56,376 bases of DNA from a virus. Under the pieces are notes generated by a model that was given only the letters and a program-made list of their open reading frames with translations, was not told where the DNA came from and searched no databases. The number at the start of each line of letters is the position of its first letter. Position 1 is the first letter of the stretch. The stretch lies in IMG/VR virus record IMGVR_UViG_3300036715_000633, positions 1 through 56,376 of that record. One strand, given 5' to 3'. Shown in pieces: positions 1 to 56,376 of the stretch. Both the position numbers and the translations under genes were made by a program.

Positions 1-127
1 AAGCCTCGCATTGCCACCAACGAAACGCAACACTAAGGAGAACGTCTTGGTCCAACTCGCCATCAACACCCTAGCCGCAATCGACGCTCAAATGGCGAGC
101 GATCAAGGCGCCTCTTACCGCACGTTC
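1..127. repeat. Direct terminal overlap, left copy (circular closure)
   Basis: Bases 1-127 are identical to 56250-56376. The copy carries the end of the MazG-like gene and the start of the Cas4-like gene, both of which read correctly across the junction. An exact 127-base overlap is a common assembly k-mer length, so it most likely marks a closed circular contig and not a biological terminal repeat. The unique genome is therefore 56,249 bp. Confidence 0.93.
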
Positions 128-952
128 CTCGGTGTCGTAATGCCACACATGGCGGACGCGTATCGAGGCGCGGACGAGGGTTACCGTAGCCACATGGGAG
201 CGTCCCTGATCGGTTCAGAGTGCGCACGCAAAATCTGGTACGGCTTCCGCTGGACTAGCAAAGGTGCATTCAGTGCGCGGATCCTGCGTCTGTTCAATCG
301 CGGACACCTCGAGGAGGCACGCTTTATTTCGATGCTGCTGGCGATCGGCTGCGAAGTCTACCAGCATGACGAGAACGGCAAACAATTCCGCATCAGCGAT
401 GTTGGCGGACACTTCGGTGGTAGCGGCGATGGCGTCGCAATGAAGGTGCCTGATGTACCGGAAGGGTACGCATGTCTGCTGGAGTTTAAAACCCACAACG
501 CCAATTCATTTAAAAAATTAGTGACTGAAGGGGTTCGCTCTGCGAAGTTTGAACACTTTGTCCAAATGCAAGTTTACCTGCGTAAGATGGGAATTCATTA
601 CGCACTGTATATGGCAGTTAATAAAAACGACGACGACATATATGGCGAAATCATCACGGTGGATCCCCTCGTTGGAGATCAATTCGTGGACCGTGCGCGT
701 ACTATAATATTCATGCACGAGGCTCCTAAGCGCATCAGCAACAGCGCGGGATACTTTGAGTGCAAATGGTGCGACTACCACCCAATCTGCCACATGAAAA
801 AAATGCCTGATACGACCTGCCGTACCTGTAACCACATTATGCCTGTTGGCGATGGCACATGGTTCTGCAATCAAAAGAACGCCGACCGCAGCAAAGAGGA
901 CCAGCTGGTTGGTTGCAGTGAATGGGCTCCTAACATCACGTTTGGCAAATGA
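47..952 (+). CDS. Cas4/RecB-like PD-(D/E)xK nuclease with cysteine-rich C-terminus
   Basis: Predicted 301-residue exonuclease of the Cas4/RecB nuclease group, probably acting on DNA ends in recombination or replication. The nuclease core shows GSGDG (D128), EFK (E146, K148) and QMQVYL (about 173-178), the usual PD-(D/E)xK plus QxxxY layout. The C-terminus carries Cys239, 242 and 248, and a second group at 258, 261, 274 and 290, compatible with an Fe-S cluster plus an extra zinc-ribbon-like knuckle. The start chosen is TTG at 47, preceded by TAAGGAG at 34-40; an upstream TTG at 11 lacks a ribosome-binding site. It overlaps the next gene by ATGA. Neighbours (helicase; across the junction MazG, SSB, Sak4) support a DNA-processing role. 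The nuclease family is clear; the precise activity is inferred. Confidence 0.85.
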   Translation: MVQLAINTLAAIDAQMASDQGASYRTFLGVVMPHMADAYRGADEGYRSHMGASLIGSECARKIWYGFRWTSKGAFSARILRLFNRGHLEEARFISMLLAIGCEVYQHDENGKQFRISDVGGHFGGSGDGVAMKVPDVPEGYACLLEFKTHNANSFKKLVTEGVRSAKFEHFVQMQVYLRKMGIHYALYMAVNKNDDDIYGEIITVDPLVGDQFVDRARTIIFMHEAPKRISNSAGYFECKWCDYHPICHMKKMPDTTCRTCNHIMPVGDGTWFCNQKNADRSKEDQLVGCSEWAPNITFGK

Positions 953-2634
953 AGGCCCGTTATTATCAAACCGAAGCGGTTGCAGCCGTCTGGGATTACT
1001 TTGAATCGAAACGCGGTTCCAAGGACGACTGCAACCCGCTGGTACTTATGCCAACGGCCACAGGTAAAAGTGTGGTCATTGCGCTGCTAATCAAATCCAT
1101 CTTTGATTCGTATTTCAACCAGAAGGTCCTCGTGCTTACGCACGTTAAGGAACTGGTCGGGCAGAATTACGAACGCCTCAAACAAGTCTGGCCCGGAGCC
1201 CCTGCTGGAATTAACAGCGAAGGGCTTAAACAGCGTGACTACCACTCCTCAATTATTTTTGCAGGTATCGGTTCCGTAAAGGGCAAGCCTGAACTATTCG
1301 GCAAAGTTGATTTGGTCCTCGTTGATGAATGCGACCTAATCAGCCCTAGCGAAAATACCACGTATATGAAATTCCTGTCGGCGCTGCGCAAGACCAATCC
1401 TTATCTGCGGGTGATCGGTTTCACTGCGACAGCATGGCGAACAGGTCAAGGTCATCTGGTCAATGGCGGTATATTCACGGATGTCTGTTACGACATAACG
1501 TCCTTCGAGGCTTTCAATAGACTGTTGGACGAAGGGTACCTTTGCAACCTGATCCCACCTAAAACCAAACTACTGCTGGACGTTAGCGGTGTTGGTTTAG
1601 TCGGCGGTGAATTCAACCAGGGGAAGTTGGCTGAGGCTGTCGATAAGGACGACGTAACATGGGCAGCATTGCAAGAGACGGCGCAATGGGCGCAGGATCG
1701 AAAGCATTGGCTAATATTCGCGCAGGGTGTCCATCACGCACTAAAGATAGGCGAAATGCTGACCTACATGGGAATCTCGAATGTGGTCATACATAGCGAC
1801 CTGAGCGACAAAGACCGGGACGAGGGTATCGCAGGATATAAGGCAGGTAAATATCAGGTTGCGGTCAACAACAACGTTTTAACGACAGGGTTTGATTTCC
1901 CTGCCATCGATTTGATTGTGGTGTTACGTCCCACGATGTCGTCCCGCCTGTGGGTGCAAATGCTTGGCCGTGGAATTCGGCCACTATACGCGCAAGGGTA
2001 CGACTTGACGACGACCGAAGGGCGACTGGAGGCCATCGCATCAAGCGATAAACCGTACTGCATGGTTCTGGACTTCGCAGGTAATACGCGCAGGCTAGGT
2101 CCTATCAACGATCCCGTGATCCCAAAAGGTCGCGGCAAAGGACCTCCTGGAACTGCCCCTATTAAAGAATGCCCGAATTGCGGGACGTTAAATCACGCCA
2201 AGGCTACGCATTGCATTTTCTGCCGATACAAGTTTGATTTCGCCGTCAAGATCAAGGACGAGGCCTCGTCGGTCGATGTCATTAAAAAGACCGTGGAGCC
2301 GATTATCGAGGAATTCGCCATCGACCACGTGAGTTACGCGAAAGTGCAGCGTTTGCCGAATCCGCCCGCAATGCAAGCGACGTATTTTTCTGGCCTGCGA
2401 CGGTTTAAAGAAATCGTTTGTTTCGAGCATGAAGGTTACCCGGGTCGCGCTGCGGGCAACTGGTGGAAGGCACGAACGTCCGAGCCGATGCCTGTTAGTA
2501 CGGACTGGGGGCTTGCTGTAGCTGATAAGCTACCCGTTCCGACATTCCTGCGTGTGTGGACCAACAACAAGCCTTACCCGCAGATTGTCGCGTCAACATT
2601 CGACCCTAACGGATTCAAAGGTACGGAATTGTAG
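949..2634 (+). CDS. Superfamily 2 DEAD/DEAH-type helicase with zinc ribbon
   Basis: ATP-dependent SF2 helicase of 561 residues. The N-terminal half has Walker A PTATGKS (35-41), a DECD Walker B motif (about 125), and a motif III-like FTATAWR; the C-terminal helicase domain ends in the motif VI-like LGRGIRP. A four-cysteine zinc ribbon (CPNC...CIFC, about residues 408-426) follows, then about 130 residues of unassigned sequence. This type often unwinds branched DNA during phage replication or recombination (UvsW/RecQ-like role, inferred). It starts by ATGA overlap with the nuclease gene, so the two are probably translationally coupled and may act together in end resection. Confidence 0.9.
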   Translation: MKARYYQTEAVAAVWDYFESKRGSKDDCNPLVLMPTATGKSVVIALLIKSIFDSYFNQKVLVLTHVKELVGQNYERLKQVWPGAPAGINSEGLKQRDYHSSIIFAGIGSVKGKPELFGKVDLVLVDECDLISPSENTTYMKFLSALRKTNPYLRVIGFTATAWRTGQGHLVNGGIFTDVCYDITSFEAFNRLLDEGYLCNLIPPKTKLLLDVSGVGLVGGEFNQGKLAEAVDKDDVTWAALQETAQWAQDRKHWLIFAQGVHHALKIGEMLTYMGISNVVIHSDLSDKDRDEGIAGYKAGKYQVAVNNNVLTTGFDFPAIDLIVVLRPTMSSRLWVQMLGRGIRPLYAQGYDLTTTEGRLEAIASSDKPYCMVLDFAGNTRRLGPINDPVIPKGRGKGPPGTAPIKECPNCGTLNHAKATHCIFCRYKFDFAVKIKDEASSVDVIKKTVEPIIEEFAIDHVSYAKVQRLPNPPAMQATYFSGLRRFKEIVCFEHEGYPGRAAGNWWKARTSEPMPVSTDWGLAVADKLPVPTFLRVWTNNKPYPQIVASTFDPNGFKGTEL

Positions 2635-2671
2635 CTTTTTGAATTATTTTCGTTATTTTCGCAAATAGTGG

Positions 2672-2700
2672 TTTACAACTGCAAACGTCGCCGCTATGAT
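2672..2700 (+). promoter_or_regulatory. Sigma70-type promoter
   Basis: TTTACA at 2672-2677, a 17-base spacer, and TATGAT at 2695-2700, each 5/6 to consensus. It sits in the gap after the helicase gene and would start transcription near 2707, upstream of the ribosome-binding site for the gene at 2753. Confidence 0.8.
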
Positions 2701-2752
2701 GTGTACATGGATGCAACAAATGTCCACAACCGAAAATCACGAGGAAATCAAA

Positions 2753-3319
2753 ATGGAACTGAAATTCTATAGCGCCAAATCGAAAGCGACCCGCGCCCTG
2801 TCCGAAACCTTCGGCGTAACTGATCCAGCACAGCAGCAAATTTTGCTGTTCAAAGGTGAGGATGGTCGCTGGGGCTTCTCGGTCGAGGCTGCGCAAACTC
2901 TGAACGTCGAAACCGTTGCGCGGGAAGATGCTGCCGTGGCTGCGTTAGGTAACAATTTCAGCGACACCGAAAAGCTGCCAGCCGAGCAAGTAAAATCCGA
3001 GCCTGTTGTCCTCGGCGCTGTTTTCGATAAGCCTGCCGACAAAGTGATGTCCTCGATTGTTGAAACCAACAAAGCGAACGCCGCTCCTGCTGCGCCAGTT
3101 AAAAAACTGTCCGCTAAAAATCACATCCGCAAAATGTTTACCGAATTCGCTCCAGGCGGCGCCTTCACCATGTCGCAACTGTGCGGGACTTCCTACAGCG
3201 AAGCGAACATCAAAACCGCGTTGTCCGATCTGAAAAATAAACTGTACGCCGATGGTGATGTGTTGATCGTCAAACGCACTCGCAGCGCAACCGACGGGCT
3301 CGACTACTACAGCATCTAA
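2753..3319 (+). CDS. Small protein with C-terminal winged-helix-like domain
   Basis: A 188-residue protein of unknown function. The N-terminal about 115 residues contain no motif I recognise. The last about 70 residues, containing IKTALSDLKN and a hairpin-like VLIVKRTR...DYY ending, look like a winged-helix fold and are clearly homologous to the C-terminus of the next gene (3371-4060). Start ATG 2753 follows GAGGAAATCAAA and lies downstream of the promoter; an upstream in-frame ATG at 2696 would sit inside the promoter and is rejected. A hairpin terminator follows. Its own promoter suggests high, independent expression. A DNA-binding or regulatory role is inference. Confidence 0.8.
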   Translation: MELKFYSAKSKATRALSETFGVTDPAQQQILLFKGEDGRWGFSVEAAQTLNVETVAREDAAVAALGNNFSDTEKLPAEQVKSEPVVLGAVFDKPADKVMSSIVETNKANAAPAAPVKKLSAKNHIRKMFTEFAPGGAFTMSQLCGTSYSEANIKTALSDLKNKLYADGDVLIVKRTRSATDGLDYYSI

Positions 3320-3326
3320 TACAGAA

Positions 3327-3351
3327 GGCGGGCTAACCACCCGCCCATTTT
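3327..3351 (+). terminator. Hairpin terminator
   Basis: GGCGGG (3327-3332) pairs with CCCGCC (3340-3345) around a 7-base loop and is followed by ATTTTAAA. It lies between two genes with related C-termini. Confidence 0.7.
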
Positions 3352-3370
3352 AAACGTTGGAGATTGCCGA

Positions 3371-4060
3371 ATGAATATTTTGATCGACCGCACCCGCATG
3401 GGATTTTGTTACCGTCATCCTGACATGCGCACCGTTTTTAACCTCGCGCATGTCGAACTTCCAAACAGTCACGTTATCGCCTTTTGCGAGGAGGACGACG
3501 CTGAGGTTGGCCACAGTGCGTTCGAGACCTTGTCGGACCTCGAGGTTAAATTGTTGTATCGGAATACGACGGGCGAGACGGACCTCGGTTTAACCAGCCG
3601 TCAGACGGTTGTATCCGCGCTGTACGCGGCGATTGCGAAACTCCCGATAACTGACGCCGACCCGTGCGAGGCGAGCCGTCAAGCCACGTTTGTGCTTGAT
3701 CGTGAAATGGACGTCTATAAATACGTCAAGGGCTCCGATAAACCACGCGTGATGCCTGACGAGTGGGCACCCGAACTGCTACGGTCCACGGATAAAGTTG
3801 TCAACGTTCCAGCCCGCGAAGTTCCAATTGCCAAGGCTACACCTAAGGCGTCAACGGGCGGCGTCAAGCAACATATCCGCGCCATGTTCGAGAAGGCCGA
3901 ACAATACACGATGGAGGCACTGACGTCCGACGGTCGCTTTTCTGTCGCGTCGATCAAAACGGCGTTGTCAGATTTGAAAAATGAAAAATATGCCGGCGGT
4001 GAAATTCTTGTCACCACCCGCATGAAAATTGATGGCGCGGACTATTACGTTAAAGGATGA
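3371..4060 (+). CDS. Protein with C-terminal winged-helix-like domain, paralogue of preceding gene
   Basis: A 229-residue protein of unknown function. The C-terminal about 65 residues (HIRAMF...IKTALSDLKN...DYY) match the preceding gene, including the unbroken decamer IKTALSDLKN, so this domain was duplicated while the N-terminal about 160 residues differ completely. ATG 3371 is preceded by GGAG at 3359. Different N-terminal modules on a shared putative DNA-binding end suggest related regulators or nucleoid-type proteins (inference). A new promoter starts right after its stop codon. Confidence 0.8.
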   Translation: MNILIDRTRMGFCYRHPDMRTVFNLAHVELPNSHVIAFCEEDDAEVGHSAFETLSDLEVKLLYRNTTGETDLGLTSRQTVVSALYAAIAKLPITDADPCEASRQATFVLDREMDVYKYVKGSDKPRVMPDEWAPELLRSTDKVVNVPAREVPIAKATPKASTGGVKQHIRAMFEKAEQYTMEALTSDGRFSVASIKTALSDLKNEKYAGGEILVTTRMKIDGADYYVKG

Positions 4061-4090
4061 TTTACAAAATAAATCCCACGATGTTATAGT
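4061..4090 (+). promoter_or_regulatory. Sigma70-type promoter
   Basis: TTTACA at 4061-4066, an 18-base spacer and TATAGT at 4085-4090, in the gap before the gene at 4148. The -35 hexamer equals that of the promoter at 2672. Confidence 0.7.
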
Positions 4091-4147
4091 TAGACATCGC
4101 AGCAGAAATTTAAACCGGTAACAAAACTCACCTTAGGAGATTCAAAA

Positions 4148-4546
4148 ATGAGCACCCAAACCCTCGAAGAAATCATGGCCCAGGCAAAAATCGACCGCGA
4201 AGCTGAAAAGGCACGCGCCGATCAAGAAAAAGCTGCCAAGGCTGAACAGTCGGCACAGCGCAAAGCGGAACAGGAGGCCAAGAAGGCTGAACGCGAAAAG
4301 CTGAAGGCTGAACGCGAAGCCAAGAAAACCGAAAAACAACCAGAACAGAATGGCGTCCGTCGTCCACGTCCTGACTCCCTGTGCGGCGCCGCCTGGGCTG
4401 TGATGGATGAGGTCACCCTGACCAACGGTCGTATGTGCACCATCGCCGAAGTGATCGAACGCGCCCAGCAACTGAACCCGTCGGTTAATATCAACAACCT
4501 GCGCGGCGAATTCGTTCGCTGGAAACGTTTCAACGGCGTAATCTAA
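4148..4546 (+). CDS. Coiled-coil protein with small C-terminal domain
   Basis: A 132-residue protein of unknown function. Residues about 10-68 are almost entirely Lys, Glu, Ala, Arg and Gln and should form a highly charged helix or coiled coil; the DNA there holds short near-repeats of aaggctgaacgcgaa. The last about 60 residues (TIAEVIERA...NINNLRGEFVRWKRFNGV) look like a compact helix-turn-helix or winged-helix fold and may be a distant relative of the C-termini of the two preceding genes. ATG 4148 follows TTAGGAG. It has its own promoter at 4061-4090. Confidence 0.8.
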   Translation: MSTQTLEEIMAQAKIDREAEKARADQEKAAKAEQSAQRKAEQEAKKAEREKLKAEREAKKTEKQPEQNGVRRPRPDSLCGAAWAVMDEVTLTNGRMCTIAEVIERAQQLNPSVNINNLRGEFVRWKRFNGVI

Positions 4547-4600
4547 TCCGGCCGGCCCGCTTCCCACCTTGACGCTGGGCCACTGGTAATAGTTGCTTTG

Positions 4601-4609
4601 TGCTATGAT
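4601..4609 (+). promoter_or_regulatory. Extended -10 promoter for the 7-deazaguanine operon
   Basis: TGCTATGAT (TGn plus TATGAT) lies in the 157-base gap before queE. There is no good -35 at 16-18 bases; a TTGACG at 4569 is too far away. It is the most likely start of the queE-to-polymerase operon. Confidence 0.55.
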
Positions 4610-4703
4610 TGCTAATCGCAATTGAAAACAAGCCTGCCCTGTGAAATGCGGGGCAATTCCCATAGCCCGAAACCAGCCACGCGCTGTTAAAACCGAGGTC
4701 CTC

Positions 4704-5402
4704 GTGATTAATATTCAACCCATCGACAAGAAAACCGTTTCCGACGGAACCTTCCTCGATCTGCATTCCATCTTTTATACCATCCAAGGCGAAGGTCCTT
4801 TCGCCGGTCACCCTGCCGTATTTGTTCGCCTTGCGGGCTGTAATCTTCGTTGCCCTAGCTGCGACACTGATTATACCGAAGGTCGTCGCATCGTCCACCA
4901 CAAGGACATTGTAGATGGCGTGCTGTCGTTATTCCCTACTCGCGGTCGCCTGCATAAACTTGTGGTCATCACGGGCGGCGAACCCTTCCGCCAGAACCTG
5001 ACGAAATTGGCCTATGCGCTGAATGATGCAGGTTGCCACATTCAAGTGGAAACGAATGGCTCCCTGGCGGCACAAGGCGAGTTCCCGTTCCATGATAACG
5101 CCACGATTGTGTGCAGTCCCAAATCGGGCAAAATTGCCATTCAGCATGTGGACGTCTACAAATACGTGATTGACCGTAACAGCGTCGATCCTGTGGACGG
5201 TTTGCCAATCGAGGTGCTGGGTCATTCTGCCAGCCCTCACGTTGCACGCCCGCCTGCCGATTTCGATGGTCCAATCTATGTGCAGCCGATGGACACAAAG
5301 ACGGACGCGACGAAATTAAACATCGAAGCCGCCCGCCGTATCAGCATGGACCACGGCTACATCCTGCAACTGCAAATTCACAAAATCATAGGAGTGGAAT
5401 AA
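4704..5402 (+). CDS. queE: 7-carboxy-7-deazaguanine synthase QueE
   Basis: Radical SAM enzyme that rearranges 6-carboxy-tetrahydropterin into 7-carboxy-7-deazaguanine (CDG), an intermediate in preQ0 synthesis. The radical SAM CxxxCxxC motif is Cys46, 50 and 53 in GCNLRCPSCD, preceded by the QueE-typical FYTIQGEGPFAG segment; ITGGEPFRQN provides the SAM-contacting GGE motif. Length 232 residues is normal for the family. The start chosen is GTG 4704 with GAGG five bases upstream; an in-frame ATG at 4641 overlaps the promoter region and adds residues not typical of QueE. First gene of a seven-gene 7-deazaguanine cluster, ending one codon before queC. Confidence 0.93.
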   Translation: MINIQPIDKKTVSDGTFLDLHSIFYTIQGEGPFAGHPAVFVRLAGCNLRCPSCDTDYTEGRRIVHHKDIVDGVLSLFPTRGRLHKLVVITGGEPFRQNLTKLAYALNDAGCHIQVETNGSLAAQGEFPFHDNATIVCSPKSGKIAIQHVDVYKYVIDRNSVDPVDGLPIEVLGHSASPHVARPPADFDGPIYVQPMDTKTDATKLNIEAARRISMDHGYILQLQIHKIIGVE

Positions 5403-6152
5403 ATGAAAGCCTTGGTTATCTTATCCGGTGGTCAAGATTCGACCACCTGCCTGTTTTGGGCAAAGCATTTTTACGAAGAGGTCCACGCGATTACGTTCGA
5501 CTACGGCCAGCGTCACTCCCTCGAAATCGAAGCGGCCCGTAAAGTTGCCAAGATGGCGGGCGTGGCTTCGCACGAAGTTATCGCACTGCCGAACTGCCTC
5601 GTATCGACCAGCCCGCTGACCTCAAACGAGGAACTGGAGCAATACTCCGACCATCGTCAAATGGAAACCGCCATCGGGGATCGTGTCGAAAAAACGTTCG
5701 TTCCTATGCGCAACATGCTGTTTTTCACCGTTGCAATGAATCGCGCCGTGGCGCTGGGCTGCACGCGTTTGGTAACGGGCATCTGTCAGGAAGATAACGC
5801 CAACTACCCCGACTGCACAGAAGATTTTCGCCAGCTGTTTGAGGAGACCGCAAACCAATCGCTAGGCCGAGATTCCGACCAGTTCCGAATCATCGCACCA
5901 TTAATGGATCGGTCGAAGGCTGACACCTGCAAGCTGGCGTGGTCGCTGCCCGGTTGCTGGATGGCGCTTGCGCATAGCCACACCAGCTACGACGGCAAGT
6001 ATCCGCCAACCGACATGAACCACGCCAACGTGCTGCGTGCAAAAGGCTTTGAAGATGCTGGCCTGCCCGATCCGCTGGTTGTGCGTGCATGGATGGAAGG
6101 TCTGATGCCGCTGCCGCGCACCACAAATTATAACGACGTACCGGGGGCGTAA
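5403..6152 (+). CDS. queC: 7-cyano-7-deazaguanine (preQ0) synthase QueC, zinc motif altered
   Basis: ATP-dependent amidation and dehydration of CDG to preQ0. The PP-loop SGGQDSTT (residues 8-15) and FDYGQRH (32-38) are intact, as is the closing LRAKGFEDAG...DP segment. Length is 249 residues, slightly longer than most bacterial QueC. The region that in bacterial QueC holds four zinc-binding cysteines (pattern CY.G....CG.C..C.LR) reads HTSYDGKYPPTDMNHANVLR here, with no cysteine. Either other residues (His191, His193, His207, Asp205) bind the metal or the site is lost. ATG 5403 directly follows the queE stop, with AGGAG upstream; the stop overlaps the queD start. Confidence 0.92.
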   Translation: MKALVILSGGQDSTTCLFWAKHFYEEVHAITFDYGQRHSLEIEAARKVAKMAGVASHEVIALPNCLVSTSPLTSNEELEQYSDHRQMETAIGDRVEKTFVPMRNMLFFTVAMNRAVALGCTRLVTGICQEDNANYPDCTEDFRQLFEETANQSLGRDSDQFRIIAPLMDRSKADTCKLAWSLPGCWMALAHSHTSYDGKYPPTDMNHANVLRAKGFEDAGLPDPLVVRAWMEGLMPLPRTTNYNDVPGA

Positions 6153-6619
6153 TGTATTACAGCACAAAGACCTATGGCCATGAAATTGGCTTATCCGCTG
6201 CATTTCGTCAATGGCGCGCCGAATCGCATTGCCGTCTGATCCACGGCTATTCGTTGGCGATTAAATTCGTTTTCGAGTCCGAGGACCTCGACGTTCGCAA
6301 CTGGGTTGTGGACTTCGGCAGTTTGAAGTCCCTCAAGGGTTGGCTGGAATCGACCTTTGACCACACGTTGCTGGTCGCCGAAGATGATCCCGAGAAGGAC
6401 CTTTTCGTTGCGCTCGACAACGCAGGTGTGGCGCGGATCGTTGTCGTACCCGCGACCGGCTGCGAAGCGTTTGCGGAATTAATTCACGAATGCACAACCG
6501 TGTGGTTAAAGGATAATGGCTATTCGCCGCGGGTGCGTTTGACCTCGGTAGAAGTTAAGGAACACGGTGCGAATAGTGCAATTTTTACTGGAGACAATAA
6601 ATGTCCAAACCTGTTTTGA
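6152..6619 (+). CDS. queD: 6-carboxy-tetrahydropterin synthase-like protein QueD, divergent form
   Basis: Predicted to convert dihydroneopterin triphosphate into 6-carboxy-tetrahydropterin, the QueE substrate. The 155-residue protein keeps the catalytic cysteine (Cys27 in SHCRLIHGY), the Asp70-His71 pair and a C-terminal glutamate (VEVKE, 134-137). Of the zinc triad known from E. coli QueD (His16, 31, 33), only His31 is obvious: the first falls in SAAFRQ and the third is Tyr33. His26 or other residues may substitute. The FRQWRA..HC..IHGY signature looks like a recognisable divergent QueD/PTPS subfamily. It overlaps queC by one base and folE by 19 bases. Confidence 0.88.
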   Translation: MYYSTKTYGHEIGLSAAFRQWRAESHCRLIHGYSLAIKFVFESEDLDVRNWVVDFGSLKSLKGWLESTFDHTLLVAEDDPEKDLFVALDNAGVARIVVVPATGCEAFAELIHECTTVWLKDNGYSPRVRLTSVEVKEHGANSAIFTGDNKCPNLF

Positions 6620-7182
6620 ATCTCGACCAATTCCACGAGGAAGATTTGATGCGCTTATTTTTGCAGCGCATCGCAGGCGTCAGTCCACACCGCGAAGGTC
6701 TGCAGGAAACACCTAAACGAGTAATCAAAGCGTGGCGTAAGTGGACCGAAGGTTACGAAATGAACGCCGCCGAAATCCTCAAGGTGTTTGAAGATGGCGC
6801 GGAGAATTACGACCAGATGGTGATGGTCAAAGATATTCCGATCTACAGCAAATGCGAACACCATCTGGCTGATATCTTCGGCACCTGCACGATTGCCTAC
6901 ATTCCGAATGGTAAAATTGTGGGCCTGTCGAAACTGTCGCGCCTCGCCGATATGTTTGCGCGTCGGTTGCAGGTCCAAGAACGTTTAACGCAGCAAATCG
7001 CGGACGCGTTGCAGGAACATTTGCAACCTATCGGCGTGGGCGTTATCGTTAAGGCGCGCCATATGTGCATGGAATCGCGTGGTATCTGTCAGCAAGGGCA
7101 CCACACCATTACAACAGCACTGCATGGCGCAATGAAGGACGATGCGCAAACGCGCAACGAATTTTTATCCATGGCCAAATAG
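6601..7182 (+). CDS. folE: GTP cyclohydrolase I (type IA)
   Basis: Converts GTP to dihydroneopterin triphosphate, the entry step to preQ0. The 193-residue protein has all hallmarks: zinc ligands Cys85 and His88 in KCEHHL, Cys156 in HMCMESRG, and the conserved VGLSKLSRL segment (107-115). ATG 6601 lies inside queD with GGAG at 6590. A phage-borne folE lets the pathway run from GTP without depending on host folate enzymes. Confidence 0.95.
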   Translation: MSKPVLNLDQFHEEDLMRLFLQRIAGVSPHREGLQETPKRVIKAWRKWTEGYEMNAAEILKVFEDGAENYDQMVMVKDIPIYSKCEHHLADIFGTCTIAYIPNGKIVGLSKLSRLADMFARRLQVQERLTQQIADALQEHLQPIGVGVIVKARHMCMESRGICQQGHHTITTALHGAMKDDAQTRNEFLSMAK

Positions 7183-7190
7183 GAGCAATC

Positions 7191-7835
7191 ATGGCGCAAA
7201 ATGATTCATTGGACAAAGTTATTCCGACGTACTTTGGCGCCTTTGCCACTGTGCCTTTTGTCTGGAAAAACAAGGAATATCGCCCGCGGACGCTTCGCGT
7301 GTCGCCGCATCTGGCTAGAGGGCTTTCGTGTCCTCCGATGTGCGGTGGCTGCTGTCCTAAATTCTCGTTGGATTATTTGCCATTTGAGGATAAACCATAC
7401 GACCTCGTGGAGCGCGAAGTTACCATTTTGGGTAAAACGTTTTCGGTGTTTTCGGATACGCAAAAAGGTAATTATACCAGCCGTTGCAAAAACGTCCGAC
7501 TTGATGACGGTCGGTGCTCCATTCACGGCAAACAGCCCTTTTCGTGCGATTTTGAGATAATCAGGGTTAAACATTTCAACGACCTGACTATGCCAAATCA
7601 AGTTTTGACAGCGCCATATGGACGCGGTTGGCAGTTGTTCCGCGTTGATAATAAAATGGGCGCACTGTGCGGCATCGAGGATGCTACGCAAGAAAATGCC
7701 AACGAGGCTGCGCGAAAATTGCGACGACTCAAAGGGTGGATGGAATACTTTGAAATTCCCCACAAATGTGACCGCGCCATCGCCTATCTGGAAAATGGCG
7801 AATGGAAAAACAATCAACCTATTTTCATCAACTGA
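7191..7835 (+). CDS. YkgJ-like cysteine-cluster (CxxxCxxCC) protein within the 7-deazaguanine operon
   Basis: A 214-residue protein resembling the zinc/iron-chelating YkgJ family. It has a CxxxCxxCC cluster (Cys47, 51, 54, 55) followed by Cys99, 109 and 119 in a C...DGRCSIH...PFSCD arrangement typical of that family, plus Cys160. This is enough for an Fe-S cluster or zinc site. Start ATG 7191 follows AGGAG, 8 bases after folE. No step from GTP to preQ1 needs it, since folE, queD, queE, queC and queF are all present. Its place before queF and dpdA suggests tailoring of preQ1 in DNA or as a free base. A dPreQ1 methyltransferase (DpdM) has been reported from phages; I cannot confirm that this is that family. 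Confidence 0.8.
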   Translation: MAQNDSLDKVIPTYFGAFATVPFVWKNKEYRPRTLRVSPHLARGLSCPPMCGGCCPKFSLDYLPFEDKPYDLVEREVTILGKTFSVFSDTQKGNYTSRCKNVRLDDGRCSIHGKQPFSCDFEIIRVKHFNDLTMPNQVLTAPYGRGWQLFRVDNKMGALCGIEDATQENANEAARKLRRLKGWMEYFEIPHKCDRAIAYLENGEWKNNQPIFIN

Positions 7836-7841
7836 CCTAAC

Positions 7842-8351
7842 ATGAACTCCTCCAAACACTTATCCGAAAACCTGCAAGCGCTGGGCAGCGAAAAGACCGC
7901 GTATTCTTACGACGCGCCGCGTAGCGCGTTGCTCGAAACGTTCCCTAGCCCAACAGCCGACAACGCGCTGAACCCGCACAGCGCCGCGCAAACGCTGCAA
8001 ATTCGCTGCCCTGAATTTACCAGCCTTTGCCCTAAAACGGGCCAGCCTGATTTCGCCACCATCGTTATCGAATACGAAGCCGACAAGGTTTGCGTGGAAT
8101 CTAAGTCGCTTAAACTGTACCTGGGTTCGTTCCGTATGTCCGGCGAGTTTCACGAGGCTTGTGTTAATCGCATCTGTAACGACCTCGTGACCCTGCTGGA
8201 TCCGAAATGGATCATGGTTCGCGGTGAATTCACTCCACGCGGCGGGATCCCGTTCTGGCCGACTAGCACCTGGCATCGTCGCCATGAAGGCTTTGGCGCA
8301 ATTGGTCACGACCTGCAAGCCCCTGGCTTGAATATGGCTTACGAAGGTTAA
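7842..8351 (+). CDS. queF: NADPH-dependent preQ0 reductase QueF (unimodular)
   Basis: Reduces the nitrile of preQ0 to the aminomethyl of preQ1. At 169 residues it has the size of the one-domain Bacillus-type enzyme. Key features are the CPEFTSLCPKTGQPDF block with catalytic Cys63 and Asp70, ESKSLKLYLGSFR (86-98), which binds NADPH, FHE (103-105), and FTPRGGI. A phage-encoded QueF means the base offered to DpdA is probably preQ1 or a derivative, not preQ0. ATG 7842 has no clear ribosome-binding site and lies 6 bases after the preceding stop, so translation is probably coupled. Confidence 0.95.
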   Translation: MNSSKHLSENLQALGSEKTAYSYDAPRSALLETFPSPTADNALNPHSAAQTLQIRCPEFTSLCPKTGQPDFATIVIEYEADKVCVESKSLKLYLGSFRMSGEFHEACVNRICNDLVTLLDPKWIMVRGEFTPRGGIPFWPTSTWHRRHEGFGAIGHDLQAPGLNMAYEG

Positions 8352-8355
8352 ACGA

Positions 8356-9285
8356 ATGCGCCTATTCTTTTCAGGATTTGGCGCGCACGATATCGACTTG
8401 GACCCGCGTATTCCGCGTGGTCCTCGTTATCGTCTGCTGTCATGCCACGAGGAATATTTGCGCGTGGCTCACGAATTTTCCACTGACCTCTGCACGTCCA
8501 TGGAGGACCCTTTTGAACTGATGTACGACTCGGGCGCATTTACTGCCTGGAGCAAAGGGAAGGAAGTGGTGCTGGATGATCTAATCCGCGTGTATGACGA
8601 AATGATGGGCTTGTATTCTCACCGTGCAGCTAACGTGTGGTTAATTTCGCTTGATAAGATTCCCGGGTCGCCAGGGCGTACGGCAGGGCCTGCGGAGATT
8701 GAAGATTGCTGCCGCATATCAGACGAGAATTACAGTATTCTGGAGAAACGTTATGGGCAGCGTGTTTTACCTGTATTCCACCAGAATGAATCAACCGCCC
8801 GCTTGCACGAAGTCGCGGCGATGGCGCCTTATATTTGCGTATCCCCTCGAAACGATTTGCACGAAACCGCACGCGTGCGTTGGTCCGCCGAGGTTCACGC
8901 ACAAATCCCAGGCAAGGATACGCACGGACTTGCTGCCACAGGTTATACCATGATGACCACAATACCATGGGGTAGCGTCGATTCCGCGTCCTGGATTTTC
9001 TGCGCAACCAACGGTGGCGTTATTCGAGACCACCACCTGCGCGTATTGCAAATGTCGGACAAATCATCCGCGCTGAAAAACACGGATCAACACTTCAAAA
9101 CATTACCCATACCACTACAGGAAACCTTCCGCGCATTTGTTGAGGCTCGCGGTTTTACAGTTGAAGGATTGGCTGAAAGTTTCCGCGAACGGCTGGTGTG
9201 GAACCGTGTTATGATTACTGAATTGTATCAATCTATTCCACAAAAACCTGACATCCCAATGGAAGTTGGTTTGTTCGATCTGTAA
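8356..9285 (+). CDS. dpdA: DNA 7-deazaguanine transglycosylase DpdA (phage type)
   Basis: TGT-related enzyme that swaps guanine in DNA for a 7-deazaguanine base. The 309-residue protein shows the TGT-like YDSGAFTAW segment (Asp58), PVFHQN (139-144), an ICVSPRND strand (160-167), HGLAATG (190-196) and SVDSASWIF (208-215), where Asp209 is the expected nucleophile. It lacks the tRNA-binding zinc site of bacterial TGT, as DNA-acting members do. It closes the deazaguanine block directly after queF and before the clamp and polymerase genes. Function is assigned from motif and operon context; the exact base inserted is unknown. Confidence 0.9.
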   Translation: MRLFFSGFGAHDIDLDPRIPRGPRYRLLSCHEEYLRVAHEFSTDLCTSMEDPFELMYDSGAFTAWSKGKEVVLDDLIRVYDEMMGLYSHRAANVWLISLDKIPGSPGRTAGPAEIEDCCRISDENYSILEKRYGQRVLPVFHQNESTARLHEVAAMAPYICVSPRNDLHETARVRWSAEVHAQIPGKDTHGLAATGYTMMTTIPWGSVDSASWIFCATNGGVIRDHHLRVLQMSDKSSALKNTDQHFKTLPIPLQETFRAFVEARGFTVEGLAESFRERLVWNRVMITELYQSIPQKPDIPMEVGLFDL

Positions 9286-9293
9286 GGTCTAAT

Positions 9294-10253
9294 ATGCTGG
9301 ACGTCCTTAAACTGGTGCGCGGTGCGGTGTCGAAAAAGGACATGCTGCCCGTGCTGACGCATTTCTATATCTACAATGGGCGCATACAAGGATCTAACGG
9401 GCGTCTATGCATCGATTCCGAATGCACGGGGCTCAACATCCCAAACCTCGTTGTCCCTGCTGATAAGTTCCTACGCGCCGTTGACGCGTGCGATGGCGAT
9501 CCGACGCTGATTATTAAGGACGAAAAACTGACCGTTAAAAAAGGCAAGTTTCGCGTATCGATAGCAACCCTGCCTGAATCGTCGTACCCTGTGGTATCCG
9601 AGTTTGATGGCAAAGCTGCGGAGATCAATGGTCCTATAATCCCAATGCTGAAAAAGCTGGCGCCGTTCATTTCGACCGACGCATCGCGCCCTTGGTCTAA
9701 TACGGTATTGATTTGGGAAGGTCACGCATACGCGACGAATAACGTTATCCTGCTGCGCGGTGAAATCCCTGTCAGTTCGATTCTAGTCCTACCTGTGTAT
9801 CTCGTGGATGAAATGGTGCGCATCGGTGAGGAACCGCTATCCATCAAATCGAACGGACACGGCGTTACGGTTGAATACGCAACCTTCAAACTCAAAGGTC
9901 AAAGGATCATGGACGAGTGGCCTTCAGCGCTTGTTAGCCTGCGCCAGAAAATGCTGCGCGACGATCTGCCCGAAGCCCTGCCGAACCTGTACGAGAATGT
10001 GGTCAAGTTGAAACCGTTTTTCCCTGACGAGAAATTGCCCGTGGTAGTATTCTCGGAAGAAGGTATCGGCACGCGTGATGGCGTGCAATCCGCATTGCTC
10101 GAAATCGAAGGACTACCCGCAGGCCTGTATCGCTTTGAATCGCTTGTTGCCACGCTGGAGATTGCGACCCACATTGACTTTACTATGTACCCGCAATCGA
10201 TACCGTTCCGAGGCGCCGGCATTGAAGGCCTCTTAACCTGCATGAGGTCCTGA
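9294..10253 (+). CDS. DNA polymerase III beta-clamp-like processivity factor
   Basis: A 319-residue protein resembling a DnaN sliding clamp. LPVLTHFYIYNGRIQGSNGR near the N-terminus matches the clamp signature, followed by LVVPADKFLRAVDAC and LTVKKGKFRVSIATLPESSYPV (about 82-103), typical of domain I. Its length is a little under bacterial DnaN (about 366). It precedes the polymerase gene and overlaps it (TGATG), consistent with acting as the polymerase clamp. No clamp-loader gene is seen, so it may use the host loader or assemble alone (inference). ATG 9294 follows AAGG. Confidence 0.78.
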   Translation: MLDVLKLVRGAVSKKDMLPVLTHFYIYNGRIQGSNGRLCIDSECTGLNIPNLVVPADKFLRAVDACDGDPTLIIKDEKLTVKKGKFRVSIATLPESSYPVVSEFDGKAAEINGPIIPMLKKLAPFISTDASRPWSNTVLIWEGHAYATNNVILLRGEIPVSSILVLPVYLVDEMVRIGEEPLSIKSNGHGVTVEYATFKLKGQRIMDEWPSALVSLRQKMLRDDLPEALPNLYENVVKLKPFFPDEKLPVVVFSEEGIGTRDGVQSALLEIEGLPAGLYRFESLVATLEIATHIDFTMYPQSIPFRGAGIEGLLTCMRS

Positions 10254-12280
10254 TGGCGCGGGCTGACGATATTGGTTTATTCTGGGAAGATTTACCCCCA
10301 GTTAAGCCGCCTAAAAAAGAAAAGCCTAAACGCACGCCTCCCGAACGCACATGGGAGCATCCCGATTACTTGCCAGGGCTGGACGAGGCCTTGTCGTTTA
10401 AGTTTGACCTATTGACTGACGAGGAACTGGCGTTATATCGTGGCGACGAAATGGTGTGGGATACGGAGTGTTACCCTAACTATTGGCTATCGGCGTTCCG
10501 GCACATCAAGACCGGCAAAATCATTTATTTTGAAATGTACGAAGGTTGCCCACTTTGGATTTCAAAGATGGAGTGGGTCCTTCGTAATTTTTGCATCGTC
10601 ACATTTAATGGTCTGCATTACGATGAACCGATAACCACATTGGCTCTGGCGGGTAAGACTAACGCGGTCCTGCACTTTGCGACGTATCAAATCATTGAGG
10701 AGGGCTTGCGTCCTGGCGATGTGCTGCGCACCATGAAGGTCAAGCGACTGAAAGACATTAACCAGATCGACCTTATCGAGGTCGCCAAGGGTGATTGTAG
10801 TTTGAAGATATACGGCGGACGTATTCACTGCCCGCGAATGCAAGACCTTCCATTCAAACCCGGTACCGAGCTATCTGCCAATCAGATGGCGATTGTCCGC
10901 TGGTATTGCGTCAACGACTTAATAAACACCCAGTTGCTTCGTGAAACGCTGCACGAACAAATCGCTCTGCGCGTCACCCTGAGCCGTGAATACAAAATGG
11001 ACGTTCGATCCAAGTCCGATGCGCAGATCGCCGAGGCTTTGATTAGCCAGACCGTCGCACAGTTAAACGGCCGACGCCCTCAGGTGCCTAAGATTGCACC
11101 AGGGACGAAATATCGCTACACCGCGCCCGCGTGCATTCGATACCAATCACAGTTGCTCAACTGGGTCCTGCATATTGTGACCACAAGTGAGTTTGAGATT
11201 GGCGACAACGGGAGCCCTATTTTGCCAAAGCCGATCAAGGATTTGAATCTCGAAATCGCAGGACGACATTACCAGATGGGCTTCGGCGGTCTGCATAGCC
11301 AAGAGGAATGTATCTCGCATTTCGCGGATGACACTTACGAAATTTGCGACAATGATGTGGCGTCCTTCTACCCTCAAAACATCCTGAATAATCAGTGGTT
11401 CCCGCTGCACCTCGGACCTAACTTCCTCGTGGCGTATCAGGCATTCGTTACACGGCGATTGGCTGCAAAAGCTGCTGGAAACAAACCTGTTGCTGAAAGT
11501 CTAAAGATTGTTATTAACGGTGGATTCGGTAAGCTGGGCAGCATGTATTCCATTCTGTATTCTCCTGACCTTATGATTCAAGTCACGCTGACAGGTCAAC
11601 TGCTGCTGTTGATGATGATTGAGCGGCTGGAGTTAATCGGCATCCCTGTCGTGTCGGCAAACACCGACGGTATTGTGGTCAAATGCCCGCGAACGCGTAA
11701 GCACGAATTACAGGCTATCGTTAAACAATGGGAGTGCGAAACAAAGCTGGTAATGGAGGAAACGCAGTACAAATCTATTCATAGCGCAAATGTTAATAAT
11801 TATTTTGCCGTTAAACTTGATGGTACCACTAAGACTAAGGGCTGGTACGCAAACCCTTGGAACGACAAGAAAAACATTGCCACTCGACTTGAAAAGAATC
11901 CGACGGCAACAATCTGCACCGAAGCGGTAACGGAAATGATGATTTCAGGGACGCCGGTTGAAAAGACTATTCGTATGTGCGACGACGTTCGCAAGTTCGT
12001 TTCCATCCGAACAGTCAAAGGTGGGGCAGTTAAGGACGGGGTGTATTTGGGCAAGGCGATTCGCTGGTACTACTCGACCAAGGCGAGTGGTGAAATTATA
12101 TACGCACTGACCGGGAACAAGGTTTCCAACAGCGATGGCGCATTGCCGCTAATGAACCTGCCCGACGCGCTACCCGTGGACGTTGACTATGATTGGTATA
12201 TTCGGAAGGCCGAATCGATACTTGTGGATATCGGGTTGCAACAGGTAAATACTACCCCTGTTGCAGAAATACCCAAATAA
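10253..12280 (+). CDS. Family B DNA polymerase
   Basis: Replicative polymerase of 675 residues with 3'-5' exonuclease. Exonuclease motifs: DTE at residues 70-72 and NGLHYD at 119-124. Polymerase motif A is DNDVASFYP (about 366), motif B KIVINGGFGKLG (about 419-430), and motif C SANTDGIV (about 468) with the catalytic TD. It is shorter than many family B enzymes. The start overlaps the clamp gene stop, with GAGG five bases upstream. The phage thus pairs a B-family polymerase with a bacterial-type clamp. Confidence 0.93.
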   Translation: MARADDIGLFWEDLPPVKPPKKEKPKRTPPERTWEHPDYLPGLDEALSFKFDLLTDEELALYRGDEMVWDTECYPNYWLSAFRHIKTGKIIYFEMYEGCPLWISKMEWVLRNFCIVTFNGLHYDEPITTLALAGKTNAVLHFATYQIIEEGLRPGDVLRTMKVKRLKDINQIDLIEVAKGDCSLKIYGGRIHCPRMQDLPFKPGTELSANQMAIVRWYCVNDLINTQLLRETLHEQIALRVTLSREYKMDVRSKSDAQIAEALISQTVAQLNGRRPQVPKIAPGTKYRYTAPACIRYQSQLLNWVLHIVTTSEFEIGDNGSPILPKPIKDLNLEIAGRHYQMGFGGLHSQEECISHFADDTYEICDNDVASFYPQNILNNQWFPLHLGPNFLVAYQAFVTRRLAAKAAGNKPVAESLKIVINGGFGKLGSMYSILYSPDLMIQVTLTGQLLLLMMIERLELIGIPVVSANTDGIVVKCPRTRKHELQAIVKQWECETKLVMEETQYKSIHSANVNNYFAVKLDGTTKTKGWYANPWNDKKNIATRLEKNPTATICTEAVTEMMISGTPVEKTIRMCDDVRKFVSIRTVKGGAVKDGVYLGKAIRWYYSTKASGEIIYALTGNKVSNSDGALPLMNLPDALPVDVDYDWYIRKAESILVDIGLQQVNTTPVAEIPK

Positions 12281-12303
12281 ACAACATTTTTTGCAAAAAC
12301 CGT

Positions 12304-12332
12304 TTGCGCTTGGGATTTATTGGTGTAATAAT
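12304..12332 (+). promoter_or_regulatory. Promoter with extended -10
   Basis: TTGCGC at 12304-12309, a 17-base spacer, and AATAAT at 12327-12332 preceded by TGT. It lies in the gap after the polymerase gene and serves the small gene at 12366. Confidence 0.6.
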
Positions 12333-12365
12333 CACTACATCGAATCAATCACCAGGAGAAACAAA

Positions 12366-12647
12366 ATGGCCTACCGTCAAATGCACTTAAACAAATCGGG
12401 TTCCGGAATGGCAGCAAAAACCGCTTGCGGTCGCAACATTCTGCGCACTCCGCTGTCGGTCAACTGGGAAGATTTCAAAAACGAACTGCCAGAACATCAA
12501 TGCGCCAAATGCGCGGCGTCGAAACAGGCCGAACTTAACAAACGGAACGACGCGAAAAACGAAACCTGGGTGCCAGTTGGCGAACAGGAAGCCGAGGAAA
12601 TCATGCAAGCTGAACTGGCAATGGTTCGCGCAGCAAAATCCAAATAA
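12366..12647 (+). CDS. Small cysteine-containing protein
   Basis: A 93-residue protein of unknown function. It has Cys21 in KTACGRN and a CAKC knuckle (about 46-49), which together could bind one zinc; the rest is rich in Ala, Glu and Lys and probably helical. ATG 12366 follows CCAGGAG and the gene has its own promoter and a downstream UUCG hairpin, so it forms a monocistronic unit. A small zinc-binding phage protein is the most that can be said. Confidence 0.75.
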   Translation: MAYRQMHLNKSGSGMAAKTACGRNILRTPLSVNWEDFKNELPEHQCAKCAASKQAELNKRNDAKNETWVPVGEQEAEEIMQAELAMVRAAKSK

Positions 12648-12654
12648 AACAAAT

Positions 12655-12670
12655 GCGCCCTTCGGGGCGC
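12655..12670 (+). terminator. UUCG-capped hairpin, probable terminator
   Basis: GCGCCC-TTCG-GGGCGC forms a perfect stem with a very stable tetraloop directly after the gene ending at 12647. The following T stretch is short, so termination may be partial. The same design recurs at 55652-55671. Confidence 0.6.
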
Positions 12671-12683
12671 TTCATGGACTAAA

Positions 12684-12943
12684 ATGAAAACCTTCAACAA
12701 CATGAAAATAGCCGTAGCTAATCCGACCGAACTGCGTCAGGTTGTCCACAAGTTAGTTTCGCTGGGTATGGGATCGGGAGCACCCGCGAGGCGCGCCCAC
12801 GCGATTACAGCGGTATAGCTGTAATCGCGCACGCCGATGGGATGATTTTGTTTGGACGGGATTCCGCTCAGTTGTTCCAAACAGGTACTGCGTTTGACCG
12901 TTGCAAATATCCCGCCGTTGCAGTCGAGGATCTTTTAGCCTAA
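12684..12943 (+). pseudogene. Small gene split by an apparent -1 frame change
   Basis: From ATG 12684 the frame reads MKTFNNMKIAVANPTELRQ and onward and stops at TAG 12816-12818 after 44 codons. The -1 frame is open from 12722 and continues through GIAVIAHADGMILFGRDSAQ to TAA 12941-12943, looking like the natural continuation. The two would join somewhere between 12770 and 12815 to give about 85 residues. Either one base has been lost or ribosomes shift; no classic slippery heptamer is present. A perfect inverted repeat covers 12801-12828. Function unknown. Confidence 0.5.
12801..12828. repeat. Perfect 11-bp inverted repeat
   Basis: GCGATTACAGC (12801-12811), loop GGTATA, GCTGTAATCGC (12818-12828). 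It lies inside the frame-interrupted gene and covers its in-frame stop. It could be an RNA hairpin or a dyad operator; the half-site ATTACA/TGTAAT also occurs at 48595-48609 with a 3-base centre. Confidence 0.75.
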
Positions 12944-12952
12944 GGAGCTACC

Positions 12953-13045
12953 ATGTTTTACTACGCGTTGATACTGTATGCCGTCGCAGCCATCGTTTTC
13001 TCCGTAGTTATTTTGGAGGCGGAGAAGTGGCCTGTGGAGGATTAG
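12953..13045 (+). CDS. 30-residue single-span membrane protein
   Basis: A very small protein, MFYYALILYAVAAIVFSVVI followed by LEAEKWPVED. One transmembrane helix (about residues 2-20) leads into a short charged tail. ATG 12953 follows TAAGGAG with good spacing. It overlaps the 3' end of the convergent Rz gene by 38 bases. Its position next to the lysis genes but on the opposite strand leaves its role open; a membrane-active peptide or lysis modulator is possible. Confidence 0.6.
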   Translation: MFYYALILYAVAAIVFSVVILEAEKWPVED

Positions 13046-13511
13046 GCCACGCATCGCTCAAGGTTTTAGCATCGCTTGCGTGTCGGTCAGCGATTCCTGC
13101 CATTTCAACGTAACGCCCTTGGCAGTCTGTGAATACGTCTGTAAGAGCTGTGGTTGTTTTACGGAGGGTTTCGATGGTGGCGGTGGGCACGCTGTCACGG
13201 ATTGCGTTGGCAGTGTCTCGCAGGCTGTTACTAGCACGAGTGTTGGCAACAATAAGCCCAGATATAACTTGTTCACGGGAATCTCCTTGTTTAGATGCGT
13301 CCGCGGCTTTCGCGTCCCATTGTTCCTTTTGCAACTTCGCAGCAGCTTCCGCCTTAGCCTCAGCTTTCGCCCATTCTACCCGAACCTCGATTCGACCAGC
13401 CTCGCGGTCAGATTCGCGGAACTCGTGGACCTTGTTCGCGGCAAACGCAAACGCCACAATACCGATGCCGATTTCAATCAGGAGCTTGTATGGTTCGAGG
13501 AATTTAAACAC
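13008..13511 (-). CDS. Rz: i-spanin, Rz-like
   Basis: Inner-membrane spanin subunit for disrupting the outer membrane at lysis. The 167-residue protein has an N-terminal membrane anchor (about residues 9-26) and then a long charged helical region (about 30-80, KAEAKAEAAAKLQKEQW) typical of the Rz coiled coil, ending in a Pro-rich tail. It follows the holin gene by 2 bases and carries the o-spanin gene nested in another frame, the classic lambda arrangement. The assignment rests on architecture and context. Confidence 0.85.
   Translation of the reverse strand: MFKFLEPYKLLIEIGIGIVAFAFAANKVHEFRESDREAGRIEVRVEWAKAEAKAEAAAKLQKEQWDAKAADASKQGDSREQVISGLIVANTRASNSLRDTANAIRDSVPTATIETLRKTTTALTDVFTDCQGRYVEMAGIADRHASDAKTLSDAWPNPPQATSPPPK
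13058..13276 (-). CDS. Rz1: o-spanin, Rz1-like lipoprotein nested in Rz
   Basis: A 72-residue outer-membrane lipoprotein. A hydrophobic signal (LYLGLLLPTLVLVTAC) ends in a lipobox with Cys19; the mature part is Pro-rich (CPPPPSKP), as in Rz1. The gene lies wholly within Rz in another frame. Together they span the periplasm and imply a host with an outer membrane. Confidence 0.87.
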   Translation of the reverse strand: MNKLYLGLLLPTLVLVTACETLPTQSVTACPPPPSKPSVKQPQLLQTYSQTAKGVTLKWQESLTDTQAMLKP

Positions 13512-13513
13512 GA

Positions 13514-13756
13514 TTACTCCTTGGCGACATCAGGCGAAGGCTCGGTTGATTTCATGCCGTACAGTGCGGCACTGTGACTTGTGGCCACAGTGGCAAAGGC
13601 ACCAGCTGCCGCCATCAGATCGACTTCGAATCCGTGCCATGCGCGATACAGCATGACCGCGACAATTGCGAACATCGAACCCGCCCATGAAAACTTCGCC
13701 ATGTGGAAAGTTTTATTGTCGGCGCCCGTGAAAATGTGCAGCAATACGGTCCGCAT
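13514..13756 (-). CDS. Holin-like membrane protein
   Basis: An 80-residue protein with two hydrophobic segments: FSWAGSMFAIVAVMLYRAW (about 22-40) and DLMAAAGAFATVATSHSAAL (about 45-64), a charged C-terminus, and a place between endolysin and spanin genes. This fits a small holin that permeabilises the inner membrane. Start choice: two adjacent ATG codons overlap the endolysin stop; the second (13756) has AGG seven bases upstream. The holin call comes from topology and location. Confidence 0.75.
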   Translation of the reverse strand: MRTVLLHIFTGADNKTFHMAKFSWAGSMFAIVAVMLYRAWHGFEVDLMAAAGAFATVATSHSAALYGMKSTEPSPDVAKE

Positions 13757-14172
13757 CATTTCACCTGTTTGCCGGCTTTGAGGTCGTCTAACGTCAATCC
13801 GCCAGTGTACTGGCAATGGGCGAGTTCTTTAAACGATACCCAGCGGCCAGCCCATTTAAGGCCTACCGATTCGGCAATCTCACCGCAGCGGGTGAATGTT
13901 TCGGCGTGTTCCCAGTCAGGTTTACCGTTGACAAGCGGCACGAAGTCAAACGCGCAGCGGTACTGGTGGAACGATTCGCCGCCACGTGCGTTTGTAACGA
14001 TCTTACCCGGAGTCGTTCGGCCCTGCGCATACAACGCATTCTGTGACTCGACATCGCGGAAGGTCGAGGTGATTAGTACGTCAATGCCGACGGCGCGGCA
14101 CGCGGCTAGGAAGTTGTCGGCCTTTGCAGCGACAACAGGAAGCAGGTCGGAAAGGCTTCGGCTATTTACCAT
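13756..14172 (-). CDS. Endolysin, M15-type L-alanyl-D-glutamate peptidase
   Basis: A 138-residue peptidoglycan peptidase of the VanY/M15 group. Visible features are TSTFRD (39-44), SFHQYRCAFDF, containing the SxHxxGxAxDF-like zinc motif (His and Asp ligands), and a C-terminal WAGRW...AHCQYTGG with the last His ligand. It would cut the stem peptide between L-Ala and D-Glu. ATG 14172 has GGAG seven bases upstream and overlaps the preceding gene by 11 bases. There is no signal peptide, so it depends on the holin. Confidence 0.88.
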   Translation of the reverse strand: MVNSRSLSDLLPVVAAKADNFLAACRAVGIDVLITSTFRDVESQNALYAQGRTTPGKIVTNARGGESFHQYRCAFDFVPLVNGKPDWEHAETFTRCGEIAESVGLKWAGRWVSFKELAHCQYTGGLTLDDLKAGKQVK

Positions 14173-14623
14173 TTTTATGCTCCAGTTGTTCGACGCGATA
14201 AGCAATCACCCGATTCATGGAATCGGCTTCGTTCACGTGGCTAAAGGTCCATGACACTGCGAACGTAATCATGGCCTGGGATATTGTGAACAGCAGCCCG
14301 CCGACGTACAGCGCCCCGCGCCCTTTGTTCACAACAGCATCTAGCTTTTCGTCCACGCGGTCGATTAGCTCAATGATTCGCGCCTCGTCGCGCAGGCTTT
14401 GCGCCTCGTGGCGAGACATCCAATCACGGACCTCCTCGGAGCGATTTTGCAGGCCCGATAAGGTCTCTTTCGTTTGTGTGGAATAAACAGCCAATTCCGC
14501 GATGGTTTTATCCAACGTGATTATCTGTTTAACCGAGGTTTGAATATCCTCAACATTCTTGGCGACCATATCGACCTGTGCCCGTATTTGTGCCATTTCA
14601 ACTGCGATGGATTCGTCGTGCAT
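14162..14623 (-). CDS. Coiled-coil membrane protein at the head of the lysis cassette
   Basis: A 153-residue protein. Residues 1-100 are predicted to be a long helix or coiled coil (IAVEMAQIRAQVDMVAKNVE onward), followed by one membrane span (GALYVGGLLFTISQAMITFAV, about 103-123) and a short charged tail. Such proteins sometimes serve as a second holin or as lysis regulators. ATG 14623 follows GAGG. A candidate promoter lies just upstream, separating this cassette from the tail genes. Confidence 0.7.
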   Translation of the reverse strand: MHDESIAVEMAQIRAQVDMVAKNVEDIQTSVKQIITLDKTIAELAVYSTQTKETLSGLQNRSEEVRDWMSRHEAQSLRDEARIIELIDRVDEKLDAVVNKGRGALYVGGLLFTISQAMITFAVSWTFSHVNEADSMNRVIAYRVEQLEHKNGK

Positions 14624-14658
14624 TCAGGCCTCGGAGCGGTTATTGGTTTCGATGTTGC

Positions 14659-14685
14659 ATTTTATCACGATACTAAATTGCGCAA
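14659..14685 (-). promoter_or_regulatory. Candidate promoter for the lysis cassette
   Basis: On the minus strand TTGCGC (14685-14680), a 15-base spacer and TAAAAT (14664-14659) preceded by TGA, i.e. an extended -10. Spacing to the -35 is short, so the extended -10 would do most of the work. It sits in the 103-base gap between the tail-tip gene and the lysis genes. Confidence 0.45.
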
Positions 14686-14726
14686 CTAGTTACAAGAAAC
14701 GCAATAGCCAATTCCGAGGTCCTGAT

Positions 14727-17700
14727 TTAGCCCTTATTCTTAAGGATTTGGAGGTCGGCGTCAATCTCTTGAATGGCACGGACGATCGGAGCTATCAATT
14801 CTTGATAATTTAAAAACTGTGCAGAGTCGGGGTCATTCTTATCTGCCAGCACCCACATACCCGCATTGTCTGTGCCAAGCGCCTCCCGTAATTCTTGCGT
14901 GATAAATCCGTGATGGTCGCGCACGCCGGGGCGTGTTGTTACGATCTGCTGTTGCGGAATAGGTAACCCGTCAATACCCGGGCCAGCCTGTTCAGGTTCG
15001 AGCTTTACATCAGTTGCGCCGACCCTCATTTTATAAACCCGCGAACGAAGTTTATTGATGAAGGCGCGACCGAGGTCGGAATCGCGTACATCGTATTTAA
15101 TGCGAATGTCCGAACCATTAAATACCCCGCCTTGAACCCAGCACGATGACCACACATTGCCCGATGCGCCAAGTTGGTAGGTATTATTAGCATTTGGAAC
15201 CACGCTGTTGAAGTTAGCTGTACCGCTGCCTGCGGTATGAACAATCGCCCCGTTTATTTGCAAGGCCTGGAAGCCTGAGCAATACAGACCTGCACCGCTC
15301 GGCGCAGTAAAATAGCCGCCGTAACTGGTACCTGATCCATTGACCGCCGTGGTACCCGAACTAGTCAAACCACCTGCCGATACCGTGAGGCCTCCGCTGG
15401 AGACCGAAATGCCACCGCTTGTGACCGACAGGCTACCGTTGGAGGTTACCCCTGCGGATGTCGAACGACCCGACATCGTAATAGGTCCTGTCGCAGTGAT
15501 TGCATCACCAGCCCCCGCAATAGCTTTAATCGCAGGCTGGGACGAAAGGTTAATGCTTTTTGCCGAAATCGCCGGCTGGGTAGGGTTTGGCGTGTTATCA
15601 CCGACGATATTCGACGTGGTCAGATCGTATATCGTGACACTGCCTGTGGATCCATTTACTTGGAAATTACCACCGCCAATATTAATCGCTGCGCCCGTCA
15701 ACGTGAACGTGGAACCATCCCACGTTAGCGCCTTGCCCGACCCATTACCGATACTGAATTTATATACGCCACCGGAATAGCCCAGGAAGAAGCCAGCACC
15801 TGAATTGTAACCGCTTTGCCCGCCTTGAATGTACCCCGCAGTGTCAACAGTCAGCGTGCCAGTATTGACGGTCAGCGCTGACAAGCTGCCAACTTTTAAT
15901 GCGGCCAAATACGGAAGATTCCAAACCGTTTGCGCCGCAGTCGAATTGTACAAACCATTGGACATAAACACCGATTGATTCGCGGCGGGAACAGGTACGC
16001 TTGATTGCCATGTCTCACCCTGGCCCCACGAATTGTAGGCTGGCAACCCCGTACCTGCCACAGTAACGCTTGCCGGCGCTGAAATCGTCGGATTGCCTGT
16101 TACCAGCGCATAGGCAACAGTCGCCGATACTCCGTTGCTACCGGATCCGCCGTTGCTGCCTGTGTAGCCAATACCTTGAATCGTCGCACTTGTCCAATTA
16201 ATGCTGGAAGTGGTTGCGCCTGTTGTGTCTACCAGCGCATAGCTTGCCTGATACAGCGTATAACCTTGCCCTGGCGATGCAGGGATGGATATGGACCATG
16301 ACGTTGACGGCGGTGTGTTGTATGAGGCCGTCGCCCAGGTCCATGTCGCCGTACCTGTTGCCGTCGGGGCGCCCGTTGCAGACCATTTGTAAGCTGTCGC
16401 TGTTGCGCTTTTTGCACCAGGAGCTCCATTTTGAGACCAGCCAGCAACGTTAGCTGTTGAGTAGCTAACTGTCGAGGTCGCCGTGCCGATTGCAGCACTG
16501 ATCGGCTTTGTAGCAACGAACAGCGTTAGTCCGGGCGCGCCTGAGTTTGCGGGAATCGAGGTGCCCCAACCATCCGATCCACTGTACGCCGAATTAGCAC
16601 CTGTTGCCCACGTAAAGGTACTGGTACCTGTCGGAGCCGACGGTGTTACTGTTGACCACATATACAGATACGCCGTTGCCGCCTGGTTGCCTGTTGCGCC
16701 GGAATTGGTCGTCACAGGTCCTATTGCTCCAATCGTCAAACTGTTTTTATCAAAACTATCGTAACCCGCGAATTTAACGTAATAATCCGTACCGCTTGCA
16801 ATCGGCGATCCTCCAGGCATGGAGCTAATCGTGTAATTGGTTGCAGGGCCATCGAAAACGATATCACCTGTGGTTGGCGTAAAGCCTGCCGTTGTCGATA
16901 TCCAAATGCGAATACCTGCGAAATCAGGATCACCGGGTTTCGCGCAATTGAATTGCAAATAAGACGCCCCGCCGATAACTTGCGTACCCGTCAACGCACC
17001 GACCTGCGGGTTGCTAACGGCAAGCGTTGCGAAAGGTCCCGCGGCACCATTCTTGTTGATGCCCTGAACCTTAATCGTCAGATTGCGCCACGGGCCGCCA
17101 TCAGTCGTCGCGTCAGCGAAGGAATAATCGTACCGCAGCGCATTGCCGACGTTCACCTGTCGAACCATCGCAAGTGTCGAACCTGCCCAGATTTGCACAT
17201 TGTACGAAACGGCGTTGGCGATTCGATCCCATTTGAACTTTGCAGTATTGATGGTGAACGCGCCTTCGAGTGCCAATCCTGTAGGTGCGATCGGAGGATT
17301 GTTCGCCTGAATACCCGTGATGGTGTAGGTGTAGTCAGCGACAGCCGACAGGTCCTGCAACGCACCACCATAGATGTTGTATGCGCGAAGTTTTACATGG
17401 ATGGTTTTGCCGATGTAATCGGCAGTCAGCGGGAATTTAGCAATCCCTGCATCGCAGCGAACAAACGCCGAACCCGAAGCCTGCGAACTGCTGCCCGACA
17501 AATACCCGCCGCGATTCAGCGAAGGTCCCAGTGTATATGCGCCGACACCCGTTAGCGTTGCGCCCTCATACGACAAGAATTCGCCACCGATATAGCATAA
17601 TGTGGTCAGGCTGTTCATGTCAGCGGTGGTGCCTGCAATGATCTGCCCGCCCGAGGTAAGATGCACGCCTACCGTTTCCGAATAAACACCTGATGCCGAA

Positions 17701-19538
17701 TGCGCAGCCAGCGTGGTCGTCGTCACGCCGAAACGAGAACTACCATTCAAAGCGGCGACCCGTTCATAGTTCGCACCCGTCAAGCTGGTCCAAATCTCAC
17801 AGCCGCCGTACATCGGACCGCCGCCTGTTGCCAGCCAGATATCAAGTCCGTCGGTGCTTTGCGCAAGCGATACAGGCGCCTCGAATATAACAGGCGCGGC
17901 AGCGTTGCCAGGGTCGGCATTATAGTTGTGCGCAAATCCATTTCCGCTGCCCGAAGGATACATCGTCGCCGATGCGCTACCTTTAGGGAATTCCTCGGCG
18001 ACAATCGCCAATTCGCCGCTTTCGCTTTCATCAATCGAAATGATGCGGACCGGCTGTTGCGCCAATCCGAGCCCGTCGTCGGTCAACGTAACGAGGTCCA
18101 TTGGTTCAAGTGCAACCTTATTCCAGCCGACCTTGAAATCGTAGGTGTTGCGGATAAACATCGACCGCTGGAGGATCAACTGCGCAACAATGCGCGCCAC
18201 CCGCACATCACAAATCCAGTGGGCTGAAATTGTGGACATGACACGAAGGCCCGATTCTTGAATATCAGCCTGATCCTTCGCTTCGGCGATGGCAATATTG
18301 TAGAAATTACCTCGGTCGAGGAATTCGATTTTTACGCAGTTGAATGTATCAGTCTGGGCGCTGCGACTGACCTTGATTGGATCTTCGCCAGGGCTCGAAA
18401 TGAAATCATCGTCCGTCAGGTCGTAAATTGGCGTCGTGTTCGGAGTAAATCCCACGTAGTAGGGCGAATGCGCAGCAATCGCGGTATCCGTGTAGGGAAT
18501 GAACTTGAGGACACCTTCTGACCACACCATGCCGACGTTCGTTAGCTGCGCCATTTGGGCCAAAAAGTCGATGGCAGGTGCTTGTTGCGTCAGTGCAGGG
18601 CTGACAAAAATACCTTGCGCGATACATGCGTTTTTATAGTCGGTCAGTCCACCGATTTTGTCGGAACCGAACGTGGCGCCGTATTGTGGATTGCTCAGGA
18701 AATCGAAAACAACATCGGACGGTATCGCGTCCCCGACATCGCTAAACTGTGCGGGCGCATCAACCTCGAACGAGTGATTATCTACCTCAGCGCTACCCGT
18801 GAGGCTATATTCGGCGCCCATCACATAGGCAACGCTCGAATAGCCAACAGCTTCCAATGGGAAGTTGGTAGTTAAATACGACCACGGAGCCTGCGCAGGT
18901 GTCCCCATGGTCAGATCAAGCCCTAACGCACCCAGCGCCGTCTCGCCCGGCGTCATTGAGGAGTACGTGTAGGTGATTTGAACGTCACGCCCTGCCATGC
19001 TGATAGTACCTGCTGGCGTCATCACTGTGGCGTTAATCGTATAAACCCCACTTGTTGCGCTGTAATCAACGCCACGCAGCAACGATACCCAAACCTCGTT
19101 GCCAAACAACCCTGGCGCCGAAACCTGCACGGATACATCGGCCCACGCTGTCGTATTAGCTACCGTAATATGCGCCGCGTAAGTGTGAATTTCCGAGGTC
19201 TTTTGCATCTGGTTAGATGTCGGAATGCCCGAATAAAAACTTTTACCTCGCCACGCATTGCGAATGCCCGTGATAGGACCTTCCGCAAGCGCCATCATTA
19301 CAGCGGCGCTGTACGTGTAGGTTGTGGTACTTTGCTTGATGCCGCCCGCGCCACCCTTGCCGCCCGATTGGGTCGTTTCAGTGTGAGGGCTTGCCTTAAA
19401 GTCACCGTACCAGATAAGATTGCCGGTAATGCGCGTGCGACCCCATACGATCGGCAGGACGAGTCCGTAGCTGGATTGCTGAATGTTTACCGCACCTACC
19501 GCAGGCGTGATATTGCTAATCGTTTTTGATCCGCTCAT
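14727..19538 (-). CDS. Tail tip protein J fused to a distal domain with S74 chaperone
   Basis: A 1603-residue central tail hub and receptor-binding protein. The N-terminal about 600 residues (VWGRTRITGNLIWYGDF, then AVMMALAEGPI) match the lambda-J/TipJ hub. A fibronectin-III-like segment begins near PPIAPTGLALEG. Further on are two tandem, about 80-residue, Ser/Thr/Trp-rich repeats (ATAYLYMWST... and ATAYKWSATG...), then Gly/Ser-rich beta sequence. The C-terminal 128 residues are an intramolecular chaperone of the peptidase S74 type: SDIRIK with Ser1476 at the expected self-cleavage site, HHGFITQEL, and a helical end. One polypeptide thus combines hub and trimeric fibre, with the chaperone probably removed after folding. 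Confidence 0.9.
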   Translation of the reverse strand: MSGSKTISNITPAVGAVNIQQSSYGLVLPIVWGRTRITGNLIWYGDFKASPHTETTQSGGKGGAGGIKQSTTTYTYSAAVMMALAEGPITGIRNAWRGKSFYSGIPTSNQMQKTSEIHTYAAHITVANTTAWADVSVQVSAPGLFGNEVWVSLLRGVDYSATSGVYTINATVMTPAGTISMAGRDVQITYTYSSMTPGETALGALGLDLTMGTPAQAPWSYLTTNFPLEAVGYSSVAYVMGAEYSLTGSAEVDNHSFEVDAPAQFSDVGDAIPSDVVFDFLSNPQYGATFGSDKIGGLTDYKNACIAQGIFVSPALTQQAPAIDFLAQMAQLTNVGMVWSEGVLKFIPYTDTAIAAHSPYYVGFTPNTTPIYDLTDDDFISSPGEDPIKVSRSAQTDTFNCVKIEFLDRGNFYNIAIAEAKDQADIQESGLRVMSTISAHWICDVRVARIVAQLILQRSMFIRNTYDFKVGWNKVALEPMDLVTLTDDGLGLAQQPVRIISIDESESGELAIVAEEFPKGSASATMYPSGSGNGFAHNYNADPGNAAAPVIFEAPVSLAQSTDGLDIWLATGGGPMYGGCEIWTSLTGANYERVAALNGSSRFGVTTTTLAAHSASGVYSETVGVHLTSGGQIIAGTTADMNSLTTLCYIGGEFLSYEGATLTGVGAYTLGPSLNRGGYLSGSSSQASGSAFVRCDAGIAKFPLTADYIGKTIHVKLRAYNIYGGALQDLSAVADYTYTITGIQANNPPIAPTGLALEGAFTINTAKFKWDRIANAVSYNVQIWAGSTLAMVRQVNVGNALRYDYSFADATTDGGPWRNLTIKVQGINKNGAAGPFATLAVSNPQVGALTGTQVIGGASYLQFNCAKPGDPDFAGIRIWISTTAGFTPTTGDIVFDGPATNYTISSMPGGSPIASGTDYYVKFAGYDSFDKNSLTIGAIGPVTTNSGATGNQAATAYLYMWSTVTPSAPTGTSTFTWATGANSAYSGSDGWGTSIPANSGAPGLTLFVATKPISAAIGTATSTVSYSTANVAGWSQNGAPGAKSATATAYKWSATGAPTATGTATWTWATASYNTPPSTSWSISIPASPGQGYTLYQASYALVDTTGATTSSINWTSATIQGIGYTGSNGGSGSNGVSATVAYALVTGNPTISAPASVTVAGTGLPAYNSWGQGETWQSSVPVPAANQSVFMSNGLYNSTAAQTVWNLPYLAALKVGSLSALTVNTGTLTVDTAGYIQGGQSGYNSGAGFFLGYSGGVYKFSIGNGSGKALTWDGSTFTLTGAAINIGGGNFQVNGSTGSVTIYDLTTSNIVGDNTPNPTQPAISAKSINLSSQPAIKAIAGAGDAITATGPITMSGRSTSAGVTSNGSLSVTSGGISVSSGGLTVSAGGLTSSGTTAVNGSGTSYGGYFTAPSGAGLYCSGFQALQINGAIVHTAGSGTANFNSVVPNANNTYQLGASGNVWSSCWVQGGVFNGSDIRIKYDVRDSDLGRAFINKLRSRVYKMRVGATDVKLEPEQAGPGIDGLPIPQQQIVTTRPGVRDHHGFITQELREALGTDNAGMWVLADKNDPDSAQFLNYQELIAPIVRAIQEIDADLQILKNKG

Positions 19539-19539
19539 T

Positions 19540-19953
19540 TTATTTCCAAAGGGTGAAATATTTAACTGCGCGACCCCTGAACACTTCGGCGTCTATTTTT
19601 TCGTACCGAACGCCTTGCCCGATATAGGAATGAATTATTAGCCCATTCCCAATGTAAATTGCCCCATGCGAGAAGCAACGACCAAATTTCCATACAACCA
19701 CATCGCCTATTTCGGGTGTTTCAATTTCTTTGCCGTACTGCTGAACCCATCCCAGATACCGCTCGGAATCGCGGTGCATGTGCCAATCGGGGGGATATGG
19801 TGTCGGATCGATGTGCGGGACGAGGCCGACGGCTTCGTACACTTCGCACAGCAGGGTGGCGCAATCGACGCCAGCGCCCTTAACGCGACCTTGATGGTGG
19901 TAAGGTGTGCCTAGCCACTCTTTCGCCGCTTGTACCACGTTTTCGCGCATCAT
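19540..19953 (-). CDS. NlpC/P60-type tail assembly protein (K-like)
   Basis: A 137-residue NlpC/P60 cysteine peptidase. Catalytic Cys lies in GVDCATLL (about residue 30), His in FSHGAIYIG (about 95), with a third polar residue in IIHSY. It corresponds to the peptidase domain of lambda K, located between the tail-tip gene and the BR0599-type gene. It probably acts in tail-tip assembly or peptidoglycan penetration. The start overlaps the previous stop (ATGATG), so either ATG may be used. Confidence 0.88.
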   Translation of the reverse strand: MMRENVVQAAKEWLGTPYHHQGRVKGAGVDCATLLCEVYEAVGLVPHIDPTPYPPDWHMHRDSERYLGWVQQYGKEIETPEIGDVVVWKFGRCFSHGAIYIGNGLIIHSYIGQGVRYEKIDAEVFRGRAVKYFTLWK

Positions 19954-20804
19954 GCGGCGGTCTCCGGTACGGGGATATATTCAAAACCTTTAAAGTTAAT
20001 CACGTTATTGTATTTATTCGCACAGTCGCCATTCCGTAGTTTATCGCAACCAGGGGTCAGGATGAAACTGTCGGAGGCCTGAACATCGAACGGGAAAGGA
20101 TTCGTGGCGTAGATAACGCCAGACAGGTACGATTTGACGGTGCGCGTAAGGCCCTCGTTCGCGCCCGATGTGAATTTAACAGCACCCATCTGGAAGTAAC
20201 CGTCAACGAAACTACCCGTCCCGCCAAATATCGCGTTGCTTGTAACTGTGGTTACGGTGCCGGAATACATATAGGTATTTACGTTAACCGCGCACCCAAT
20301 GTCATACAGCGTATGCAGGCACGCAGACTGGTACAGGTTTTGCGGCATTTGCATATTTAATTTGTCGAGGTCTGATTTAATCGTCAGATGCAAGACCGTC
20401 CGCTGGATTACAGGTTTTGCCACGTTACCCGTAAATAGCAAAATAGAATCAACCGGCGTGTTCCAGTCGCTCATATACAGACGCGACAAGGTCACCTTTG
20501 CATTGTCGAACATGCCGAGAACTGCCGCACGAAGCATAGGGATGCTGTTGACCACAATCGACTCATCCGCGGGAAACGATACGTCCAGCGTGTCAACCTC
20601 AACACCTGTCACCCATCGAACTTTTGACCGCGTCAGCCCTGCCGGTGCAGGCAACCAATTGAACCCGCCAAAGTTGATAATGGTGCCCGCCGTCGAATAG
20701 CGCAACGTTACGCCATTTTTTAATACGAAAGTAAAAAGATCCACCATAATGAATTCGGTGGATGTGTTCAAAAATGCGATTAGTGCCGGCGATACGGTGC
20801 GCAT
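19950..20804 (-). CDS. Tail protein, DUF2163/BR0599 family
   Basis: A 284-residue tail-tip component. The N-terminal part matches DUF2163-type proteins, and the C-terminal part (ACLHTLYDIGCAVN onward, ending in GCDKLRNGDCANKYNN...F.GFEYIP) is the BR0599 signature with conserved cysteines. It corresponds positionally to lambda L. ATG 20804 overlaps the preceding stop (ATGA) and has AGGGG upstream; a longer reading from 20843 overlaps the previous gene too far. Confidence 0.88.
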   Translation of the reverse strand: MRTVSPALIAFLNTSTEFIMVDLFTFVLKNGVTLRYSTAGTIINFGGFNWLPAPAGLTRSKVRWVTGVEVDTLDVSFPADESIVVNSIPMLRAAVLGMFDNAKVTLSRLYMSDWNTPVDSILLFTGNVAKPVIQRTVLHLTIKSDLDKLNMQMPQNLYQSACLHTLYDIGCAVNVNTYMYSGTVTTVTSNAIFGGTGSFVDGYFQMGAVKFTSGANEGLTRTVKSYLSGVIYATNPFPFDVQASDSFILTPGCDKLRNGDCANKYNNVINFKGFEYIPVPETAA

Positions 20805-21394
20805 CAAATAACCCCTGTAAGTTCGACCTTTTTTGAGGTCCAAAAGTCTTTCATAAACTGTTCAAACTCGTTGGAATCCTTAGCGAACCGGACGCGGTAA
20901 TAATAGAAACCCGACCACGTAATAGCGACTCCTGCCGCAGGTGCGGTTGCGAACGTAACACCCGTACCATCAGGGGTGAACATAACGCCGGTCATTACTT
21001 GCGCGCCGTTTGCGTAGATAATTGCCTGATTTGAATAACCGATAGGTTCAGTAAATGCCCCGATGGTGTGTAGTAATGGGAAGGTAACTGTGTGACCGTC
21101 ACCGATGCCGATAGGTTGTGCAGTCACATAATTATTATCAGGGTCCTTATACAGGAACGACTCAAACGACCCCATGCGCAGATTAAAAAATGAAACCAGC
21201 GACTGATACTCCGCATGGGCGGCGTCGGCGCGTAGAACTTCATACGACAGTTGGAATTTCCAAATAGGTCGTGAGTAGTAGGCCGCACGCAGTTCCTTGC
21301 CGCTAGTCGCGGATTGCACGCGCGTGGACCATGTCGGGATTTTTGTTACGCCCCATGACAGGCCAGGGAATTCAGGGAATATTGCATTACTCAT
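20804..21394 (-). CDS. Distal tail protein, DUF2460 family
   Basis: A 196-residue protein directly downstream of the tape measure. FPEFPGLSWGVTKIPTWST at the start, then YEVLRA, and FNLRMGSFESFLYKDPDN are typical of DUF2460 proteins, which sit at the tail end in many siphoviruses. It overlaps neighbouring genes by four bases on both sides. Confidence 0.87.
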   Translation of the reverse strand: MSNAIFPEFPGLSWGVTKIPTWSTRVQSATSGKELRAAYYSRPIWKFQLSYEVLRADAAHAEYQSLVSFFNLRMGSFESFLYKDPDNNYVTAQPIGIGDGHTVTFPLLHTIGAFTEPIGYSNQAIIYANGAQVMTGVMFTPDGTGVTFATAPAAGVAITWSGFYYYRVRFAKDSNEFEQFMKDFWTSKKVELTGVI

Positions 21395-24198
21395 TGGGCA
21401 AATTTCCGAAGTTGATCTTTTAAGGCATCGGCGAGGGCGCGTCCGTTATTTTTGAACAGACGGGCAACACTTTCGGCGTCCGTTGCGTGTACATGCAATT
21501 CTACACTTTTGCCGATACCACCGCCCTCTGCCATTTCCCGAACAGGCTGCGCGATGTTAGCTGGAAGTACCATTTCCTTTTCGTGCAACTGGGTCAACGG
21601 GTTGACACCGGCCGGAATGTCGAAACCTTTCGCCGCCGCTGGAATCGCTGCACCGAATGCCATTGCCGATGTGAACGCAGCAAGACCTGCAGCAGGAGCA
21701 ATTTCCCAACCGATAAGCGGGATGGCTGCGGCTGACGCTGTTGCGGCAGCACCTGCTACCGCGGCATTTCCCGCGACCCCGCTAATGGCGGCGGTTTTAC
21801 CCATCACCATCTCCAGAACTTTTTGGGTCGCCCACGCTGCCGCCATGTTCGCAAGGATACCTATCACGGCATCAACCATCCCCATCATAAAGGATTTCAT
21901 TGCCCCGCCTATCGACGCCGTACCGTTGGCGACAGACTTGATAGCACCCGCCATACCTGTTTGGAATGCGCTCATTCCCTGCATGACGTTTTTACTTTGC
22001 TCCACAGTCGCGGCAGTGCGAATCGTGCGCAGTTTCGCCTGATGGCCAACCTCTAACGATTCGATTTCACCATTGATTTTGGCAATCTCGACAATGTTTT
22101 TATCTGGATCACTTTTCGCAAGCAACAGGGCGTCCTGCAGCGCCTTAGCCTTAATAGCGTACCGGCGGTCCTCGAACGACTGTTCCTCGGCAAGTGTGGT
22201 CAAATTGTCTTGCACGCCCAACGCTTGTCGCAGCTTGGACATTTCCTCTTCGGCTGCAATAATGTCGGCGTCATGGTCCTGCTGGGTTTTTACGCGCAAA
22301 TTATCGATTTGTTTAAGCTGTTCGACAGCCTGCCGTTTGATATCAACGATGGCCTTTTGAGCCTCGAGATATTGCGTGCTTTCCTTACCGTACGCGGTCG
22401 TAACCTTCGCCAGATATTCGTTGGCAAATTCGAGCTTTTTATCGGTGTCGTTTTTGAACGCGTCTTGGGAGTTTTTAATACCCGCCAGTTCGACATCAAA
22501 AGCCTGTTTGGCGATAGCAATACGATCCTTGGCGATATTCATTTCGATGGCTTTATAATCCGCCGAACCTTTTTCTACCAATTTTAATTTGCTTTGCCAA
22601 AACTCCATTTCTTGCTGTTTGGTAAATTCGACGTAATGCCCAGCCAAGCCTTGTTTCGTTTCGTAATCAGCCTTACGCATCGCCAACTCGGATGCGAATT
22701 CTTTTACCAGGTTTTCTTTTTTCTGTTTGCCAAAATCAAGTTCTGGATCTTCGTGCTCCTGCTCCTGCCGCTTCTCTTTCGCGGGAGGTTTCAGCCCTGA
22801 CCACACGGCTTTGATTTCATCCCGTCCCTTTGTCGTGATGTCTACCAAGCGATTCATGCTGGCGGTCATTTCCTTGGCGAGGTCGCTTGTACCTTTTGCC
22901 GCCGCAGCCTTAACACCCGCCCAGTCAAATCGAATCGCCTTGCCCGCGACTTCCGCGAACGTAACAAACCCGATTTTCAAAGTATTAACCGCAACCTTCA
23001 GCGCCTCAAAGATGACCAACATGCCGACCTTAAAGCTGATAAAGAACGTTTTAAATCCATTCATCACGCTAGCCATGTAATCAATGTCTTTCGGGACCTG
23101 ATCGCCGAATACTGCATGTGCGACTGCGCCGAATACATCCGCGATCAATGTCGCCGCAACTTTGAGCCATTCAGCAAAGCCTTCAAAGATCGGCACGATT
23201 TGGTCGAACGCAGCACCGATTAACTCAAACGCAGGTTTGAGCGACGAAACCACGTAGGTCGTAATGGTCGAAAGCGAGGTGGACAGTTTCGAGAACGTCG
23301 GCAGCACAGCTTGACCCAGGTTGATAGCAATGGCTTTTGTGGCCAGATCAACCTCCTTCATGCTGTCCTTGTACGCTTTCGAGGCGGCAGCTTGTTCCGG
23401 CGATACTTCGAGATTCAGCGCCTTAACTTTGGCTTTCGCCTCGTCCATAGCTGCGCCGGTTAATTTCATCAGCGGTTTAATGTCCGACCATGATTTGCCG
23501 AACGCAGCCAAGCCAGCTTGCGTTTGCAGAATAGGGTTGTGGATTTGTTTAATCTTTTCGACAGCATCGCCGATAAGGTCCATTGCAGGTCGGAATTGAC
23601 CCGATGCAGTTTTAGTTTCAATGCCCAGCGTTTTGAAACCCGTGCCACCTTTCATCAACTGCATGGAGATTTTTTGAACAGCCGTGCCGAGCGTGTCAGT
23701 TTCAACGCCCAGCTTTTGCATGGCGACCATGTAGACCGAAGCCTGCTGGGTTGAAATTCCCAATTGCTTGGAAAGTTTCATCGCCTCGCCGTTCCACGAG
23801 TTCGTTGCGGAAATCGCCTCTTTGAACATCGCCCCGCCGGCCATAATACCCGTCAGGAGGCCTAAGTTGCTTTTGACTAGATCGAACGCGCCCGAAATAC
23901 CGCCTAGCGACGACTTGACGCCCGCAGCAGCACCTTTCAAGCCCCCTTGCAGTGCTTCACCGGTCGCAGTTGTCGAAGCGGCTACAGACGCTGTAGAACC
24001 CGCGATATGCGACGCCATTTTCGCAAAAGCTGACGCAATTCCGTTCGTGGAGGATTGCGTTTGCTCCTCCATCTTTTTAACGCCAGCAGCCATCGCAGCC
24101 GTGTTGGCTTCGACGGTTTTCGTTGCCGCAGCCATATCGGCGGGCAGCTTAGTGGAGTCTGCCGAAATTACATATTTTAGGTCCAGATCAGTCGCCAT
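21391..24198 (-). CDS. Tail tape measure protein
   Basis: A 935-residue protein that sets tail length. At about 1.5 Angstrom per residue it predicts a tail near 140 nm. The sequence is mostly helical: an Ala/Thr-rich N-terminus (AAATKTVEANTAAMAAGVKKMEEQ), long charged coiled coils (about 480-720), and hydrophobic Ala/Gly-rich stretches near 345-400 and 740-850 that may cross a membrane during DNA entry. No catalytic domain is evident. It follows the frameshifted tail chaperones, as is usual. Confidence 0.92.
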   Translation of the reverse strand: MATDLDLKYVISADSTKLPADMAAATKTVEANTAAMAAGVKKMEEQTQSSTNGIASAFAKMASHIAGSTASVAASTTATGEALQGGLKGAAAGVKSSLGGISGAFDLVKSNLGLLTGIMAGGAMFKEAISATNSWNGEAMKLSKQLGISTQQASVYMVAMQKLGVETDTLGTAVQKISMQLMKGGTGFKTLGIETKTASGQFRPAMDLIGDAVEKIKQIHNPILQTQAGLAAFGKSWSDIKPLMKLTGAAMDEAKAKVKALNLEVSPEQAAASKAYKDSMKEVDLATKAIAINLGQAVLPTFSKLSTSLSTITTYVVSSLKPAFELIGAAFDQIVPIFEGFAEWLKVAATLIADVFGAVAHAVFGDQVPKDIDYMASVMNGFKTFFISFKVGMLVIFEALKVAVNTLKIGFVTFAEVAGKAIRFDWAGVKAAAAKGTSDLAKEMTASMNRLVDITTKGRDEIKAVWSGLKPPAKEKRQEQEHEDPELDFGKQKKENLVKEFASELAMRKADYETKQGLAGHYVEFTKQQEMEFWQSKLKLVEKGSADYKAIEMNIAKDRIAIAKQAFDVELAGIKNSQDAFKNDTDKKLEFANEYLAKVTTAYGKESTQYLEAQKAIVDIKRQAVEQLKQIDNLRVKTQQDHDADIIAAEEEMSKLRQALGVQDNLTTLAEEQSFEDRRYAIKAKALQDALLLAKSDPDKNIVEIAKINGEIESLEVGHQAKLRTIRTAATVEQSKNVMQGMSAFQTGMAGAIKSVANGTASIGGAMKSFMMGMVDAVIGILANMAAAWATQKVLEMVMGKTAAISGVAGNAAVAGAAATASAAAIPLIGWEIAPAAGLAAFTSAMAFGAAIPAAAKGFDIPAGVNPLTQLHEKEMVLPANIAQPVREMAEGGGIGKSVELHVHATDAESVARLFKNNGRALADALKDQLRKFAQ

Positions 24199-24490
24199 GG
24201 TGTGTTATCGCCGGTGGAGTGAATACATATTTGGGAGCGTTTGCGATAATGTTGGCAAGCGCCTGATTTTCTTCCGCAGATGGTGCGATGGGCTTTAGAT
24301 CGGGAGCTTTAAATCCTACATGCGCAGCCAGCAGGATGTGCATCGGGGGATGCTTCGCCCAATACGAGGTTAGAGTTTTAAGGGTAGGCAAGTCGATATT
24401 ATTGCCCACGTATTCCAGCGTCCAACCTGCGCTGATAGCTACGTGGACAATAAGTTCATCCCAGTCTATTGACTCGCCGACGCTTCCCCC
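24188..24490 (-). CDS. Tail assembly chaperone extension (GT-like) reached by -1 frameshift
   Basis: The frame -1 to the G-like gene is open from the GGGGGAA run (24484-24490) to 24188, reading DGGSVGESIDWDELIVHVAI onward and ending in FTPPAITHHGD. Fused to the upstream protein it would give about 200 residues, matching the lambda G/GT arrangement. It has no good start site of its own; an internal GTG at 24409 lacks a ribosome-binding site. The stop overlaps the tape measure start by 11 bases. Confidence 0.75.
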   Translation of the reverse strand, partial: GGSVGESIDWDELIVHVAISAGWTLEYVGNNIDLPTLKTLTSYWAKHPPMHILLAAHVGFKAPDLKPIAPSAEENQALANIIANAPKYVFTPPAITHHGD

Positions 24491-24789
24491 GTCGATGCGA
24501 CCTGTTCAGTAACAACGAAGCCGTTGGCAGCGGTGAACGCCTTAACCACATCGCCGTAATTGAGCATGTCCACGGAGTCCTCGACCTCTTCCACTTTGAG
24601 TTCGGGATAGTTGCGCAACAGGCTCCAGTAAACGGCTTGGATCAGAGTGTCCACGTAACCGTCGGACGCAATGGTGCCAGTCATCAGCGGGGATGCCTCT
24701 TTGAGGCGTTTCAGCGGCAGCGCGGGCAAGATATATTCCTGCCTGCCCAGTTTCAGGGGTACGCCTTGATATTTCAGATCGTTGGTCAT
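24466..24789 (-). CDS. Tail assembly chaperone (G-like)
   Basis: A 107-residue protein between the major tail protein and tape measure genes, where tail chaperones always sit. It begins YQGVPLKLGRQEYILPALPL, which resembles gpG-type chaperones. Near the 3' end a G5 run precedes the stop by about 18 bases, giving a site for -1 slipping onto the GT extension. ATG 24789 follows AAGG. Confidence 0.82.
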   Translation of the reverse strand: MTNDLKYQGVPLKLGRQEYILPALPLKRLKEASPLMTGTIASDGYVDTLIQAVYWSLLRNYPELKVEEVEDSVDMLNYGDVVKAFTAANGFVVTEQVASTGEASASQ

Positions 24790-24797
24790 GTTTAGCC

Positions 24798-25562
24798 TTA
24801 TTCAGTCGTTGCCCAGTACATCGCATTGCCCGCTGCATCAGCGAAGCCCGAGAAATCGAACTCAGGGATCACGAAGTCATCCTGTTTCGTCGCAATGGTG
24901 AACTTGGACGAAATGCAGTTCGGAATCGTGACGATCAGCGATTTGCCGCCGTATGGCAGGTACAGGTCACCTTTGAAGGTTGGAGCCTGGCCCATCAGTA
25001 CGTTTTTAACCGTCGATTTCTGCGCAGTCGTGCTGGTCGCGGTGTATTGGTAGCTGATAAATACGGTTTTGGCGACATCGGCAGCGGCGAACAGATAAGC
25101 ACCCGTCGCAACGTTGACCGAGTATTGACCTGCGGCAGGTGCAGACGCCACACGAGTCATCGGCAGACCGTTCGCGTCACGGACACCCAGATCGTAGGAG
25201 AAGGTGCCCGAGCTTGGAGGTACAATCGTGATGGTAAACGGCGTGGACGGAATCGCTGCGCCTGCAACGTCGTAATAATTCGACACGATACCGTCGGTGA
25301 CAGTTTGACCGAATACCAAGCTATTCAGTGCTGCACCGCTGACCTGGGCGAATTTGGCTTTGCCGGCCATTTTGCCTTTACCGCGACCGACAGCCACAGG
25401 GAATTGCGCTTGACCGTACAGTTCCTTGGTGTCGAAACTGATATCGATGGAAATTTCCTGCATCACGCCCAGCTGGACGGGAGTAGGGTTGGCAATTGCG
25501 TTGCCAGCGGCGTCCTGCAATGGGGTGCCCCAAAAAACACCAGAACCGAATAAAAATTGCAT
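24798..25562 (-). CDS. Major tail (tube) protein
   Basis: A 254-residue beta-rich protein: IGVMQEISIDISFDTKELYG-like N-terminal beta strands, GKGKMAGKAKFAQVSG, and TFKGDLYLPYGGKSLIVTIP near the C-terminus match tail-tube proteins of siphoviruses. Its position between the tail completion gene and the chaperones supports this. It is preceded by AAAGGAG, a strong ribosome-binding site fitting a highly expressed structural protein. Confidence 0.88.
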   Translation of the reverse strand: MQFLFGSGVFWGTPLQDAAGNAIANPTPVQLGVMQEISIDISFDTKELYGQAQFPVAVGRGKGKMAGKAKFAQVSGAALNSLVFGQTVTDGIVSNYYDVAGAAIPSTPFTITIVPPSSGTFSYDLGVRDANGLPMTRVASAPAAGQYSVNVATGAYLFAAADVAKTVFISYQYTATSTTAQKSTVKNVLMGQAPTFKGDLYLPYGGKSLIVTIPNCISSKFTIATKQDDFVIPEFDFSGFADAAGNAMYWATTE

Positions 25563-25573
25563 GATAACTCCTT

Positions 25574-26017
25574 TTAGGTTACTAGGATTTTGACGGGGAC
25601 AATGGCGACAGCTTCGGCACCTAAATCCCCTTCAAAGATTTGTGTCTGACCTTCGATCCAGCAATGGTGTACTAATCCGCCAAGCGTCTGCGTATAGTTA
25701 CCATCGTTGGACGGGGTCAGAGATTTTTCAATTCCGTCCAACAAAGGATTAATGATAGGGCCGACTTCGCCCTCGTTCGTTTGCAAATACAGCCACAAAT
25801 TAATTTCCAAAACATTCTTGGTTGGCTGACGGCTTGCGGGTACCGCTTGCTCTCCAGTCTGTTCCATATACAGCGCCGGTTGATCTTCGGGACCGACATC
25901 AGCCCAATGTTTCAATCGACGGGTGAACGTTTTAACGAGGCCCGACATTGACGGAGCCTGTTGAATGTGGTTAAACAGAGCCAAGTAGGCTTGTTCGCGG
26001 GAAGTGATGGTAATCAT
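25574..26017 (-). CDS. Tail terminator/completion-like protein
   Basis: A 147-residue protein in the usual place between the HK97-gp10-like gene and the tail tube gene. It starts with a helical MITITSREQAYLALFNHIQQ and has a central NLWLYLQTNEGE strand and a C-terminal AVAIVPVKILVT strand, resembling tail terminators that cap the tail at the head. Assignment is mainly by position and size. It overlaps the upstream gene by ATGA. Confidence 0.65.
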   Translation of the reverse strand: MITITSREQAYLALFNHIQQAPSMSGLVKTFTRRLKHWADVGPEDQPALYMEQTGEQAVPASRQPTKNVLEINLWLYLQTNEGEVGPIINPLLDGIEKSLTPSNDGNYTQTLGGLVHHCWIEGQTQIFEGDLGAEAVAIVPVKILVT

Positions 26018-26529
26018 TTAAGCGCCTCCGCCATTGCTCCACGCATTTCTTTTTGGATCATTGGCATATTTTCCTCAACCGATGGCGCAAGGAACGGCCG
26101 TTTCGGAATGTTCATTTTCATGGCGTGAGCCTTGACCACATGGGCGCGAACATCAACTATCCGCGGCTCCTTCATGGGCTGGCCAAACGCCATTGTTTGC
26201 ATACGACTAAACGCCTTGACCGTGTGTTCCTTTACCGTCACCTCGCCCTGGAAACCTTCTTCGTGTGCGCGTGCGTACTTGACGTTGGTACCCACGATGC
26301 CTCGAAAGTTTGAATCCTCGCCATCAAATTGCGCAGTAATCGACCGACGAAGGCGACCCGTGCGAACGCGCAAAACCTGATCCGTCAACTTTTCGGATTT
26401 GATGTACCCGACCAGCGATAAGGCGATGCGTTTGATGGCTGCAACGAGGCGAGACCTGGCGTTGGTCGCAACCGCATCGGTCACGCCCTTTGCCTTCTTC
26501 TCGCCTAGCAGTTGCATCCTTATGGTCAT
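26014..26529 (-). CDS. HK97 gp10-like head-tail joining protein
   Basis: A 171-residue protein with the gp10-family pattern: RTGRLRRSI (about 62-70), YARAHEEGF, and IPKRPFLAPSVEEN near the C-terminus. It is thought to join head to tail. It is flanked by the head-tail connector and tail terminator genes and overlaps both. Confidence 0.82.
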   Translation of the reverse strand: MTIRMQLLGEKKAKGVTDAVATNARSRLVAAIKRIALSLVGYIKSEKLTDQVLRVRTGRLRRSITAQFDGEDSNFRGIVGTNVKYARAHEEGFQGEVTVKEHTVKAFSRMQTMAFGQPMKEPRIVDVRAHVVKAHAMKMNIPKRPFLAPSVEENMPMIQKEMRGAMAEALK

Positions 26530-27149
26530 TGTCCCGATTCCGGAATAGTGTTCAAATAATTTTCAAGAATATCCTTGGCTGCGGACGGAATACCCTTGCT
26601 GCCCGAGGATGTGCCCGAAGGTCCATCTGTGAAGGTAACCGATTCGCTGGCAAGCGATTTGCTGCCAATCCCTAAGCGACTTCGCTCATTCGCTCGGGTT
26701 ATTATATACATATTGAGGGCCATTTGCAGATCGTCAGGCCATGGGATTATGTCGGTCCCGCCAGGCCCTGACGCATCGCCGTAACCCGCAGATAATTGGA
26801 TCGCCACATTTCGCAGTCCTTGCGCGAATTTGTAGCCTCGCAGCATCAAGGCTCGACCATTGGGCGGAAACCAGTACCCGGGCGAGACACCATCCGACGC
26901 TGGAATTTTGATACCGTCAATCGTCAGACTTGCGATGGACAATATCGGATAATTGGCTAGCATCATTCGTGCCGAGCCATTACCATCGCGGTATTCGACG
27001 CGGTCGGAACTTGCAAAATCACGGTTGCAAAATGCACCAATACCCTTCAAGGAGCTAGGTATCAGGCTTGCGTACAGTGCATCCTTGTTGGCGTCAGTAA
27101 TGCCCGCGTATAGCTTAATATCGGCTACGGTCGTTGCTGCTGTTGTCAT
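26526..27149 (-). CDS. Head-tail connector (gp6-like adaptor)
   Basis: A 207-residue protein beginning with ADIKLYAGITDANKDALYAS, followed by IPSSLKGIGAFCNRDF, which matches the helical start of HK97 gp6-type connectors; a beta-rich middle (YRDGNGSARMMLANYPILSI) and a helical PDDLQMALNMYIITRANE region follow. It follows the capsid terminator and has GGAG upstream of ATG 27149. Confidence 0.8.
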   Translation of the reverse strand: MTTAATTVADIKLYAGITDANKDALYASLIPSSLKGIGAFCNRDFASSDRVEYRDGNGSARMMLANYPILSIASLTIDGIKIPASDGVSPGYWFPPNGRALMLRGYKFAQGLRNVAIQLSAGYGDASGPGGTDIIPWPDDLQMALNMYIITRANERSRLGIGSKSLASESVTFTDGPSGTSSGSKGIPSAAKDILENYLNTIPESGQ

Positions 27150-27160
27150 ATCTACTCCTG

Positions 27161-27192
27161 AAAAAATAGGCGGAATAAATCCGCCTATTTTT
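27161..27192 (-). terminator. Rho-independent terminator after the capsid gene
   Basis: A 13-bp perfect stem, AAAAATAGGCGGA (27162-27174) with TCCGCCTATTTTT (27180-27192), loop of 5. On the minus strand it ends in a run of Us. It follows the major capsid gene directly and probably raises capsid mRNA over the downstream tail genes. Confidence 0.88.
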
Positions 27193-27206
27193 AACCGATC
27201 ACCGAA

Positions 27207-28685
27207 TTACGCGTTGGTGATGTTGGTGATGATACCCAAGGCGAAGGTGCAGTACACGGCCAGAACTTGCTCGGCGTAGACGCCGGTTTCGTATTGGCGA
27301 GTACGCACTGGCCAATCCAGCTGGTAGTAATCGGCACGGGTTTTTACCTCGGCAACGTTTTGAACTTCGTTGTTTTGGTAGTACATCGGCAGATTTTCGC
27401 ACCAGCCGATAACGGTACCAGGTGGAACCTTCGGGTGGATCTTGATAGGGATGATGGCGCCGCCTTCAGGCATGAACGGGTTGAAATAGCTGGAAACGAT
27501 ACCGCCCGCTACGATTGCGTAAGGATCGTTACCCTTGCCGTCCACGTTGTAACGTACCATCGCGCCGCCGGTCGTGGAAATCACCTTGTTGGTGATGTTT
27601 TTGATTTCCTGCGAGTTGCAGTAGATCACCGATGGCGACAGCTGGTAGTTATCCCACATCGCCTGCAGCATGGTATCGATTTCCGTTACCGAACCGCGAC
27701 CGCTCGAAGTCAGACCCGAATTGCCGGTTGCCAGAGTTGCAACGTAAGCCTGATTGGCTGGGTTCAACGCTGTGGTCATCAGACCGTCAAACGCCAAGCC
27801 CGGATTGGACGAGTTGTCTGCGGTGATGGCAGTTGCAGCTTGCTGGCTACCGCCGATCAGCGCGGCAGAGAACACTGCCTGATTAGTCGTGGTGATTTTT
27901 TCCAGCTTTTCCGAACCCGCTGCACCGGTGAACCACGCATAAGCGATGGCGCCGCGAATCGGGGTTACACTTGCGGTCAGCGATTGACCCAGCGTAACAG
28001 CCTGCGTTGCTGCCGCGGACTTGTTCGACGAACCACCCTTGATGGTGTAGGTTGCGCCGTCTGCGCCGGTAACAGTTTTCGACAGTGCGACACCGCTGGT
28101 CAGCGAACTGTTGTAATAACCTTCCTGGGTCAGCGCAACAACGATCACCGAGTAGGTCAGTGCTGGCAGAGTTGCACCAGTGCCGCCGGCCGACAGGGTG
28201 GGGGTAGCAGGTACGCCCAGGTTCAGCGTTGCGTTACCGCCCAACAGCGCGTTTTCTTCCTTAAGCATCAGTTTTTGCAGCAGGCGCACGGCCATCGTGG
28301 CACGGACGTCCTCGAAGGTTTTACCTGCGTTGACCGCCTCGAAGGTGACCGAGTCCTCTTCGCCGATGGTGACGTAGTTGGCTGCAACAGGTGCGGTTGC
28401 ATACGACATGCGACCCGAACGCTGACCTTCTGGGATCCACGCTTGATTGTCGAAGCCGGAGCCGACGATGGACGAAACGGTGCGCCAGTTGGTTGCAACA
28501 CCTATGCCGCCCGCAACGCGGGGGATGCGGTTACGCAGTGGGGTGAAAACAGGGTACAGGTTTTTGGCAGGGCTTTGCAGATCGTAAGCCACCAGACCGT
28601 TTGCGGTCGTGATGGATTTGGAAATGTCAGCATCGCCCGACAGTGCGGCCTTCATCAAAGCCAGGGTATCATTGGTAGGATTCAT
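27207..28685 (-). CDS. Major capsid protein (HK97 fold) with inserted beta domain
   Basis: A 492-residue HK97-type capsid protein. WIPEGQRSG and SVTFEAVNAGKTFEDVRATM (N-arm to E-loop and spine) and the C-terminal DYYQLDWPVRTRQYETGVYAEQVL fit this fold. Residues about 156-285 form a Thr/Ser/Gly-rich segment (TPTLSAGGTG... TYTIKGGSS ... AYAWFTGAAGSE) resembling an Ig- or fibronectin-like domain inserted in the capsid core. It lies between two terminators and has a strong GGAG site. Confidence 0.9.
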   Translation of the reverse strand: MNPTNDTLALMKAALSGDADISKSITTANGLVAYDLQSPAKNLYPVFTPLRNRIPRVAGGIGVATNWRTVSSIVGSGFDNQAWIPEGQRSGRMSYATAPVAANYVTIGEEDSVTFEAVNAGKTFEDVRATMAVRLLQKLMLKEENALLGGNATLNLGVPATPTLSAGGTGATLPALTYSVIVVALTQEGYYNSSLTSGVALSKTVTGADGATYTIKGGSSNKSAAATQAVTLGQSLTASVTPIRGAIAYAWFTGAAGSEKLEKITTTNQAVFSAALIGGSQQAATAITADNSSNPGLAFDGLMTTALNPANQAYVATLATGNSGLTSSGRGSVTEIDTMLQAMWDNYQLSPSVIYCNSQEIKNITNKVISTTGGAMVRYNVDGKGNDPYAIVAGGIVSSYFNPFMPEGGAIIPIKIHPKVPPGTVIGWCENLPMYYQNNEVQNVAEVKTRADYYQLDWPVRTRQYETGVYAEQVLAVYCTFALGIITNITNA

Positions 28686-28702
28686 TGTTGCTCCATGGTT
28701 GT

Positions 28703-28732
28703 TAAAAATGGACAGCGGTTTGCCGATTGTCC
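28703..28732 (-). terminator. Partial terminator between protease and capsid genes
   Basis: On the minus strand a nested hairpin, GGACA (28732-28728) and CGG closing on CCG and TGTCC (28714-28710), is followed by ATTTTTAA. The outer stem is only 5 bp, so leaky termination is likely. Confidence 0.5.
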
Positions 28733-28742
28733 GGTTGTTTGG

Positions 28743-30164
28743 CTATCGACCGAAAGCCCGGCCGCCAGCTGCGTGAACCTTTTTCATTTCGGTGGCAACA
28801 TCGTCCACCGAGCCGTCCTGCTTACGCACCGGGTCAACAGTCGGCGTTGCATCAACCACTGGATTTGCGTCGGCGACTTTTTCGATGGTCAATACTGCAC
28901 CCTTCGGAGTTGCTGGCGATTTTTCCCAGGATTTTTTCATCGCTTCGTGTGTTGCTGACAGCGTATCATAAGCCTTCCGCAAAGTCGCGTTTTCGCCAGC
29001 CACCTTTTCGAGGTCGCCAGCCATTTTCGTGACATCGTGCGCGTGGTCGTGTTTATCGACTGCGCAATCCGCGCCCAATTCGCTAATGAGGTCGTGGGCT
29101 TTTTGGATACGTTCCTTGTCGCTGGCAGAATTGCGTGCGCCAGCCTTGACCACATCAACGATGTCCTGGGTCTTTTTCAGGTCGGCCGCGTATGCCGACA
29201 TTGCGATGGCGTCGGTCAGGATCGTAACTGCTGGCGTACCGTCGGGCGCCTTCATTGCTGCGATCAGTTCGCCAATTTCTTCCTGCGCCATTTGCAGCAG
29301 CACATTGCCTGCCTGTTGCACGAGGTCGGCGAGTTGCTGTGGCAAGCTGGAGCCGTCGTTTTCACGCGCAGCCTCGTAGGACGCGCATTCCTGCAGATAT
29401 GCCATGCTGCACAAGACATCGGCGAAACGCGAAATGTCATATACACCCTTGGCGATATCTTCGCCCTCGGTTACCAGCAGCGCCTTGAACGCCTTACGCA
29501 GGTCGGATGGTTCGTCGCTAACGACTGGCGCATCTTCAACCTTGGCGGTTGCGGCATCGGCGACAGCTTTCGCAATCATTTCACCGATCAGACTTTTTGC
29601 CAGATCACTGCCCAGCACCGATTTAATCAGCGTTTCGTCGGTCAGATCGAAGGCAGGTGCATCAACCTTTTCGACCGCTGGAGCCGGTTCGGCTTCGGGT
29701 TCATCGGCGATCAGGTCAGGGTCGTCGCCGAGATTGTAACCGTCAGCCTTGAAAACTTCGATCAGCGCATCCGGGTTTGCAGGACGATCCACGAGGCTGA
29801 TTTCGGTCAGTTTCATACCGGTGATGGTTTTCGTCACCTTGTCGAAACCGTCTTTCAGCTTTTTGCCACCGATGCTGAAACCTTTATAAACCTTCTTGAC
29901 GACCTTAGCCCATGCTTGGTCATCAACAATTTCCGCGCCGATGAATACACCTTTATCATCGAAAGAGTATTCCTTAACAACGCCCGCAGCGCTGTTGCCG
30001 TGCATTTCGCGCACGTTTCCGAATTGCATGTATTCGTCCCATGCAGCTTTGATAGCGTCCTTGGTGACGGTCTCGCCTTGGGCGTCGATGGTCTCCGTGG
30101 ACGCATAGCCATACACCATGCGTTTTTCCTCGTCAACCTTGGTAATTTCGTAATATTGGCGCAT
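28743..30164 (-). CDS. XkdF/prohead-protease-like protein with scaffold-like C-terminus
   Basis: A 473-residue protein. The first about 140 residues (MVYGYASTETIDAQGETVTK, REMHGNSAAGVV, YKGFSIGGKKL, LTEISLVDRPANPDA) match prohead protease/XkdF proteins that mature the capsid. The remaining about 330 residues are acidic and helical (EPEAEPAPAVEK, then coiled regions) and probably scaffold. The start is ATG 30164, with GAGGAG five bases upstream; an adjacent ATG at 30167 is possible. It lies between portal and capsid. Confidence 0.87.
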   Translation of the reverse strand: MRQYYEITKVDEEKRMVYGYASTETIDAQGETVTKDAIKAAWDEYMQFGNVREMHGNSAAGVVKEYSFDDKGVFIGAEIVDDQAWAKVVKKVYKGFSIGGKKLKDGFDKVTKTITGMKLTEISLVDRPANPDALIEVFKADGYNLGDDPDLIADEPEAEPAPAVEKVDAPAFDLTDETLIKSVLGSDLAKSLIGEMIAKAVADAATAKVEDAPVVSDEPSDLRKAFKALLVTEGEDIAKGVYDISRFADVLCSMAYLQECASYEAARENDGSSLPQQLADLVQQAGNVLLQMAQEEIGELIAAMKAPDGTPAVTILTDAIAMSAYAADLKKTQDIVDVVKAGARNSASDKERIQKAHDLISELGADCAVDKHDHAHDVTKMAGDLEKVAGENATLRKAYDTLSATHEAMKKSWEKSPATPKGAVLTIEKVADANPVVDATPTVDPVRKQDGSVDDVATEMKKVHAAGGRAFGR

Positions 30165-32446
30165 CATTGCTCCTCTGTTGGTGGTTCGGTGGATTCACTT
30201 AATCCGGGGATAAAATCGCATCGGCAGTTAGGATGCGCTGGCGGGCAATCAAGTTCCTCACCATCAGGTCCGATGAATTTTTCATCAAGCCCGACGATTT
30301 GCCCGTCAATTTCGGCACAGTCAGGGCAACATTCCGCACCGACAATCCATTCTTTTGTGTCTACTACGCCGCTTGCCGAATAAAGTTCCATGTTCCCATT
30401 GGTGTCGGCAAATGCGGTTTCAGTTCGTGCGATTGTCATCGCACGGTCACTACTAAAGGCATAATTATCTTCCAGCGCTGCGGCAAGGTCGTCGTCCGAC
30501 CACCCTTCCTCCATCGCTGTGGTTATATCAGACCTTATGAGTTCCCGCGTGGCGTCATCGACACTATATTCGGAGTTAGGGTTATCAACAATGTCGCCAT
30601 CATCGTTGATGCGCTTGCCGACGAGTTCAGCCGCCCGTGATTTTGCGTAGTCAATCGCACCCGTGTTCGCAAGTTCCAGCGCCTCGGGATTGTCGATATC
30701 AATTTGCGCATACGCCATATTGGCACCCGATTTTGCGGTCAGGGACAGCGAACGGCCAAACAGGTCGTTAAATTCCTCCCAGCCCTCCCAATCAATCCCT
30801 TTTAACGGGTCATCGTTGAGATTGATATCCTTCTGGATCTTCTCCAGCTTGGACGTTATCTTGGCAAGCTGCGATTGGAAAATAGCATGAACACCATTAG
30901 CCAGATGCTTACGCGCCAGCCGAATCGCTTTTCGATTTCGGTCGATTGTCGGAACCTTCTTTGTCTTTCGCTTCTCCAACTTTCCCACCGGCTTTTCCGT
31001 CTCCTTTGCTGCTGGCACGGCGGCTGGTTCGTTGACCACAGGTTGCCCTGGCATAGGTTGCGCCGGGTTCGCTGCATTCATCAATGGTGGAGGAACTTCC
31101 TCAGGTTCGGGCGCGATGAACGGGACGTAACCTGTTGCAGTCAAGACCATTGGTTCGTCGCCGCCTTCGATAGGTTCATCACCGCGACGGGCGCGCAATT
31201 CGTTCATAATCAACGAACCGTTTTTCAGGTTCATGTCATCCATCTTGGCTTGATCCATCGCGGAAGTCGAATCCTCTTCCTGCCAGCCGAATTCTAAATC
31301 TTTGTAGCCGAAGTATTTCCAGATCAAAATGTCCATCAGACTTTTAATCCAGATCATAATTGGCTGCAAACCTTCCTGCAACGCCATTTCCTGTGCCGTC
31401 TCGGCAGTGGATCGGTTCATTTGCTTGTTGAACGCTTGGGCGCTGACACTGAATGCGTAGCAGATAATCCGTGCCAGCCATTCGTCGTATTCGTCCTTCA
31501 ATACGCCCTCTTTCGTGTTCAGTGGCGCAACGCCAGCTGGTACGAATTGGGCCTTGCGGCGTGCGCCCGTGTTGCCCGACAGCGCATCGGTCCACCAGTC
31601 GTTGAATTCTTTAATCTGGGTCATGTTCCATTCAGGAGGGCATTGGAACAGCAGGTCAGGCGTCGAACCGTCGGTGTAATATTGCAGTTGGTGCAGAGAC
31701 CGACGCATAGCGATGTTTACGGTCATAATGATCTGTTCCACAGGGCTGTAGCCGTAGACCTTATAAACCCGCTTATTCCGCGGCATATACACCAATTCAT
31801 CGATAGTGTAATTAACCATCGGCATACCCTTGAGGACTTGTTGGTATGCGGGCTCAGGAGGTGCTGGCGTGCGACCTCGCGGATCAATGTTGCGTTTAAT
31901 CGTCGCACCGTCCACGAGTTCAAAGCGGTAAGGCGTCCCGTCGTTGTTGAGCCATGGATAAATCGTCGTCGCGTCCGTGACAAACAATTCTTCCAGAATC
32001 TGCCGCACCCAAACGTGCCAAGTATGTTCGCCATCTGGGCACTTTAAAAAGTCCGCGACCTCTTTGCAGCGGTCATCAACTTTCGCCTTGTCGTCGGTCG
32101 GTTTTATTGAGAATTTCATCTTCTCAATTTGATCCTTCCGCGTTTCGATTACAAGCCGCAGAATGTCGCACGAGTCCGCAAGGGCTCGCATTTGAGCGAA
32201 TGATACCGCCTCCTCAGTTCGAGGGCGTGTGCGCAGGTTGTAGCCCGGCGTATAGTCGAATTGACGCCCGATCAGCGATTCAAGCTGCCCTGGCGCTGTC
32301 GCAGTCGGCGCAATCGGGTTTTGCGGACCCATCCAGCTTTTGCGGTCATCGATAACAGCGGGACCGAATAGCGTGTTTTTGATAGCCGACGCCATGCGCG
32401 TCACGATCCCGGGATCCAGAAATTGCTTGGCTGGTTTATTGTCCAT
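30164..32446 (-). CDS. Portal protein fused to a Mu gpF-like head morphogenesis domain
   Basis: A 760-residue fusion. Residues about 1-430 form the portal (LRTRPRTEEAVSFAQMRALA, then YGYSPVEQIIMTVNIAMRR, typical of DUF935/SPP1-type portals). A Pro-rich linker and Lys-rich region follow. Residues about 660-750 are a gpF-type domain: ARTETAFADTNGNMELY, AECCPDCAEIDGQIVGLDE, and CPPAHPNCRCDF, with the usual Cys/His metal-site residues. These are separate genes in many phages. ATG 32446 has GAGG upstream. Confidence 0.9.
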   Translation of the reverse strand: MDNKPAKQFLDPGIVTRMASAIKNTLFGPAVIDDRKSWMGPQNPIAPTATAPGQLESLIGRQFDYTPGYNLRTRPRTEEAVSFAQMRALADSCDILRLVIETRKDQIEKMKFSIKPTDDKAKVDDRCKEVADFLKCPDGEHTWHVWVRQILEELFVTDATTIYPWLNNDGTPYRFELVDGATIKRNIDPRGRTPAPPEPAYQQVLKGMPMVNYTIDELVYMPRNKRVYKVYGYSPVEQIIMTVNIAMRRSLHQLQYYTDGSTPDLLFQCPPEWNMTQIKEFNDWWTDALSGNTGARRKAQFVPAGVAPLNTKEGVLKDEYDEWLARIICYAFSVSAQAFNKQMNRSTAETAQEMALQEGLQPIMIWIKSLMDILIWKYFGYKDLEFGWQEEDSTSAMDQAKMDDMNLKNGSLIMNELRARRGDEPIEGGDEPMVLTATGYVPFIAPEPEEVPPPLMNAANPAQPMPGQPVVNEPAAVPAAKETEKPVGKLEKRKTKKVPTIDRNRKAIRLARKHLANGVHAIFQSQLAKITSKLEKIQKDINLNDDPLKGIDWEGWEEFNDLFGRSLSLTAKSGANMAYAQIDIDNPEALELANTGAIDYAKSRAAELVGKRINDDGDIVDNPNSEYSVDDATRELIRSDITTAMEEGWSDDDLAAALEDNYAFSSDRAMTIARTETAFADTNGNMELYSASGVVDTKEWIVGAECCPDCAEIDGQIVGLDEKFIGPDGEELDCPPAHPNCRCDFIPGLSESTEPPTEEQ

Positions 32447-32455
32447 TTAAAACCT

Positions 32456-33964
32456 CTAAGAATTTTTATAAAAATCCATCAAGCCACCACCCGAAGGTTT
32501 CGCTGCCTGTTCAACTGTGGCAGCTTTCATCTCCTCCGCTTGTTGCCGGTAGTAGTCTAATAAGCCTTGTTCGTTTTCCGTCAGCATAGCATAGGCGCCG
32601 GAGCTTGCGTCCACATCGTCATCGTGAGCCATCGATGGGAAAGCCTCCAATGTGGTAAAGTAATCCTCATTCCATGAACCGCGAAGGACATAAACGTTAC
32701 CCGCCTGACACTGCGCACTGAACGCACCGAACCGCATGATTTTATCACCCGATTCCCGACGCGCCCGAACGTTAAATTTACCCATTGACCGAATGATGTC
32801 TTGCGCCTCAGATTTACCTGCTTGCCCTGGATCTTGAGGGATACCGATTCGGACGTTTGGCGTGTCAGCCTCAGCCGTATTGGAGATCATGGTACGAACA
32901 TTAAATGGACTCGCACGATCCTTGGCGCGACCCATAACGTATATGCGCCCATTATTCCGATCTTTGCCCATCTTAACGCCGACGGTCCAATCGGGGTCGT
33001 TGGAGTCTGTTTTTTCTGTTGCGGCCAAGTCCCAATATCTGACCACATCAAGTTCGACGGGCAGGGCGTCCACAACTTTTACCCATTCGCGTTTGAAGTA
33101 CAGACCAGCAGCCGCACGAATTTTCCAGTTACCGCCCAATAGTCGCGCCTGTTCGACAAGCGGCAGCGATTTCAGATTGGCGAGATAGCCGGGGTCGGCT
33201 TTCATCAGCGCTTGGTTATCACTCAATTTCCCCGGCACGAACGTGAGGGATTTTGGCATAACCTGTAGCGGATCATCGTCAGGCAGGCCCGGGATTCCGT
33301 ATTTTTCGATCAGTTCGCGCTTGCTGTCGCCCCACATAAGGGCATCGTTTAAGCGAATGAACCAGCGAACAACGCCCGAACGTTCAGGGATAGGGAAGCC
33401 GGTCTTTTGATCGATCCACCATTCAAGTAATCGGGCAACCCATGAATCCGCATCGGGGTTACACGTTGCGCGAATGTATGGGCGAACGCCGCACATGGAG
33501 CGATTACGCGATACCATGTAAAAGAATTGCGATTCGGTAAAGTGGGTCAATTCGTCAAACCCGATCAACGGGATTTGGGAACCCTGCCAGTCCAGCTTTG
33601 TGGACTCGTGGTCAAGGTGCGCGAATTTCAGCTTGCCGCCTTCCGGCCAGTTCCATTCTGAAATACTCGAAACGGGAACGCCTCCGCATAGCGGATACAG
33701 TTTCATCGATTCGTCCCACAGACCGCCCGGGTTTTTAATCTGCGGCATGTTGCGCCGGAAGATCACGCACGCGAATTCGGGATTATTTGTTACGTGTCGC
33801 AGAGGCTCCAGCAGCGTTGCCCACGTTTTACCCGCACCAGCAGCCCCGCCATAGATAGCAATATCTGCATCCGACGAAAGATATTTTTCCTGCTGCCCAG
33901 GTTGTGGGCCGATACGGATGATCGGCTGAACGCCTCCGTATATTTGTTCGGCCGATTCAGTCAC
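32456..33964 (-). CDS. terL: Terminase large subunit
   Basis: The packaging motor ATPase and nuclease. Walker A GGAAGAGKT (residues 39-47) and Walker B-like LIGFDELTHF provide the ATPase; the C-terminal nuclease shows YWDLAATE (first Asp) and HDDDVDA (last acidic pair). The start chosen is GTG 33964 with GGGG five bases upstream and an 8-base overlap with the previous gene; a TTG at 34003 also lies in frame but lacks a ribosome-binding site. Packaging type (cos or pac) cannot be told from the sequence alone. Confidence 0.93.
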   Translation of the reverse strand: MTESAEQIYGGVQPIIRIGPQPGQQEKYLSSDADIAIYGGAAGAGKTWATLLEPLRHVTNNPEFACVIFRRNMPQIKNPGGLWDESMKLYPLCGGVPVSSISEWNWPEGGKLKFAHLDHESTKLDWQGSQIPLIGFDELTHFTESQFFYMVSRNRSMCGVRPYIRATCNPDADSWVARLLEWWIDQKTGFPIPERSGVVRWFIRLNDALMWGDSKRELIEKYGIPGLPDDDPLQVMPKSLTFVPGKLSDNQALMKADPGYLANLKSLPLVEQARLLGGNWKIRAAAGLYFKREWVKVVDALPVELDVVRYWDLAATEKTDSNDPDWTVGVKMGKDRNNGRIYVMGRAKDRASPFNVRTMISNTAEADTPNVRIGIPQDPGQAGKSEAQDIIRSMGKFNVRARRESGDKIMRFGAFSAQCQAGNVYVLRGSWNEDYFTTLEAFPSMAHDDDVDASSGAYAMLTENEQGLLDYYRQQAEEMKAATVEQAAKPSGGGLMDFYKNS

Positions 33965-34274
33965 CGGAACCCCATGCCGCGATAGGTACGGTCTGGTTGG
34001 CAAGTTCGTGCGTGCAATCGCCCAGATACTGGATCATGCCGTCCGTGATGAAAGAATGGCAGATTTCATCGCTAGATTTAAATCGCCAAGACACCAATAA
34101 GGACGGCTGAAAGGTCGGCGCGTCAATCGACCCATTCCACGTCCAACGAACACCTTCACCGGGGCCGACATGAATGCCGTGGATGTGTTTGCAACCAGGG
34201 CATTCAAACCAGAGGTAATGTGGATCATCTTCCGTGCAGGCAAGTATCGGGGAAATTTGTTTAAACGCAGCCAT
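33957..34274 (-). CDS. DUF6527-like small protein
   Basis: A 105-residue protein with CPGCKHIHGIHV, the WTWNGSIDAPTFQPSLLVSW core, and a CHSFITDGMIQYLGDCTHEL end. This pattern matches small phage proteins of the DUF6527 type, which carry a probable zinc knuckle (CxxC plus His and Cys). Function unknown. It sits between terminase subunits, overlapping terL. Confidence 0.75.
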   Translation of the reverse strand: MAAFKQISPILACTEDDPHYLWFECPGCKHIHGIHVGPGEGVRWTWNGSIDAPTFQPSLLVSWRFKSSDEICHSFITDGMIQYLGDCTHELANQTVPIAAWGSGD

Positions 34275-34276
34275 GA

Positions 34277-34693
34277 TTATCGGTTATTCTCGGGCAGGTA
34301 GAATTGTACCGCTTGGGTGTTGGTCGTTGTGACTTTGGATTCAATTTTGGTCGCTGCATCCATGCCGTATAGCGCGGTCAGTTTAGCCAGTGCGGATACG
34401 CGTGCAGCGTGCGAACTGCCGACACCATGGTAGTTCGCCTCCTTGAACAGCGCCGCCATGATGCGACGTTTATTGGATTCGCCCGCGTTGTCGTTTTCGG
34501 CATCGATTTCCGCCTGTTTAATCAACTGACGGACAAATGACTCCTCCATGAATTTCTTGGCGTAGTCAGTTGCAAACCCAGCGTTAAAACCCAAACGCAA
34601 GCAAGCGAGGTAGGAATTATAATCAAACAAGTATTCCGTAACAAATCGGACGCGCAATTCCTTCTCGGCGTCAGTATAGGATATTGGCGGCAT
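34277..34693 (-). CDS. Probable terminase small subunit
   Basis: A 138-residue protein upstream of terL. EKELRVRFVTEYLFDYNSYLAC and LGFNAGFATDYAKKFMEES resemble the helix-turn-helix DNA-binding part of TerS; RVSALAKLTALYGMDAATKIES resembles its oligomerisation region. Start is uncertain: ATG 34693 gives MPPISYTDAEKE, while TTG 34738 has a better-placed GGGGAAGG. I prefer the ATG because the overlap with the upstream gene is then 23 bases, not 68. Confidence 0.78.
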   Translation of the reverse strand: MPPISYTDAEKELRVRFVTEYLFDYNSYLACLRLGFNAGFATDYAKKFMEESFVRQLIKQAEIDAENDNAGESNKRRIMAALFKEANYHGVGSSHAARVSALAKLTALYGMDAATKIESKVTTTNTQAVQFYLPENNR

Positions 34694-34973
34694 TACTAAC
34701 TTGCCCCATCCTTCCGATTGTACGTCTATTGGTAACAAAGCCTTCCCCTAAGTGTTGCGTACAGTATAAGGGGCAAGGCTTTGGCGAATCAAGTTTTTCG
34801 TGGACAGTTTTCCCAGAATGCCAGCGCATGGCCGCAACGACGTACCGACCACAAACGCGGCCAGTACGGGTTTCAAACTCCAGCACATTTGTGGCCAACG
34901 TATCTAGTTGCAAACGACCCCCATTCCAAGGGCCGCCTGTCAATTCGTAAGTTATCAAAATGGAATCTCCCAT
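34671..34973 (-). CDS. Unknown 100-residue protein
   Basis: A protein of unknown function beginning MGDSILITYELTGGPWNGGR, then a likely beta-rich core (VLEFETRTGRVCGRYVVAAM). It overlaps the flanking genes on both sides, as do all genes of this packaging block. I see no catalytic motif. Confidence 0.6.
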   Translation of the reverse strand: MGDSILITYELTGGPWNGGRLQLDTLATNVLEFETRTGRVCGRYVVAAMRWHSGKTVHEKLDSPKPCPLYCTQHLGEGFVTNRRTIGRMGQVSNAANILY

Positions 34974-35158
34974 TCGTATTCAGTGCATCCCACAGCAATG
35001 ACATGAGCAGGGGGACGAGCCTTATAGACCGTGCAAAGCTCCTCCTGCTTTTTAAAGTGCTCGCAGTTCATGCAGGACTGCCACACATGTGCACGCAGCG
35101 CCTCACGTTGAAACTCCAGACGGCGTGCAACGTACTCCTTGGAATCACGCACGATCAA
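34955..35158 (-). CDS. Small four-cysteine zinc-binding-like protein
   Basis: A 67-residue protein with CMNCEHF...ELC...VGC (Cys at about residues 29, 32, 41 and 57), a likely one-zinc fold seen in small phage proteins. It overlaps the genes on both sides by 14-19 bases. Function unknown. Confidence 0.65.
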   Translation of the reverse strand: MIVRDSKEYVARRLEFQREALRAHVWQSCMNCEHFKKQEELCTVYKARPPAHVIAVGCTEYEWEIPF

Positions 35159-35603
35159 TCTCCCCGTTTTGGATTTTAAGAATTGCCAATTTCTTAAACC
35201 AAATCAAGAAATCTTCCAATTCAATTTCAACGCGTGCGAAACTTGCCCCGCCCGAACCCACGGGCAGAAAACCGTCCATGATGATTTTCCAAGCCTTGCG
35301 ATTCTGCCGGTAAATCAATACAGGGATGTCCTGATTTCGCGCCGCTGATTTGACAGCTTGCGCCCACCACGCAGGTATGCACAGAGTTTCCTGCCGTTTA
35401 ACTTCAATCGCCAGACCGAACAACGAAATATCGGAACCGCCTACTGCCGATTGGTTCTGGTTGCGCTGCACAACGCCTTGCAACGCATCGACCGTCTCCT
35501 GCGGAAATTCGTTTTCGCGGATGATATTGCCCAGCACTGCCACGAGCATTTGCACCACTTCGCGCTCACCGTTTTTCCCTTTGTTGACCACATGAATCGC
35601 CAT
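35145..35603 (-). CDS. Holliday junction resolvase-like PD-(D/E)xK nuclease
   Basis: A 152-residue nuclease of the Hjc/VRR type. NKGKNGEREV (about 6-15, catalytic Glu), GGSDISLFGLAIEVKRQE (Asp, then the ExK pair, about 58-75), IPAWWAQAVKSA and PVLIYRQNRKAW match archaeal-type resolvases. Such enzymes clear branched DNA before packaging. ATG 35603 has GGAGG eight bases upstream and overlaps the stop of the small membrane gene. Confidence 0.85.
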   Translation of the reverse strand: MAIHVVNKGKNGEREVVQMLVAVLGNIIRENEFPQETVDALQGVVQRNQNQSAVGGSDISLFGLAIEVKRQETLCIPAWWAQAVKSAARNQDIPVLIYRQNRKAWKIIMDGFLPVGSGGASFARVEIELEDFLIWFKKLAILKIQNGEIDRA

Positions 35604-35722
35604 CAGATAAGCCTCCAGCCAAACGATACCGCGACATACGCAACCTTGGCGATCAGACCAGCGGCAATAAACGCCGCGGCCCAGCACGCTACCAAGACCA
35701 ACATTCCACCTAATGCTTTCAT
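35603..35722 (-). CDS. 39-residue membrane protein
   Basis: Reads MKALGGMLVLVACWAAAFIA followed by AGLIAKVAYVAVSFGWRLI: one or two hydrophobic spans with a basic end. Start ATG 35722 lies directly next to GGGAGGATGT; that ribosome-binding site is part of a 9-bp inverted repeat. The stop overlaps the nuclease start (TGATG), so the pair are coupled. Function unknown. Confidence 0.65.
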   Translation of the reverse strand: MKALGGMLVLVACWAAAFIAAGLIAKVAYVAVSFGWRLI

Positions 35723-35761
35723 ACATCCTCCCGTTAAAGGGTTAGTATAACAGGAGGATGT
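35723..35761 (-). promoter_or_regulatory. Ribosome-binding-site hairpin with internal extended -10
   Basis: A perfect inverted repeat, ACATCCTCC (35723-35731) and GGAGGATGT (35753-35761). On the minus strand the 3' arm contains the GGAGG of the gene starting at 35722, so long transcripts could hide it. The loop contains TGTTATACT (extended -10, hexamer 35749-35744); transcripts begun there lack the 5' arm and leave the site free. Confidence 0.55.
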
Positions 35762-35779
35762 GTGTCCAACCTAAATACC

Positions 35780-38257
35780 TTAAGGGGTTATTTGCTGAAC
35801 CACGGTTGTGGTCGTTGCGCCAAAAGGTAACGCCCAGTTCGCGCCTACTGTAATACCTGAGGCCTTCGTTGTTCCAATGTCGCCCAGCTTACCTTGTCCA
35901 ATCGTTGCAGGGTTTGCCAAAATCAACTCATTAAAACTGGACGCGGGACCGTAGACTTTAATATCCGCCAGATTTAAATGGTGGGTCGCTGTACCTGTGT
36001 CAGTAAAACCGGAGCAAGCACCAGCCACGGCGTCCACAACGATTTTTGCCTGAAGGCACGACCAGCTATTTCCAGCCCCATCGTTGGAAGCTGTATTTTG
36101 CCGGAATCGAATCGCATTGGACCCACTTGGCTGATTGGCGTGGTAGGCTTCCAGCTGGAAGTCGTTACCTTCGCTAGTGGTATAGTTTTCCTGTGCGCCG
36201 AGGGTGGTGGTTGCCACAGGAGCGACGGTCCATGTGGCATTGGAAAAATCCAGTGTCGGCGCCGTGGCATACGACCCACCGCGGTCGATCTGAATACTGG
36301 CATCATCTAGTACGCCGTTTTCCACGCAGAATGTACCTACGGCGTTTACCGTAGGAGTACCGCCAGTGAATTTTAGTGCGTATTGCGTTCGGATCGAGGC
36401 ACCACCACTGCCCAACGCGGCCACAGTTGCGCCAATGACAGCCCCTGTAGTGGCGGCTGGAAACGCCACGTTATTGGCCGCGTTGGAGGATAAAATCAAG
36501 TAAATTCCGTTACCTGCTCCGCGCCATTCACGAGCCTTTAGCGACCCCTTGCAACGGCGCATAACGCCTTGCCACGAGATACCATTAAAACCACCCTTGG
36601 TGCGCACATTAACCTCGCAATCCAAATGTGGCCCGCCCGCGTCAGTGGCACTGCGAGTCGATACTGCCCATGTACTGGTTAAAGGGGTGGGAGATTCGTC
36701 CACGCTTATCAGATCAAAGCGGGTCCTTTCACTAACCCCGATTTCCACCAAGCTAATCAAAGTGCCACCCAGTTGCAGATTAGCAGAGTCACCCATAGAG
36801 CTTGCATTAATGACTCCGCTAAAATTGCTGGTACGACCTGCCGCCAAATTAGTCGCCGTTAATGTTGCGCTGTCACTGTGGTAACTTCGGATCGTAATAT
36901 CACTATCCTTAACCCCGCTTACTTGCACTAGCGAGTTAATGAAATCGGCCTCGATGTGCAACCGACGGGCGCGGGACACTGACGCACTACCTGTGGTGTC
37001 CATACCTATGTAACTTGTACCCGAATTTCTCACACGGCAATCTGTGATAGTGATATCGGAAGCCGGGCCGGTAACATTACCGTATAGCCCGATTGCAGGA
37101 CCCCAGCAATTTTCGATCCGCACATTATCAACCTCCAACATGGCGTTATCTGGAGAATCGATAGAGGCCAGCCCGCCATTGCGGGAGTTTTTAACCGTTA
37201 GACCTTTGATTTTGTTGCGGTAGCAGTTATTTGACAGAATAAATCCACCATTGGTATGCGCCACGGTATAATCAAAATTACTACCATCGATGTAAATATC
37301 CGTAAAGAAATTATCGTTGGACCAGCCATTCAAGTGGACCCCGTTACCCTGCGAATTCAACACATTGATATCACGGAAACGGGAGTAGCTCGAATTAGTT
37401 ACAACACCTTCCCCTGGCGCATTTGTGATGGTGATGTTATAAAAGAATGCCGCAGTATTGGCCGTGCGCAGTTCAGAGGTGCATTCCCAACGGCGATTAA
37501 GCAGGTTATTGGAGGCATTACCATCAATCGTGCCATTGTAGACGTAAACAGGCTGACCCGATGCGCGGCTGCATGTGTCCAAGGTCGGACCCATCGTTGC
37601 AATAGTTGCACCTGCTGCAAGGGTATCGATTACACCATTGCCTGAGATTAGAGCCAAGCCGTATGTGACACCTTCAAAAGTAAAGGTCCCCGTGGTACCT
37701 GGGCCGGGTGTGATTGTCTGAATAGCCAGGGCTTGATTGTTGTTGGTTTGAAGATATACCATTAAGCTGGTCGTCGCGTCACCTTGCCGGAGCCCTTTAA
37801 TATTGCAGGACATACCTACTTGCCAACCCGTGATGTCCGCAACCGCCACAGAAAACGCGCCAGCGCTTAGGGTCGCAGTAGTCGTGGTTGTAAGTTGTGG
37901 CGCACGTTTCAAAGTGGCTCCATTCATATCCAGCACCTGCCCCGCCTTCAGGCGCACGGCTCCGGAATAAATATTGTAAGTCGCACCTTGCGCCAGCGTT
38001 ATTTTTGCGCCAGCAGGTTGGTTATTAATGAAATCGCGCAGCAACGCAAAATCCGTTGCAGGGATGCCTGTCGGTGTTGGCGCCAAACTAGCAAGAGCCT
38101 GATATATTGCCCAACCGTTAGACAACAAGACCAAAGCATCCGCCAGTGGAACTTTAACCGGCACGCCCTGCGTTGACGAATAAACCGTACCGTTTGCATT
38201 TAACGAAGTGACGCGACCATCGGACGAGTCTGGTGGAACGAGGAGAATGGTTTGCAT
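35780..38257 (-). CDS. Tailspike-like protein with right-handed beta-helix
   Basis: An 825-residue protein. A 50-residue N-terminal module shares 37 of 53 positions with the next spike gene and is probably its attachment or capping domain. The centre (YNIYSGAVRLKAGQVLDMNG, YVYNGTIDGNASNNLLN, NCYRNKIKGLTVKNSRNGG, RIENCWGPAIG) shows the regular NG/GN/short-strand pattern of pectate-lyase-like beta-helices used by capsule- or O-antigen-cleaving spikes. The C-terminal 200 residues are beta-rich. Catalytic residues cannot be fixed by reading. Confidence 0.82.
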   Translation of the reverse strand: MQTILLVPPDSSDGRVTSLNANGTVYSSTQGVPVKVPLADALVLLSNGWAIYQALASLAPTPTGIPATDFALLRDFINNQPAGAKITLAQGATYNIYSGAVRLKAGQVLDMNGATLKRAPQLTTTTTATLSAGAFSVAVADITGWQVGMSCNIKGLRQGDATTSLMVYLQTNNNQALAIQTITPGPGTTGTFTFEGVTYGLALISGNGVIDTLAAGATIATMGPTLDTCSRASGQPVYVYNGTIDGNASNNLLNRRWECTSELRTANTAAFFYNITITNAPGEGVVTNSSYSRFRDINVLNSQGNGVHLNGWSNDNFFTDIYIDGSNFDYTVAHTNGGFILSNNCYRNKIKGLTVKNSRNGGLASIDSPDNAMLEVDNVRIENCWGPAIGLYGNVTGPASDITITDCRVRNSGTSYIGMDTTGSASVSRARRLHIEADFINSLVQVSGVKDSDITIRSYHSDSATLTATNLAAGRTSNFSGVINASSMGDSANLQLGGTLISLVEIGVSERTRFDLISVDESPTPLTSTWAVSTRSATDAGGPHLDCEVNVRTKGGFNGISWQGVMRRCKGSLKAREWRGAGNGIYLILSSNAANNVAFPAATTGAVIGATVAALGSGGASIRTQYALKFTGGTPTVNAVGTFCVENGVLDDASIQIDRGGSYATAPTLDFSNATWTVAPVATTTLGAQENYTTSEGNDFQLEAYHANQPSGSNAIRFRQNTASNDGAGNSWSCLQAKIVVDAVAGACSGFTDTGTATHHLNLADIKVYGPASSFNELILANPATIGQGKLGDIGTTKASGITVGANWALPFGATTTTVVQQITP

Positions 38258-38290
38258 TTTTGGATTCCTTATTGATTAAGTTAATGCGCG

Positions 38291-40396
38291 CTAGTCGTAG
38301 GTGTTTACTGCGGGCGGGTTAGCGGTTCGCACGGCTTGCATAACAACGCATGACCCGGAATGTGCGGTGCCCGATATAAAGTCCATACCTTCCGCGTAGG
38401 ACGCCGCTCCTATCAAATTACCAGCCTTGTCTTGCCAGAAATTACGAATGGACGAAGTTTGCCCGGTGTTGTAATTGCGAGTTCGCGCCGCGTAGGCCCA
38501 GTCCGATCCATTAGGTGAGGTCCAGAAATGATGATAGGGCTCATTCACTGTTGCGGTACCTTGGGTACGCAGCGACCCATACACGAATCCACCTTTGGCG
38601 CCCTTGTCGATAACTATGCCAACATTCCCGGACCCTGCATCAGCCATCACAATATCAGGACCGGTAGGAGTTGCGCGAAGCGTGCCCGTGTCAACACCCG
38701 TGGAAATAAAATAGTAGGGCGTGTTGGCTTGCAGCGGTGACGGAATCGCCCCTGAGGAGGTGACATACACCTGCTGTTTAGACAGCAACCGATGGGACCA
38801 GCAAGTAATCGTCGCACTTGCTGCCGTAGCTTTAATATTTCGCCGCGACTCTTTTCGCAGTGTGACTCCGATCAAAGGTGGGATATCATCCTGCCGTTCC
38901 AAACGGTTGCCCGCGCTAAGCCACGCCAATTTTTTGTCCATCGTGATCGAACTATAGGCGTCGTTCCATCCGATAGTTTTTTCGTTGTCGCAGTCAAGCA
39001 AGCCAAACACAAATTGCTCACCGAACACGAGGTCGCCGCAGCGGTTTAACTCACTGCCGTAAATGCAATTCCAGCCAGGTGTTGCTGCAATTTGCGCAAA
39101 TGTGGAATTTGCTACAGGCGCAGCACTCACCCCGTCCCATACGATAATCGCATTCTGCGAAGTGGTTTCCGTGGGCGCGTCATTGTCCCCTGTCAGGATA
39201 TAAATAAGGCCTGAGCTTGGGTCTTGGATTACGGCGTGCATGTGGTTAATGAGGTGCGTGCCGTTTGTGTTAAAGGTCAACAGCGCCGACCAGGTCAAAC
39301 CGTCATCCAGCGACTGCCACAAACGAACGGCGTCATTGGCACCACCCGGAGTGCGTGATCCGTTAACGTTGTATTCGGCAACAAGAACCTTGTAAACATA
39401 AGGCGACCCTTTTGGGTCTTGGACCTTGGCCTCACATACGGAGCGTTGATGCAGAATCCGAACGTTTTGCACCATCGTGTTACTGAGCCCGTCCGACGCG
39501 CCCAAGTTCAATACTGCGCGACCGTTCGTACCATTTAAATCATTACCCAGCGCGTATTTTGTCGCCGAGGTTGGCGATGCGCGCCAAAACATAAGGTTGG
39601 AAGAGTAGTTACCCGCGGCACCGCCCGCGACAAGAGTTGCCGCCGTTGCACCACCCGAACCCACAAGAATGGCTCCCGAATTTAAAACCTTGGCAATGCG
39701 AATAGTCGTACCGCTCCCGCCCATGTTGATCGTACCATCCGCTGATTTAGGGCAATTAACACCATTCGATATGGAAAAATTCCAGGTGTTAATTGCGGTT
39801 ATAGTCCCGCCGGCAGGGGCTTGCGTGATGTCACCATCGTAGGCATAGAGCTTGCGAACGAAATCACCGTTAGGACCATCCGAACACAAATAGGTCCCGT
39901 CTGGCAAATGCCCGAACGGCAAAACGGGAACCGACGCCAGACGATTCAGGGCGAGATAATTACCGGGCACGCTGGGCGCCATTTGCGAATCGCCGCTTTG
40001 CACGACAATGGAAATATTACCCGCCGTGGAGGTGACCACATAGGTCTGAATACCTTGCACCGCTGCGATTGTGATCGGCCCGCCTTGCGAGATTGCCCAC
40101 ACTGATCCATCACCTACGCGCAGAATTGAACCTGTGGAATTTACGTCACCTTGTACCGTGACGGCAAACCCGTCAAAAACCTGAAACGTTTTAGGGTTGC
40201 CCGGCGAGGCAATAAACGGAGTGTTACTACATACACCTTGGAAGTATTGCCAACCGTTAGCCAACAAAACCGACGCGTCAGCAGCACCCGCAGAAACGGG
40301 AACACCCTGCGTGGAGGAGTAGGTCGTACCATTTGCGACCAATGTGGTAACGCGCCCGTCGGTCGAATCAGGCGGAATCAATAACGTCGTGGACAT
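38291..40396 (-). CDS. Tailspike-like protein with BNR/Asp-box propeller features
   Basis: A 701-residue protein that shares the same N-terminal module as the neighbouring spike (PPDSTDGRVT...YSSTQGVPV...VLLANGW). The body has sialidase-like Asp-box segments, SLDDGLTWSALL and SPNGSDWAYAA, and beta sequence consistent with a propeller. It probably binds or cleaves a surface sugar; enzymatic activity is not shown. It overlaps the upstream gene by 29 bases. Confidence 0.75.
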   Translation of the reverse strand: MSTTLLIPPDSTDGRVTTLVANGTTYSSTQGVPVSAGAADASVLLANGWQYFQGVCSNTPFIASPGNPKTFQVFDGFAVTVQGDVNSTGSILRVGDGSVWAISQGGPITIAAVQGIQTYVVTSTAGNISIVVQSGDSQMAPSVPGNYLALNRLASVPVLPFGHLPDGTYLCSDGPNGDFVRKLYAYDGDITQAPAGGTITAINTWNFSISNGVNCPKSADGTINMGGSGTTIRIAKVLNSGAILVGSGGATAATLVAGGAAGNYSSNLMFWRASPTSATKYALGNDLNGTNGRAVLNLGASDGLSNTMVQNVRILHQRSVCEAKVQDPKGSPYVYKVLVAEYNVNGSRTPGGANDAVRLWQSLDDGLTWSALLTFNTNGTHLINHMHAVIQDPSSGLIYILTGDNDAPTETTSQNAIIVWDGVSAAPVANSTFAQIAATPGWNCIYGSELNRCGDLVFGEQFVFGLLDCDNEKTIGWNDAYSSITMDKKLAWLSAGNRLERQDDIPPLIGVTLRKESRRNIKATAASATITCWSHRLLSKQQVYVTSSGAIPSPLQANTPYYFISTGVDTGTLRATPTGPDIVMADAGSGNVGIVIDKGAKGGFVYGSLRTQGTATVNEPYHHFWTSPNGSDWAYAARTRNYNTGQTSSIRNFWQDKAGNLIGAASYAEGMDFISGTAHSGSCVVMQAVRTANPPAVNTYD

Positions 40397-40685
40397 TTAA
40401 ATTTCCTTCGGAGTTGGCAGCGGAGTCCTCGTCGTCTGGAATTGGAGTCGCCCAGGCCTTCGCTTGCTGAATTAGCATTTTGGCAAAAGAGATATCAGCC
40501 AGTTTGGAATCCTCGAGCGAATCACCGCGGCGTATTTTGCAGCTTGGCGCCAAATACAGGTTGAGCGATTCAGGTGCCACAAATGTGCGATACACCACGC
40601 CACCCATACGCCCCGACGATTGCTCCGTGGCTCCCAAGGTGCCCAAATATTCCGCAACCAATTCGGCATCAGTTTTACGACCCAT
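40368..40685 (-). CDS. Unknown protein, first gene of the late operon
   Basis: A 105-residue protein, MGRKTDAELVAEYLGTLGAT at the start, mixed charge, ending in an acidic PDDEDSAANSEGN tail. It is the first gene after the late promoter, with GGAG upstream of ATG 40685, and overlaps the spike gene. I do not recognise it; a spike-associated or head decoration role is conceivable but unsupported. Confidence 0.65.
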   Translation of the reverse strand: MGRKTDAELVAEYLGTLGATEQSSGRMGGVVYRTFVAPESLNLYLAPSCKIRRGDSLEDSKLADISFAKMLIQQAKAWATPIPDDEDSAANSEGNLNVHDVIDSA

Positions 40686-40705
40686 TATTTTAAATCTCCA
40701 GTTGG

Positions 40706-40734
40706 GCGAGGATGCTGCATATTAGCACCCTCGC
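40706..40734. repeat. Inverted repeat over the late promoter
   Basis: GCGAGGATGCT (40706-40716) and AGCACCCTCGC (40724-40734) match at 10 of 11 positions around a 7-base centre. The repeat covers the -10 of the promoter at 40719-40747, a natural place for an operator. With no U run after it on the minus strand, a terminator is less likely. Confidence 0.6.
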
Positions 40735-40747
40735 AGGTTGAAAACAA
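40719..40747 (-). promoter_or_regulatory. Candidate late promoter
   Basis: On the minus strand TTGTTT (40747-40742), 17-base spacer, TAATAT (40724-40719) preceded by TGC (extended -10). It is the only good promoter seen before the spike, packaging, head and tail block, which runs about 27 kb to 13 kb. Confidence 0.62.
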
Positions 40748-40748
40748 T

Positions 40749-42200
40749 TTACGCCTTTTTACCGTCCTCAATCAGGACCAGGGTATGTTTGGCGCGGGTC
40801 GCGGCGACGTAACAGAGGTTAATCTCTTGACCCTTTTGCCATTCCTGCTTCGCCCACTTTGCAGGGCAGAGGGGGCTATTAAGCCAGAACACCCGCGAAG
40901 CCTCGAGCCCTTTGGCTTTGTGAATCGTTGCGAGTTTCAAGCGGCGACCGCCATCCGTGAATAACGAATCGATGACAGCTAGCAGCGCCTCGATAGTGCG
41001 GGTTTCCTCGTCCATGCTATGCAGCAGGCACAGAATAGCATCGCACTTGTCTTGGACCGCGTCAGCCTTGCTGTCCAGCTGTTTAGCGATGGCCTTATCG
41101 ACTTCGCGCATGGCCCAGGCTTCCAGTTTTAGCTCGAGGTCATCGACGCCGTTGGCTTTCATGCGATTAATGAGGACCTTCAACCCTTGCCCGATTTCGC
41201 GGCCCATTACGCTAACAGGCACGCGTGCTTTCAGCAGACGATAGGCAAGCTGGATCAGTGGCTTGGTGTTGCGACATACCACGAGGTCGTCAATACCGAA
41301 TGCAGTGTGATCCCATTTATACCCCAGGTCCAATACTTCGCCTTCTGGTGCATCGTCGCACGGCTCAATGTGCGAAACCCACTTGCGTGCGTGATTAACG
41401 ACAGACTTCGCGCAGCGATACGACACGGTCAGCGGGAACCGCGTGCAGTTAAATTCCTCGGCGATCAGGTTAAGGCTGTTGCTATCGGCACCGCGGAAAC
41501 CATAGATAGCCTGCGCAGGGTCACCCACCGCAATGATACGCGTGTGCGCGTGCATGATCTTGCGCAGAATCGCACGCTGGATGGCATTCGTGTCCTGAGC
41601 CTCGTCCACGAAAATAAAGTCAAACTTCGGCAGCACGATTCCATCCTTAACGGCAAAATACAGCATGTCATCGAAGTCCACGAGGTTCGATGCGTTTGAC
41701 CACATCAACAACTTACGGGCAATCTCAACAGCCCGCGGCATTTCTGCCCTTTCGTTTTCCAGTTCCAGATCGTGATGCTGGATGATGTCATACCACGCCG
41801 ACTCGTCGTCCGCTTCGAGGCAACCGATGCCGACTTGGCGTGCGAGGCCTACGAGTCGCGCAGCGAATTGGCCATAAATCCAATCATCGTCCTGGGACAG
41901 GTTTTGTTTCGTCAGGTGACGGAGCTTGTTGGTCTCCACGCTGTTAGTCATACGCGCACGCGTGACAGGCGAGTAGGTCAAGCTGTGGAACGTGCGTGCG
42001 TTGACGCCTCGCGTTTTCAACTCCTCGGCAATCGACTTGTTAAAGGCGAGGAAAATCGAGGATCCTTGGATGCGGTTGATTGCTTCCACGATGGTCGTGG
42101 TCTTGCCGGAGCCTGCGACAGCCTCCACGATTGCGTTACCTTGCCCGTGCTGGGCGAAGTCAAAGATGGCGTTTTGATAGTTGGACCAAGTTGCAGACAT
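40749..42200 (-). CDS. UvrD/Rep-type superfamily 1 helicase
   Basis: A 483-residue 3'-5' helicase. Motif I is AVAGSGKTTT (about 28-37), motif II FIFVDEAQDTNAIQ (about 185-198), motif III GDPAQAIYGFRGAD (about 215-228), motif V TIHKAKGLEASR, and motif VI YVAATRAKHTL. It is shorter than bacterial UvrD (about 720), lacking large 1B/2B insertions. It may unwind DNA in replication or repair. ATG 42200 follows AAGGAAAC. Confidence 0.92.
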   Translation of the reverse strand: MSATWSNYQNAIFDFAQHGQGNAIVEAVAGSGKTTTIVEAINRIQGSSIFLAFNKSIAEELKTRGVNARTFHSLTYSPVTRARMTNSVETNKLRHLTKQNLSQDDDWIYGQFAARLVGLARQVGIGCLEADDESAWYDIIQHHDLELENERAEMPRAVEIARKLLMWSNASNLVDFDDMLYFAVKDGIVLPKFDFIFVDEAQDTNAIQRAILRKIMHAHTRIIAVGDPAQAIYGFRGADSNSLNLIAEEFNCTRFPLTVSYRCAKSVVNHARKWVSHIEPCDDAPEGEVLDLGYKWDHTAFGIDDLVVCRNTKPLIQLAYRLLKARVPVSVMGREIGQGLKVLINRMKANGVDDLELKLEAWAMREVDKAIAKQLDSKADAVQDKCDAILCLLHSMDEETRTIEALLAVIDSLFTDGGRRLKLATIHKAKGLEASRVFWLNSPLCPAKWAKQEWQKGQEINLCYVAATRAKHTLVLIEDGKKA

Positions 42201-42239
42201 GATGTGTTTCCTTTTCGCGTGATGTTCGAGTAGTGGGTG

Positions 42240-42464
42240 TTAATGTGTTGCAGGTGCGAACGCGTTGTGTGGCAACTCGTTCAGCAGGTGGGACGTTTTC
42301 ATTTCGGCGTGAATCGCTGCACAGTCGATGGTCTGTTTAAATTTGCGATACAGATTGGCGCGCACAACATCAACGGAGATTACTTGCGCACCTTTGCGGA
42401 AAATACGATCTTCGAGGACTTCGATGATGGCGGTTTCGATCTGAGCGGCGGTCGGTTTAAACAT
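42240..42464 (-). CDS. Unknown 74-residue protein
   Basis: A small, probably helical protein (AAQIETAIIEVLEDRIFRKG) of unknown function. It is the first gene behind a strong promoter and precedes the UvrD-like helicase, with which it is probably co-transcribed. ATG 42464 follows CCGGAG. Confidence 0.65.
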   Translation of the reverse strand: MFKPTAAQIETAIIEVLEDRIFRKGAQVISVDVVRANLYRKFKQTIDCAAIHAEMKTSHLLNELPHNAFAPATH

Positions 42465-42495
42465 TTTTTTCTCCGGTGAGTGATTCGATATAAAG

Positions 42496-42524
42496 ATTAT
42501 ACACCCACCGGATTGACCCGTAAA
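42496..42524 (-). promoter_or_regulatory. Strong sigma70 promoter
   Basis: On the minus strand TTTACG (42524-42519), 17-base spacer, and a perfect TATAAT (42501-42496). It would transcribe the 74-residue gene and the UvrD-like helicase. Confidence 0.82.
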
Positions 42525-42526
42525 GT

Positions 42527-43249
42527 TTAATTTAGCGCAAGTGTTGCCTTTTTAGTGGAACCCACCTGAGGTGCCAGATTGATCTTGGATCCAAACTGTT
42601 TACCAGCGCCGAAGGCTTCGCCGTTCGTAATTCCTTTGCCGGCTTTGCCCTTTTTCAGTTCACCGTGTCGAGCCAAGATTAACGCGCTGTTAGCGTTTGC
42701 CTCGCTTTCGTGTAGGTTCGTCAGCACCAGCGCGTTTGCGGGCGCTGTAGTCGATTCTGATGCGGATGCAGCGGCTTTTATCTCGCGGACTCGTTCGCGC
42801 AGCTTTGCGACGACACCCAACGCGAACGAACGTGCGGCAGGGCACGAATCATCCTTATACAGCTTGCGGGCCTCCTTGAGGATCGAGGTGATTACATACT
42901 CGGTCAGAACCATGGCCGTCGTTGCATTCGACTCCTTGCCGACAAATACGTGGTACCCTTTCCAGGAGTTGACTTTGCCCATGCTGTAGTATTTGCAGAA
43001 AAACAGATTAGCGATGATGTTGGCGCAATTCTTGGACCAGATCGTGCTGACCATGATGGCTTGGAATTCGTCGCGTCGCTCCTGAGGCACTGCGTTTTCG
43101 ACATCAACCATAGACAAATTGTACTTTGCCAGCAGGTTGTAAGACATGCGCAGCGCGTTGTCACGTTCACCTTCGGACGCGGCGGCGTCGTTTGCCAACG
43201 CCATCATTTTGCGGATGCGTGCGAGGATCTTGTTTTCTTGGGTTTCCAT
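42527..43249 (-). CDS. DUF2786-domain protein
   Basis: A 240-residue protein. The N-terminal about 55 residues (KILARIRKMMALANDAAASEGERDNALRMSYNLL onward, in short KMMALANDAAA and NLLAKYNLSMVDVE) match DUF2786, common in phages and mobile elements. The middle part (FFCKYYSMGKVNSWKGYHVF) resembles the region that follows DUF2786 in such proteins; the C-terminus is Lys/Gly/Ala-rich. Function unknown. ATG 43249 follows AAGGAG. Confidence 0.82.
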   Translation of the reverse strand: METQENKILARIRKMMALANDAAASEGERDNALRMSYNLLAKYNLSMVDVENAVPQERRDEFQAIMVSTIWSKNCANIIANLFFCKYYSMGKVNSWKGYHVFVGKESNATTAMVLTEYVITSILKEARKLYKDDSCPAARSFALGVVAKLRERVREIKAAASASESTTAPANALVLTNLHESEANANSALILARHGELKKGKAGKGITNGEAFGAGKQFGSKINLAPQVGSTKKATLALN

Positions 43250-43259
43250 GTCGATCTCC

Positions 43260-43496
43260 TTAGGCCAGAAGTTTGTGCAAAGCTGCGACGGTCACGCGCT
43301 GCCCGTTGAGTTTGTACGTCAGGCGTGCGAAGTTTGCACCAGTGCCGAAACGGCTGGTGTTATTTACTACCATCTTTGCGCAAATCTCAACAAGACCTTC
43401 GGAGGTTTGTACTTCGCTGGAAACACCCATCCATGCGCTTTCCTTCACGCACTTGGCGGAAAGGCTATTCGCGGCAGCAATCACTAACTTTTTCAT
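43260..43496 (-). CDS. Unknown 78-residue protein
   Basis: A small protein (KKLVIAAANSLSAKCVKESA...FARLTYKLNGQRVTVAALHK) with a probable mixed alpha/beta fold. Unknown function. It follows a TTGACG/GATAAT promoter and has TAGGAG upstream of ATG 43496. Confidence 0.65.
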   Translation of the reverse strand: MKKLVIAAANSLSAKCVKESAWMGVSSEVQTSEGLVEICAKMVVNNTSRFGTGANFARLTYKLNGQRVTVAALHKLLA

Positions 43497-43528
43497 TTTC
43501 TACTCCTACGTGTGTTTTCGAGGATTTG

Positions 43529-43558
43529 ATTATCTCGCCGCACGCGTAGGACCGTCAA
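43529..43558 (-). promoter_or_regulatory. Sigma70-type promoter
   Basis: On the minus strand TTGACG (43558-43553), 18-base spacer, GATAAT (43534-43529). It overlaps the 3' end of the HTH regulator gene and serves the gene at 43496, probably with the DUF2786 gene. Confidence 0.7.
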
Positions 43559-43910
43559 CCGTTATTTTGATTTTTCGCAAATCTGCGACATTCCCCCTGG
43601 CACGCGGATGCGGCGCGACAATAGCGGGAATGTTGAAGGCTTCGCGCAGTTCCCGAATTGGAATGCCGGATAATTCGTGCATCCGCATAATCCAATGCTC
43701 AGGCAATGAGGCCTTATCGTGACGGCAGCGACTAAGCCCTGCGTCCGATATCTGTAGCATTTCCTTGACCACATGAATCGATGGCGCACCGATCTCCAGT
43801 CGCACGTACTCCAGCAAGCCGTCGATTACGCTGATAGCTGTCAGGCTTGCGCCGAGAATTGTGTCAGGCCGACGGAATGTGATGACCTTCCCTGTATCGT
43901 GGCATGGCAT
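43530..43910 (-). CDS. Helix-turn-helix regulator-like protein
   Basis: A 126-residue protein. The central VVKEMLQISDAGLSRCRHDK then LPEHWIMRMHELSGIPIRELREA (about 48-90) matches small Cro/CI-like helix-turn-helix proteins that end in SGIPIRELR. It may control the early leftward genes or the early-late switch. It is the only clear candidate transcription regulator in this strand block. DNA target unknown. Confidence 0.75.
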   Translation of the reverse strand: MPCHDTGKVITFRRPDTILGASLTAISVIDGLLEYVRLEIGAPSIHVVKEMLQISDAGLSRCRHDKASLPEHWIMRMHELSGIPIRELREAFNIPAIVAPHPRARGNVADLRKIKITVDGPTRAAR

Positions 43911-43912
43911 GA

Positions 43913-44242
43913 TTAAGCCTCCCGCCGACGTTTAGCAACTTCGTCCGCAATCGCATCACGCGAAAACACCTGACCGCGAAACATCACTTTAATCATGCCG
44001 GGATCGTTGTCGAGTAGGGTTGCCAATCGAACAAGGTCCATCGTTGGAATGCCAATCACTTCGTTGACCGTGGCGCTTGGAGGAGGTGCGGCCTCCACTT
44101 CCGCCAGCTTGCCCAGTAACGTCACTGCGGCGCTGTTTAATTGATGAATCAAAGCCAGGGCATCCTCATGCTCCTTCGCTTTCGCCAGATGCTTCTCCAT
44201 CCAGCCACGATGGTAGTTTTCAAGTTCGGCAGGTGTTTTCAT
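43913..44242 (-). CDS. Unknown helical 109-residue protein
   Basis: Begins MKTPAELENYHRGWMEKHLA, mostly helical with a Pro-rich bend (EAAPPPSA), and ends in a basic AKRRREA. ATG 44242 overlaps the upstream stop (ATGA). The open frame extends further upstream but that part is an alternative frame of the previous gene. Function unknown. Confidence 0.65.
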   Translation of the reverse strand: MKTPAELENYHRGWMEKHLAKAKEHEDALALIHQLNSAAVTLLGKLAEVEAAPPPSATVNEVIGIPTMDLVRLATLLDNDPGMIKVMFRGQVFSRDAIADEVAKRRREA

Positions 44243-44529
44243 TTCTTCACCCCGCACAAACGCGAACGGACCGCGGTTAAATCGCTCGAACCCGTCCACC
44301 ACGCTGTACAGGCTTCGGTCATATCTTCGCCAACCTTTTGCAACGGGATGGCGTTGACGGGAACCTTGACGACGATCGGCGCGACGACGGAAACAAGCGC
44401 CAGTGTGGTCAACGCACCCACGATGATGCCGCACGCGAACGCCGCGAGGCAAGGCGCAAATAATTTGTCCATCGGATGCTTTCCTTCAACGGAATAAAAT
44501 GAGGTGTTCATAATTCGCCCTTTAATCAT
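44239..44529 (-). CDS. Small membrane protein
   Basis: Up to 96 residues with one clear membrane span (LFAPCLAAFACGIIVGALTT then LALVSVVAPIVV) and an external or cytosolic tail with two cysteines. Three starts are possible: 44529 (overlaps upstream stop), 44511 (AGGG upstream) and 44472 (GGAA upstream). Function unknown; a superinfection-exclusion or membrane role is conceivable. Confidence 0.6.
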   Translation of the reverse strand: MIKGRIMNTSFYSVEGKHPMDKLFAPCLAAFACGIIVGALTTLALVSVVAPIVVKVPVNAIPLQKVGEDMTEACTAWWTGSSDLTAVRSRLCGVKK

Positions 44530-44732
44530 TGGCCTACAAGTTCCAGAATATCAGCCCATACGTCTGCACGCACGCGACCAGAACCCATTACAGGAGCCTT
44601 TGTGTATTCCGTAACCAAATGCTGGAGTTGCACGGTGTCGATAACCTTGTACGTGTAGATATTCGACCACGCGGCATTACTGGACCCCTGACAAATCGTG
44701 CCAGGGAGCAAATTTGAGATTTCGAGGCTCAT
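44526..44732 (-). CDS. Unknown 68-residue protein
   Basis: A small protein (EISNLLPGTICQGSSNAAWS...ADVWADILELVG) of unknown function in the ATGA-coupled early gene string. It overlaps both neighbours by four bases. Confidence 0.6.
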   Translation of the reverse strand: MSLEISNLLPGTICQGSSNAAWSNIYTYKVIDTVQLQHLVTEYTKAPVMGSGRVRADVWADILELVGQ

Positions 44733-45016
44733 AATTGAATCCCGACATTGTGGATTGGCAAATGATTCCCCACCAGTTCAATACTGAACACAGGATGGGT
44801 TTCTGCGTAGTTCACCATGTCCAGACGGAAGCCCGACAGACCCTCAGGAATCGGCACGTAAGCGCTGAGGCTTTCGATCAGGTGTGCAAGTTCCGGAAGT
44901 GAATGGACGGGCGTCACAGTGTCGCTAATGCGGCCAGCGATGACGTTCGCCGCGGTGTAGCTGTGCAGGTTAAACAGGACGGGCTGTTGATGCTGAAAGT
45001 GGCAAGTTTGGCGCAT
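44729..45016 (-). CDS. Unknown 95-residue protein
   Basis: Begins MRQTCHFQHQQPVLFNLHSY and includes LPELAHLIESLSAYVP. No family recognised. ATG 45016 has GGAG six bases upstream; the further upstream open frame crosses a terminator-like hairpin and is not used. Confidence 0.6.
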   Translation of the reverse strand: MRQTCHFQHQQPVLFNLHSYTAANVIAGRISDTVTPVHSLPELAHLIESLSAYVPIPEGLSGFRLDMVNYAETHPVFSIELVGNHLPIHNVGIQL

Positions 45017-45053
45017 GATGTTCTCCAGTAAGTAAATGCACATTTTACAACGG

Positions 45054-45082
45054 AAAGCGGGCACCATTTAGATGCCCGCTTT
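45054..45082. terminator. Bidirectional hairpin, terminator-like
   Basis: AAAGCGGGCA (45054-45063) and TGCCCGCTTT (45073-45082) form a 10-bp stem. The plus strand is followed by TTATT; the minus strand tail is weak (TTTCCG), so leftward termination would be partial. Confidence 0.5.
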
Positions 45083-45085
45083 TTA

Positions 45086-45355
45086 TTAAATCAGTTTGTT
45101 GATGTCGAGGTTAAGGTCGTGGCAGCAGGCGCAAAGCACCTCGGTGCGGCGATTCATCTCCTTGGAGATCATTTCCAGAACGTCGTCAGACGCAGCGTGG
45201 AACACAAACCCCTCGAACGCAATTTCCACGCTTGCATCGTCAGCGGCGAGAATTGCAGTGTAACGCGCATTCAGATCCTTGATGTAATCAGCGATGGATT
45301 TTACTTCCTCGATTGCGTCGGCCAGCTGGCTCAACGTCATTGGTGGTTTTTTCAT
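45086..45355 (-). CDS. Unknown 89-residue helical protein
   Basis: PPMTLSQLADAIEEVKSIAD and ILAADDASVEIAFEGFVFHA, then MISKEMNRRTEVLCACCHDL at the C-terminus with a CACC cluster. Probably helical and dimeric. Unknown function. Its mRNA leader carries a strong hairpin and promoter. Confidence 0.62.
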   Translation of the reverse strand: MKKPPMTLSQLADAIEEVKSIADYIKDLNARYTAILAADDASVEIAFEGFVFHAASDDVLEMISKEMNRRTEVLCACCHDLNLDINKLI

Positions 45356-45370
45356 TTCTCGTTTCCTTTC

Positions 45371-45407
45371 GTCACTGGGCGGTACTTAGATTTCGCGCCC
45401 CAGTGAC
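45371..45407 (-). promoter_or_regulatory. 5'-leader hairpin
   Basis: GTCACTGGG (45371-45379) and CCCAGTGAC (45399-45407) form a 9-bp stem with a 19-base loop between the promoter at 45411-45438 and the ribosome-binding site of the gene at 45355. It could stabilise the mRNA or bind a regulator. Confidence 0.5.
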
Positions 45408-45410
45408 TAC

Positions 45411-45438
45411 ATTATAACAGCGTTTTCCAACTGTGCAA
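45411..45438 (-). promoter_or_regulatory. Strong promoter with extended -10
   Basis: On the minus strand TTGCAC (45438-45433), 16-base spacer, perfect TATAAT (45416-45411) preceded by TGT. It drives the small genes from 45355 leftward. Confidence 0.8.
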
Positions 45439-45458
45439 GGATCTGCGCGAAATGTTGT

Positions 45459-45659
45459 TTAAACGTCGGATTCGTCAACATGCGCGATGGCGACAACGAT
45501 CCCCGCGATGTCGCGCAATGTCGCCTCGTGATCGCCGGTTACCAGCGGGCGAAACGTCACGCCTAGTTTGGGTTCGCGGTTCGGGTTTGCGCGGCACGCG
45601 TTGAAAATCGCTTCTATTGCGATGCCGACTGGGATTCCTTGGGTTTCGAGGTTGGTCAT
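45459..45659 (-). CDS. Unknown 66-residue protein
   Basis: A small protein (MTNLETQGIPVGIAIEAIFN, ending AIAHVDESDV) of unknown function. ATG 45659 follows AAGGAG. It lies between two other small genes in the same direction. Confidence 0.6.
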   Translation of the reverse strand: MTNLETQGIPVGIAIEAIFNACRANPNREPKLGVTFRPLVTGDHEATLRDIAGIVVAIAHVDESDV

Positions 45660-45670
45660 TTTGCGGCTCC

Positions 45671-45868
45671 TTAATTACAACCCAGTGCATCACACATTGC
45701 CTCAAACTTCTCCCGGGTCAGTGGTATGGTTTTAACACCCATTGGGCAGTCGGCGCGCTTTCCAGTGCGTGCGTCGATCAGGCCAACGCCGCGCAGCACG
45801 TACGCTGGGAATTCCTCGCCGGTGAAGGCGTCGATTGCTTTGTATCCGGTGGTGGCAGTTACGTTCAT
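45671..45868 (-). CDS. Unknown 65-residue protein
   Basis: MNVTATTGYKAIDAFTGEEF and GVGLIDARTGKRADCP suggest a small beta-rich protein; it ends with a helix and Cys-rich tail (MCDALGCN). Unknown function. ATG 45868 follows CAGGAG; an extended -10 (TGGCATAAT, 45907-45915) lies just after the upstream terminator and may be its promoter. Confidence 0.6.
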   Translation of the reverse strand: MNVTATTGYKAIDAFTGEEFPAYVLRGVGLIDARTGKRADCPMGVKTIPLTREKFEAMCDALGCN

Positions 45869-45913
45869 TTTATTTCTCCTGGTTAATGTGTGTCGATGTA
45901 GTTACATTATGCC

Positions 45914-45944
45914 AATAAAAAAGGAAACGCAAGCATTTCCTTTT
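45914..45944 (-). terminator. Rho-independent terminator
   Basis: On the minus strand AAAAGGAAA (45944-45936) and TTTCCTTTT (45927-45919) form a stem with an 8-base loop, followed by TTTATT. It lies downstream of the gene ending at 45998. Confidence 0.6.
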
Positions 45945-45997
45945 AATTACACATCAACGCACTAATGTGTGGCATTTATACATGACCACATTAATCG

Positions 45998-46207
45998 TCA
46001 CTGCTGGAACAACGCAATCCGCATATTTAGGATCCGGCGATATCCCTGCATGTGTACCAGCTGCACGCTCAATAGGCGCTGTTCATCCCCTGGCAAGGTT
46101 TTGTAAATATTGCCGTAAATGAATGTGGACAATTTCGCTATCTTGGAATCCAGGTCGTTGAATTCGTCCACGACCCGTTGCTGGTGCGGCTGTAGATCAG
46201 AACTCAT
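45998..46207 (-). CDS. Small protein of the crAss001_48-related type
   Basis: A 69-residue protein, LQPHQQRVVDEFNDLDSKIA, KLSTFIYGNIYKTLP, then QLVHMQGYRRILNMRIALF. This two-helix pattern (PHQQRV...L..KI..L..FI, Q...M..Y..IL..RI..F) is widespread in tailed phages and annotated as crAss001_48-related. Function unknown. ATG 46207 has GGAGG nine bases upstream and overlaps the 3' end of the frameshifted gene. Confidence 0.75.
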   Translation of the reverse strand: MSSDLQPHQQRVVDEFNDLDSKIAKLSTFIYGNIYKTLPGDEQRLLSVQLVHMQGYRRILNMRIALFQQ

Positions 46208-46470
46208 ACCCGCGATCCTCCATGAATACGTGCAGCACATAATTACCACCTTCGAGCAAAGTCGTGCCCACAAAGTCCCAGTTACCTTCGGGCACATCTT
46301 CGCCCGTCAACAGCGCGACAATGCGAACAGGGTCCAGCGGAGCGTCGGGGGTCACACTTCGCCCACATCATTGGCATACCGAACTGCACGGCTAGGGATA
46401 AAACTTTTGCACCGCGAGGCAGCAAAATAACGCATTCCCGCAACTTGACTGGATATTTAAAAACTTTCAT
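46197..46470 (-). pseudogene. Small phage protein gene interrupted at a C5 run (+1 frameshift or mutation)
   Basis: From ATG 46470 (AGGGGG upstream) the frame reads MKVFKYPVKLRECVILLPRG, then AKVLSLAVQFGMPMMWAKCD, and reaches a run of five Cs (minus strand; GGGGG at 46347-46351 on plus). Past it the original frame is unlike any known protein and stops soon after, while the +1 frame continues as DAPLDPVRIVALLTGEDVPE, WDFVGTTLLEGGNYVLHVFM and ends at 46197. The joined protein (about 90 residues) matches small phage proteins with the KYP...LP.GAKVL...VQ.G...WA...P...FVGT..EGG..V.HVF pattern. Four Cs would restore the frame; ribosomal shifting at CCC-CGA is the alternative. Confidence 0.65.
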
Positions 46471-46487
46471 GGCACCCCCTTTTATCC

Positions 46488-46700
46488 CTACACAATAGCA
46501 GCGCGCACGCGTGCCGACAAATAATCTTGAGCAATGGAAGGAACCTTCTCCAGCCCAATGACGGCGTGAAACTGCATACCGGAGAAATCGTGCCACCAGT
46601 ATGAACGACTGCGGTCCACGCGTGCGTAATACACATCGATACCTGGGACTGTTACTGCCTGGACCTTATCGCATGGCTCGACAATAATTAGTATTTTCAT
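46488..46700 (-). CDS. Unknown 70-residue protein
   Basis: Begins MKILIIVEPCDKVQAVTVPG, then YYARVDRSRSYWWHDFSG. Probable alpha/beta fold; function unknown. ATG 46700 overlaps the upstream stop (ATGA). Confidence 0.6.
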   Translation of the reverse strand: MKILIIVEPCDKVQAVTVPGIDVYYARVDRSRSYWWHDFSGMQFHAVIGLEKVPSIAQDYLSARVRAAIV

Positions 46701-46894
46701 TGCGGCACCTTTTTGCAGTACCGACGAATCGCCATGTTATATGCGTAAAAAGGATCGGTGCCCAGGCTTTTGTGTTCCCACAAAACATCGTCACGCACGC
46801 GCACAGTTTCCTCGGGTGAGCAAATGTAACTCCCGCGCAGGTCCTCGGTGCAACCCATCAGCAGCAGGGCGCCGATAATAAGGCCCGCTTTCAT
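46697..46894 (-). CDS. Small lipoprotein
   Basis: A 65-residue protein. MKAGLIIGALLLMGC is a signal peptide with a lipobox ending in Cys15; the mature part is about 50 residues with two further cysteines. It would be anchored to a membrane on the periplasmic side. Early-expressed phage lipoproteins sometimes block superinfection; here that is only a possibility. It overlaps both neighbours by ATGA. Confidence 0.7.
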   Translation of the reverse strand: MKAGLIIGALLLMGCTEDLRGSYICSPEETVRVRDDVLWEHKSLGTDPFYAYNMAIRRYCKKVPQ

Positions 46895-47874
46895 TGCACC
46901 ACCTTCGCTTCCTCTTCGCGCATTTCCTTCCAGCGCTCCATCGTGTCGATTACGTCCTGCACATCATGCGCGGCATCTTTCGCACCACGACCGCCCAGCA
47001 CCATTAGCTTTTTAAGCGCATGGAACACGTTAGGATCCTTGATGTCATATACGACACCCAGGCGATAAGGGTCGATGCTGTCGAACGGGAATGGGCGATA
47101 ATAGTGGTTGTGCTTGCGTGGCGGTTTAGTGACCACATGAGGCTCAGGGTACATCGCTGCTGGCGTAGGCAGCATTTGCGCAGGCGCTCCCATGCGAACT
47201 TTCGCCAGTTCGTTAATCGCCGCAACTGCTGCACCGCCATACGTCGCGCTTTCGTGCTGTTCCCAACCTGGCACGATATTATCCAGCGCTGCTGCGACGG
47301 CTCGAAACGCTTCCGATTCGGAGCGGGTTATGTGAGGTGAACTGCGAACAAACGCCAACTGCGCCTCGAGGTCACGGATCTTTTCTTCCAGCGGTTGCTT
47401 GTTGGTTTGTTCGAGGTGTAAGGCAACTTCGGTTTTTTCAAGATCCACACCCCAGCCACGTAGCATGTTTGACAACGGGGTGTCGGTATGTGCCGACAAC
47501 AGTTCCGCGGTTCCATTTTGGCGCACTAAGTTGCGGCCGCTTTGGTATGTGGCGCGCATGTTGTCGCGGTCCTCTTGGCTTGTTGCCATAAATTCTTTAG
47601 TAATCACTTTTTTAATTTCCTCGGTGGTACGTTTAGGTGGGAACTGGCATTTGCACAATTCGTCAATTTTCACAAGCGCGTCACAACGCTGGCAAAGGAA
47701 ATGATTCTGCGCAGGGCGCCATTGTGCAACGTGGGTGGAGCCCTTACGCCATGCAAGGGTATTTGCGAAAACGCCATCCTTGCGGCCATTGTCTTTGAAA
47801 ATAACATCGATCACGCGAGGCAGCTTTGCAAGCGTACATTCGTGCGCATCGTATGGCCTGAATTCGTTATCCAT
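46891..47874 (-). CDS. Unknown protein with zinc-finger-like motif
   Basis: A 327-residue protein, first gene of the leftward early block next to the probable origin. An HFLCQRCDALV...DELCKCQF segment (about 54-75) gives CxxC...CxC, a likely zinc site. The middle (EQTNKQPLEEKIRDLEAQLA) is coiled coil. The C-terminal about 60 residues (PYRLGVVYDIKDPNVFHALK, VLGGRGAKDAAHDVQDVIDT) resemble a small helical module recurring in phage proteins. ATG 47874 follows AAAGG; the ATG at 47925 lacks a good site. No function assigned. Confidence 0.7.
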   Translation of the reverse strand: MDNEFRPYDAHECTLAKLPRVIDVIFKDNGRKDGVFANTLAWRKGSTHVAQWRPAQNHFLCQRCDALVKIDELCKCQFPPKRTTEEIKKVITKEFMATSQEDRDNMRATYQSGRNLVRQNGTAELLSAHTDTPLSNMLRGWGVDLEKTEVALHLEQTNKQPLEEKIRDLEAQLAFVRSSPHITRSESEAFRAVAAALDNIVPGWEQHESATYGGAAVAAINELAKVRMGAPAQMLPTPAAMYPEPHVVTKPPRKHNHYYRPFPFDSIDPYRLGVVYDIKDPNVFHALKKLMVLGGRGAKDAAHDVQDVIDTMERWKEMREEEAKVVQ

Positions 47875-48397
47875 ATTTAACCTTTCGTTGGTTGGAATTG
47901 GGCTGACATCCTCGCGGTTAATCACCCCTCCTCGTTAATCAAGTTACGCGGCATCCTTCCCAGGGTATCGCGTAGTGCCAAGGAACGAATCCCTAACCAA
48001 GTCGTCAATCTGCACATTGACGGCTGCGCATTCGTGCAGTACGCAGGCTTTATATTTAGTCGCCTCGTTTGAGTGGCAGGCGCGCCCGATAGTCCCAACA
48101 ATTCAGATTGCTACCATAGCCCTTGGGCGGGCGTATCCTGCTTCCGATACTTTGCAGTTACGGAACAGGCGTCAAGGTGCAGGTTCGCGTTTCAATGGTC
48201 CCCATCAGCACGAACAAATAATATCATGCTAGGCACGCCAATTGTTGTGCCAATGTGCAGAGCCGATGGATTGATATGGTGACCACATGGAACCGCACAT
48301 AAATACCGCCAAATCCGCGGGAAACCTGTTAATGATAAAGCAACCCACTAAAAAATAACGCTTTATAATCAAGGACTTAGGTATAGTTATCCCGAAC

Positions 48398-48418
48398 TTA
48401 TTCACAAAGTTACCCACA
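48398..48418. promoter_or_regulatory. Pair of DnaA-box-like sites
   Basis: TTATTCACA and TTACCCACA, 3 bases apart and in the same direction, at the edge of the AT-rich region. The first fits the consensus exactly, the second differs at one position. Confidence 0.55.
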
Positions 48419-48634
48419 GAAACGGACTTTTGCGATCACCAAGAATAAACCTATTCTCATAGGAGAATATAAAAAAAATTATCTTGGTTATTACTTTAGA
48501 GGGGGGTGTACCCCCTAAAAAAACTTTTTTTTCTACGAAAAAATAAAGTTTCACGGGTACTCTAAAGAATAAACGCTAATTTTACTAAAGTTGTATTACA
48601 AGCTGTAATGCATACTACGAACCCTTGCTAACGC

Positions 48635-48662
48635 TTGTATTATTTTTCCTGCGCGATAAAAT
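48635..48662 (+). promoter_or_regulatory. Rightward early promoter
   Basis: TTGTAT at 48635-48640, 16-base spacer, TAAAAT at 48657-48662. A DnaA-box match at 48665-48673 lies directly downstream, so binding there could affect transcription of the gene at 48699. Confidence 0.6.
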
Positions 48663-48698
48663 AGTTATCCACAGCCTAACCTTACTACTGGAGGAAAT

Positions 48699-49331
48699 AT
48701 GACGACAGACCTTGCCAACTTACGCGATAAATACAAATCCCCTGAGCTACTTGCCAGCTATATTGCATCGGCCAATTGGAAGCCAGAAGCCGTTAAGGAC
48801 CTCACTCCCGACGAAACCGAGTGGCTTATATATCACTTGCAACGACGCGAACGGTTCAACAAGTACAACGCAGGCGATATGTCCTGCATCAACGAAGTGT
48901 CCAAGATGATGGGCACAATCATGCCCCCTGTTGAATGTACCGAAATGCTTACGATGATTGCCAAGTGTGTCGCAATCGACAAACTCGCCGACCGTCCTGA
49001 TATGCGTTATATCAACAGGGCAGCGCTTGAAGACATCATGTGGTCACGGTATGCACAAACGGGCGAGGGTGGTTCCGACGATGCGATACAACGCCCCGTG
49101 AACGAAGAAACACCGATCGACCCTGAACCCAAAAAGCCATCCGTTGCGTCCGAAGAAATCGAACAAGCGAATACACTGTGGCGCGAAGCCATCAGAAACC
49201 GCGCACAAGCCCGAACGGACTGGACGACCTACATTGAGACCATTCAAGCACAGAAACGCGACAGCTTGCGGCAATGGGATGAATATGTGGAAACGCGGCG
49301 CAAGCAATACGCGAGGCTGCGTAGCCAGTAG
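48699..49331 (+). CDS. Unknown protein next to the candidate origin
   Basis: A 210-residue protein with no recognised domain. The N-terminal half is globular (YKSPELLASYIASANWKPEA, ECTEMLTMIAKCVAIDKLAD); the C-terminal half is a charged helix (IEQANTLWREAIRNRAQART onward). Its place directly beside the origin-like region, ahead of the HTH and primase genes, suggests a replication role such as initiator or regulator. That is inference from position. ATG 48699 follows TGGAGG. Confidence 0.65.
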   Translation: MTTDLANLRDKYKSPELLASYIASANWKPEAVKDLTPDETEWLIYHLQRRERFNKYNAGDMSCINEVSKMMGTIMPPVECTEMLTMIAKCVAIDKLADRPDMRYINRAALEDIMWSRYAQTGEGGSDDAIQRPVNEETPIDPEPKKPSVASEEIEQANTLWREAIRNRAQARTDWTTYIETIQAQKRDSLRQWDEYVETRRKQYARLRSQ

Positions 49332-49332
49332 G

Positions 49333-49361
49333 TTGTTGGCAGTTTAAGGTTGTAATATAGT
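49333..49361 (+). promoter_or_regulatory. Sigma70-type promoter
   Basis: TTGTTG at 49333-49338, 17-base spacer, TATAGT at 49356-49361. It lies just after the stop of the preceding gene and would transcribe the HTH gene and the primase gene. Confidence 0.6.
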
Positions 49362-49386
49362 GCATGTCTTGAATAAGGAATCTGAT

Positions 49387-49608
49387 ATGACAGCGCAAGA
49401 ACGATTTAACGCGACATACATTTCCTCCACGGAAATCATGCGCGACCTGGGGATTAGCCGCACGGCGCTATCTGCCGCACGCCGCTCGGGTCGCCTCAAA
49501 GATCCCATTATCTTGATGAATGGTTTGGCAGTGTTCTATGAACGCGAACAAGTTGCCGAGCATGTCAAACTGTGGAAGAAAACTATTGAGGCGCGGCGCA
49601 ATGTCTGA
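49387..49608 (+). CDS. Small helix-turn-helix protein
   Basis: A 73-residue protein with ISSTEIMRDLGISRTALSAA and RRSGRLKDPIILMNGLAVFY, a MerR/excisionase-like winged helix-turn-helix. It may bind origin or promoter DNA or load the primase. ATG 49387 has AAGGA seven bases upstream; its stop overlaps the primase start by 8 bases. Confidence 0.78.
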   Translation: MTAQERFNATYISSTEIMRDLGISRTALSAARRSGRLKDPIILMNGLAVFYEREQVAEHVKLWKKTIEARRNV

Positions 49609-51943
49609 ACTCTGGGAAAACATACCAACAGAATTGATTTGGACACCTCAATGGTGTTTAGCAGGGCCTAACGAACTGGGACAAATGAAAGTCCCGATGA
49701 CTGTTCATGGCACGAAAGCGAAATCAAACGATCCGACAACATGGACGACGTTCCAGAATGCCTGCGATGCTGCGATTGCACGGGGCTGGGGTATCGGCTT
49801 TGTTCTAAGTGCCAATGATCCTTATAGCGTCATTGACTTGGACGTTAAGGATGCTGATAACCTTCCCGATAAACCTGAGAAGTGGACGACGCCTGAACAG
49901 TTGGCGCGATATGCTTCGATTGTCGAATCGTTCAGTAGTTACACCGAGGTATCGACTTCGGGTAAAGGTGTCCACATTTGGCTGCTGGCGAATATCGGCA
50001 TGGGTCGCAAGCGCGAAGGGATTGAGGTTTATAGTCAGGAGCGGTTTATTGTCTGCACGGGTAACGTGTATGTGCAAAGCGATATCCTCGACCGGCAGGA
50101 CATGCTTTCCAATATGGTTTCCCAGATGGAGACTTTGGACGCGCACGCTGACGCCGACGACTGGGTGGACGGTGAGCAAAGCAAAGAGGATATGGAACTG
50201 GTCGAACAGTTATCCTCGCAAGAGAATGGCGCGAAGTTTTCGGAACTGTACGCAGGCAACTGGAGCCAGTTCGGGTACCCGTCGCAGTCTGAGGCTGATT
50301 TTGCGTTGATGTCCATGTTTGCGTTTGTGACGGATAACGATGCGCAGTGCTTGCGACTGTTCCGCAGTAGTGGGTTGGGTAAGCGCGACAAGGCGACTAA
50401 GAATGATGCGTACCTGACGAAACGATGCTTGGCGCCTATTCGCCGTCGTCAGATGGACGAACGGGCTGCGATTGCGCACGGGCAGGCTATGGCTGCTGCG
50501 ATGATGTCGGGCTCCCAGGCTTTGATTGCTTCGATCAATGCGGGTGAGACTAACTTAATTAATCCGCCTGAGGTGAGCGCTGCTGACGATTACGTGGTAC
50601 CTGAGGTGGGTAACGCTGAAACGACTTTGCCATGGCCTCCTGGGAATGCGGGCAATCTCGCTTATGTGCTGTACCAGAATCTGCGGCGCCCTGTTCCCGA
50701 GGTCGCTATTATTTCCGTCCTGGGTCTGCTGGCGGGTATTGCGGGTAAGGCGTATAAGACGGAATCCGATTCGGGTTTAAATAATTACTTTGTTTTGATT
50801 GCCCGATCTGGCGTAGGTAAGGAAGGGATGCACGATAGTATTAATTATGTACTCCATTCCATGATGTCGGGCGGGTATAACGCTTCGATTGCGAAATACG
50901 TGGATATGAGTGAGTACGCATCGGGGCAGGCTTTGATGAAGGCGGTTACCGAAAAGAATTGCTTCCTCAACGTTACAGGGGAATTCGGGCGTAAGCTGAA
51001 ATTGTTGGCGCTCGACAACGCGCCGGCACCGACGCAAATGATCCGCACCGCAATGACGAATTACTATTCCAAGTCGTCCACAAATTCAGTTGTTGGCGGG
51101 TTAGGGTACAGCGACAAGGAAAAGAATACCGCTTCGGTTACAGGCGTTGCATACAGCATGGTTGGCGAGACTACGCCCGACACGTTCAACGAATCGCTGA
51201 CCACTTCCATGATGCAAGATGGTTTCCTTTCGCGGTTCGTTATGATCTCCTACGAAGGTCTGCGCCCTCCTCTGAACCTGAATCCCAAGCTGCCGATACC
51301 GCCGCACCTATTAACTGCATTGTCTTGGCTTGTTGCGGGTGCAGATGGCGCGGGCCCTTACTTCGTAAAATGCACGGAAGAGGCACGGGCGTATCTGCGC
51401 AAATTCTCCCAACACTGCGACGACCTCATAAACGGGCCATTGCGGGATGATGATTCGCAGATTCAAATGTGGAGCCGTGCAGAGTTGAAGGCTTGGCGTA
51501 TGGGTTCGTCGCTTGCCACATTCGACAATCCCCAGGACCCCGTAATGACGCTTGACCACATCGAATGGGCTTTGATGGTCGTACAGCGCGACATCGACAA
51601 CATGACCCGCAAACTCAAAAACGGCGACGTTGGTACGGGTGACACTCAACGCGAAGAAAAGCTGGTACAAATCTGCATTGACTACTGCAAGGCGGCAAGC
51701 ATCCCGCCGGGGTATTCTGTCCCCAAGGACATGCACAAACGTGGCGTGGTGTCGCGCACGTACTTACAGCGCAAGGTCCAGCGCGTGAATTCGTTCACCA
51801 GCCACAAGCTAGGCTTTAATAACGCATTCGATGGTGCCATCCGTAATCTTTGCACCAATGGGCAATTGAAGGAAATCCCGTCTGCCGTTGCGTTGAAGGA
51901 TTACGGTTTTAGTGGTAAGTGTTTCGCCATCACGATTCGGTAA
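49601..51943 (+). CDS. AEP-type primase/polymerase fused to an ATPase/helicase domain
   Basis: A 780-residue replication protein. The N-terminal part has the AEP (prim-pol) pattern: GIGFVLSANDPYSVIDLDVK (DxD, about 76-79), EVSTSGKGVHIWLLAN, and IEVYSQERFIVCTGN. The C-terminal part (from about 340) resembles DUF3987-type ATPases: LLAGIAGKAYKTES, then LIARSGVGKEGMHDSI with Walker A near residue 400. Together it would prime and unwind DNA. ATG 49601 has GAGG nine bases upstream. The fusion replaces separate primase and DnaB-type helicase genes. Confidence 0.85.
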   Translation: MSELWENIPTELIWTPQWCLAGPNELGQMKVPMTVHGTKAKSNDPTTWTTFQNACDAAIARGWGIGFVLSANDPYSVIDLDVKDADNLPDKPEKWTTPEQLARYASIVESFSSYTEVSTSGKGVHIWLLANIGMGRKREGIEVYSQERFIVCTGNVYVQSDILDRQDMLSNMVSQMETLDAHADADDWVDGEQSKEDMELVEQLSSQENGAKFSELYAGNWSQFGYPSQSEADFALMSMFAFVTDNDAQCLRLFRSSGLGKRDKATKNDAYLTKRCLAPIRRRQMDERAAIAHGQAMAAAMMSGSQALIASINAGETNLINPPEVSAADDYVVPEVGNAETTLPWPPGNAGNLAYVLYQNLRRPVPEVAIISVLGLLAGIAGKAYKTESDSGLNNYFVLIARSGVGKEGMHDSINYVLHSMMSGGYNASIAKYVDMSEYASGQALMKAVTEKNCFLNVTGEFGRKLKLLALDNAPAPTQMIRTAMTNYYSKSSTNSVVGGLGYSDKEKNTASVTGVAYSMVGETTPDTFNESLTTSMMQDGFLSRFVMISYEGLRPPLNLNPKLPIPPHLLTALSWLVAGADGAGPYFVKCTEEARAYLRKFSQHCDDLINGPLRDDDSQIQMWSRAELKAWRMGSSLATFDNPQDPVMTLDHIEWALMVVQRDIDNMTRKLKNGDVGTGDTQREEKLVQICIDYCKAASIPPGYSVPKDMHKRGVVSRTYLQRKVQRVNSFTSHKLGFNNAFDGAIRNLCTNGQLKEIPSAVALKDYGFSGKCFAITIR

Positions 51944-51945
51944 GT

Positions 51946-51974
51946 TTGATGGTTTACGCTTGCAATGCTAACAT
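51946..51974 (+). promoter_or_regulatory. Promoter with extended -10
   Basis: TTGATG at 51946-51951, 17-base spacer, TAACAT at 51969-51974 preceded by TGC. It serves the genes from 52000 onward. Confidence 0.6.
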
Positions 51975-51999
51975 TGCATTTATTAACAAGGAGAACGAC

Positions 52000-52494
52000 A
52001 TGGCAGAAATTATTAAACCTGAACCGAGCCTCGAGGAACTGTTGGAATGGGACAAACTCAAACGACAGATTGCCGATTTTAAACCGACCATCGATCTGGA
52101 AATGGCTATGCGGAAACGTATCGCCAAATCCTTCTTCCATGAGCCGAAAGAGGGCGCGAACAAATACCCGCTCCACGAAGGCTGGGTCCTCGAATTCACC
52201 AACAACATCGACCGCAAGTTCGACCTGCCCGCGTTGACTGCTGGTAAGGCAATGCTGCTGGAAAACAAAATACCTGTGGATGCGTTGATCGAATGGGAAC
52301 CTAAACTGGTAACGAAAGCATACCGCGAACTGACCGAGGAACAGCGCCAATTGTTCGATTCAGTGTTGATCGTGAAACCTGCATCACCGACGCTGAAAAT
52401 TGTATTGCCCGCAAAAGCTGCTGCCGCGCAAGCAATGAAAAAGGCGCAGGAAGCCCTCGCCCCAACTGACACCGCAACCGAAAATCCGCAATGA
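52000..52494 (+). CDS. Conserved-type phage protein of unknown function
   Basis: A 164-residue protein. ELLEWDKLKRQIADFKPTID, RKRIAKSFFHEPKEGANKYP and WVLEFTNNIDRKFD resemble a conserved protein found near replication genes in several tailed phages; the C-terminus is Ala/Lys-rich. Function unknown; co-occurrence with primase and ligase suggests a replication role. ATG 52000 follows AAGGAG. Confidence 0.7.
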   Translation: MAEIIKPEPSLEELLEWDKLKRQIADFKPTIDLEMAMRKRIAKSFFHEPKEGANKYPLHEGWVLEFTNNIDRKFDLPALTAGKAMLLENKIPVDALIEWEPKLVTKAYRELTEEQRQLFDSVLIVKPASPTLKIVLPAKAAAAQAMKKAQEALAPTDTATENPQ

Positions 52495-52562
52495 CATACG
52501 ATCCATCTATCCACGAAGTTCGACGCAAACCCGACCCACAACCTGAAAGCGATCCAAAATGA
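52491..52562 (+). CDS. Possible 23-residue peptide
   Basis: MTYDPSIHEVRRKPDPQPES and three more residues. Start ATGA overlaps the previous stop and its stop overlaps the next ATG, so it keeps the coupled gene chain intact. It may be a real micropeptide or only a translational bridge. Confidence 0.35.
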   Translation: MTYDPSIHEVRRKPDPQPESDPK

Positions 52563-52714
52563 AAACCGTAACTAAAGTTGCCTACCCTAAGCGTTTGCAC
52601 ATCGTCGCACTGTTGGCAAATAACATTCGTCCAATGCCTGCGCTGGTGATTGTATCTAGCCGTGCCGGTGTTGTGGATACCTACCCTATCTACCCGCAAA
52701 TGGCAGGGCGCTAA
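52559..52714 (+). CDS. Unknown 51-residue protein
   Basis: MKTVTKVAYPKRLHIVALLA and IRPMPALVIVSSRAGVVDTY show coding-like sequence with mixed strand/helix content. The start overlaps the preceding stop (ATGA) and the DNA ligase starts one base after its stop. Function unknown. Confidence 0.5.
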   Translation: MKTVTKVAYPKRLHIVALLANNIRPMPALVIVSSRAGVVDTYPIYPQMAGR

Positions 52715-52715
52715 C

Positions 52716-53636
52716 ATGGCGACCCGAATCCTGCCCATGCTGGCGTCAGACTGCGACGAAAAGAAACGCCGGTATCCGTGCCTCGTGCAGCCTAAGGTTG
52801 ACGGTGTGCGCGGTTTGTTCATTGATCCCGACAAAGGTATGGTCGGGCGCAGCCTAAAGCCTCACGCGAACGAATACACGACCAAGCGGTTCAGTGCTCC
52901 CGAGTTTTACGGTATCGATGGTGAATTGATTGCCGAGGCACAAAACCATCCCGACCTCTGCCGTTTGACCACAAGTGCCGTCAGCACGATCAAAGGTGAG
53001 CCTGCGGTTAGCTGGGTCGTATTTGACCTTATCAACGATTACACGATTGGCCTGCCCTACGAACAGCGTCTAGAACAATTGACGCTCAAAGTAGACGCGA
53101 TGCACAGCCAAGGGCGCTGGCCCGATGTGCAGGTCATTCAGTCGTTTGTGGTCAACGACTTGGAAAGCTATAACAAGCTGAAGGACTGGATTCTTGGCTC
53201 TAATTACGAAGGCACGATTATTCGAGACATCCAGGGCGCCTACAAGAGTGGTAGGTCCACTGTCAAGGAAGGCGGTTTGTTGCGGGATAAAGGCTTCACA
53301 GAGGGCGAGTTTTACGTGACCGGTATCCGTGAGGGTATGCGCAACGAAAACGAGGCTACTGAGGATCCTCGCGGTTATACTGAACGTTCCAGCCATGCCG
53401 AAAACATGATCCCTAACGGGATGGTTGGCGCGTTGGAAGGTACTGACGCAATCACTGGGCAGGCTATTGTGGTTTCGGCAGGTTGCATGACTCACGCCGA
53501 ACGCTTACAATACTTTCAACAGCCCGCACTAATCATCGGCAAACTGGCGAAATATAAATACTTTGCCAAGGGCGTGAAAGACCTGCCGCGATTCCCAACA
53601 TTCCAAAGCCTTCGGGCTGAAAGCGATTACAAATGA
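52716..53636 (+). CDS. ATP-dependent DNA ligase
   Basis: A 306-residue ligase. The nucleotidyl-transferase motif I is PKVDGVRG with Lys27 as the adenylated residue; motif III GIDGELIAE, motif IV EGTIIRD, and YKSGRS are present. It seals nicks during replication and repair. The size is like T7-type small ligases. ATG 52716 is taken because an upstream frame belongs to the previous gene. The end overlaps the Sak4-like gene by four bases. Confidence 0.9.
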   Translation: MATRILPMLASDCDEKKRRYPCLVQPKVDGVRGLFIDPDKGMVGRSLKPHANEYTTKRFSAPEFYGIDGELIAEAQNHPDLCRLTTSAVSTIKGEPAVSWVVFDLINDYTIGLPYEQRLEQLTLKVDAMHSQGRWPDVQVIQSFVVNDLESYNKLKDWILGSNYEGTIIRDIQGAYKSGRSTVKEGGLLRDKGFTEGEFYVTGIREGMRNENEATEDPRGYTERSSHAENMIPNGMVGALEGTDAITGQAIVVSAGCMTHAERLQYFQQPALIIGKLAKYKYFAKGVKDLPRFPTFQSLRAESDYK

Positions 53637-54460
53637 CCAGCATCCTTGCAGGGATTACAAATTCATCACAAAGCACAACTGGTATCCGTGCCGTTGTTGC
53701 TGGTGTTGAAAAGATCGGCAAAACGACGTTTGCGACGAGTGCGCCGCGTGCGTTGTTGATTCCTCTTGAAACAGGTTATGGCGGTGTAGTCGTTCAGAAA
53801 ACGGAAATGCTGACGACGTTTGCGCAAGTCATGGACCTGCTGGGCGAGATTGCCAACACTCCTAGTTTCCCATACAAGTCGTTGGTGTGGGATAGCGCGA
53901 CAGCGCTGGAGCGTTTGATCCACAACGCAGTTCTGGCACGCGATCCTAACTGGTCGCCGGGCAATAAAAAGACCGTCACTATGGATAGCGCGTTAGGTGG
54001 TTACGGAAAAGGCTATCAGTTCGCCAACGAACTTTTCGCCAAGTTCCTCGAAGCGTGCGACTGGTTGGCGATTAACCGTGGCATCAATATTATTTTGACC
54101 TGCCACGTGTTTGCGGGCAAACTGATCGACCCGACAGTTGGTGAATACGATACCTGGGACTTGCTGCTCCATTCGCCGAAGAACCAGAAGGCTTACGGGA
54201 AGCGCGAAATGCTAACCCAATGGGCTGATTTAATCGGTTTCCTCCACGATCCGATCTATATCACGAAAGGCGATTCGGTAACGCAAGGTATGAGTGCAAA
54301 CAAAGGCCGCGTTATGGGTATGAGCCGGACACCGGGGTACGTTGCGGGCAACCGTTACGGTATCACTGGCGAGATTCAAATCCCTGTAGATAAGGGATGG
54401 AACCAAATAGCGGGTGCAATTCATCAAAGCCGAGGGCTTGATTTTTTCAACCGCGACTGA
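53633..54460 (+). CDS. Sak4-like RecA-type ATPase
   Basis: A 275-residue AAA/RecA-fold ATPase. Walker A is GVEKIGKTT (24-32), Walker B SLVWDSAT (about 83-90), and a later INIILTCHV strand. Such proteins (Sak4/AAA_24) assist single-strand annealing and work with SSB. It lies next to the SSB gene and the ligase. ATG 53633 overlaps the ligase stop. Confidence 0.87.
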   Translation: MTSILAGITNSSQSTTGIRAVVAGVEKIGKTTFATSAPRALLIPLETGYGGVVVQKTEMLTTFAQVMDLLGEIANTPSFPYKSLVWDSATALERLIHNAVLARDPNWSPGNKKTVTMDSALGGYGKGYQFANELFAKFLEACDWLAINRGINIILTCHVFAGKLIDPTVGEYDTWDLLLHSPKNQKAYGKREMLTQWADLIGFLHDPIYITKGDSVTQGMSANKGRVMGMSRTPGYVAGNRYGITGEIQIPVDKGWNQIAGAIHQSRGLDFFNRD

Positions 54461-54517
54461 GCAATATGGTGTTTTCGACAGCCTTTTTTAAAATGTTGAA
54501 ACTTTAGGAGATTTAGA

Positions 54518-55282
54518 ATGGCCCAACTTAATTTTGATGCCCGCCAAGTAAAACCCGACGAAGGTCGCGTAGGCCCGATTCCTGCCGGCTGGTACCTGAT
54601 GGCGATCACCGAATCCGAAAACAAACCTGTCAACAATTCGCAAACCGGCGCCATGTATCTGGCTACCACGTTCACCGTGCTGGAAGGTCAGTACGCCGGT
54701 CGCAAAGTGTTTTTCAATTTCAACCTGCGCAACGACAATCCGAAAACCCAGGAAATCGCTTACGGTCAACTGTCGGCCGTCTGCCACGCCACGGGTCGTC
54801 TGACCGTTGGCGACTCGGTCGAACTGCACAACCTGCCGATGAAGGTTCGCGTGAAAATTCGCCCTGAACAGAAGGACGACAGCGGCAATGTGAAATACGA
54901 AGCATCCAACGATCTGTCGGCATTCAAGCAAGCCAACGACCCTTCGGCAGTTGACGCTCCAAGCGCTGCACCTAAAGGCCCGTCCGCAGGCCCTGCGCAG
55001 CCAGCGTTTGCTCCGCCGCCTGCCCCACAAGCTGCCCCAGCATGGCAACCGCCAGCAGCACAACAGGCACCACAACAGGCACCAGCACCTGCATGGCAAC
55101 CTCCTGCCCAACAGCAGTTCCAGCAGCCACAACAAGCGCCACAGCAAGCTGCACCGGCCCCAGCATGGCAACCACCGGCGCAGCAGCAGTTCCAGGCCCC
55201 TCAGCAGCAAGCACCGCAGCAGTTCCAAGCCCCTCAAGGTGCGCCGGCTCCAGCCGCTCCACCAGCCTGGGCGGGTCAGTAA
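54518..55282 (+). CDS. Single-stranded DNA-binding protein, DUF669 type
   Basis: A 254-residue protein. Residues 1-130 match DUF669 proteins (AQLNFDARQVKPDEGRVGPI, IPAGWYLMAITESE, then FFNFNLRNDNPKTQEIAYGQ), which act as phage SSBs with the Sak4 partner. Residues 150-254 are a low-complexity Pro/Gln/Ala tail with repeated APAWQPPA units; the usual acidic C-terminal tip of bacterial SSB is missing, the protein ending PAWAGQ. ATG 54518 follows TAGGAG. Confidence 0.85.
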   Translation: MAQLNFDARQVKPDEGRVGPIPAGWYLMAITESENKPVNNSQTGAMYLATTFTVLEGQYAGRKVFFNFNLRNDNPKTQEIAYGQLSAVCHATGRLTVGDSVELHNLPMKVRVKIRPEQKDDSGNVKYEASNDLSAFKQANDPSAVDAPSAAPKGPSAGPAQPAFAPPPAPQAAPAWQPPAAQQAPQQAPAPAWQPPAQQQFQQPQQAPQQAAPAPAWQPPAQQQFQAPQQQAPQQFQAPQGAPAPAAPPAWAGQ

Positions 55283-55342
55283 TATTACGGCGTGGCGTTA
55301 ATTATTAGCGCCACTTTTTGTTTCACCCACTAGGAGTAAGAA

Positions 55343-55645
55343 ATGGACAATTTGGAAAACGAAGAAGGTATCTCGGCAGGTGAAGGCGCAAGCGTTGCCA
55401 GCGAAGCCCTTGCGGGTACTGTTGTTGGCGATACCCCGACGGGTGCCATCCTCGCTGTTGCAGGTATCGGCGTAACCGGTTCGACTGGTCAGCAGGGTGC
55501 GGTCGATGCCATCGCCGGCGTCGCCGAACCTCATCCTGCACTGGCGGCGCTCGACCGTCTGCATGAAAAGCTGAACACCCTGGGCAGCTTTGTTGTCGCT
55601 GAAACCGATGCCTTGATTGCTGAAATCCGCAATCGTCTGGTGTAA
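55343..55645 (+). CDS. Unknown Gly/Ala-rich 100-residue protein
   Basis: Begins MDNLENEEGISAGEGASVAS with a Gly/Ala/Val-rich middle (GAILAVAGIGVTGSTGQQGA) and a helical end (ALAALDRLHEKLNTLGSFVV). It lacks a clear membrane span. Function unknown. ATG 55343 follows TAGGAG, and a UUCG terminator hairpin follows. Confidence 0.7.
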   Translation: MDNLENEEGISAGEGASVASEALAGTVVGDTPTGAILAVAGIGVTGSTGQQGAVDAIAGVAEPHPALAALDRLHEKLNTLGSFVVAETDALIAEIRNRLV

Positions 55646-55651
55646 TCAAAC

Positions 55652-55671
55652 AATGCGCCTTCGGGCGCATT
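55652..55671 (+). terminator. UUCG-capped terminator hairpin
   Basis: AATGCGCC-TTCG-GGCGCATT forms a perfect 8-bp stem with tetraloop between two genes, followed by TCTC. It is the same design as the hairpin at 12655-12670. Confidence 0.6.
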
Positions 55672-55685
55672 TCTCGGAGTATAAA

Positions 55686-56285
55686 ATGGAACTCAAAGAA
55701 TATCCTGGCTTTGCCATGCGCACGGCTAAAAAATTCCCCGACCTGCAATGGAACCTGTTGCACGCGTTGATGGGTATTAATTCCGAAGTCGGCGAACTAC
55801 AGGAAACCATTGCACGCGCATGGATGCAACTGCCCTTCGATCCTGTCAACATCAGCGAAGAAGGTGGCGACATTTCGTGGTACGTTGCGCTGTTGGCGAC
55901 TACGCTGGACTGGGATTTCGACACCCTGTTCCTGCAACCCGACGCACTGAGCGAACACGAAGCCATGGCTATCGCTGTTATCAATCGCAACCCGCCAGCC
56001 ATGTCGCTGGTACTGGGCGGTATCGCTGGTGACATCGGCACGATTATCAAGGCGCACCTGATCTACGGCAAGCCTTTCGACGCCGACGCGCTGAAACTGC
56101 GCACCTCGTACCTTATCAGCCTCGTGTCGCTGTTGATGGACGTTCACGGTATCGACTATCTGAATAGCTGCCTGCCTGAAAACATTGCCAAGCTGAAAAA
56201 GCGCTACCCTGAACAGTACAGCGATGTGGCTGCGATGGAACGCGCTGACAAGCCTCGCATTGCCACCAACGAAACGCAACACTAA
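55686..56285 (+). CDS. MazG-like nucleoside triphosphate pyrophosphohydrolase
   Basis: A 199-residue all-alpha NTP pyrophosphohydrolase. GINSEVGELQETI (about 33-45) and ISEEGGDISWYVALLA (about 59-74) give the ExxE and ExxD metal ligands of the MazG/dUTPase superfamily. In phages such enzymes may trim nucleotide pools or (p)ppGpp. ATG 55686 follows CGGAG. The gene ends inside the terminal overlap, followed by the ribosome-binding site of the Cas4-like gene, so the two are adjacent in the circular genome. Confidence 0.85.
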   Translation: MELKEYPGFAMRTAKKFPDLQWNLLHALMGINSEVGELQETIARAWMQLPFDPVNISEEGGDISWYVALLATTLDWDFDTLFLQPDALSEHEAMAIAVINRNPPAMSLVLGGIAGDIGTIIKAHLIYGKPFDADALKLRTSYLISLVSLLMDVHGIDYLNSCLPENIAKLKKRYPEQYSDVAAMERADKPRIATNETQH

Positions 56286-56376
56286 GGAGAACGTCTTGGT
56301 CCAACTCGCCATCAACACCCTAGCCGCAATCGACGCTCAAATGGCGAGCGATCAAGGCGCCTCTTACCGCACGTTC
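56250..56376. repeat. Direct terminal overlap, right copy
   Basis: Identical to bases 1-127. It shows that the contig closes on itself; the gene starting at 47 also begins here at 56296 and is cut off by the window end. Confidence 0.93.

Follow-up and report, generated by a model that had tools for sequence, protein, structure and literature searches.

The methylated base mdPreQ1 has reportedly been found in phage DNA, and DpdM is said to be an experimentally validated dPreQ1 methylase with a fold new among nucleic-acid methylases, both in the work of Cui and colleagues. Other phages carry dPreQ1 itself, as in the DNA of Dp-1 and HVTV-1 (PMC6884629) and in that of phage 6E351A, where dPreQ1 (295 Da) amounts to 15% of dG (PMC12028318). 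For the chemistry of amine methylation, the nearest described system is FliB of Salmonella, which methylates the lysine amine (-CH2-NH2) using S-adenosylmethionine (SAM) and a [4Fe-4S] cluster; the cluster is bound on a PF03692-like CX4CX3CC motif, and eight cysteines of the protein are conserved (PMC8598068). Here we describe a phage gene that appears to bring these two settings together, as a cysteine-cluster protein encoded within a 7-deazaguanine operon.

The operon and the gene between folE and queF

The window analysed here is a 56,376-nt stretch corresponding to the whole virus record, which encodes a DNA polymerase, a primase, a helicase, a ligase and an SSB, and for which no close relative was found in the phage records searched. 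It carries a tight operon in the order queE-queC-queD-folE-[7191-7835 gene]-queF-dpdA (Table 1). The first-pass annotation had listed all enzymes from GTP to preQ1 together with the inserter DpdA, and this is borne out by Pfam for QueE, QueC, QueD, FolE and QueF and by PHROGs for DpdA. It had also placed a CxxxCxxCC protein tightly between folE and queF, and the cysteines (C47, C51, C54 and C55) and the spacing, 8 nt from the folE stop and 6 nt to the queF start, agree with this. The open reading frame at 7191-7835 (+) is a real gene, with 214 codons, a stop-free translation and an AGGAG site 5 nt upstream of its ATG, and in the family the first and second codon positions are conserved and the third is saturated. 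No methyltransferase domain was found in the subset of window ORFs scanned with Pfam or PHROGs.

Table 1. Genes of the 7-deazaguanine operon and invariant cysteines of the cysteine-cluster protein, in window coordinates
Feature	Position	Strand	Remark
queE, radical SAM	4689..5402, start possibly 4641	+	Pfam
queC	5403..6152	+	Pfam
queD (PTPS)	6152..6619	+	Pfam
folE, GTP cyclohydrolase I	6601..7182	+	Pfam
cysteine-cluster protein gene, 214 aa	7191..7835	+	proposed preQ1/dPreQ1 N-methyltransferase, DpdM-type
CxxxCxxCC motif (C47, C51, C54, C55), proposed [4Fe-4S] ligands	7329..7355	+	invariant in 42 members
C99, C109 (GRCxIH motif), C119 (PFSCDFE motif)	7485..7547	+	all invariant; order as FliB C82, C91, C106
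C160, eighth invariant cysteine	7668..7670	+	counterpart by order is FliB C128
queF, preQ0 reductase making preQ1	7842..8351	+	Pfam, 107.5 bits
dpdA, DNA-guanine transglycosylase inserting the base	8356..9285	+	PHROGs match is queuine tRNA-ribosyltransferase

The cysteine-cluster family, PF03692 and FliB

Homologues with some 30-58% identity occur in phages, viral contigs and metagenome-assembled genomes (MAGs). By tblastn, 27 phage records carry the family, among them Pseudanabaena phage Pan1 (46% identity), Mycobacterium phage Knocker (40%), seven Cellulophaga records (33%) and 18 Vibrio records (26-40%), and profile searches added a further 41 viral contigs and seven MAG loci. In the 214-aa window protein the motif reads C47-PPM-C51-GG-C54-C55, and an alignment of 42 members shows invariant cysteines at eight positions (47, 51, 54, 55, 99, 109, 119 and 160), along with invariant K9, Y14, Q91, P116 and E122. 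Some loci depart from the usual form. For example, Vibrio T4-like phages (L004:6992-7906 of VH7D, L005 and L006) have a 304-335-aa version with large insertions, which lies away from the main cluster and is patchy among close relatives. A viral contig (L047) and a Smithella MAG contig (L054), which agree in the N-terminal sequence of the protein, each have the gene broken into two open frames, reflecting either genuine decay or an assembly error. A Syntrophobacteraceae MAG has tandem and extra copies (L052:266-910 and about 1099-1893, plus L050), the pathway genes being absent within those short contigs. In the window itself, a weak partial PF03692 match (20 bits) falls at 35009-35125 (-), in an 82-aa open frame adjoining a PDDEXK endonuclease gene.

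The window protein has a PF03692-type motif followed by downstream cysteines. Its score against PF03692 (CxxCxxCC) was 22.7 bits in hmmscan, against a cut-off of 23, and 24.1 bits in the genome scan, and 36 of the 42 family members matched at E<=0.01, the best at 9.4e-8; in the YkgJ profile comparison that had been proposed earlier, the window protein is borderline and most of its relatives match. A profile-profile alignment with YkgJ (hhalign) gave an E value of 0.00056, at a low probability, over CxxCC...C...C-I-H/Y...C. Judged by these profile matches and aligned cysteine motifs, shared with E. coli YkgJ, the family appears to be a distant member of PF03692. In contrast to YkgJ, the window-family protein is twice as long, shows conservation in N- and C-terminal regions that the Pfam domain does not cover and is linked to 7-deazaguanine genes.

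The likeness to FliB lies mainly in the cysteines. In eight FliB homologues retrieved with NF038110, exactly eight cysteines are invariant, and they follow the order of the window family (4+1+1+1+1, starting with Cx(3-4)Cx(2-3)CC near the N terminus); several of these homologues have a C-x-I-H/Q-like motif. PF03692 is likewise matched by some members, since among three FliB proteins one scored above the cut-off and one had no match. Aligned with hhalign, the family and FliB have their motifs in register (E 0.0048, with a probability of only 7%), and because the hhalign probabilities are low, this link is suggestive. FliB differs from the window family in being twice as long, with a long C-terminal part, in acting on a protein and in its distant sequence. 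No NCBIfam family was matched by the window protein or its relatives; the curated FliB model NF038110 in particular was matched by none of the 42 members, which places the window protein outside FliB proper, although its mode of action may be similar.

An AlphaFold2 model of the protein was confident (pLDDT 95.3, pTM 0.90), so the structure prediction called for at the outset succeeded as far as the model itself; a Foldseek search of the PDB with this model returned no match at E<=0.001. This absence fits the fold said to set DpdM apart from other nucleic-acid methylases. Searching PDB sequences with the protein, and with each of the two profiles, produced chance matches only, and in a structure search of a viral library three proteins were the sole significant matches, equal in length to the homologues from Knocker, the VH7D group and phiSM. 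None of the 42 members matched a methyltransferase Pfam domain, and no recognised SAM-binding motif was found in the cysteine protein. A radical SAM assignment was considered for the CX3CX2C spacing and was rejected, as there was no PF04055 match and the secondary structure of the model does not form a beta/alpha barrel.

Dependence on QueF and dispensability for preQ1

We scored the neighbourhoods of the family loci with HMMs derived from cluster proteins. Most of the 41 family-positive viral contigs have genes for FolE, QueC, QueD, QueE, QueF and DpdA around the family gene, in an order that varies widely. The family co-occurs with DpdA of the window type or of the DpdA2 type and with clusters containing DUF6610 proteins, and is therefore not tied to one inserter. 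QueF, on the other hand, is encoded by all 27 family-positive phage records; in VH7D, QD01, D484, L013 and L028 it lies outside the fetched stretch, elsewhere in the same record, and the sole one without it among 14 records checked is an 18-kb fragment. Among contigs sampled through QueC or DpdA, the family was present in 11 of 86 QueF+ and 0 of 73 QueF- loci (Fisher p = 0.001, in a test that ignores relatedness and in which some contigs recur); the QueC-based sample alone has no family member, so that its contribution is limited to the background counts of QueF- and QueF+ loci. All 18 gene-bearing records of Vibrio T4-like phages have QueF, and phages nt-1 and CZ01, which gave no match in the QueF search, have no family gene either. 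Many QueF+ phages of this group lack the family gene, including KVP40, 6E35.1a and D490. At five MAG loci (L048-L050, L052 and L053) pathway genes were not found nearby, and a clear QueF is absent from the MAGs of L048 and L049, which may be incomplete. Taken together, these data make the family dependent on QueF, the enzyme that produces preQ1.

This dependence does not extend in the other direction. The Vibrio phage record 6E35.1a, taken to be phage 6E351A, encodes QueF and DpdA and has no homologue of the cysteine protein, and tblastn of the phage records found none in Dp-1 or HVTV-1. Since these three dPreQ1 phages lack it, the cysteine protein is not needed for preQ1, as the first-pass annotation had maintained, and QueF dependence combined with dispensability therefore indicates an optional step that follows preQ1 in the pathway. 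The gene is patchy among QueF+ phages, and in L157, whose DpdA is the closest (75%), the folE-queF slot (6992-7396) holds a nucleoside 2-deoxyribosyltransferase-like protein instead; it follows that the cysteine-protein gene is an exchangeable add-on downstream of preQ1. The slot protein of L157 matches PF05014 below the cut-off and possibly represents an alternative tailoring or salvage step.

A separate observation concerns DUF6610 (PF20314), which is often fused to a ParB_N domain (L031:7170-8432, L024:7185-8960, L041:7047-8549, L002:1-1314, L048:1201-1920(-) and L049:6898-8007). The clusters of L024, L031 and L041 have QueF and DUF6610 without a recognisable DpdA, and a DUF6610 model (pLDDT 65) resembles ParB_N plus a TIM-barrel-like domain, making the DUF6610 protein a candidate divergent DpdA. 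In two bacterial MAGs from different phyla, the DUF6610 protein adjoins the cysteine protein, as part of a common module (L048:1916-2827(-) and L049:6427-7281(-)) that also includes a membrane-like protein of about 300 aa without a Pfam match.

Proposed N-methylation of preQ1 and its alternatives

In the pathway that we propose, FolE, QueD, QueE and QueC would lead to preQ0, QueF would convert preQ0 to preQ1 (7-aminomethyl-7-deazaguanine) and DpdA would swap preQ1 into DNA. The cysteine-cluster protein would then provide the last, optional step of phage 7-deazaguanine DNA modification, moving a methyl group from SAM to the exocyclic aminomethyl nitrogen of either the preQ1 free base or dPreQ1 in DNA, with 7-(methylamino)methyl-7-deazaguanine (mdPreQ1) as the proposed product, which is the DpdM activity. 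As in FliB, a [4Fe-4S] cluster would probably sit on the CxxxCxxCC cysteines. Because lysine and preQ1 both offer a -CH2-NH2 group, the primary amine on which FliB acts, and because the eight cysteines are FliB-like, we infer N-methylation by analogy, and with it the use of SAM and the Fe-S cluster. We give the reading of the protein as an optional N-methylase of the preQ1 aminomethyl group, acting last in the pathway with DpdM activity, a probability of roughly three in four. The earlier suggestion that the protein changes preQ1 by methylation or formylation is thus retained in that preQ1 or dPreQ1 is its most likely target, and methylation is preferred to formylation.

The window protein is most likely a DpdM, the methylase reported by Cui and colleagues, and the supposition that the tailoring step was new was not upheld. 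Like DpdM, the window gene comes from a phage that also encodes QueF and the inserter DpdA, its proposed product is an N-methylated preQ1, and its model lacks a known nucleic-acid methylase fold by Foldseek against the PDB. The family also occurs in Cellulophaga phage phi38:2, which encodes a member by tblastn and which, according to PMC11515303, is one of the phages of Cui et al. 2023, with 7-deazaguanine-modified DNA. The phiSM copy is identical to that of phi38:2, and no further unassigned enzyme-like gene remains in the phiSM cluster. The broader idea that DpdM-type proteins are FliB-like [4Fe-4S], SAM-dependent amine methylases is tentative, with the odds somewhat against it.

fdPreQ1 has also been reported from phages, and formylation has a separate enzyme, DpdN. 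The same cysteine cluster might tailor preQ1 or dPreQ1 by adding, in place of methyl, a formyl, aminocarboxypropyl or other group, a reading which also fits the linkage and the QueF dependence and for which fdPreQ1 offers a phage precedent; we consider it unlikely, given that formylation is assigned to DpdN and that FliB, the sole characterised relative found with such a cysteine pattern, is an amine methylase. Aminocarboxypropyl transfer is conceivable because FliB can break SAM at the other S-C bond as well, yielding MTA (PMC8598068).

Pfam describes the cysteine-rich PF03692 as a putative metal-chelating domain and the radical SAM enzyme QueE requires an Fe-S cluster, both of which would suit a protein that tailors nothing and serves as an Fe-S or metal accessory for QueE or for QueF/DpdA. 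Such a role is improbable in view of the family's absence from every QueF- locus sampled via QueC or DpdA, and the invariant K9, Y14, Q91 and E122 suggest an active site. Maturation of QueE or DpdA is disfavoured because most clusters lack the gene, including most QueF+ ones and the phages with measured dPreQ1. That the protein is an unrelated traveller, such as an anti-restriction or regulatory protein, is very improbable, for although in the VH7D group some 34 kb separate the gene and the QueF locus, and five MAG loci have no pathway genes nearby, the VH7D-group genomes still encode QueF and DpdA, and hitch-hiking poorly explains repeated placement in reshuffled clusters of unrelated phages.

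With the protein read as an optional N-methylase, the recurrent hypothetical or YkgJ gene of phage 7-deazaguanine clusters would be explained as optional post-preQ1 tailoring, and the final DNA base would become predictable from the genes, QueF alone giving dPreQ1 and QueF together with the cysteine-protein gene giving mdPreQ1. The eight-cysteine pattern common with FliB would supply a concrete mechanism for a methylase family without a known fold and offer a clue to what the broad PF03692 family does. Should DpdM-type proteins indeed be FliB-like amine methylases, PF03692 would amount to a non-Rossmann superfamily of methyltransferases, widespread and with both protein lysines and modified DNA bases as substrates, and amine methylation would become a candidate function for many bacterial and archaeal YkgJ proteins that are still uncharacterised.
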